Assembly (NCBI GenBank): GCA_025352785.1
Contig: JANXSD010000091.1
Span: 1-33,289, forward strand
DNA length: 33,289 nucleotides
Direction: 5' to 3'
From: Bacteroidota bacterium
GTDB lineage: Bacteria > Bacteroidota > Bacteroidia > AKYH767-A > OLB10
Shown here one piece after another: positions 1 to 33,289 of the stretch (its first letter is position 1; every line of letters starts with the position of its first letter). The notes under the pieces are model-generated. The model made no database searches. It worked only from the letters and a program-made list of their open reading frames with translations, and was not told where the DNA came from. The position numbers and the translations under genes are program-made.

Positions 1-1490
1 GTATTGTAAGCAGGATCTGTTAATCCAAGAACAGCAGCAGAGATAATACCTTCAGAACTAAATTTAGGATCATTACGTGGTGTCACGGGAACGGCCATGT
101 TAAGGCGTAACATATCACCGAAAGTTGGAAGGAAATTATTGATAAAAGGTTTTCCAGCAGATAAAGGATTACCAGCCGTTTTTCCTGTTGCTAATTGATA
201 AGGTGCAAGATTGGGTACTCCCAAATAAAATATTGGTAGTAAATCAGCAGATCGAGGTTGACCAGGACGCAATAAATATTTACCGAATATAGCAGTATCC
301 AAAGCAGTTCCTGTTGTTGCTGCATTGCCATATAAAACATATAAACCATCCTGATTATTTCCAAAGTCAACATTACCTAAAACAGTTGGTGACGCGCGTT
401 GAATTCTTAAATTTTGCAATCCTGGTACTGCACTTCCGTACAAGGAATTATCCATATACAATCCTAACTCTGGATTTGTAAAATATTTTTCCATAGAAGT
501 GTCTTCTGTATATGGAGTTAATGCATTCCATTTATCCTTATCACCAATAGGAATAACTGCTTCATTTGTTAAAGGCATTCCCAAACGAGAAACTTGAATC
601 CAATTTCCTGAAAAAGTTGATGGACCAGATGCACTTAATGTTTTTGTTTCTGGTCGTGATGCGGAAGCCCATACTCCTATTACAAAATTTCCATCAAGTA
701 TATTTGCTGCTTGTGTAACATCTTGTCCATTTTTTTGCAATGTTGAAATTGGAATTTTCAATGCAATAGTATGTACATTATATCCAGCTACTCCATCCCG
801 TGGACCATTAACGCCAGAGCTTAACTGACGGGTCTGACCAAGATCGAAAATGCCACCAAGATCCACAAAGAAAGGATCATCAGCAGGACCGCAGTAAATT
901 GTTTCATTTCCACCACCAGTTGCGTTTGCAATGGAATTATAAACAAGCTGACCGTAAGAATTTCCAAGTCCCAAGCCCGGAGTATCAATAGAGCGAGGTC
1001 CGATATTTGGTGGGGGAACTTCACCATTGGAAACAATCGTTGTGAACGGACCACCTGCAATACTTTTTTCACAGATGTAACTTGTTTTAAGATTTTCATT
1101 GCCAAGACGAATATTAAAAAACGTAGTTGGATCCTGATTTACTTTACTAAATGTAAAACGATAAGTAATATCATCACCTGAAGAAGATGCATTGTTTTTA
1201 ACATGAATTTCATATCGTACATGCTCGCCAAAAGAGGCATAATTTGGACCACCCATTGGTAATTCAAATGGTATGTAATTTGCCAAAATAGTTACCGTAT
1301 TGGTATCATCTGGACTTCGAAATGCATAAAGATCCGTGTTATCGGCTAAAGGATCGTTCGAAATAAGTGGAGCTTCACGATGGCTGGATGCTTCCAGAAA
1401 GTTGGATTTTACTGCAGAATACAAGGACAAAGCCCCAATGACAGTAATGAAGATTCCAACCCGTAATAGTTTGCGTTTAGTTGTTTGCAT
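1..1490 (-). CDS. DUF4331 family secreted protein (C-terminus beyond left edge)
   Basis: The reading frame is open from an ATG at 1490-1488 to the left edge, giving about 496 codons with no stop, so the C-terminus is missing. The N-terminus has a short basic stretch (MQTTKRKLLR), a hydrophobic segment typical of a signal peptide, and then ASSHREAPLIS near residue 35, the hallmark opening of DUF4331 proteins. Further on are DNTDLYAFRSPDD and a Gly/Asn/Pro-rich body that looks extracytoplasmic. The family has no established biochemical role. It is divergent from a fasciclin-domain gene, and both genes carry an identical 12-bp element upstream, which suggests shared control. The family call is strong; function is unknown. 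Confidence 0.85.
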   Translation of the reverse strand, partial: MQTTKRKLLRVGIFITVIGALSLYSAVKSNFLEASSHREAPLISNDPLADNTDLYAFRSPDDTNTVTILANYIPFELPMGGPNYASFGEHVRYEIHVKNNASSSGDDITYRFTFSKVNQDPTTFFNIRLGNENLKTSYICEKSIAGGPFTTIVSNGEVPPPNIGPRSIDTPGLGLGNSYGQLVYNSIANATGGGNETIYCGPADDPFFVDLGGIFDLGQTRQLSSGVNGPRDGVAGYNVHTIALKIPISTLQKNGQDVTQAANILDGNFVIGVWASASRPETKTLSASGPSTFSGNWIQVSRLGMPLTNEAVIPIGDKDKWNALTPYTEDTSMEKYFTNPELGLYMDNSLYGSAVPGLQNLRIQRASPTVLGNVDFGNNQDGLYVLYGNAATTGTALDTAIFGKYLLRPGQPRSADLLPIFYLGVPNLAPYQLATGKTAGNPLSAGKPFINNFLPTFGDMLRLNMAVPVTPRNDPKFSSEGIISAAVLGLTDPAYN

Positions 1491-1833
1491 GATATATTTT
1501 TTTAGGGATTATTGACACTTACGGTTAAATGATTGCCTTGGATTTAAAATCAATTAGAAACCTATATTTTCTGAAATAATCTAATTTATTCTTTATTAAG
1601 TACAATTTCTAAAATTAATAATAGAGGTTATTTTTCCATAATAATATAGGAGTGAATAGTTTTAATAATGGATTAATAAAATTATATGCCTAAATATTTT
1701 CAATTTATAAAATCCACAATTTCAAAATAACCGTAAGTGAGGATATTCACGGATTAATTGCTGGTAAAAAAATAAATCAGAAAAAAAATCCAAACTAAAC
1801 CTTTCATACGTAAATCTAGAAAAATCTAACAAA
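1491..1833. promoter_or_regulatory. Divergent intergenic region with paired 12-bp element
   Basis: This 343-bp AT-rich gap separates the divergent DUF4331 and fasciclin genes. It holds one perfect 12-bp inverted repeat: CACTTACGGTTA at 1516-1527 and TAACCGTAAGTG at 1728-1739. Read in the direction of transcription, each gene therefore has TAACCGTAAGTG upstream, ending 25 nt before the DUF4331 ATG and 94 nt before the fasciclin ATG. I see no clear TAnnTTTG promoter here, so an alternative sigma factor or activator site is possible. No ORF or RNA gene is evident. Confidence 0.45.
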
Positions 1834-2406
1834 ATGACAAAGACTCAAAAATTAATGATAGCTATTTGTTTAGCTTCAACAACAATTCTTCCTGCAACAA
1901 TTCATGCACAAGGAATGAAAGGTAATACTGTAATGGTTGGTGATGAAGCTATGTATCCAACAAAAAACATTATTCAAAACGCTGTAGAATCGAAAGACCA
2001 TACCACACTTGTAGCAGCTGTAAAGGCAGCAGGATTAGTTGAAGCATTATCTGGCAAGGGTCCATTTACAGTATTTGCTCCAACGAATGACGCCTTTGAA
2101 AATTTACCAGAAGGAACTGTTGAAACATTATTAAAACCAGAAAACAAAGCAACCTTAACAGCTGTTTTAACCTACCATGTTGTATCAGGAAAATATGATT
2201 ACAATGCTTTAGCGAAGGCAATCATGGCTGGTAATGGGAAATCAACTTTAAAGACACTTAATGGTGAAGAATTAACAATAATGATGAATGGTAATCATAA
2301 TATTGTTGTGAAAGATGCCAAAGGTGGTGTTGCAAATATTAGCACGTATGATGTAATACAATCAAATGGTGTGATACATGTTCTTGATCAAGTATTGATG
2401 CCTTAA
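1834..2406 (+). CDS. Fasciclin (FAS1) domain secreted protein
   Basis: This 190-residue protein has a signal peptide (hydrophobic segment ending near ATIHAQG, about residue 27). A single FAS1 domain follows, from roughly residue 45 to the end. Both conserved FAS1 motifs are present: H1 as FTVFAPTNDAF and H2 as NGVIHVLDQVLMP at the extreme C-terminus, with the YH motif as TYHVVSGK between them. FAS1 domains mediate adhesion or protein-protein contacts outside the cytoplasm; no enzymatic residues are expected. Length fits a one-domain bacterial fasciclin. It is monocistronic, with a strong hairpin just downstream, and is divergent from the DUF4331 gene with which it may be co-regulated. Confidence 0.93.
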   Translation: MTKTQKLMIAICLASTTILPATIHAQGMKGNTVMVGDEAMYPTKNIIQNAVESKDHTTLVAAVKAAGLVEALSGKGPFTVFAPTNDAFENLPEGTVETLLKPENKATLTAVLTYHVVSGKYDYNALAKAIMAGNGKSTLKTLNGEELTIMMNGNHNIVVKDAKGGVANISTYDVIQSNGVIHVLDQVLMP

Positions 2407-2423
2407 AATAGTAGGTTTTTTTA

Positions 2424-2459
2424 AAAAAGAGACAATTCCCGTAAGAATTGTCTCTTTTT
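2424..2459 (+). terminator. Rho-independent terminator after the fasciclin gene
   Basis: A near-perfect 15-bp stem (arms 2424-2438 and 2445-2459, core GAGACAATTC/GAATTGTCTC) closes on the 6-nt loop CCGTAA. It has A-runs on the left and T-runs on the right. It starts 17 bp after the fasciclin stop and lies between that gene and the convergent VWA gene (stop at 2486), so it can work in both directions. Confidence 0.85.
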
Positions 2460-2485
2460 ATTTTTACTTAAATTACAAAATGTTT

Positions 2486-4576
2486 TTAATAACTACCTGC
2501 TCTTTTTCTTAGGAACCACTCCAAACTTAATAACGAAATCAGAAGTATAAAAATCCAAGGAATATTAATGAGGTCTTCTAGCTTTTTATGTGAGTAAGAA
2601 ACTGTTTTTAGATCTTCTCTTTGCTTTAGAGTTTTCAATAAATCATTAATTGCATTAGGTAAAAACATTGCCGCGCCCGATCGTGCTGCTAAAGTATTGA
2701 GTAATTGATGATCGGCAACAGTATTTGCAGATTCCAATTGTAATGCTGAAACACTGAATTCACCTTGTTGAGCATATAATTTATCGCCAAGTTTTACTTC
2801 AGCTTTGAAATGATAATTACCTACAGGAAACATTCCAGCATTTAATGTATATGCTTTTTCTGTCCTTGTGAAGGTGTATAAAAATTGTTTACTGTTATTA
2901 TTACTGATCGTTAATTTCGCTTCTGGATCATTTACCAACTGATCACTTTGATTGTATAATTCTGCATCGAAAATCAAAGCTTCATTTTCTCTGAAATTCG
3001 TTTTCGCTAACACCCGAAAAGGTGACCTATTTTCTTTCACACTTAAATACTGAACAACTTTACTAACCAATTCAGTACTCAGTTCATTTTTATTGTGCGC
3101 ATTGAAATCTGCCAAACGCCATTTCCATATACCTTCGCCAGCTAATACCGCAGTTTTTCTTCCTGCATTTTCTGAGAAAAATAATAAAGGTTGTTTGGTT
3201 GCAACACTTCCAATCTTTTGATAAAGCAATGGATAAATATTACTATTCGTTGAATAAATTCCAAATGGAGTTTTTAATGGAGGCCAATTTCCAATTTCAT
3301 GTTTTAAAGGATCACTAATATTAAATAAGCTAAATTCAGGAGCTAATACTGGCAAAGTTTCATTCAATTTATCGTTGGATTGTGAAATTGACAAACCAGT
3401 TTCTAACGAATTAAAGGCTGTAATATTTGTGGAAGGTCCAAGTATATACCAAGTGGAAATGTTGGAAGCTTTGATTTTTTCAAGAATAGAATTCATTCCT
3501 TGAGCAACTGAAGGAATATTATGTAATATCACTAAGCTATAATCGCCTAATCGTCCATCAAAAGTATTTACCTGATCAATTTTTACTTCGTAATTCTGGC
3601 TCGTTTCGATACTGTTTTTCAATGCTCCTAAATCAGGGTGTGGAGCAGTGGCAAGAATTAAAACCTTTTGTTTATTCTCTACAACTTCTATAAAAACATC
3701 TTTTACATTATTGCTATACGTAACTTCTCCTGGCAATGAGGTAATACGAATCACATAATGACGAATTCCTTTTTTCTTTGCATCAACCAAAACAGGAATA
3801 CTCGAATGATAATTATTTCCTGATATATCCACGGCTCGAGAAAAAATTTGAACACTATCTTCTTCAATCGATAATGTAGCTTTACTTCCGGCACATTGAC
3901 GTGCATCTAAAATCACTTCAAGAGGAAAACTATTGCCAAGAAAAGCAATTCTATTATAATTGATTTTTGAAATCACTAAATCTTTGCGGATGGTTGTATC
4001 ACCTAATGCAATGGTATAAACAGGAACTTTTAAACGTGTTGGACCATAAACCGGATTATCACCTTCGTTGTATAAACCATCGGAAGCGATCACTATTGCC
4101 CCTACATTTCTGTTGGCAAATTGAACATCCATCGCATCATAAAAACTACTGAAATCAGTTTCTTTATCATTAAAGGAATAAGTAGGATTTTCACGAACGT
4201 GATCACCAAAAGCATAAGACCGTACTTCATAATCTTTTTTCAATCCATCTTTTAATGATTCAAAGGCGGCTTTGTATTCTTCTTTTAACTTCGAAGAATC
4301 TCTACTATTAATTATCGATTGCGATTCATCTATTGCTAAAACTACAATTGGCTTTTCTACTTCACGAATGATGGTACGGATCATTGGTCCGAGGAGAAGG
4401 AAACAGAGCAAACTTACGAGTAAAAATCTGGCGAAAGCCATTGTTCTCGCTTGCCAAACAGGCACGTCCTTAAGGATTGACGATTTGCGATACATCAGCC
4501 AAGCATAGAATGCTCCAACGATAAGGCACAGTATACTGAACCAGAAAGGTAATTCTGTTATTAGTGAAAATCCCAC
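2486..4576 (-). CDS. VWA-domain membrane protein
   Basis: The N-terminus has two hydrophobic helices (FWFSILCLIVGAFYAWLMY and FARFLLVSLLCFLLLGPMI). A von Willebrand factor A domain follows with an intact MIDAS start (DESQS in VVLAIDESQS) and the later IVIASDG strand. Next comes a long extracytoplasmic region, part of which resembles a glutamine-amidotransferase-like fold (VLILATAPHPDLGALK), and a C-terminal helix (IPWIFILLISLLSLEWFL) before a basic tail. An ATG 48 bp upstream (4624) is in frame, but I prefer the GTG at 4576-4574. The promoter elements TTTG-N21-TATTTTTG lie inside the extra 16 codons, which themselves look non-conserved. The gene is divergent from the LolD-like ATPase. Substrate and pathway are unknown; Bat-type stress proteins are distant relatives by architecture. 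Confidence 0.8.
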   Translation of the reverse strand: MGFSLITELPFWFSILCLIVGAFYAWLMYRKSSILKDVPVWQARTMAFARFLLVSLLCFLLLGPMIRTIIREVEKPIVVLAIDESQSIINSRDSSKLKEEYKAAFESLKDGLKKDYEVRSYAFGDHVRENPTYSFNDKETDFSSFYDAMDVQFANRNVGAIVIASDGLYNEGDNPVYGPTRLKVPVYTIALGDTTIRKDLVISKINYNRIAFLGNSFPLEVILDARQCAGSKATLSIEEDSVQIFSRAVDISGNNYHSSIPVLVDAKKKGIRHYVIRITSLPGEVTYSNNVKDVFIEVVENKQKVLILATAPHPDLGALKNSIETSQNYEVKIDQVNTFDGRLGDYSLVILHNIPSVAQGMNSILEKIKASNISTWYILGPSTNITAFNSLETGLSISQSNDKLNETLPVLAPEFSLFNISDPLKHEIGNWPPLKTPFGIYSTNSNIYPLLYQKIGSVATKQPLLFFSENAGRKTAVLAGEGIWKWRLADFNAHNKNELSTELVSKVVQYLSVKENRSPFRVLAKTNFRENEALIFDAELYNQSDQLVNDPEAKLTISNNNSKQFLYTFTRTEKAYTLNAGMFPVGNYHFKAEVKLGDKLYAQQGEFSVSALQLESANTVADHQLLNTLAARSGAAMFLPNAINDLLKTLKQREDLKTVSYSHKKLEDLINIPWIFILLISLLSLEWFLRKRAGSY

Positions 4577-4592
4577 GTTATGATTTAAGCGA

Positions 4593-4625
4593 CAAAAATA
4601 GGAGAAAGTGAGAAGCCAAAGCAAA
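4593..4625 (-). promoter_or_regulatory. Bacteroidota-type promoter of the VWA gene
   Basis: Read on the minus strand, TTTG (4625-4622) is followed by 21 nt and then TATTTTTG (4600-4593). This matches the Bacteroidetes consensus TTTG-N19-21-TAnnTTTG. It points to transcription starting just upstream of the GTG at 4576. Confidence 0.6.
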
Positions 4626-4660
4626 TATTTTAAAAGCTATTCGAAGGTTAATGAACAAGC

Positions 4661-4668
4661 TATATTTG
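4661..4668 (+). promoter_or_regulatory. -7 promoter element of the LolD-like gene
   Basis: TATATTTG matches TAnnTTTG and ends only 4 nt before the ATG at 4673, so the transcript is expected to be leaderless or nearly so. No convincing -33 TTTG is seen. Confidence 0.5.
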
Positions 4669-4672
4669 CAAA

Positions 4673-5326
4673 ATGTTCATTAGCGCAAAAGATATATATA
4701 AATCTTATGATCAACTTCAGGTTTTGAAGGGGATAAGTCTTGAAATTAAGAAGGCAGAAGTGGTTAGTATTGTTGGTGCATCAGGAGCTGGAAAAAGCAC
4801 CTTACTGCATCTTTTGGGAACGCTCGACAAGCCCGATCAAGGTTCAATATCGATCAATGGTCAAGAAATACAGGCATTGAATGGAAAGAAACTCTCTGCG
4901 TTTAGAAACAAGCATATTGGATTTATCTTTCAGTTTCATCAACTTTTACCAGAATTTACGGCTATTGAGAATGTGAGTTTACCAGCATTGATTGGTGGCG
5001 CAGAAAAAAATACTGCAGAACAACGTGCTACCGAGCTGCTAATAAAGTTGGGACTACAGGATCGAATGGAGCACAAACCGAGTGAACTTTCGGGAGGTGA
5101 ACAGCAGCGAGTTGCCATCGCTCGAGCTTTGATCAATAATCCAGATTTAATTTTAGCCGATGAGCCTTCAGGAAACTTAGACACAAAAAACGCGAAGGAA
5201 CTACATGAATTATTTTTCAAACTTCGTGAGGATTTTCAACAGACTTTTGTGATCGTAACGCATAATCCCGAATTAGCTGATATGGCGGATAGGAAGTTGG
5301 TGATGAAAGATGGGGTGATAATTTAA
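4673..5326 (+). CDS. lolD: ABC transporter ATP-binding protein, LolD-like
   Basis: This is a complete 217-residue ATPase subunit. It has a Walker A at residues 35-42 (GASGAGKS), a Q-loop in [18 protein letters not shown], an ABC signature [15 protein letters not shown], a Walker [13 protein letters not shown] and an H-loop VTHNPELAD. The [15 protein letters not shown] stretch and the overall length fit the LolD/MacB class, which powers extraction of lipoproteins from the inner membrane or related extrusion. The partner permease (LolC/E-type) is not adjacent, which is common in Bacteroidota. The start follows directly on a TATATTTG element. The ABC ATPase call is certain; LolD rather than another MacB-class ATPase is likely but not proven. 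Confidence 0.88.
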
Positions 5327-5697
5327 TTGCGAATTAAAAATTACGAATTACGCCCCCCACTTTTGTTTTGATGACTGTTTGAAAATTAGGATTCGAAGAA
5401 AAATTTCAAATTTTCTTGAACAGTCTCTGTCGCTATCGGGATTTTAGGAATACCATAATTAACCATAAAGTAAAAGACTTTATGGCAAGCAGGATTAAAA
5501 TTTACTCACAATTTCAAGTTCCTCCATTGGAGGGATTTAGGGAGGCCAACGAATCGCCTGCGACGAACACGAAACTTGGTTATAATGATGAGTTTTTTTC
5601 TTCCAGAAATTGTTTTCACTTCGAAGAAGTTTTGATGCTTCTTTCAAAAAAGTTATGAGGAAACAAAATGAGCTCGGATCCTTAACTTGCTTATTTA

Positions 5698-5721
5698 TTT
5701 CTTTTTTACGCAAAAAAGAAA
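5698..5721. repeat. Perfect 10-bp hairpin in the dispersed-repeat region
   Basis: The arms TTTCTTTTTT and AAAAAAGAAA flank the loop ACGC. It resembles the short palindromic cores of intergenic repeats common in Bacteroidota genomes. It could also act as a weak terminator for lolD, although it lies about 370 bp downstream. Confidence 0.5.
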
Positions 5722-5885
5722 CGAACCAAAGAAAAAGGCATAAGCGTAACCAACTATCAATTTGTCAAAGTGCTAACTACACTGGCAATTAAGTGAAATA
5801 AAAATTTCTGTGGTTTCTATTTACTTCATCGGTACATCAATTGTCGGTTCGCTCTTTTACTTGACCACCTCCGCGCGTCAAATGC

Positions 5886-6040
5886 TTAAATTGTTGACAT
5901 AGAACAATTCTTTTTTCTGACATTACAAACTATAAAGTGACTTATACCAGCACTGTCTCCAAACACCCAAACATTACCATTATATTGTGCATGTGAATCC
6001 TTTGCAATTAATAAAAAAAAATAAAAAAAGTGGTAATTAC
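5886..6040 (-). pseudogene. Relic of the 5' end of an exported protein
   Basis: On the minus strand one frame reads a hydrophobic segment (FFYFFLLIAKDSHA), then QYNGNVWVFGDSAGISHF, then unrelated residues and a stop at 5888-5886. The hydrophobic part looks like a signal peptide. The phrase NVWVFGDSAGI resembles the mature N-terminus of large Bacteroidota secreted proteins of the NNWYFGNNAGLDF type. There is no in-frame ATG before the segment and a stop lies just upstream, so the gene is broken. The match is short and rests on recall of the family, so confidence is modest. Confidence 0.35.
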
Positions 6041-6157
6041 TTCACTTAGTAAAAATATAAAAAAATTGGTAGGAATAAAGATTTAATTGAAACCCTAAAT
6101 ACGATTTTAAAATTGAAAAAATATTCAGCAATCAATTTCTTAAGATCATTATCGTAA

Positions 6158-7594
6158 TTACGAAGTCTTAAAGAATTTTTCATCGAAATTGATGAGGTAA
6201 AGATGTTCGCGGGCACGCGTAAAAGCAGTATAAAGCCATCTTAAATGCTCAACGCCTAACATTTCCTCGGTAAGATATCCTTGATCAACAAAAACTACTG
6301 GCCACTGTCCGCCTTGTGCCTTATGACAGGTAACCGCATAAGAAAATTTAACCTGAAGCGCTGTATAATATGGATCTTTTCGTATCAATGCATTTCTTCT
6401 GCGACGATCTGGTTCATCACGCTCATAAAATTCTTGCACTGCATTGTATAAAGCTTTATTTTCTGTTGAAGTTAACGCTGGTGATTCTGAACTTAATGTA
6501 TTCATCAACAAATTTGCTTCGAAGTCGGGCTCGTTGGGATAATCAGGAAGACGGAGGGCAACGTTTGCAAATCGAAACCCGAAGCGTTCTTCAAAGCGAA
6601 TGATTTTCTTAATTTCCACCACATCACCATTGGCAATAAACCCACCTTTATGATCATCAGGCAACCAATTGTAATTGTTTTTTACTACCATCACACTATC
6701 CCCTGCATTCAACTCTTCTTCAATCCATAATTGCTGAAAACGAATCATCCGATTGTATTGAATTGCCGATTTATTTGACCGCGTAATTACTAAAACATTT
6801 TCCTTTCCATACGAGCTATAAAGTGATGAAAGCAACTCCGACATCTCCATCGCATCAACTCGCTTTACATCATCAAAGCCTTCTGTTTTAAGAATGGGTT
6901 CTTTTGCTTCTTGCTTGATAAGCACTCGTAATGCCGTAGCATTTTTTAATATTCCAGAATCATGCTCCTGACGAACAACTTCTGTCAATTCTACCTCTGT
7001 AACTTCTCTGCGAAAGCGGTAACGCAAATGATTTGCATCAAGCGCCGGACTATGATCAAAATGTACGGGAGGCAGCTGAGCCGTATCACCCACTAGCATT
7101 AATCTGCATTGATTTCCGCTGTAAACGTAATTGATCAAATCCGTAAGGAGATTTACCCCAGGAAACGGACTCGTATCATCATCAATAGCTGCATCAGGAA
7201 TCATTGAAGCCTCATCAACGATGAAAAGTGTTTTTTGATGACGGTTTTCATTCAGCTGAAGCCACATTTTTCCATCCGATGACATCGCAGGTTTGTAGAG
7301 ATGTTTATGAATGGTATACGCCATCTTACCGGTATAATTGCTTAAAACCTTGGCAGCTCTACCTGTCGGCGCTAATAAAACCACCTTCTGAAAAGTTTTC
7401 ACCATTGCTGACATAAGCGTTGTTTTTCCCGTTCCAGCATAACCTCTTAGTAGGAAAATTCCTTCTGGCGAAACCTCCGAAAATCGACTAAAACTATCTA
7501 TGAATTGAAGTTGTCCAGAAGTTGGATTTACGGACAAAGAAGCCAGTAATTTCTCTCTGACACGCTCACTCATCCCCACTGGTTTACTCGTCAT
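6158..7594 (-). CDS. RecD/Dda-like superfamily 1 DNA helicase
   Basis: This 478-residue protein has the full set of SF1B helicase motifs: Walker A GYAGTGKT (residues 51-58), motif Ia VVLLAPTGRAAKVL, Walker B VDEASMI, motif III LVGDTAQLPPV, and C-terminal UvrD-like motifs VTCHKAQGGQWPVVFVD and YTAFTRAREHLYLIN. The length is close to phage Dda and to the short Bacteroidota RecD-like ATPases, and much shorter than RecD2. Expected role is ATP-driven 5'-3' unwinding in repair or replication. No RecB or RecC gene is nearby, so it should act outside RecBCD. A second Met at residue 8 (MSERVREKLL) is an alternative start. It is divergent from the DUF3822 gene. Confidence 0.9.
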   Translation of the reverse strand: MTSKPVGMSERVREKLLASLSVNPTSGQLQFIDSFSRFSEVSPEGIFLLRGYAGTGKTTLMSAMVKTFQKVVLLAPTGRAAKVLSNYTGKMAYTIHKHLYKPAMSSDGKMWLQLNENRHQKTLFIVDEASMIPDAAIDDDTSPFPGVNLLTDLINYVYSGNQCRLMLVGDTAQLPPVHFDHSPALDANHLRYRFRREVTEVELTEVVRQEHDSGILKNATALRVLIKQEAKEPILKTEGFDDVKRVDAMEMSELLSSLYSSYGKENVLVITRSNKSAIQYNRMIRFQQLWIEEELNAGDSVMVVKNNYNWLPDDHKGGFIANGDVVEIKKIIRFEERFGFRFANVALRLPDYPNEPDFEANLLMNTLSSESPALTSTENKALYNAVQEFYERDEPDRRRRNALIRKDPYYTALQVKFSYAVTCHKAQGGQWPVVFVDQGYLTEEMLGVEHLRWLYTAFTRAREHLYLINFDEKFFKTS

Positions 7595-7678
7595 GCTTGG
7601 AAAGAAGAATTTAGATCTAAATTTTAATAATATCGAAAATACAAAGTTAATCTAAAAGGAAAGCAGCGCCGAAATACC

Positions 7679-7686
7679 TATTTTTG
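7679..7686 (+). promoter_or_regulatory. -7 promoter element of the DUF3822-rsmD-coaD run
   Basis: TATTTTTG matches TAnnTTTG and ends 7 nt before the ATG at 7694, implying a very short leader. A -33 TTTG is not clear. Confidence 0.5.
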
Positions 7687-7693
7687 CGCACTC

Positions 7694-8575
7694 ATGGAAG
7701 GAACAGTCTTACAAGTTACGCAAAAGTATCAGTTGGTGGATGAATCTTTCACCCAAGGTATGGTTGATCGTGCAATATTATTAGCCATTCTCGATGAGGA
7801 GCGTTTCAGTTATTGTATTTTGGATGCTGCTCGTCAGAAGGTGGTTGTTTTAAAAGATTATCGAATCGTACCAAAAACCAAAGAAGGGTTGGCCATAAAT
7901 TTTATGGAACAAGTATTTGAGCAGGATACAACCTTATCATCATTAGTAGCGGAGAAAATAATTTTTGCTGTGCATACGAATTGTAGTGCAATTGTTCCAT
8001 CACCACTTTTTAGTAAAGATCAAGCTAAAGATATTTTATCATTGACTTGTCAACTTCAAAATGATTCACGTGTTTATGATGACCGTATTAAATTAGCTGA
8101 TGCACATCATATTTATGCTGTTCCCGAAAACTTTTTGAAAGAGGTGGGAACACATTTTAAAGAACTTAGTTTGTTCAATGCCAATACTGCATTTATCGAA
8201 AGTCAACTGATGTTGAACAAACATCATGAAGAAGCAATAGTTGCGGTGAACGTTCGTAGCGGGAGTTTTGATCTGGTGATTACGCAAGGATCGGAATTGT
8301 TATTCAGCAATATTTTCAATTATGAAACGAGTGAAGATTTTATTTATTATCTGTTATTTACATTAGAGCAATTGGAATTAAATCCAGACATCACTGAGGT
8401 TCGTTTTTATGGTGATATTGATAAATTATCATCTGCATGGATGGTAAGTAAAAAATATATTCGCAATGTAAGTTTTGGAGAATGGCCTGAAGGCATAGAA
8501 TTCTCTTATGGCTTTCAACGAATTGCAGCACATCACTTCTTCGTACTCTTTAGCCAACATCTGTGCGTATCATAA
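7694..8575 (+). CDS. DUF3822 family protein
   Basis: This is a 293-residue soluble protein with no signal peptide or membrane helix. The opening (YQLVDESF, RFSYCILD) and the position directly upstream of rsmD fit DUF3822, a family known essentially from Bacteroidota. The two-lobed alternation of strands (VAVNVRSGSFDLVI, EVRFYGDI) recalls actin/ASKHA-type folds such as PilM, but I cannot see decisive nucleotide-binding motifs, so that is only a suggestion. The coding end overlaps the rsmD start by 13 bp, so the two are probably translated together. Function is unknown; linkage to rRNA methylation and CoA synthesis genes may be only operon convenience. Confidence 0.78.
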   Translation: MEGTVLQVTQKYQLVDESFTQGMVDRAILLAILDEERFSYCILDAARQKVVVLKDYRIVPKTKEGLAINFMEQVFEQDTTLSSLVAEKIIFAVHTNCSAIVPSPLFSKDQAKDILSLTCQLQNDSRVYDDRIKLADAHHIYAVPENFLKEVGTHFKELSLFNANTAFIESQLMLNKHHEEAIVAVNVRSGSFDLVITQGSELLFSNIFNYETSEDFIYYLLFTLEQLELNPDITEVRFYGDIDKLSSAWMVSKKYIRNVSFGEWPEGIEFSYGFQRIAAHHFFVLFSQHLCVS

Positions 8576-9105
8576 GCGGAAATTTCAGAGGAAAACAAAT
8601 TAAGGCACCGGTAAATCTTCCCGTTCGTCCTACTACTGATTTTGCAAAAACAGGATTGTTTAATATGTTGAATAGTAGGTTTCGTTTTATGACATTAAAA
8701 GTGTTGGATTTGTATTCCGGAACAGGGAGTTTATCGTATGAATTTTTCTCACGAGGAAGTATGAATGTAACCGCCGTTGATCACGATTTAGGGTGTGTGA
8801 AATTTATCCGACAAACATTAGAAATGTTAAAAGCTCCATCGGGAGTTAGTGCCGTTTTGTCGGAGGTTAATTCGTATTTAGAAAGAACAACTTTGCAATA
8901 CGATATCATCATTGCGGATCCTCCATTTGCCATAACCCCTGCGGAAGAATTAGTAACTATCATCTTTGAAAAAGATTTACTAACTGAAAAGGGAATATTT
9001 ATTCTCGAACATAAATCGACAGAAATTTATGATGCATTACCGCATTTTTTAGAAAAAAGAAAATATGGGAATGTCACCTTTACTTTCTTTAAAAAAGTAG
9101 GTTAA
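8563..9105 (+). CDS. rsmD: 16S rRNA (guanine-966-N2)-methyltransferase RsmD
   Basis: This 180-residue SAM-dependent methyltransferase makes m2G966 in 16S rRNA of the small ribosomal subunit. Visible family features are the N-terminal GNFRGKQI and RPTTDFAKTGLFNML, the SAM-binding motif I VLDLYSGTGSLSYE, and the catalytic DPPF in IIADPPFA. The start is a GTG at 8563-8565, inside the end of the DUF3822 gene (13-bp overlap). It gives MRIISGNFRG, the expected N-terminus, with no alternative ATG before the conserved residues. Length is normal for the family. coaD follows after 23 bp, an rsmD-coaD order found in many bacteria. Confidence 0.93.
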   Translation: MRIISGNFRGKQIKAPVNLPVRPTTDFAKTGLFNMLNSRFRFMTLKVLDLYSGTGSLSYEFFSRGSMNVTAVDHDLGCVKFIRQTLEMLKAPSGVSAVLSEVNSYLERTTLQYDIIIADPPFAITPAEELVTIIFEKDLLTEKGIFILEHKSTEIYDALPHFLEKRKYGNVTFTFFKKVG

Positions 9106-9128
9106 AATAATCTTATAAAAATTTAACT

Positions 9129-9590
9129 ATGGCACGCATTGCACTCTTTCCAGGAAGCTTCGATCCAATAACAATCGGACATGTTAATGTGATTACGCGA
9201 TCGTTGGATTTATTTGATAAAGTAATTGTTGGTGTTGGACATAACATCACAAAAAATTATATGTTTCCATTGCAAGATCGAATACAATGGATCAAAGATT
9301 CTTTTGATGAATTACCACAAGTTGAAGTTGTTTCTTATACGGGATTGACGATCAACTTTTGCAAAGAAATTAATGCTCGTTTTATTTTACGAGGATTAAG
9401 AAGTTCTGCTGATTTTGAATTTGAAAGATCCATCGCTCAAATGAATAATTATTTAGAAAGTTCTATTGAAACGATATTTATTCTAGCAGCCCCTGAATTT
9501 ACTCCTGTTTCGTCAACAATTGTACGAGATATAATTCGCAATGGAGGAAATGCACAAGCCTTTGTTGGAAGCGGTGTTAAATTAAAGTGA
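9129..9590 (+). CDS. coaD: Phosphopantetheine adenylyltransferase CoaD
   Basis: This enzyme catalyses the penultimate step of coenzyme A synthesis: 4'-phosphopantetheine plus ATP gives dephospho-CoA and pyrophosphate. The 153-residue protein has the nucleotidyltransferase GSFDP and TIGH (residues 16-19) motifs, the RGLR segment, and the second ATP-binding motif SSTIVRD. Length matches the bacterial enzyme (about 160 residues). It is the third gene of the DUF3822-rsmD-coaD run. Its last codons overlap by 9 bp, tail to tail, with the convergent BadF-like gene, so no terminator hairpin fits between them. Confidence 0.96.
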   Translation: MARIALFPGSFDPITIGHVNVITRSLDLFDKVIVGVGHNITKNYMFPLQDRIQWIKDSFDELPQVEVVSYTGLTINFCKEINARFILRGLRSSADFEFERSIAQMNNYLESSIETIFILAAPEFTPVSSTIVRDIIRNGGNAQAFVGSGVKLK

Positions 9591-10445
9591 TCCTTTTTTA
9601 TTTATTTTGTTGATATAATAATTCATCAAACTATCGATTGGTTGCTTAATGATATTTCCAACTTTAATATCCAACTTTTGCGCTTCTGCTTTTAACTCAT
9701 CTTGAAAAAGAAATGCGATAGAGCCAACAAAGTGAACGTTTTTATTTTTATAATCGTCATAATGACAAACATACAATTCGAAAAAATCACGCATTCCATT
9801 TTTGACTAAATTATTGATGTAATAATGATCCTTATAGTTCGTCAAAAAGCGCGCGAAGGATGCTAACCAAACATTCGGATTTGGTTTATTGTACACGTGA
9901 TCGATGATAGAATTACGATCCAATCCATAATTATTTTCGAAAGACTCCTGAATATCTTTCGGCATTAAACCATAAAGAAATTGGGTAAGCAATTTTTTTC
10001 CATAGTATGATCCGCTTCCTTCATCACCAAGAATGTACCCCATTCCATAATTTTTTTCATGAACTATTTTTCCATCAAACCAACAGCTATTGCTTCCTGT
10101 GCCAATAATGCAAGCGATTCCGGGTTCATCACCTGCGGTTGCGTAAGCACAAGCAAGTAAGTCATGATCAACAATTACATTTGCCTTGGGGAAATAACGA
10201 CGCAATCCTTGAGCTATAATTTCTTTTCTTCCTTTACTTGAGCATCCAGCGCCGAAGAAATAAATTTCTGTTATCACCTCTGAAATTGAGGCCATCGAAT
10301 CATCAGAATTTAATGTTTCGAAAACAAAATCGGAGCTATGAAAAAATGGGTTGAATCCAATAGAATGATAGAGGCCAGAAATATTTTTACCATCATATAA
10401 AAGCCAATCAGCTTTCGTGGAACCAGAATCACAGACAAGTAACAT
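9582..10445 (-). CDS. BadF/BadG-type ATPase, N-acetylglucosamine-kinase-like
   Basis: This ASKHA-fold sugar kinase relative has the phosphate-1 motif as LLVCDSGSTKADW at the N-terminus, a second ATP-binding segment ACIIGTGSNSCWFDG, and GYILGDEGSGSYYGKKLL, typical of the BadF/BadG/BcrA/BcrD family that includes N-acetylglucosamine kinase. Likely role is phosphorylation of an amino sugar in cell-wall or chitin-sugar salvage; the substrate is inferred. The ORF extends upstream to 10526, but I start at the ATG at 10445. The first 27 residues (MQRRKQFTIK...) are unlike the family, and a TATTTTTG promoter element lies inside that extension. The 3' end overlaps coaD by 9 bp. Confidence 0.85.
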   Translation of the reverse strand: MLLVCDSGSTKADWLLYDGKNISGLYHSIGFNPFFHSSDFVFETLNSDDSMASISEVITEIYFFGAGCSSKGRKEIIAQGLRRYFPKANVIVDHDLLACAYATAGDEPGIACIIGTGSNSCWFDGKIVHEKNYGMGYILGDEGSGSYYGKKLLTQFLYGLMPKDIQESFENNYGLDRNSIIDHVYNKPNPNVWLASFARFLTNYKDHYYINNLVKNGMRDFFELYVCHYDDYKNKNVHFVGSIAFLFQDELKAEAQKLDIKVGNIIKQPIDSLMNYYINKINKKGSL

Positions 10446-10486
10446 ATCGCTTTTATTAAAATTAAATTCTATTTGGAAATTACAAA

Positions 10487-10494
10487 CAAAAATA
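10487..10494 (-). promoter_or_regulatory. -7 promoter element of the BadF-like gene
   Basis: On the minus strand TATTTTTG (10494-10487) matches TAnnTTTG and lies 41 nt upstream of the preferred ATG at 10445. It supports the shorter protein start. Confidence 0.4.
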
Positions 10495-10595
10495 AATTTT
10501 ATTGTGAATTGTTTCCTTCGTTGCAAAATATTTTATGAACGTTAAATCGTTTATTAAATGATGTAGAAATCATACTTTTTGATGAATCAATTTGC

Positions 10596-10603
10596 TATTT
10601 TCG
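10596..10603 (+). promoter_or_regulatory. -7 promoter element of the APC permease gene
   Basis: TATTTTCG, one base from TAnnTTTG, ends 4 nt before the ATG at 10608. The same TTCG variant is found before pyrD and the SanA-like gene. Confidence 0.4.
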
Positions 10604-10607
10604 AAGC

Positions 10608-11951
10608 ATGAGTGAAGAACATTCTGGACCTTTACCAAGAACTTTAGGATTATTTCAAAGCACGGTGATCAACATGATCGACATGGTTGGAATTGGTCCG
10701 TTTGTAGTATTGCCTCTCGTAATAAAAATTATGGGAGGACCATTTTTCTTGTATGCATGGATTGCGGGCGCAGTGCTTTCGATGATTGATGCGATGATAT
10801 GGTCGGAGTTAGGCGCAGCATATCCGGAAGCAGGTGGGAGTTTTAATTTTTTGAGGGAAGCCTATGGCAAAGAACGATGGGGGAAATTATTATCGTTTTT
10901 GTATGTGTGGCAAACAATGATTCAAGCACCTTTAGTCGTCGCAAGTGGGTCAATTGGATTTGCACAATACTTTAGTTATCTCGTTCCATTGGATGAAGTA
11001 ACGCGAAGAATTGTTTCAGGAACTGTTGTAATTTTAATCACACTCCTACTCTATCGAAAAACGGATACGATTGGGAAAATTGGTGTGCTACTTTGGACGG
11101 GAGTAATTGCAACAATGCTTTGGATAATTATTGGAGGAATTTCTTATGGAAACTTTATGTCGCCCATCCATCACATGAACGATGGGATAGTGATTAACAA
11201 TTTATTTGGAGTTGCTTTAGGTGCAGCTTCCATTAAATCGATTTATAGTTACTTAGGATATTATAATGTTTGTCATTTAGGAAGTGAGATTAAAAATCCT
11301 AGCAAAACAATTCCTCGAAGTATGTTTTTATCGGTCATAGGAATTGCAATACTTTATTTGTCAATGAATGTTGCGGTAGTAAGTGTTATTCCTTGGCAAG
11401 AAGCAGCGAATTCTGAATTTATCGTAAGTACATTTATCGAACATCTTTACGGACCCTTTGCTGCGAACGTTGCGACGATGATGGTATTGTGGGTTGCTTT
11501 CGCGAGTCTGTTTGCTGTGATGTTAGGATATTCACGAGTACCGTATGCAGCAGCAAAAGCTGGCGACTTCTTTAAAGTATTTGCAAAAGTGCATCCTACT
11601 CGTCACTTTCCCTATATTGCTTTATTAGGATTAGCAATTACAGCATTTTTATTTAGTATGCTGTTTAAATTATCAGAAGTTATTACTGCAATCCTTGCTA
11701 TGCGAATAATGATACAATTTATTGGTCAGGCAATTGGTGTAATATTGTTAAGGAAAAGAAATGGTTCGAACAATTTACCTTATAAGATGCCCTTATATCC
11801 ATTGCCAGTAATTCTTGCTATTGGAATGTGGTTATGGATCTTTTATTCAACTGGCCAAAAATTTATGTTGTCAGGATTAACCGTAATTGCAAGTGGAATA
11901 ATTGCATTTCTGTTTAAAGCCAAAACTGCAAAACATTTTCCCTTTCAATGA
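10608..11951 (+). CDS. APC family amino acid permease
   Basis: This 447-residue integral membrane protein has about twelve hydrophobic helices. The first is typical of the APC superfamily: GLFQSTVINMIDMVGIGPFVVLPLV, with the broken helix 1 (MVGIGPF) that holds the substrate carboxyl group in LeuT-fold transporters. Helix 2 onward contains GGPFFLYAWIAGAVLSMIDAMIWSELG and AYPEAGGSFNFLREAYG, the conserved APC stretch between helices 2 and 3. Expected role is uptake or exchange of an amino acid or amine across the inner membrane, driven by protons or by exchange. The substrate cannot be read from the sequence. It stands alone, divergent from the BadF-like gene. Confidence 0.9.
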   Translation: MSEEHSGPLPRTLGLFQSTVINMIDMVGIGPFVVLPLVIKIMGGPFFLYAWIAGAVLSMIDAMIWSELGAAYPEAGGSFNFLREAYGKERWGKLLSFLYVWQTMIQAPLVVASGSIGFAQYFSYLVPLDEVTRRIVSGTVVILITLLLYRKTDTIGKIGVLLWTGVIATMLWIIIGGISYGNFMSPIHHMNDGIVINNLFGVALGAASIKSIYSYLGYYNVCHLGSEIKNPSKTIPRSMFLSVIGIAILYLSMNVAVVSVIPWQEAANSEFIVSTFIEHLYGPFAANVATMMVLWVAFASLFAVMLGYSRVPYAAAKAGDFFKVFAKVHPTRHFPYIALLGLAITAFLFSMLFKLSEVITAILAMRIMIQFIGQAIGVILLRKRNGSNNLPYKMPLYPLPVILAIGMWLWIFYSTGQKFMLSGLTVIASGIIAFLFKAKTAKHFPFQ

Positions 11952-12158
11952 GAAAAAATCTATAACTTAAATTATTTTTAGTACTATTGACTAAAATCGA
12001 AATTAAACCGGTAATTGAATCTTCAAGGTACAAAGTAATATTGAATTAATAGTAAGAGATTAAATTGTCCTATTGATTATAAAATCAAGAATAATTAATA
12101 TGACAATATTTTAAAATGGGAACTCACATTGAATGTAAATAAAATTAAAAACATAACG

Positions 12159-12989
12159 ATGATCAATTATCAATTTAAGATAAAGAAGGTGATTCTACTA
12201 CTCTTTATTGTAACAAGTTTATCTAGCTGTTATTTAGTACAACCAGATGCAGGACAAGAAAGTGTATTGGTTTACAAACCATATATTTTCGGGCACGGTG
12301 GCGTTGATGATACGCCCGTATCTACTGGTGCAACATGGTGCGTTTTTACTACAGAACACAAAGAATTCCCAATAACTCCCATCACAATTACAGAGGATTT
12401 TGTTAATATGATACCTTCCGATAACACCCCCGTTTCTTTCAGCGTGTATTTGAAATGTCAAATACAACAAGGAAAAACGCCAATTCTTTATAAAAACTTT
12501 TCTGCAGAATGGTATGAACATAGTTTGCAAGCATCTTTTAGAACGATGGTTCGTGATAAAGCAAGTGCCTTTAAAATGTTCGATTTAGCAAGTAAGCGAG
12601 AAATTTCCGCACAACTGGAAATAGATATCTTTAAAGATTTATCTGAATATGCTAAGAAGTTGAATTTGCCAGTAAATTTATTGCAAGTATCAATAGGAGC
12701 TATTACTCCCCCTGATCAAGTTTTAACGGAAACAAAAAATACTGCTGCTCAAAATCAAAGTATCTTAACACAATCTGCAAGAGCAAATGCAGAGCTCGCA
12801 CGAAAGCAAGCTGAAATCAATAAAGCAATCGCCGATCAAGCATACAAAACACAAATGGGAATGACCATCGCCGAATATTTAAGCTTACGACATCTTGAAA
12901 TTGAAAAGGAAAAAGTGGAGTTGATTAAGGATAATAAAAATATTTCCATTGTATTTGGTAATGCTAGTCCGGTATTTCCAATTAAGTAA
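12159..12989 (+). CDS. SPFH (band 7)-like lipoprotein
   Basis: The N-terminus is a lipoprotein signal: basic residues, a hydrophobic stretch (VILLLFIVTS) and the lipobox LSSC, so the mature protein should be lipid-anchored outside the cytoplasm. The body has the SPFH layout: an early beta segment (ESVLVYKPYIFG), TPVSFSVYLKCQIQ, a helical part, and a C-terminal coiled coil rich in Ala, Glu, Lys and Gln (NAELARKQAEINKAIAD). Such proteins assemble into membrane rings. A lipid-anchored, periplasm-facing version differs from the usual stomatin or prohibitin topology. An in-frame TTG at 12129 gives 10 more residues, but the ATG at 12159 places the signal correctly. No operon partner is evident. Confidence 0.78.
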   Translation: MINYQFKIKKVILLLFIVTSLSSCYLVQPDAGQESVLVYKPYIFGHGGVDDTPVSTGATWCVFTTEHKEFPITPITITEDFVNMIPSDNTPVSFSVYLKCQIQQGKTPILYKNFSAEWYEHSLQASFRTMVRDKASAFKMFDLASKREISAQLEIDIFKDLSEYAKKLNLPVNLLQVSIGAITPPDQVLTETKNTAAQNQSILTQSARANAELARKQAEINKAIADQAYKTQMGMTIAEYLSLRHLEIEKEKVELIKDNKNISIVFGNASPVFPIK

Positions 12990-13122
12990 GTGTTAATTTA
13001 TTTGAAATGCTAAATTGACATTTTATTTCACCATTGTCCAATAAAAAAAATTCACTAAAAGATTTGTATGAAAGAAAGTTAGTACTATCTTTTACGAAGA
13101 TGCTTTTGTGAATCACTTTTTT

Positions 13123-14073
13123 TCAATCTTTAAATATCTTCATAAATTTAAATCTGTCTTCAGTCTCTATACTTAAATAATATAAACCACTTTCAAATGA
13201 AGATAAGTCTAATTGGTTTGAATTTGCATTATTAATATGCGTTTCAATTAAGATCTCACCAAATAAATTAATTATTTTTATCAAAGATATTCCACCATTT
13301 GGCCTTGATTTAATATTTATTATTCCTGTTGTTGGATTTGGATAAATTAATCTTTCAATATCCTCAGAATGCTCAGCAACTATAACTGGAAATGCACAGT
13401 CATAACCAGGAGCAAAGTGATAATTCATATCCACAAATTTCATATTTCCATTAACACAATAGCTATAATTTTCAACTCCTCCAGAGTAGTGATCCTTTTC
13501 GTATAAATTAGAATCAATTAAACCAGAAATGTCACCAATTTCATCGTAATAAAATCCCCCGCCACTTACAAATCCAGAAGAATCATAGTAATAATAATAA
13601 TATTTAGTTCTTATACTATTGTCCAAAAGTGTCAATGAATCCGTAAAACCTAATATTTTAATTTTATTTTGAAAAACAGAATAACCGAGTGGAACAGTAT
13701 CACCAACAGCTAAGTTAAAATTGTAAATTAATCGTTCATTTGAACTATCTCGTGGCAAAAAGTAATATAATAATCCATTATTTCTTAACGAGCCAACGTA
13801 GTGACCACTATCATCTGGTAATACAGCTAACAAAGAAAAATTATGTCTTTTAAAGTTATAAAAGCATTTATGATAATAATTTGAATTTATCACACTATCA
13901 CCATAAAAATAGAATCTATATTGATCAATAATTCCTGGAAATTGAGTAATACTATCTAACTTATAACTTAAGATATTCCATCCTGAATTATAATAATTAA
14001 TTGGATTATGAGTCTGAGAAAATGATGAAAAGAAACTTATAAGGAAACAGAATGTTAGAAATTTTTTTTTCAT
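13123..14073 (-). CDS. Secreted protein with T9SS C-terminal sorting domain
   Basis: This 316-residue protein has a clear signal peptide (FLTFCFLISFFSSFSQ) and a C-terminal type IX secretion sorting domain of the Por_Secre_tail class. The hallmark is LIYPNPTTGIINI at about residue 240, followed by ISLIKIINLFGEIL and ending GLYYLSIETEDRFKFMKIFKD-like strands. The middle (residues 20-230) is Tyr/Asp/Ser-rich beta sequence with no domain I recognise, so the mature function is unknown. The protein should cross the outer membrane through T9SS and be attached or released after sorting-domain cleavage. The gene encoding PorQ, part of that machinery, lies 9 kb away in the same window. Confidence 0.88.
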   Translation of the reverse strand: MKKKFLTFCFLISFFSSFSQTHNPINYYNSGWNILSYKLDSITQFPGIIDQYRFYFYGDSVINSNYYHKCFYNFKRHNFSLLAVLPDDSGHYVGSLRNNGLLYYFLPRDSSNERLIYNFNLAVGDTVPLGYSVFQNKIKILGFTDSLTLLDNSIRTKYYYYYYDSSGFVSGGGFYYDEIGDISGLIDSNLYEKDHYSGGVENYSYCVNGNMKFVDMNYHFAPGYDCAFPVIVAEHSEDIERLIYPNPTTGIINIKSRPNGGISLIKIINLFGEILIETHINNANSNQLDLSSFESGLYYLSIETEDRFKFMKIFKD

Positions 14074-14116
14074 AAATTTTTAATTTACAATAACGTTTAA
14101 CACCAAATTTGCAAAA

Positions 14117-16285
14117 TTATTTTAGCTGTTTTCTATAATTATCAAGCTCTGAATTATACATGTTTTCGGAAATACTCGCTGAATTTTTAAAGTAGAAAAT
14201 TCCGCCATATCCATAAACAATTTTAAGGTATGTTGCTTTTACATCTTTAGCATTTACGATAGTCCTCAAAATATTTCTATTGGGTTCAGTAATAGTTTCT
14301 TCTTTGATACCTTCTGGGATAAAGTCCTTGTCGAAATCAAAACGATATGAACTCACATCATTAGCATTTTTCTTTGGTACTGTTGACGTCTTTCCTAATG
14401 CAATCTTTTGGGCTTCTATATCTGCTAATCGTTTCTTTTCAGCTTCAGCTTGTGCAAGTTTTTGTGCATCTACTGCATTTTTTGCCGCTTGAATTTTCTT
14501 TTCTTGGTCTAGTCGATCTTTCTCAGCTTTGTCGGCTTTATCTTTTTCTAATTTTGCTAATTGCTCTTGTTTATTTTTTTCATTTGCTGCTGTTAATGAA
14601 TCACGCGATGCTTTAACTTTGATTGTAGCAAGTGAATCAGCAACTACTTTCTCACGTGTATTTTTAGCAACTTCTGCTAGTCGTGTTTGTTCCTTTGCCA
14701 TATTAGCTGCGTCTAGTGCTGCTTTGTCTGCGGCAACTTTAGCGATTGCATCTAAACGCGCTTTTTCCATCGCATCCGCTAATGCATCTGCTTTTGCCTT
14801 CGCATCCGCTTTCGCCAAACTATCTAACGAAGCTTTTTGTGCAGCAACTTTTGCAAGACCCACTAACCTTTGCTTTTCAATTGCTGTAGCCGTAGAATCG
14901 GTTAGATATTTATTTCGTGCAGCAAGTGCTAATTCATCTAAGCGTGCTTTTTCTTTCGAAGCTGCAAGTGCATCCACTTTTGCTTTTGCATCTGCTTTCG
15001 CAAGACTTTCTTGAGCAGCTTTTTCTTTAGCCGCTTTTGCTAGATTTTCTTGTTTGGTTTTTTCATTTGCAGTAGCTGTTGAGTCGGTGATAAATTTATT
15101 TCTTTCAGCTAAAGCTAGATCAGCTAAACGCTGTTTTTCCTTTGCCGCTGCAACTTCTTCTAGTTGTGTTTTCTCTTTTGCGTCTGCCTCTAAACGATCT
15201 TTTTCTTTCGCAGCAGCAAGTGAATCTGCCTTCGCTTTTGCTTCCGCTTTAGCAAGACTATCAGCTTTCTTTTTTTGATCAGCAGCAAGTGCTAATTGAT
15301 CTAATCTTGCTTTTTCTTTAATTGCTGTTAGAGAATCTGCTGTAGCCTTTTCACGTACTTGTTTAGCAAGATCTTCTAATCGTCCTTGTTCACGAATTGT
15401 AGCAAGTGAATCTTGTTTCGCTTTTTCCAAAGCGAGTGCTTCTAATTGTTGTTTTTGCTTTACAGATGCCAATGAATCTTGTCGTTGCTTATCTAAAATA
15501 CGAGCGATACTATCATCACTGGCTTTCTGCTTTGCAAGCATTGCAGTCTTTTCGGCCAACAATTTTTTATCAGCAGCAGCAAGCGAATCCTGATGAGCTT
15601 TATCGATTGCTGCTTGTTGAATTCCATATTGACGTGCTATTTCTTTTCCTTGAGCGATAGAATCTTGTTTTGCTTTTTCAACAACAGCTAATTCTTGTTG
15701 TTCAGCTAAACTTTTTGCTCTTGCAGCTGCGAGAGAATCTTGTTTTGCTTTATCTGCAATTGCTTTTTTAGCAGCCTCTTGCTTAACAACTTCAGCAGCC
15801 ATTTTTTGCTTTACACTTTCTAATTCAGATTTACGTGTTTTAGTGTATTCTTGATCATAATCAAAATCTGCATATGCTTCACTGTACCCAATTTTCGTTA
15901 CTGGCTTATCCGTTCCTTCAGGTTGAGAAGCACCTTCCGCAATTTTAAATAAATCAGTTTTAAACTTAAAGCTGAAGATTTGCGTTTGCTCTTCATCAGG
16001 AACTTTTGTATCAATTGAGACAGCCTTTGTGATGCATCCTGTTTTTGAAAAAATGATCGTGTAATTTTGTCCCAAATCTAGATTGATAATAAATTTACCA
16101 CCGTTAGAACTTAAAACATTATCTACATTTTCAGATCCTTTGAGCACTTTTATATCCGCTCCTTCTAACCCTTTTCCATCTTGCAATACATTACCATTGA
16201 TTTCAAGAAAGCCTACTTTTTGAGCTACGGATGAACCTGGATTTATGAAAATTAAACTAATAGTTACGAGAATTATAAAACGCAT
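14117..16285 (-). CDS. Exported Ala/Lys-rich repeat (coiled-coil) protein
   Basis: After a signal peptide (FIILVTISLIFINPGSSVAQ) comes a carboxypeptidase-regulatory-like beta domain (FLEINGNVLQDGKGLEGADI, IIFSKTGC). Then about 430 residues of imperfect repeats built on KAKQDSLAAA and EKARLDELAL units form a predicted long helical rod. The protein ends in a small globular part (SSYRFDFDKDFIPEGI, LKIVYGYGGIFYFKN). A 62-residue unit is clearly duplicated (RNKFITDSTATA and RNKYLTDSTATA). An upstream ATG at 16360 overlaps the HMG-CoA lyase stop (ATGA) and would give 25 more, very basic residues. I prefer 16285 because it gives an ordinary signal peptide. Function is unknown; a periplasmic spanning or cell-envelope linker resembling TolA is conceivable. 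Confidence 0.8.
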   Translation of the reverse strand: MRFIILVTISLIFINPGSSVAQKVGFLEINGNVLQDGKGLEGADIKVLKGSENVDNVLSSNGGKFIINLDLGQNYTIIFSKTGCITKAVSIDTKVPDEEQTQIFSFKFKTDLFKIAEGASQPEGTDKPVTKIGYSEAYADFDYDQEYTKTRKSELESVKQKMAAEVVKQEAAKKAIADKAKQDSLAAARAKSLAEQQELAVVEKAKQDSIAQGKEIARQYGIQQAAIDKAHQDSLAAADKKLLAEKTAMLAKQKASDDSIARILDKQRQDSLASVKQKQQLEALALEKAKQDSLATIREQGRLEDLAKQVREKATADSLTAIKEKARLDQLALAADQKKKADSLAKAEAKAKADSLAAAKEKDRLEADAKEKTQLEEVAAAKEKQRLADLALAERNKFITDSTATANEKTKQENLAKAAKEKAAQESLAKADAKAKVDALAASKEKARLDELALAARNKYLTDSTATAIEKQRLVGLAKVAAQKASLDSLAKADAKAKADALADAMEKARLDAIAKVAADKAALDAANMAKEQTRLAEVAKNTREKVVADSLATIKVKASRDSLTAANEKNKQEQLAKLEKDKADKAEKDRLDQEKKIQAAKNAVDAQKLAQAEAEKKRLADIEAQKIALGKTSTVPKKNANDVSSYRFDFDKDFIPEGIKEETITEPNRNILRTIVNAKDVKATYLKIVYGYGGIFYFKNSASISENMYNSELDNYRKQLK
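14875..15246 (-). repeat. Two adjacent copies of a 186-bp unit
   Basis: The coding repeat has a 186-bp period. TTTCAATTGC at 14875-14884 and TTTCATTTGC at 15061-15070 begin matching stretches, encoding TDSTATAIEK and TDSTATANEK. The copies are diverged but aligned over the whole unit, which points to a past duplication within the gene. Confidence 0.6.
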
Positions 16286-16356
16286 AGTGATTGATCTGTT
16301 CAAGATAATTTTAATTTTAAGAGGTAATAACTTATGTTTTAACGACGGAATTCGTT

Positions 16357-17226
16357 TCATGTTGCAAGAGGCTCACTGAATACCGAACTTGCTTTTAATA
16401 GTGCTTTATTGAAGAGTTCCAGATTAACATTGGAACTTATCTCTTTTTTTTGGAGGAAACTCATTAAATTTTCGGTCGCCAAATTTCCAACAAGTTCATC
16501 TTCAGCCATCGGACAGCCACCAAATCCCTTCATAGCCGCATCAAAATTACGGCAACCAGCAGTATAAGCTGCGGCGACTTTCTCATACCAATTTTCATTT
16601 GTACAATGAAGATGTGCGCCAAAATTCACTTCAGGAAACGTAGGAATTACCGCTTTAAACATATAACTTACATCAGTAGCTCGTGCTATTCCAACCGTAT
16701 CTGCCAAAGCGATAGATTTAATTCCTATAGAAGCCATTTTCGCAACCCATTTAACAGCGATTTCATCATTCCACTTATCACCATAAGGATTGCCAAATGC
16801 CATGCTAATGTAAATAAGTAATTCTTTGTTGTGTTTCAAACAAAGTGATTGCAATTTCTCAACAGTGGATAAAGATTGTTCGATACTACTATTCGTATTT
16901 CGTTTCTGAAATGTTTCGGAGATTGAAAATGGAAATCCTAAATAATTTATCTCCTGAAAATTGATAGCATCTTCTCCTCCTCTCAAATTCGCAATTATAG
17001 CAAGAAGTTTTGTTGACGTAGATGACAAATCTAACATCGATAAAACCTCGGCAGTATCACGTAATTGCGGAATTGCCTTTGGTGACACGAAACTTCCGAA
17101 ATCTAAAGTATCAAACCCAACTTTTAATAATGTATTCAAATAATCAGCCTTCGTTGCTGTCGGAATAAACCATGACAATCCTTGCATTGCATCACGCGGG
17201 CACTCCGTAATTTTCACTTTTTCCAT
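16357..17226 (-). CDS. Hydroxymethylglutaryl-CoA lyase
   Basis: This HMGL-family TIM-barrel enzyme cleaves HMG-CoA to acetyl-CoA and acetoacetate at the end of leucine breakdown. Visible residues are the N-terminal TECPRDAMQG (Arg and Asp of the active site), the metal-binding GAHLHCTN with two His, and the catalytic-Cys loop GCPMAEDELVGNLATE, the form typical of Bacteroidota enzymes. The start is the ATG at 17226 (MEKVKITECPRD); an in-frame TTG two codons earlier is unlikely. At 289 residues it is normal length. The stop overlaps an upstream ATG of the repeat protein by four bases, which may mean they are cotranscribed. Other leucine-pathway genes are not in the window. Confidence 0.9.
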   Translation of the reverse strand: MEKVKITECPRDAMQGLSWFIPTATKADYLNTLLKVGFDTLDFGSFVSPKAIPQLRDTAEVLSMLDLSSTSTKLLAIIANLRGGEDAINFQEINYLGFPFSISETFQKRNTNSSIEQSLSTVEKLQSLCLKHNKELLIYISMAFGNPYGDKWNDEIAVKWVAKMASIGIKSIALADTVGIARATDVSYMFKAVIPTFPEVNFGAHLHCTNENWYEKVAAAYTAGCRNFDAAMKGFGGCPMAEDELVGNLATENLMSFLQKKEISSNVNLELFNKALLKASSVFSEPLAT

Positions 17227-17264
17227 GTTCAATTTTAATTCAAAACAATGCTAGTAGTAGATAA

Positions 17265-17774
17265 TTATCTAATTAAAACACCCTTTGCATCAAAGGCCAA
17301 TCGAATTTCTGGAGAGGTAATTTTCGCAATTTCAGCTTTGGATTTCCCTTCATCTTCCGCATAATGTTGTAATGCCGCTACAGAGGTAGTATCCATATAA
17401 GCAGTACCTATAAATATTGCATTTTTTCCAGAAGAATTTTTAGGAATAAAGAATTCCTCATTAAAACTTACGTGCAAATTTGAACTGTCAGCTCGAACAA
17501 TATTCATCCAACATCCTTTCGCTTGACAAACGGATTCTATTTTACCTTCCACTTTTACATTATGGATAGTATTTTTTCCAGATGTAACAAGTGCTAACAA
17601 TGAATCCATCGTAATCGCATTCTTGCCATCAATTTTTTCACCATAATTTATACCTGAATTCTTTATAGAATCTATATTAACAATTGAAGTCTGATTTTGA
17701 GTGTCAGTTTTGGGGTTATTACAAGCATAAATAGCCAATAATAAAACAAAGTGAAGTGATAAATATTTTTTCAT
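17265..17774 (-). CDS. DUF4920 family lipoprotein
   Basis: This 169-residue protein starts with a lipoprotein signal (SLHFVLLLAIYAC), so it should be anchored by Cys17-18 in the envelope. Its core is the DUF4920 segment KVEGKIESVCQAKGCWMNI, with two conserved Cys spaced by four residues and a following Trp-Met, then LHVSFNEEFFIPKNSSGK and a C-terminal helix. The beta-rich layout looks like a small OB-like barrel. The family is found mainly in Bacteroidota and has no assigned function. It precedes HMG-CoA lyase on the same strand (38 bp between stop and ATG), so the two may share a transcript. A TAACTTCG element about 25 nt upstream may be its promoter. Confidence 0.82.
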   Translation of the reverse strand: MKKYLSLHFVLLLAIYACNNPKTDTQNQTSIVNIDSIKNSGINYGEKIDGKNAITMDSLLALVTSGKNTIHNVKVEGKIESVCQAKGCWMNIVRADSSNLHVSFNEEFFIPKNSSGKNAIFIGTAYMDTTSVAALQHYAEDEGKSKAEIAKITSPEIRLAFDAKGVLIR

Positions 17775-17870
17775 TTTTTTCTTATAAATTTTGAGAGAGC
17801 GAAGTTAACAAGGAAAATCATTTTTCCAGTGTAAATTCCAATTATAAAGGAGCGTAATTTAACTTCCAAA

Positions 17871-18890
17871 TTACTTTAATCCTGCTAGAAGGTTCTTCAC
17901 TAAGCCAGGCCCTTCATAAATAAAACCAGTATACACTTGAAGTAAATCAGCTCCTGCGTCTAATTTTTCTTGTGCATCCTGCACTGTAAATATCCCTCCT
18001 ACTCCAATAATCACAAGGTTCTTACCAGCCTTTTTCCTCAAATAAGCGATCACAAAAGTGCTTCTATCCTTAACAGGTTTTCCACTTAATCCACCAGCTT
18101 CACTCGTAATTTCACTTTTGGTTTTTAACTTATCACGTGCAATAGTTGTATTCGTTGCGATAATGCCGTCCAACTTTTCTGATAACACAATCTCAACAAT
18201 TTCATCTAACTGCTCATTCGTTAAATCGGGAGCTATTTTCAACAGTAAGGGGCGTGGTTTGGGCATCGATTGATTCAATACTTGAACCTGATGCAATAGA
18301 TTTGTCAGGGGCTCTTTTTCTTGAAGGGCACGCAATCCAGGTGTATTGGGAGAACTCACATTTACTACAAAATAATCCACAACATGATATAATGATTTAT
18401 AACAAAACAGGTAATCGTCAATGGCATTTTCATTTAATGTCAATTTGTTTTTACCAATATTTCCACCAATTATTATTTTACTCTTTCGCTTTTTAAGATG
18501 GTCTGCGGCAGCTTCAACTCCTGCATTATTAAATCCCATTCGGTTGATCAAGCCATTATCAGCAGGTAACCGAAACATCCTTGGTTTCAAATTTCCTTCT
18601 TGCTGAATAGGAGTTACAGTTCCGATTTCTATAAACCCAAATCCAAAGGCAGAAAGCTCATCAACCAATTTAGCATCCTTATCAAATCCAGCAGCTAATC
18701 CAATTGGATTCGGAAATCGTAAACCCATTAACTCCCTTTCAAATGAGCTATTTTTATCGTTAAATAACCAATTGAAAACACTTTTTACTCCTGGAATCAG
18801 GAAGGAGAATTTAATCAAATCAAAGGTAAAATGATGAGCTTTTTCAGGATTCATCAAAAATAAGAGTGGGCGAATAATCAACTTGTACAT
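17871..18890 (-). CDS. pyrD: Dihydroorotate dehydrogenase (quinone), class 2
   Basis: This enzyme oxidises dihydroorotate to orotate in pyrimidine synthesis and passes electrons to the membrane quinone pool. The 339-residue protein has the class 2 N-terminal helix ([20 protein letters not shown]) that binds quinone and membrane. It also has the FMN barrel motifs [45 protein letters not shown] with the catalytic Ser, IIATNTT, and the C-terminal GVGGI phosphate site. Length matches the E. coli enzyme. The gene is divergent from the metal regulator; its TATTTTCG element lies 6 nt before the ATG, and one copy of a candidate operator (18924-18931) falls at its -33 position. Confidence 0.96.
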
Positions 18891-18896
18891 TAACAG

Positions 18897-18904
18897 CGAA
18901 AATA
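18897..18904 (-). promoter_or_regulatory. -7 promoter element of pyrD
   Basis: On the minus strand TATTTTCG (18904-18897) lies 6 nt upstream of the pyrD ATG at 18890. It is one base from TAnnTTTG. Confidence 0.4.
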
Positions 18905-18923
18905 GTAATTAATATCATTTCAT

Positions 18924-18953
18924 TAATCTAATCATATTTTTAGACTAATCTAA
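18924..18953 (+). promoter_or_regulatory. Candidate DtxR/MntR-type operator
   Basis: TTAGACTAATCTAA (18940-18953) is a palindrome with 5-bp arms TTAGA/TCTAA and a 4-bp centre, similar to half-sites of the DtxR/IdeR box (TTAG...CTAA). TAATCTAA occurs twice, at 18924-18931 and 18946-18953, exactly 22 bp apart, so both face the same side of the helix. The palindrome sits just upstream of the TATATTTG element of the regulator gene, where bound protein would block transcription. Confidence 0.5.
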
Positions 18954-18962
18954 ATTATTTTT

Positions 18963-18970
18963 TATATTTG
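18963..18970 (+). promoter_or_regulatory. -7 promoter element of the metal-regulator operon
   Basis: TATATTTG matches TAnnTTTG, 17 nt upstream of the ATG at 18988. The candidate operator lies immediately upstream. Confidence 0.5.
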
Positions 18971-18987
18971 CTTCATAATTTCAATTC

Positions 18988-19653
18988 ATGCATACGGAAA
19001 CGGAAGAAAATTATTTAAAAGCTATCTATCATTTATCAGCAAAAAGGGCTGAGCCAGTGAATACGTCTTCTATTGCAGGATCATTGTCAACGACCTCTGC
19101 ATCTGTTACTGATATGTTGAAAAAATTAGCTGAAAAGAATTTGATAGAATATGAACGCTATCGTGGTGTACGAATCACTCGTAAGGGTGAAAAAATTGCA
19201 ATCAATATCGTAAGGAAACATCGTTTATGGGAAGTATTTCTAACACAAACATTAAAATTCAGATGGGATGAAGTTCATAGCATGGCAGAAGAATTAGAAC
19301 ATGTGAGCTCGGATGAATTAATAAAACGCCTCGAAGAATATTTAGGCTTTCCACGTTTTGATCCACATGGTGATCCAATTCCCGATTTAACAGGGAAAAT
19401 TTCAGCACCTAGTAGTTTATGTTTAGCAAGTGGTGAATGTGAAAAGCGATACACACTTACTGGAGTCAATGATCATTCCGTTTCATTTTTGCAATACCTA
19501 GAACGAACTGGTTTAAAGCCCGGAATTACAGTACGTATATTAGAAATACAAGAGTATGACCACAGCATGCTTATAGAATTAAAAAACAAAATTAAGTTGA
19601 GTATTAGTAATGATGTTGCGAAAAATATTTTAGTGAAAAATTATGGGGAATAA
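18988..19653 (+). CDS. DtxR/MntR family metal-dependent regulator with FeoA domain
   Basis: This is a 221-residue repressor. Residues 1-65 form the winged helix (TETEENYLKAIYHLS, SSIAGSLSTTSASVTDMLKKL, RGVRITRKGEKIA). The metal-binding/dimerisation domain follows, including HRLWEVFLTQTL, EELEHVSSDELIKRLEEYLGFPRFDPHGDPIPD with the His/Glu/Asp ligands typical of the family. A C-terminal FeoA-like SH3 domain (about 150-221, FLQYLERTGLKPGITVRILEI) closes the protein. It should sense Mn or Fe and repress uptake genes when metal is plentiful. It overlaps the Nramp gene by 11 bp, which strongly implies the transporter is its target. Metal specificity (MntR-like or IdeR-like) cannot be settled by eye; the three-domain form is IdeR/DtxR-like. 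Confidence 0.92.
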   Translation: MHTETEENYLKAIYHLSAKRAEPVNTSSIAGSLSTTSASVTDMLKKLAEKNLIEYERYRGVRITRKGEKIAINIVRKHRLWEVFLTQTLKFRWDEVHSMAEELEHVSSDELIKRLEEYLGFPRFDPHGDPIPDLTGKISAPSSLCLASGECEKRYTLTGVNDHSVSFLQYLERTGLKPGITVRILEIQEYDHSMLIELKNKIKLSISNDVAKNILVKNYGE

Positions 19654-21526
19654 ATTAACGAATCCACTTTCACTTTCAGAAGTTCATGGAACCATTCATA
19701 TAGATGGTAAAATGAGTTTTCGGAAACGACTACTTGCATTTTTAGGCCCGGCTTATTTAGTGAGCGTTGGCTATATGGACCCAGGAAATTGGGCTACTGA
19801 TATTGCTGGAGGAAGTCAGTTTGGATACAAACTTATTTGGGTATTGATGATGTCGAATTTAATGGCATTATTATTACAAAGTTTAAGTGCGCGATTAGGT
19901 ATTGTTCGTGGTCGTGATTTGGCTCAGGTATCAAGAGAAATGTATCCTCGAGGCGTCAATTATTTTTTATATGCATTAGCAGAAATCGCCATTGCAGCTT
20001 GTGATCTTGCAGAAGTTTTAGGGATGGCAATTGGATTAAATTTATTATTCGATATTCCACTTTTATGGGGAGTATTATTTTGCGCACTTGATACCTTTAT
20101 TTTACTTTTCTTATTACAATATGGTATTCGAAAAATGGAGGCATTTATTATTAGTCTCGTTGCACTAATTGGATTTGCCTTTATTGCTCAAATGTTTTTA
20201 GCGAAGCCATCATTTCACGAAATATTAGGTGGATTTATTCCTGTATTGCCCAATTCTGCTGCATTATATATCGCCATTGGAATAATTGGTGCTACCGTAA
20301 TGCCACATAATTTATATCTCCATTCTGCATTGGTTCAAACAAGAAAGATTGAACGTATTCCTACAGAAATTCGCCGGGCAATAAAATTCAATATTCTTGA
20401 TAGTTCGATAGCGCTTAACTTAGCATTTTTTGTTAACGCTGCAATTTTAATTTTAGCTGCCAGTACATTTTATCGAAATGGATTATTTGGAGTAGCGGAT
20501 ATCATGGATGCACATCGTTTATTAGAACCTTTATTAGGTTCGAAATTGGCTCCTGCATTATTTGCAATTGCACTTTTATGCTCCGGTCAAAGTTCTACGA
20601 TAACGGGAACTTTAGCAGGACAAATTATCATGGAAGGATATTTAAATTTGCGAATTGCACCATGGCTAAGAAGAATTATCACACGGTCATTTGCCATCAT
20701 TCCAGCAATGCTCGTGATTTATTATTTAGGCGAACATGCTATTGGAAGTTTATTGATATTAAGTCAAGTAATTTTAAGTTTACAATTAGGATTTGCAGTA
20801 ATTCCGTTAATCCATTTTGTAAGCGATAAAGCTAAAATGGGAGAGTTTGTAATTCCTACTTATGTTAAAATTTTAGCATGGTTATGTGCATTGGTGATTG
20901 TTAGTTTAAACGTTAAATTAGTGTACCAACAAATCCTCATATGGACTTCAGGGGCTGAATCTAATCCGTGGGTTGTGTATTTAGTAATTCCAATAATTTT
21001 CATTAGTTGCTTAATGTTAATTTACATTAGTTTGTTTCCTTATTTTAATAAAGTTGCGTTTCGAACTACTCCAATTCCTCATGGCAAATTTCAACAAATT
21101 GCAAATTTGGAATTGAAGTCATACCATCGAATTGCAATCGCATTAGATTTCTCGGAAAAAGATGAATTAGTTATCAAGAATGCACTTACTCAAGGTGGAA
21201 AAAATGCAAATTATTTGTTGATGCATGTAACAGAAACCGCTGGTGCTTTTTTTCTTGGCAACGATACAATGGATTATGAAAGTCAAGTGGATCAAGAAAA
21301 TTTGTTGTATTACATCAAAAACTTAATTTCATTAGGATACCAATGTGAATCTGAAATTGGATATGGTAGTCCGAAAAAGGTATTGCCTGAAATGGTGAAT
21401 AAATTCCAAGCTGATTTATTAATTATGGGAGCACACGGACATAAAGTTATTAAAGATGTAATATTTGGAGCAACTATCGATGCAGTACGTCATAAAGTGA
21501 AGATTCCTGTATTTATTGTTCGATAA
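19643..21526 (+). CDS. Nramp divalent metal transporter with C-terminal USP domain
   Basis: This 627-residue fusion has an N-terminal Nramp (MntH) transporter, about residues 25-460, with the metal-binding helix 1 motif MDPGNWATDIAGGS and the helix 6 motif GATVMPHNLYLHSALV. It imports Mn2+ or Fe2+ with protons. After the last helix a universal stress protein domain (about residues 490-627) begins YHRIAIALDFSEKDE and ends with GAHGHKVIKDVIFGATID. The latter fits the G-x2-G-x9-G nucleotide-binding signature of ATP-binding USPs except that Ala follows the last Gly. MntH proteins are usually about 410-450 residues, so the cytoplasmic USP tail is extra and may regulate transport. The ATG overlaps the regulator gene by 11 bp. 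A domain fusion of this kind occurs in other Bacteroidota to my knowledge. Confidence 0.92.
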   Translation: MGNKLTNPLSLSEVHGTIHIDGKMSFRKRLLAFLGPAYLVSVGYMDPGNWATDIAGGSQFGYKLIWVLMMSNLMALLLQSLSARLGIVRGRDLAQVSREMYPRGVNYFLYALAEIAIAACDLAEVLGMAIGLNLLFDIPLLWGVLFCALDTFILLFLLQYGIRKMEAFIISLVALIGFAFIAQMFLAKPSFHEILGGFIPVLPNSAALYIAIGIIGATVMPHNLYLHSALVQTRKIERIPTEIRRAIKFNILDSSIALNLAFFVNAAILILAASTFYRNGLFGVADIMDAHRLLEPLLGSKLAPALFAIALLCSGQSSTITGTLAGQIIMEGYLNLRIAPWLRRIITRSFAIIPAMLVIYYLGEHAIGSLLILSQVILSLQLGFAVIPLIHFVSDKAKMGEFVIPTYVKILAWLCALVIVSLNVKLVYQQILIWTSGAESNPWVVYLVIPIIFISCLMLIYISLFPYFNKVAFRTTPIPHGKFQQIANLELKSYHRIAIALDFSEKDELVIKNALTQGGKNANYLLMHVTETAGAFFLGNDTMDYESQVDQENLLYYIKNLISLGYQCESEIGYGSPKKVLPEMVNKFQADLLIMGAHGHKVIKDVIFGATIDAVRHKVKIPVFIVR

Positions 21527-21571
21527 TAAATCATAGCAAATAAATTCAACTCATCTATGCTTTGCTTTCAT

Positions 21572-21579
21572 TAGTTTTG
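21572..21579 (+). promoter_or_regulatory. -7 promoter element of smpB
   Basis: TAGTTTTG matches TAnnTTTG and ends 7 nt before the smpB ATG at 21587. Confidence 0.45.
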
Positions 21580-21586
21580 CAACATC

Positions 21587-22045
21587 ATGTCGGCCCAACC
21601 AGTAATTAACATTTCTAATAAACGAGCTACTTTCAATTATTTTATTGATAGCACTTGGGAAGCTGGCATTATTCTAACAGGTACCGAAATTAAAGCCATT
21701 CGTGAAGGGAAAGCAAATCTTACGGATGCATATTGCTTTTTCAAAGATGATGAGCTGTGGATAAAAAATATGCACATCAGTCCTTATGATAAAGGATCGT
21801 ATGCGAATCATCCACCACGACGAGATCGTAAACTCTTATTAAATAAAAAGGAGTTGTTAAAAATTCGTTCGAAAACAAAAGAGAAAGGGACCACTGTTAT
21901 TCCAACACGATTATATATTGGTGATCGTAATTATGCAAAAGTTGAAATAGGAATTGCACGAGGTAAAAAATTATACGACAAACGTGAAAGCATGAAAGAG
22001 AATGAAGCGAAACGTGAAGTTGGACGAATTATGAAAAGATTTTAG
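21587..22045 (+). CDS. smpB: SsrA-binding protein SmpB
   Basis: SmpB binds tmRNA and delivers it to stalled ribosomes for trans-translation. The 152-residue protein has the family motifs: NKRATFNYFI near the start, WEAGIILTGTEIKAIREGKANL, the surface loop HISPYDKGSYANHPPRRDRKLLL, and the basic C-terminal tail KKLYDKRESMKENEAKREVGR that enters the mRNA channel. Length is typical. The tmRNA gene ssrA is not in this window. A two-helix small protein follows after 9 bp and may be cotranscribed. Confidence 0.96.
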   Translation: MSAQPVINISNKRATFNYFIDSTWEAGIILTGTEIKAIREGKANLTDAYCFFKDDELWIKNMHISPYDKGSYANHPPRRDRKLLLNKKELLKIRSKTKEKGTTVIPTRLYIGDRNYAKVEIGIARGKKLYDKRESMKENEAKREVGRIMKRF

Positions 22046-22054
22046 TCACTATAC

Positions 22055-22255
22055 ATGAATATGACACAGAAAAACCCATTGCGATTAGCAGGAATAACTA
22101 TTATTTTAAGTTCAATTGCGTTTCTGAATTTTACGAGAAGTGAAGGTTCCGGACAAGTTCGAAATGTTCAAATAGTTTTACTTATAAGTTGTGGGATGTT
22201 ATTAGGGATTGGTTTATTCGCAATAATTTCAATTATCAAAAACAGAGACAAATAA
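22055..22255 (+). CDS. Small membrane protein of unknown function
   Basis: This 66-residue protein has two hydrophobic segments (LAGITIILSSIAFLNF and IVLLISCGMLLGIGLFAIISII) joined by a short polar loop and ends in basic residues (KNRDK). It follows smpB by 9 bp on the same strand and stops 3 bp before the convergent PorQ gene, a tight fit that supports it being real. I do not recognise the family. An alternative start at Met3 is possible. Confidence 0.6.
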   Translation: MNMTQKNPLRLAGITIILSSIAFLNFTRSEGSGQVRNVQIVLLISCGMLLGIGLFAIISIIKNRDK

Positions 22256-22258
22256 AAA

Positions 22259-23308
22259 TTAATTTTTCTGCTTTTTAAAACTACTTAAGCTAGTAGTAAC
22301 TGTAAAATGATTGCTACCTCCAGCTGTATTGAATACAGATCGCGCATAACTTAAATTGAATTTATTCACTTTAAATCCAAACCCGCCTGAAATACCTGAC
22401 AATCCTTTCTTCTCTGGAAAACCAAGTTCATTTCTTCTTAGAAAATTATAGCCTAAACGAACGTTAAAGTTTTTAGTAAATAAAATTTCAACGTTTACAA
22501 TTATATGTCTTACGAGTTTTTTTGTAAAGCTTATATCTTCAGATTTAGTTTCACCTGTTAAAGGATCAACTCCACTTTTTAATGGATCTTGATATGTTAA
22601 ATCAAACTTTTGAAGTTGTTGTCCAATGATTGAAAATCGAAAAGGTGCATTCTTTAATTGCGTAGAAATACCCGCTTGAATTTCAAAAGGTAGTGGTTCA
22701 CGATCTCCATCAACATACTTTTTTAATTGAGTACCCATATTTTTTGCCAGCAATGTAGCACACACTAATTTATCAGAATTAGTCCATGTTAAACCGATAT
22801 CAGCAGCTACTCCATTAGATGTATAATCACCAAGATCAGAAAGAATTCCTTTAATACTTGCTCCAATAAAAAGTGAACTATCTAGCGCTTTACTCCAACT
22901 CATTGCAAGTGCATACTCTCCTGATTTATATGAACCAATAACAGTACTTGTTTCATCCGTACGATCAAATGAACCATAATTTACGAAATGAAAAGTAGCA
23001 GCATACATACCAAGTTTTCCCAATGATTGAGCATAAGCAACATCACCAAATTTTATATCTGCAACGTAACCAACATAACTTAATGCCAGTTGTTTGTCCA
23101 TCGAATATTGCAACTGAGAAGGATTTTGCCACACTAGTGTTACATCATCTGCATGTGTTGCAATTGCATTCCCTCCCAAAGCGGCTGGGCGAGCTGAAGA
23201 AACTAAATTCAAAAATTGAAAGGTGCTTTTCCCTCCTAATTGAGCATAAGAAGAGCTTGTTAAGGAGAAGAAAAGTAGAAAAATAATATATCGTTGAATT
23301 GTTAGCAT
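22259..23308 (-). CDS. porQ: Type IX secretion system protein PorQ
   Basis: PorQ is an outer-membrane barrel that, with PorU, PorV and PorZ, forms the attachment complex that cleaves the sorting domain of T9SS cargo. The protein has a signal peptide (YIIFLLFFSLTSSSYAQ), then the family opening GGKSTFQFLNLVSSARPAALGGNA, repeated amphipathic beta strands, and a C-terminal aromatic-rich strand before a short tail. The ATG at 23308 (MLTIQRY) is the likely start; a TTG 12 codons earlier only adds non-conserved residues. About 349 residues is usual. glyA lies upstream on the same strand. T9SS cargo genes occur elsewhere in the window (13.1 kb, and probably 30 kb). Confidence 0.88.
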   Translation of the reverse strand: MLTIQRYIIFLLFFSLTSSSYAQLGGKSTFQFLNLVSSARPAALGGNAIATHADDVTLVWQNPSQLQYSMDKQLALSYVGYVADIKFGDVAYAQSLGKLGMYAATFHFVNYGSFDRTDETSTVIGSYKSGEYALAMSWSKALDSSLFIGASIKGILSDLGDYTSNGVAADIGLTWTNSDKLVCATLLAKNMGTQLKKYVDGDREPLPFEIQAGISTQLKNAPFRFSIIGQQLQKFDLTYQDPLKSGVDPLTGETKSEDISFTKKLVRHIIVNVEILFTKNFNVRLGYNFLRRNELGFPEKKGLSGISGGFGFKVNKFNLSYARSVFNTAGGSNHFTVTTSLSSFKKQKN

Positions 23309-23360
23309 GAAATCTATTTTAGGGGCATTAACGAAATTTTTCAATTTCTATTGTACAAAA

Positions 23361-24632
23361 TTAATACAATGGATATTTCTCCATCATTTTATTTACTTCG
23401 TCTTTCACCTTCGCAATCACTTTTTCATCTTCAGGCTTCATCAACACTTTATCGATAAGGTTAACTACTTTTTTCATTTGAGATTCCTTAAAACCACGAC
23501 TTGTCATCGCAGGTGTTCCGATCCGAATTCCAGAGGTAACAAAGGGACTTTTATCATCAAACGGTACCATGTTTTTATTGATCGTAATATCCGCTTTCAC
23601 TAAAGCATTTTCAGCCACTTTGCCCGATATTCCTTTATTTCGAAGATCAATTAACATCATGTGATTATCTGTTCCATCAGAAATTATTTTATATCCCTTC
23701 TCCATAAATGCTTCCGACATCACCTTCGCATTTTTCACTACCTGTATCGTGTATTTCATAAAATCATCAGTAAGTGCTTCACCAAATGAAATAGCTTTAG
23801 AAGCTATCACATGTTCCAATGGACCACCTTGTGTTCCTGGAAAAACAGCAGAGTCCATTAAGGATGTCATCATACGTTTTTCTCCTTTAGATGTTAATAA
23901 TCCAAATGGGTTTTCAAAATCTTTTCCCATCATAATTAATCCACCTCGTGGTCCGCGTAATGTTTTATGAGTAGTAGTTGTTATCACATGACAATGTGGA
24001 ATAGGATCATTTAAAATTCCTTTTGCTATTAAGCCTGCTGGATGAGCGATGTCAGCTAATAAAAACGCACCCACTTTATCGGCAATAGCTCGTAATCGTT
24101 TATAATCCCAATCACGTGAATAGGCCGATGCACCACAGATTAATAATTTTGGCTTTTCTTTTTTTGCCGTCGCCTCTAACTTATCATAATTAATAACACC
24201 CGTTTCTTTTTCAACACCGTAAAAGCTAGTCTGAAAATATTTTCCACTAAAGTTAACTGGTGAACCATGTGTTAAATGTCCACCGTGAGAAAGGTCAAAT
24301 CCCATAATTTTATCTCCTGGTTTCAACAAGGCAAGCATCACAGCAGCATTTGCTTGAGCCCCTGAATGTGGTTGCACATTCGCCCAAGTTGCACCAAATA
24401 AAATTTTAGCACGATCAATTGCAATTTGTTCAATCTGATCTACAACTTCACAGCCACCATAATATCGTTTTCCAGGTAGTCCTTCAGCATATTTATTAGT
24501 AAGACAAGATCCCATCGCTTGCATCACTTGCTTGCTAACAAAATTTTCGGAAGCTATCAACTCTATTCCATGACGTTGACGTTTCAGTTCTTGATTTATT
24601 AATTTGAAAACTACGGTATCCTTTTCGATCAT
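23361..24632 (-). CDS. glyA: Serine hydroxymethyltransferase
   Basis: This PLP enzyme interconverts serine and glycine and supplies 5,10-methylenetetrahydrofolate. The 423-residue protein shows the family signatures: [58 protein letters not shown], and the PLP-lysine segment [14 protein letters not shown]. The C-terminal [14 protein letters not shown] binds folate and substrate. Length and motif order are complete. It lies 52 bp upstream of the PorQ ATG on the same strand and 42 bp after the nucleotidyltransferase, so a transcript of all three is possible although their functions are unrelated. Confidence 0.97.
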
Positions 24633-24674
24633 TGTTATTTTTTCTTAATGTATTTAGATTACTATTTTTTCTAT

Positions 24675-25670
24675 TTAACTGAAGTCGATTTCAGTGCTGT
24701 CACCGATATTCAAACTCTGACTTAATCCTTTTAAATATGCATCGCTTCCAACAATACTTTGATGCAAAATTGCTGTTTCTAATTGAGCATACGAACCAAT
24801 GATGGAATCACGAATAATACTATGTTTCACAATTGTATTTTCACCAATCGAAACATTAGGACCAATAATAGAATCAGAAATATCACAATTATGAGCAATG
24901 CTAACAGGATGAATCACGATCGTGTTTGGAAAATTATATTGCTTCTTATCCAGATCATTACTTCGTTTAAGCAATACAGCATTCGTTTCTAAAAGATTGC
25001 TTTTACCACCACAGTTAAACCAATTCCCAACTTGAAATGTACTTATTTTTTCGCCGCCAGCAATCATACGTTGAATACCATAGGTTAAATGAAATTCACC
25101 ATTATGACGAATGTCGTTACGAACAATGTGATCCAATGCATCCATCAATTTTCCTGCATTTCTGAAATGATAAATACCTACTAATGCGAGGTTTGATTTA
25201 GGAATATTTGGCTTCTCGTCAACTTTAACGATAAATCCATTTGCATCAATTTCTACCACACCAAACTGTCGAGGATCTTCCACCTTTTTTACTCCTAATG
25301 CCGAATTTGGCATTGCCATCAACTGGCTAAGATCAAAATCAATAATAGTATCACCTAAAAGAATCAATAATTCATCATCAGCATTCACTTTTTCACGAGC
25401 TAACCAAACAGCATGTCCAGTTCCTTCGCGAGGCTCCTGAACTATAAAAGTTGATTTAAGATTTGGATACTTCGTTTTAACATAATCTTCTATTTTGTCG
25501 CCAAGGTATCCGATTATAAAAATAAAATCATCATAACCTCCAGTAACTAAATAATCCACAATATGTGATAAAATCGGTTTACCAGCAACGGGTACCAAGG
25601 CTTTAGGTTGAGTATGAGTATGAGGGCGAAGTTTGCTACCGATACCCGCAACAGGAATTATAATTTTCAT
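24675..25670 (-). CDS. Sugar-1-phosphate nucleotidyltransferase with left-handed helix
   Basis: This 331-residue protein has an N-terminal RmlA-type domain that binds NTP: MKIIIPVAGIGSKLRPHT, then PKALVPVAGKPILSHIV with the signature Lys, and LGDTIIDFD with the metal-binding Asp. Residues about 245-331 form a left-handed beta-helix (IVIHPVSIAHNCDISDSI, SIIGPNVSIGENTIV). The enzyme joins a sugar-1-phosphate to a nucleotide for polysaccharide or lipopolysaccharide precursors. Glucose-1-phosphate thymidylyltransferase, mannose-1-phosphate guanylyltransferase or a UTP-dependent enzyme all remain possible. No other sugar-pathway genes are nearby to decide. Confidence 0.88.
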   Translation of the reverse strand: MKIIIPVAGIGSKLRPHTHTQPKALVPVAGKPILSHIVDYLVTGGYDDFIFIIGYLGDKIEDYVKTKYPNLKSTFIVQEPREGTGHAVWLAREKVNADDELLILLGDTIIDFDLSQLMAMPNSALGVKKVEDPRQFGVVEIDANGFIVKVDEKPNIPKSNLALVGIYHFRNAGKLMDALDHIVRNDIRHNGEFHLTYGIQRMIAGGEKISTFQVGNWFNCGGKSNLLETNAVLLKRSNDLDKKQYNFPNTIVIHPVSIAHNCDISDSIIGPNVSIGENTIVKHSIIRDSIIGSYAQLETAILHQSIVGSDAYLKGLSQSLNIGDSTEIDFS

Positions 25671-25828
25671 TTAGGGAATTTGAACGCAATCATTGAGTGA
25701 ACAACAATCGTTTGAGCGGTAAAAATAGTTGTTTATGCCTAAACAAATCGTTTTCAAATGAATTTGAGAGAACTAATTATCCAAGAAATCGTTTTTGTGA
25801 TATCGATATAATTTAATGAATCATTAGT

Positions 25829-25836
25829 TACTTTCG
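25829..25836 (+). promoter_or_regulatory. -7 promoter element of the SanA-like gene
   Basis: TACTTTCG, one base from TAnnTTTG, ends 6 nt before the ATG at 25843. Confidence 0.4.
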
Positions 25837-25842
25837 CATTCG

Positions 25843-26457
25843 ATGCGTATCATTTTCATTGTACTTCTAACTTTATGGATAGCTTTTGGCCTAGTGGTTC
25901 TTAACAATATGGATATCAGGCTATATGCACAGTCAAGGATCATAAATAATGTAGATCACCTTCCTGATTTCGGATATGTTCTTGTACTTGGAGCAGGACG
26001 AAATTATGCTTTTTCTCGTCCTAATTATGCTTTTATTGGACGAATGGATGCCGTTGCAGCAATTTGGAAAAAGCATCCTCAACTACAACTTATTCTTAGT
26101 GGCAAGAGCGATGGTGATTTATACAATGAACCACAGGACATGCTTCGATCATTAAATTTAAGAGGTGTCCCGACTAAAAATTGCCTTTTAGATAGCCATA
26201 GTTATACTACTTTTGAATCCGTTAAAAGATTCCAAAAGACTTTTGGATTTTCTCCTATAATTGTTAGTCAAAAGGCTCATTTAGAAAGAGCTATTTGGAT
26301 GGCAAAAACTTGTGGGATGAATGCTATTGGATTTCAAGCCTATGGCTATCCAGGTGGAACTCCTCGCTGGATTATTTTCAGAGAATATTTAGCACGAATT
26401 AAAGCAAGATTAGTTGTGTGGGGACTTATTAAAAGTAAAGATTTCAATAAAAAATAG
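25843..26457 (+). CDS. SanA/YdcF-like (DUF218) membrane protein
   Basis: This 204-residue protein has one N-terminal transmembrane helix (IIFIVLLTLWIAFGLVVL) and a DUF218 domain facing the periplasm. The family motifs are visible: YVLVLGAGRN, LQLILSGKSDGDLYNEP, LDSHSYTTFESVKRF, and IVSQKAHLERAIWMAKTCGM. In E. coli the relatives SanA and ElyC affect envelope integrity and drug exclusion; the enzymatic activity is not settled. Its stop is 12 bp before the ATG of the nitronate-monooxygenase-like gene, so they are probably cotranscribed. Confidence 0.87.
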   Translation: MRIIFIVLLTLWIAFGLVVLNNMDIRLYAQSRIINNVDHLPDFGYVLVLGAGRNYAFSRPNYAFIGRMDAVAAIWKKHPQLQLILSGKSDGDLYNEPQDMLRSLNLRGVPTKNCLLDSHSYTTFESVKRFQKTFGFSPIIVSQKAHLERAIWMAKTCGMNAIGFQAYGYPGGTPRWIIFREYLARIKARLVVWGLIKSKDFNKK

Positions 26458-26469
26458 TTGATTGAAGAA

Positions 26470-27417
26470 ATGGGAAACAGAATTACAAAATTATTAAACA
26501 TACACTATCCAATTATTCAAGCAGGGATGATTTGGTGCAGCGGTTGGCGACTAGCTTCTGCGGTAAGTAATGCTGGAGGATTAGGACTCATTGGGGCTGG
26601 TTCTATGTATCCTGATGTACTGAGAGATCATATACGTAAATGTAAATCGGCTACTAAAAATCCATTTGGTGTAAACGTTCCACTACTCTATCCAAATATT
26701 GATGAACACATTCAAATAATTATAGAAGAAGGAGTAAAAGTAGTATTCACTTCAGCTGGAAATCCATCTACATGGACAACACATTTAAAGGAAAAAGGAA
26801 TTACCGTTGTACATGTCATTTCGAATACAAAATTTGCAAAAAAATCTGCTGATTCAGGCGTGGATGCAATCGTTGCTGAAGGATTTGAAGCGGGTGGTCA
26901 TAATGGTAGAGAAGAGACAACAACATTATGTTTAATACCTATTATTCGCGAGGCTGTTTCGATACCTTTGATTGCTGCTGGAGGTATTGGCAATGGAAAA
27001 GCAATGCTCGCCTGTTTTGCATTAGGTGCTGAAGGTGTTCAAATAGGTTCTCGATTTGTGACTTCCTCAGAGTCATCAGCGCACGAACATTTTAAACAAC
27101 TTGTTGTTAATAGTAATGAAGGTGATACCACATTAACTTTAAAGCAACTTACTCCGGTTAGAATGATGAAAAATAAATTTTATAAAGAACTTGCGGATGC
27201 GGAAATGCGAGGTGCATCTATAGATGAATTAAAAAATTTATTAGGAAGAGCGCGAGCAAAAAAAGGAATGTTTGAAGGGAATCTTGAGGAAGGTGAACTG
27301 GAAATTGGACAAGTTGCGGCTTCTATTCATGTTATTAAACCAGCAGGAGAAATAGTGAAAGAAATATGGGATGAATTCGTCACAGAAAAGCAAAATCTAA
27401 TTAATCTTATGATCTAA
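26470..27417 (+). CDS. Nitronate monooxygenase / FabK-like FMN oxidoreductase
   Basis: This is a TIM-barrel flavoprotein of the 2-nitropropane dioxygenase family. Visible motifs are YPIIQAGMIWCSGWRLA near the start, SNAGGLGLIG, FGVNVPLL, VFTSAGNP, the FMN-phosphate segments IVAEGFEAGGHNGR and AAGGIGNGKAM, and LGAEGVQIGSRFVTS. Family members oxidise alkyl nitronates, or act as enoyl-ACP reductase II (FabK); the sequence alone does not separate these. The ATG at 26470 (MGNRITKLL) is preferred over a TTG at 26458 that abuts the previous stop codon. At 315 residues it is normal length. It sits between the SanA-like gene and the M16 pair on the same strand. Confidence 0.85.
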   Translation: MGNRITKLLNIHYPIIQAGMIWCSGWRLASAVSNAGGLGLIGAGSMYPDVLRDHIRKCKSATKNPFGVNVPLLYPNIDEHIQIIIEEGVKVVFTSAGNPSTWTTHLKEKGITVVHVISNTKFAKKSADSGVDAIVAEGFEAGGHNGREETTTLCLIPIIREAVSIPLIAAGGIGNGKAMLACFALGAEGVQIGSRFVTSSESSAHEHFKQLVVNSNEGDTTLTLKQLTPVRMMKNKFYKELADAEMRGASIDELKNLLGRARAKKGMFEGNLEEGELEIGQVAASIHVIKPAGEIVKEIWDEFVTEKQNLINLMI

Positions 27418-27478
27418 TATTAAAACATATTCTTGAAAATTAATTATTGATTGAGAAAAAAAATTCTACAAAAAAAAT

Positions 27479-28714
27479 ATGATAAAATTTGATCGATTCA
27501 CCTTATCAAATGGACTAACAGTTATTGTTCACGAAGACAATTCTAGTCCGTTGGTAGCAATGAATATTTTATACAAAGTTGGTGCGCGTGATGAGGATGC
27601 ACACAAGACTGGATTCGCTCATTTATTTGAGCATTTGATGTTTGGAGGATCTATAAACATTTCAAGTTACGATGAGCCTTTACAGATGGCCGGTGGTGAG
27701 AATAATGCATTTACAAATAATGATATTACTAATTATTATTTAACTATTCCATCACAAAATTTAGAGACAGCATTTTGGCTAGAGTCCGATAGAATGTTGA
27801 GCCTTGCCTTCACCGAAAAAAGTTTAGAAGTACAACGTAATGTTGTTGTTGAAGAATTCAAACAACGTTATTTAAATCAACCTTACGGTGATGTATGGTT
27901 AATGTTACGACCACTCGCTTATAAGGTTCATCCTTACCAATGGGCAACAATTGGAAAAGAAATTTCACATATAGAAGATGCTACTTTGCAAGATGTGAAA
28001 AGTTTTTTCAAGAAATGGTATGCCCCTAATAATGCAATACTTACTCTCGTAGGAAACTGTACATTAGAAACAGCAAAACAACTTTGTGAAAAGTGGTTCG
28101 AACCCATTCCGGTATCAAATATTCCTGTTCGCAATTTACCTATTGAGCCTAAACAATCTGAAAAACGAACTGCGGAAATTAATAAGCCAGTTCCTAATTC
28201 AAATATTTATATGGTATGGCATTGTTGTTCACGATTAGATCCTGAGTTTTATGCTACAGATTTATTGTCGGATATTTTAGCGCGTGGAAAATCATCACGA
28301 TTTTATTTAAGGCTAGTAAAAGAACTTAAATTTTTTACCGATATCAGTGCATACATGCTTGGCGATTTAGATAAAAGCCTATTCATGATTGAAGGCAAAC
28401 TAGTGAATGGAATTAGTATGAAAGATGCTGAAGATGCTATATTAAATGAATTAGAAAAAATTAAGCATGATATATCCGAACAAGAATTACAAAAGGTGAA
28501 AAATAAAGTGGAATCATCACTCGTTTTTTCGGAGATGAGTTTAGATTCAAAAGCTTTAAATCTTGCCTATTATGAATTGATTGGTGATGCGAATCTCGTT
28601 AACGAACAAATAACGAAATATCAAGGTATTGGTTCAATAGAAATAATGAATATTGCAAAAGAGATTTTTCATCCAGAGAATTGTTCAGTTCTCTATTATA
28701 ATGCAACAAAATAA
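27479..28714 (+). CDS. M16 family zinc peptidase, catalytic subunit
   Basis: This 411-residue protein of the pitrilysin/processing-peptidase family has an intact inverted zinc motif, HLFEH at residues 48-52, followed by the downstream Glu region VVEEFKQRYLNQPYGDVW that supplies the third ligand. It shows the typical M16 opening FTLSNGLTVIVHED and GARDEDAHKTGFAH, and a second inactive M16 domain in the C-terminal half. I see no obvious signal peptide, so cytoplasmic action is likely. The next gene, 2 bp downstream, encodes a related protein lacking the zinc motif, so the two probably form a heterodimer like mitochondrial processing peptidase. Confidence 0.92.
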   Translation: MIKFDRFTLSNGLTVIVHEDNSSPLVAMNILYKVGARDEDAHKTGFAHLFEHLMFGGSINISSYDEPLQMAGGENNAFTNNDITNYYLTIPSQNLETAFWLESDRMLSLAFTEKSLEVQRNVVVEEFKQRYLNQPYGDVWLMLRPLAYKVHPYQWATIGKEISHIEDATLQDVKSFFKKWYAPNNAILTLVGNCTLETAKQLCEKWFEPIPVSNIPVRNLPIEPKQSEKRTAEINKPVPNSNIYMVWHCCSRLDPEFYATDLLSDILARGKSSRFYLRLVKELKFFTDISAYMLGDLDKSLFMIEGKLVNGISMKDAEDAILNELEKIKHDISEQELQKVKNKVESSLVFSEMSLDSKALNLAYYELIGDANLVNEQITKYQGIGSIEIMNIAKEIFHPENCSVLYYNATK

Positions 28715-28716
28715 AT

Positions 28717-29988
28717 ATGCTAAACAGAACAGAAAGTCCTGCATTAAATCAATCAGCAGATATAAAAATACCCGAAGCGAAAATTATATATATTAATGAT
28801 AATATTCCAGTAATAATTGTTAATGAAGGGACGCAAGAAGTGATGAAAGTAGAATTGGTTTTCTCTGCTGGAAATATCTCTGAAGAAATTCCCATGTTAG
28901 CATCCGCAGCTAGCGAATTGCTTGATGAAGGAACACGAAAACGAAGCTCTGCAGAAATTGCTGAAGCACTCGACAATTACGGCGCTTATTTTCAAACAGA
29001 ATGTGGAAATGATTTCGCATCGGTAAGTCTTTATTCGCTAAGTCGATTCCTGCCAAAAACATTACCAGTACTACTCGAAATCATCAAAGAACCTGCATAT
29101 CCTGAAAAGGAAATTGCAACTTTTTGTGTTCAAGGAAAACAACGATTAGCAGTAAATCAAGAGAAGGTCGACTTTTTAGCAAGGAAACATTTTATCAACT
29201 CTCTTTATGGAAATCAACATCCTTATGGGCATTTTCCATCAGAACAAGATTTTGATACTTTAACTCCGGAAAAATTAATTTCTTTTCACAAGAAAAATTA
29301 TTTGAATGGATTAGTAGCTATTGTGATCGCTGGAAAATTTAATGATGAACAACTTAATTTAGCTATTAATGAAATTAAAAATGCTAGTTTCAAAAAAGGA
29401 AATGTAGAAAAATTAACTATCCCATCCTCACCAGATGCTCTTCAACTACATATTCCCAAAGAAGGTGCAGTACAATCAGCTATTCGAATAGGCAGAAGAT
29501 TATTCAACCGTAAACATCCAGATTATTTTAAGTTTACCATCCTAAATACTATTTTAGGAGGATATTTTGGTTCTCGGTTGATGTCCAACATTCGAGAAGA
29601 CAAAGGTTATACGTATGGCATTGGATCAGGAATTATCCCTCAATTTTTTGACGGCTATTTTTTCATAAGCACCGAAGTGGGTTCGGATGTTTGTTCCGAA
29701 GCAATTAAGGAAATTCATTTTGAATTAAATCGTCTAATTTCTGAAGCCATACCTTCATCTGAGCTCAATTTGGTGAAAAGTTACCTCACTGGTTCTTTCC
29801 AAAGAAGCATCGATGGTCCCTTTTCGCTATCGGATAGATACAAAACGTTGGTATTAAATGGGCTTGAATTAGACCACTACTATGCCTACCTTAACACTCT
29901 CAAAAATGTTACTTCAGAGGAGCTTTTGGAGACCGCTCACCACTACCTAGAAGTTATTCACATGACCCAAGTGATTATTGGACCTTAA
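28717..29988 (+). CDS. M16 family peptidase-like protein, inactive partner
   Basis: This 423-residue M16 homolog aligns with the upstream protein, but the HxxEH site is replaced by SAASELLDEG (about residues 65-74), so it cannot bind catalytic zinc. The substrate-binding features of non-catalytic M16 subunits remain: DKGYTYGIGSG in the C-terminal half with the nearby Arg/Tyr region FQRSIDGPFSLSDRYKTL. It starts 2 bp after its catalytic partner's stop, consistent with coupled translation. This kind of active/inactive pair is known for bacterial M16B enzymes. Confidence 0.92.
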   Translation: MLNRTESPALNQSADIKIPEAKIIYINDNIPVIIVNEGTQEVMKVELVFSAGNISEEIPMLASAASELLDEGTRKRSSAEIAEALDNYGAYFQTECGNDFASVSLYSLSRFLPKTLPVLLEIIKEPAYPEKEIATFCVQGKQRLAVNQEKVDFLARKHFINSLYGNQHPYGHFPSEQDFDTLTPEKLISFHKKNYLNGLVAIVIAGKFNDEQLNLAINEIKNASFKKGNVEKLTIPSSPDALQLHIPKEGAVQSAIRIGRRLFNRKHPDYFKFTILNTILGGYFGSRLMSNIREDKGYTYGIGSGIIPQFFDGYFFISTEVGSDVCSEAIKEIHFELNRLISEAIPSSELNLVKSYLTGSFQRSIDGPFSLSDRYKTLVLNGLELDHYYAYLNTLKNVTSEELLETAHHYLEVIHMTQVIIGP

Positions 29989-29991
29989 GCT

Positions 29992-30023
29992 ATTGTTAAT
30001 TAGTAAGATTCTTTGTAAGTTTG
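29992..30023 (+). promoter_or_regulatory. Promoter of the giant secreted protein
   Basis: ATTG (29992-29995), 20 nt, then TAAGTTTG (30016-30023) fits TTTG-N19-21-TAnnTTTG with one mismatch in the -33 element. The ATG is 21 nt further on at 30045. Confidence 0.45.
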
Positions 30024-30044
30024 GGGCACACACTTTACCACCTT

Positions 30045-33000
30045 ATGAAAAAAATCCTACTAATTGTTTTTCCTCTGATATTCCTCTTTGGAATATTCGA
30101 GGCTTCTGCTAGTCACCTCGAAGGAGGAGAAATAACGTGGACCTGTGCTAAAACTGGACCGAACTTAGGACGTTTTAAATTTCAAGTTAAACTTTATCGA
30201 GATTGTCTTGGCATTCCCGTCGATCCAAACCTTTCAATCATAACTAATGCTCCTGGATGGGGGGGAGGGATCAATGTTAACTTAATCACATTAGCTGATT
30301 TAAGTCCTGTTGGTCCTCCAGGAGGAGGATGTCCTACTTGTGCATCACCAAATCTTTTAAATCCTGTAGCAGTACAGGAAGCCATTTATGAATCGAATTG
30401 GATATTTATTTCAGGGATTCCACCAGTTGCTGGGTGGTACTTTTACTACAATAGTTGTTGTAGAAATTCTGCCATCACTAATTTAAATACAGGTACAATA
30501 GGTACATCGGGAGGAATGACTCTACGAGCTATTATGTATCCATTTAATGCAACCAACACTAATCCTTGTTTCGATAGCAGTCCACTTTTTGCTGAAAGAC
30601 CACAGTTAAGTACTTGTACAAGAAATCCAACATCTTACAGTCATAATGCAGTAGATCCTGAATTAGATTCATTGGTTTACGATTGGGCAAAACCTATTGA
30701 TGGGCCCTATCCCGGAACACCTTTTCAATATTTGGGTTCATACACCTATAATTCCCCAATGCCAGGAACCAATTTGAATCCATTAAATGTTCCAGCAATT
30801 TTAAATACTCAAACCGGTGTTATAGCTTTTACCTCCTACACACCTGGTAATTTTGTAACAGTAACCAAGGTTACAGCATATCATTGCAATGTAAAAGTTG
30901 CGGAAATTTACCGTGAAATTCAAATCGTTTTGCTTGCAAATTGCATTATTTCTGGTTCTGGTGCTGGGGCCGTTTACAATACTCCTCCTGATCTTAATTT
31001 CGTACCTAATACTCATGTTTTAGTAACTCCTTATGGTAGGCAATATATTGACACTGTATTTGCCGGCGATACCATACAATTTGGAGTAATTGCTTCTGAC
31101 TTTGAAGCACAAGCAAATGGCTCTGCACAATCTTTATCTTTTTCTGCCAGCGGTATTGAATTTGGGACAAACTTCAATAATCCAAATAGTGGATGTCCTG
31201 TAACTCCTTGTGCTACGATTGATCGACCCATGCCGCAATTACAGATTGGCGTTGCTGGCGGAATAAATTTCAATTGGGTAACTAATTGTGATCACTTGGG
31301 TAAAACTTTTGGTTGTGCCCGAATCACTTCCGTTTATAATTTCGTGATTAAATGTTTCGACAATTTCTGTCCATCCAATGCAGTAGATTTTAATACCATA
31401 ACTATCGTTGTTAAATCTCCTCCTGCAGTTAATCCACCAATAATGAAATGCGCCTCCGTGCGTACAGATGGTAAGGTAGATTTATCATGGATAAACCCAT
31501 TGGACACTGGACTGCAAGATACTATTAAATATTTTAAGGCATTTTATATTTGGAGAGCACCTTTACGAAATGGTCCCTACACTTTAGTGGATAGTATTTT
31601 TAACCTTGCAACGCTTTCTTATGCTGATATAAATGCTAACGGAAATGCTGGTCCAGTTTATTATTACATGACCACAAGATCTGGCTGTGATATTCAACAA
31701 AGCGGAAGTAGTGATACCATTGCAACGATGTTTCTGACGGTTTCGCAAACAATGCCTTTTCCTGTAGCAAACTTGTCATGGAATCCACAATTTGATCGAG
31801 TAAATTGGGCAAGTACTGAATTTTTAGCCAGTCAGAATTTTATGAAATCCAATAACCGAATATATTTTATTTGGAAAGAAACACCTCCTCGAGGTTCTGG
31901 AAATTGGAATCTTATAGGAACAAGTACTGGTAACTTTTATGTCGACTCTGTTAAAGTTTGTGATGATACCATTAATTATCGTGTAGAATCTTCAGATACC
32001 ACGCTATTACGGAATTGCACCTCTACTTCAAACATTGCTTGGGCTAGGTTAAGAAGTACAAATCCAAAACTCAAAGGTCCATCATTACGATGTGTTAGTG
32101 TTTTACAACCTACTGGTGATGTACAATTAAGTTGGGTGGGAACTGTTGATACTGCAAGTCATTTTGAGCAATATTATATTTATCAATCCACAACATTAGC
32201 GGGGCCTTACACAAAGATTGATTCTATAAAACCTTATGCGCTGAACACCTATACGGATTTAGGTGCGAATGCTAACAATGTCATCAATTATTATTATATA
32301 ACTACAATGGCTGGTTGTGATAAGCCAACATCATTTGAAGATACAGTAGCAACATCCGATACATTGGCAACAATGTTTGTAAATGCGACTCCTTCACTCG
32401 GCTTTGCTACACTCAATTGGAATGCACAACGAATACCTTTAATGGCAACATCTTCGGGTACTTATAAAATTTATAAAAATATTCCACCATCTGCTGCATG
32501 GGCCCTATCAGGAACAAGTTTAACAACTACTTTTAAAGATACCGTTGTATTGTGTGATACAATAATAAGATATCGAGTTGAGATATCGGATGCTTCAGGT
32601 TGTACTTCTGTTTCTTCGATAGACGTTGATCGATTCACTTCATTAGGAGCTATTTTAAATAATCCACAATTAAGTTGCTTAGCAGTTCAAGCAAATGGTA
32701 ATGTTCAACTATCATGGACTAAACCAGCTGATCCAAATAATTTCTTTGCTGGTTATCAAATTTATCATGCTACATCTTTTGCTGGTCCTTATACTTTATC
32801 TGCAACGATAAATGTATATAATACAAATACCTATCTTGATGCATCTGTAAATGCAAATGCAGCTATTCAATACTATTATTTAGTTACATTATCTGGTTGT
32901 ACTAAAATTGCGACTAACGGAGCAACAGGCGATACATTAGCCACAATGTTGCTTACTGCAATTCCATCATTTGGATTTGCTACTCTTAGTTGGAATGCTA

Positions 33001-33289
33001 TGCGTACTCCTAACTTAGCAAGTGTTTCAAGTCTTTACCGTGTAATGCGTCGACCAACAGGAGTGGGAGCCTATACTCAAATTGGAACTACCGCTCTTAA
33101 CACTACCACTTACCAAGATGTAATTAATCAGTGTAATGTTCCTTATGAATACCGTATTGAATTAGATGATAATTTACCATGTACATCCATAAGTTCTGCT
33201 GATAACGATATATTCTCTTCGTTAGGAAATGTGATCGCAAGTCCTACTTTAAGTTGTGTAAGTGTTCAAACAAACGGACAAATTACTCT
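30045..33289 (+). CDS. Giant secreted protein with tandem fibronectin-III-like units (C-terminus beyond right edge)
   Basis: The frame is open from ATG 30045 to the right edge, 1,081 codons with no stop, so it is partial. It begins with a signal peptide (ILLIVFPLIFLFGIFEASA) and then SHLEGGEITWTC, RFKFQVKLYRDC, the usual start of very large Bacteroidota adhesin-like proteins that end in a gliding-motility or T9SS domain. From about residue 470, units of 193-214 residues repeat. Each opens with a CVSV/CASV-type strand plus GxVxLSW and contains YYIYxSTTxAGPYTKID, YYYxxTxxGCD, SDTLATMF and ATLNWN segments, i.e. two fibronectin-III-like folds per unit. Function is probably surface adhesion or matrix; the C-terminal sorting domain is not visible. 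Confidence 0.85.
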   Translation, partial: MKKILLIVFPLIFLFGIFEASASHLEGGEITWTCAKTGPNLGRFKFQVKLYRDCLGIPVDPNLSIITNAPGWGGGINVNLITLADLSPVGPPGGGCPTCASPNLLNPVAVQEAIYESNWIFISGIPPVAGWYFYYNSCCRNSAITNLNTGTIGTSGGMTLRAIMYPFNATNTNPCFDSSPLFAERPQLSTCTRNPTSYSHNAVDPELDSLVYDWAKPIDGPYPGTPFQYLGSYTYNSPMPGTNLNPLNVPAILNTQTGVIAFTSYTPGNFVTVTKVTAYHCNVKVAEIYREIQIVLLANCIISGSGAGAVYNTPPDLNFVPNTHVLVTPYGRQYIDTVFAGDTIQFGVIASDFEAQANGSAQSLSFSASGIEFGTNFNNPNSGCPVTPCATIDRPMPQLQIGVAGGINFNWVTNCDHLGKTFGCARITSVYNFVIKCFDNFCPSNAVDFNTITIVVKSPPAVNPPIMKCASVRTDGKVDLSWINPLDTGLQDTIKYFKAFYIWRAPLRNGPYTLVDSIFNLATLSYADINANGNAGPVYYYMTTRSGCDIQQSGSSDTIATMFLTVSQTMPFPVANLSWNPQFDRVNWASTEFLASQNFMKSNNRIYFIWKETPPRGSGNWNLIGTSTGNFYVDSVKVCDDTINYRVESSDTTLLRNCTSTSNIAWARLRSTNPKLKGPSLRCVSVLQPTGDVQLSWVGTVDTASHFEQYYIYQSTTLAGPYTKIDSIKPYALNTYTDLGANANNVINYYYITTMAGCDKPTSFEDTVATSDTLATMFVNATPSLGFATLNWNAQRIPLMATSSGTYKIYKNIPPSAAWALSGTSLTTTFKDTVVLCDTIIRYRVEISDASGCTSVSSIDVDRFTSLGAILNNPQLSCLAVQANGNVQLSWTKPADPNNFFAGYQIYHATSFAGPYTLSATINVYNTNTYLDASVNANAAIQYYYLVTLSGCTKIATNGATGDTLATMLLTAIPSFGFATLSWNAMRTPNLASVSSLYRVMRRPTGVGAYTQIGTTALNTTTYQDVINQCNVPYEYRIELDDNLPCTSISSADNDIFSSLGNVIASPTLSCVSVQTNGQIT
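31449..33289 (+). repeat. Tandem 580-640 bp coding repeats
   Basis: Unit starts, marked by the Cys codon of the CVSV-like strand, are at 31449, 32091, 32676 and 33255, giving spacings of 642, 585 and 579 bp. The fourth unit runs off the right edge. Copies are diverged in DNA but clear in protein. Confidence 0.7.

Follow-up and report, generated by a model that had tools for sequence, protein, structure and literature searches.

The 97-bp region (A+T 82%) between pyrD and a DtxR/MntR-family regulator gene contains a palindrome that, from its conservation across related loci, is very probably the operator of the adjacent regulator. We assign a probability of about 0.82 to a fuller reading of these sequence comparisons, in which the regulator would repress an operon comprising its own gene and an Nramp transporter gene in a metal-dependent manner, through cooperative dimers bound at sites 22 bp apart, with pyrD likely a bystander. 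The relevant features of the window, by which we mean the whole 33,289-nucleotide stretch analysed, are:

17871-18890, minus strand: pyrD (dihydroorotate dehydrogenase), the divergent neighbour; start codon at 18888-18890
18897-18904, minus strand: candidate pyrD -7 element TATTTTCG, weak and identified by eye
18918-18931, unstranded: weak upstream site, exactly 22 bp from the main site; proximal half TAATCTAA at 18924-18931
18937-18956, unstranded: main predicted operator, the 20-bp quasi-palindrome TTTTTAGACTAATCTAAATT; core TTAGACTAATCTAA at 18940-18953
18962-18975, unstranded: possible third weak site at +22, top of its flank; it overlaps the -7-like element, and AT-rich promoter letters contribute to its score
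18963-18970, plus strand: -7-like element TATATTTG of the regulator promoter, pattern TAnnTTTG
18988-19653, plus strand: DtxR/MntR-family metal-dependent regulator, 221 aa, with HTH, metal-binding/dimerisation and C-terminal FeoA domains
19643-21526, plus strand: Nramp (MntH-type) metal transporter with a C-terminal Usp domain; its start overlaps the regulator 3′ end

The regulator and Nramp genes very probably form a single operon, because the 3′ end of the first overlaps the start of the second. The universal-stress-protein domain at the C-terminus of the transporter is matched in a number of relatives too. The pattern of TATATTTG is presumably that of a Bacteroidota -7 element. The core TTAGACTAATCTAA lies just 5′ of this element, where the sequence-only reading had placed it, and the likeness to DtxR/IdeR half-sites that was claimed for it holds exactly at the level of geometry, since the single-dimer IdeR consensus TTAGGNNNNCCTAA also has the form TTAG-N6-CTAA (PMC8464063).

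Taken on its own, without comparison, the palindrome is unremarkable. TTAG-N6-CTAA occurs once in the window against 0.65 expected, TTTAGRNNNNYCTAAA is found in three places in the organism's own genome compared with four for the reversed control, motif counts in the window or genome alone are about at or below control, and a loose form of the pattern is not enriched in that genome. The significance of the palindrome derives instead from comparison across loci.

The comparison covered 110 loci with a regulator homologue (30 plus 80, the 80 being the most similar regulators retained, Bacteroidota by title); the set was picked by similarity to the window protein, and two of its members, L040 and L041, are repeats of L011 and L013. 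TTAG-N6-CTAA lies within about 250 nt upstream of the regulator in 83 of the 110 loci. De-replication to 94 loci removed 16 that had less than 200 nt upstream or shared at least 70% identity over 100 nt with a retained one. In this reduced set, 67 loci carry the motif within 200 nt, whereas 100 dinucleotide shuffles averaged 0.55 such loci and never exceeded 2; searching 200 nt of regulator coding sequence instead gave none of the 94, and the stretch at -1400 to -1200 gave three. This phylogenetic footprint strongly supports the predicted autoregulation of the regulator-Nramp operon. Among half-site spacings from 0 to 12, only N6 (67 loci) and N1 (25 loci) stand out, and the N1 peak at least largely reflects an inner CTAA or TTAG of N6 sites. 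In the 68 loci used for the spacing analysis below, an inner CTAA at +5 is found in 12 and an inner TTAG at +5 in 11; the window carries the inner CTAA. The consensus across loci is ATTTTTAGACTAATCTAAAAAT.

In 17 of the 27 loci that lack the canonical form, a site within 1.5 kb outscores the best of 77 coding controls. In L015 and L024 such a site is followed after about 30-40 bp by a 263-265 aa ORF overlapping the regulator start; in L051, L058 and L074 the gap is about 50-60 bp and the ORF, 332-334 aa long, lies upstream of the regulator. In these five loci the site precedes the upstream ORF and therefore heads the presumed operon. The last three loci are from Pontibacter, with the site more than 1.1 kb before the regulator and an ORF judged by eye to be similar to a FabH-type ketoacyl synthase. 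No good site was found within 1.5 kb in 10 of the 110 loci, one of which has no upstream sequence and another only 350 nt. An Nramp gene adjoins the regulator in 63 of the 110 loci, being co-directional and downstream in 46 (canonical site in 38) and divergent in 17 (canonical site in 16); within the fetched stretch, no Nramp match was found beside the regulator in the other 47, of which 29 have a canonical site. Operator-like palindromes are also located inside the regulator coding sequence of three relatives (G007:C173:761-776, G002:C36:41381-41396 and G010:C196:10584-10599), and these may be chance occurrences.

An operator model built from 47 sites of other Bacteroidota loci (L042-L119) ranks the window site as the best match in the whole of its own genome (22 bits, E 8.3e-4), the next match having an E value of only 0.076. 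The regulon in this genome consequently looks, from the model ranking, like one operon. The next model matches, on contigs C131, C196 and C51, are not recognisably beside metal genes when judged by eye. A larger regulon in this genome was considered and rejected, the two other exact palindromes lying, again by eye, in a TetR-like ORF and by the 3′ end of a GyrB-like gene.

The sequence-only reading also described a helically phased operator pair, with a second TAATCTAA 22 bp upstream of the first. That copy is present at 18924-18931, in register with the same letters in the main site, and the 22-bp spacing stands; a second full operator does not, since the upstream element is a half-site only (TTTCATTAATCTAA as a 14-mer). 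Under a stricter matrix the main site scores 27.1 and the -22 site -3.5, which places the latter 49th in the window, while with the operator matrix it falls in the top 0.4% of its locus flank. When the 97-bp intergenic region was shuffled 20000 times by mononucleotides, two copies of TAATCTAA, on either strand, arose in 6 of the shuffles, for a pattern that was chosen after it had been seen.

Helical phasing at 22 bp, two turns of the helix, recurs across Bacteroidota. Flanks were scored in 68 loci; the other 26 of the 94 lack a canonical site within 260 nt and were excluded. Among all offsets up to 100 bp to each side, -22 and +22 score best, and 21 and 23 are clearly lower on both sides. Mean scores at -22 and +22 are -15.1 and -16.2, compared with -31.4 and -32.3 (sd 1.1 and 1.2) for flanks permuted in place, so that both signals are about 14 sd above the permuted flanks; the best of 200 permutations reached -27.8 and -28.9. 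A site in the top 5% of the flank is found at -22, +22 or both in 57 of the 68 loci. The signals persist (z 5.4-8.5) in the 26 loci with less than 60% regulator identity, in the 14 with less than 55%, and when scoring is limited to the 14-bp core. Exact half-site letters recur as well: CTAA in the -22 register in 13 of the 68 loci (background 0.51) and TTAG at +22 in 6 (background 0.34). In L096 there are two identical copies of TTAAACTAATCTAA exactly 22 bp apart, 85 and 107 bases before the regulator start. Among 14 other loci of the same family, one (L013) has an exact CTAA in the -22 register, and the rest have at most a degenerate -22 site. The layout is thus one of a strong site with one or more weaker neighbours at 22 bp, as in SloR-type systems; further repeats at 44 or 66 bp were sought in the 68 loci, and only a faint signal at +44 was seen.

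Controls were drawn from 48 palindromes, of which 15 are at the regulator, 1 is at a binding-protein gene in G007 and 32 are elsewhere. Of these 32, 29 served as controls, two repeats of one G012 sequence and a G009 site beside pyrD/Nramp being left out; long open frames hold the majority of the 29, the regulator gene itself holds 3, and L255 may be a genuine site. The -22 signal is absent from these same-pattern palindromes, with offset -22 ranking 81st of 162. At +22 the controls rank 3rd of 162 (score -31.8), and an AT-rich subset of 12 ranks 2nd (-27.0), compared with -16.2 for the real loci. The -22 signal is therefore clean and the +22 signal less so, because control palindromes rank high at +22 but not at -22.

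The position of the array relative to the promoter falls mainly into two classes. Measured from the start of the main site, a TAnnTTTG element begins at 16-25 bases in 31 of the 68 loci (median 22) and at 38-48 bases in 21 (median 41), the remaining 16 being unassigned. Where the -7 element is near, the better flank is -22; where it is far, the better flank is +22. In both classes, the -33 region would be covered by one of the sites in the array.

The regulator has the SloR-like DtxR/MntR domain set (HTH, metal-binding/dimerisation and FeoA/SH3-like domains), with matches above cut-off to Pfam Fe_dep_repress, Fe_dep_repr_C and FeoA, and it aligns nearly full length with SloR (over its own residues 3-217) and ScaR (4-217). 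Metal-ligand positions E104 and H105 are kept in all 110 homologues and E101 in 108. The DtxR ligand Cys102 presumably corresponds to Glu in the window regulator, based on alignment by eye. Asn8 is present in 110 of 110 homologues, a set chosen by likeness to the window protein, where SloR has an Asp metal ligand. Because this replacement extends to all 110 regulators, the metal specificity is uncertain, and that of the Asn8 subfamily may differ from SloR's. The position of SloR F187 is aromatic in 109 of the 110.

Binding, the identity of the metal, repression, and cooperativity with its FeoA basis are elements that we infer in the following model. Mn2+ and/or Fe2+ would load the regulator, whose dimer would then bind TTAG-N6-CTAA. 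The bound dimer would cover the -33/spacer region of the promoter and block regulator-Nramp transcription, which would create a negative feedback loop on metal import. The -22 half-site, and perhaps the weaker downstream one too, lies on the same helix face and would take a second dimer cooperatively, which would sharpen the response to metal. The cooperativity would probably come from FeoA-FeoA contacts between dimers, as reported for SloR (PMC12096823), and the FeoA domain would thereby set the 22-bp register.

The closest parallel is SloR at mntH of S. mutans, where an 18-bp site (SRE1) over the -35 is accompanied by a weaker SRE2 4 bp upstream, and binding is described as cooperative (PMC12096823). 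SRE2 is printed there with 17 letters in the running text but with 18 in a legend; by our arithmetic, two 18-bp sites 4 bp apart have a spacing of 22 bp. The cooperativity is ascribed in that report to FeoA contacts that include F187, with data not shown (PMC12096823). Both systems thus have an FeoA-bearing DtxR-family regulator with a strong promoter site and a weaker site 22 bp away. They differ in their half-sites, which are TTAG/CTAA for the array predicted here and TTTTAA/TTAACA for SloR, in the Bacteroidota-type promoter and in the Asn that replaces Asp in the metal site. The TTAG-N6-CTAA dimer unit is shared with the IdeR/DtxR box; however, the usual box, 19 bp long, is occupied by two dimers on opposite faces (PMC8464063), whereas the recurrent second site here is 22 bp away, on about the same helix face. 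For B. subtilis MntR at mneP, neighbouring sites for a dimer array, as we predict here, have been reported, with 18-bp sites 1 bp apart, i.e., a 19-bp spacing, and cooperative binding (PMC11275975). That protein is described as lacking the SH3-like domain (PMC2628430), and at mneP it activates efflux (PMC11275975), unlike the repression of uptake proposed here. A further parallel is PgMntR of Porphyromonas gingivalis, a Bacteroidota DtxR-family Mn regulator which binds the promoter region of its own operon, shared with a Mn transporter, on a 385-bp fragment (PMC4805248). PgMntR differs in having two FeoA domains, Asp19 and Cys108 in the metal site, and FB2 as the transporter; the main text of that paper contains no word that starts with operator or palindrom (PMC4805248). 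A search of the open-licence literature found no operator for Bacteroidota MntR-type regulators, and a search with the literal sequence gave only the IdeR paper.

There are alternative explanations for the 22-bp signal. A single regulator dimer might bind the main palindrome only, with the conservation of the flanks reflecting AT-rich promoter features such as a UP-like element, the -33 and the -7. We consider this unlikely, while noting that in the window the partner is far weaker than the main site, that the +22 site overlaps the -7 element in 31 of the 68 loci, that the control palindromes also rank high at +22, and that repression of mntH and mntA by B. subtilis MntR is reported to involve 1:1 complexes (PMC11275975). 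Against it, the peak is at exactly 22 on both sides with 21 and 23 clearly lower, the flank letters are those of the half-sites, CTAA and TTAG, beyond mere A/T, and L096 has a full tandem duplicate. Furthermore, in the 21 loci with a far -7 element the -22 site is well upstream of the regulator promoter and still scores about 6 sd above permuted flanks, although several of these loci have a divergent Nramp gene whose promoter may reach the -22 site. Another possibility, that the palindrome arose as an AT-rich match by chance while the regulator works at some other place, would agree with a pattern no commoner than controls in the window or genome alone, but it is highly improbable given the conservation at 67 of 94 loci and the first rank of the site under a model trained on other loci.

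The remaining question is whether pyrD is a target or a bystander. An operator pair could form a bidirectional metal-responsive promoter that controls pyrD too, and metal-dependent control of pyrD had been raised in the sequence-only reading, which put the second element at the pyrD -33. The element is indeed near -33 of the candidate -7 element, itself weak and chosen by eye, and the site there is a weak half-site. The divergent pyrD-regulator arrangement recurs, and in L015 and L231 pyrD is 75 bp from the site while the regulator is about 880 bp away; the L015 site, however, is accounted for by the co-directional ORF that overlaps the regulator start. A pyrD survey took 50 of 56 genomes with a match and could assess 48 loci, neighbours being judged within the fetched stretch. 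Where pyrD is divergent from a DtxR homologue (17 of 48 loci), a strong site is present in 17 of 17 (score at least 15.7), and where it is divergent from Nramp alone (4 of 48), the scores are 15.6, 10.0, 4.3 and 1.9. When neither neighbour is in the fetched stretch, 26 of 27 loci score 1.6 or less, the exception being L214, with 566 bp to the contig edge. The distance from site to pyrD start is also inconstant, ranging from about 60 to more than 200 bp. Joint control of both directions is accordingly a quite improbable reading: membership of pyrD in the regulon is rejected, and its metal-dependent control is not supported as a selected function. Most likely pyrD is a bystander neighbour; in the window's own genome pyrD may still be affected incidentally, because the weak -22 site overlaps the probable pyrD -33 region.

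The regulator family, the dimer unit and cooperative binding at neighbouring sites are already known. Beyond these, we tentatively suggest, with somewhat less than even confidence, that FeoA-bearing MntR proteins of Bacteroidota use a strong site and flanking weak sites held in a fixed 22-bp register by FeoA-FeoA contacts; that the promoter takes one of two positions about 20 bp apart, with a site of the array over -33 in both; and that an Asn-bearing metal site provides a Mn/Fe readout for mntH and, in some relatives, for ABC importers and TonB receptors. With a sequence-level operator in hand for the MntR-type regulators of Bacteroidota, their Mn/Fe regulons would become predictable, and it would allow a comparative test of dimer spacing in the DtxR family, 22 bp for FeoA-bearing SloR-like proteins vs 19 bp for B. 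subtilis MntR at mneP.

The 47-site model has matches (E at most 0.05) in the genomes of 37 of 61 relatives, most of them at the regulator itself. Eight matches away from both regulator and pyrD were examined (L184, L187, L188, L189, L194, L200, L209 and L212), and four other off-regulator matches were left out (G057:C1, G021:C71, G038:C1:1449705 and G044:C74). Three of the eight precede genes for ZnuA-type binding proteins/ABC transporters, two lie before genes for TonB-dependent receptors, one (L187) before a di-haem oxidoreductase gene, and two are inside ORFs (L200 and L212); six of the eight, all except L187 and L212, have a site at -22 or +22 that ranks in the top 1.2% of the flank. The site in L187, a strong operator-like sequence near position 1501, would hint at a wider metal or peroxide control.

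Finally, we note that the window's own genome (G000) contains a 164-bp repeat (L158:1487-1650) that partly matches its own reverse strand and has several copies at contig ends. It occurs in at least 40 places with 88-100% identity (40 of 122 candidates scored). The sequence TTAGTCTAATCTAC, which is close to the operator, is found 10 times in this genome, including within the repeat, and the repeat is perhaps a MITE-like element that spreads operator-like sites.
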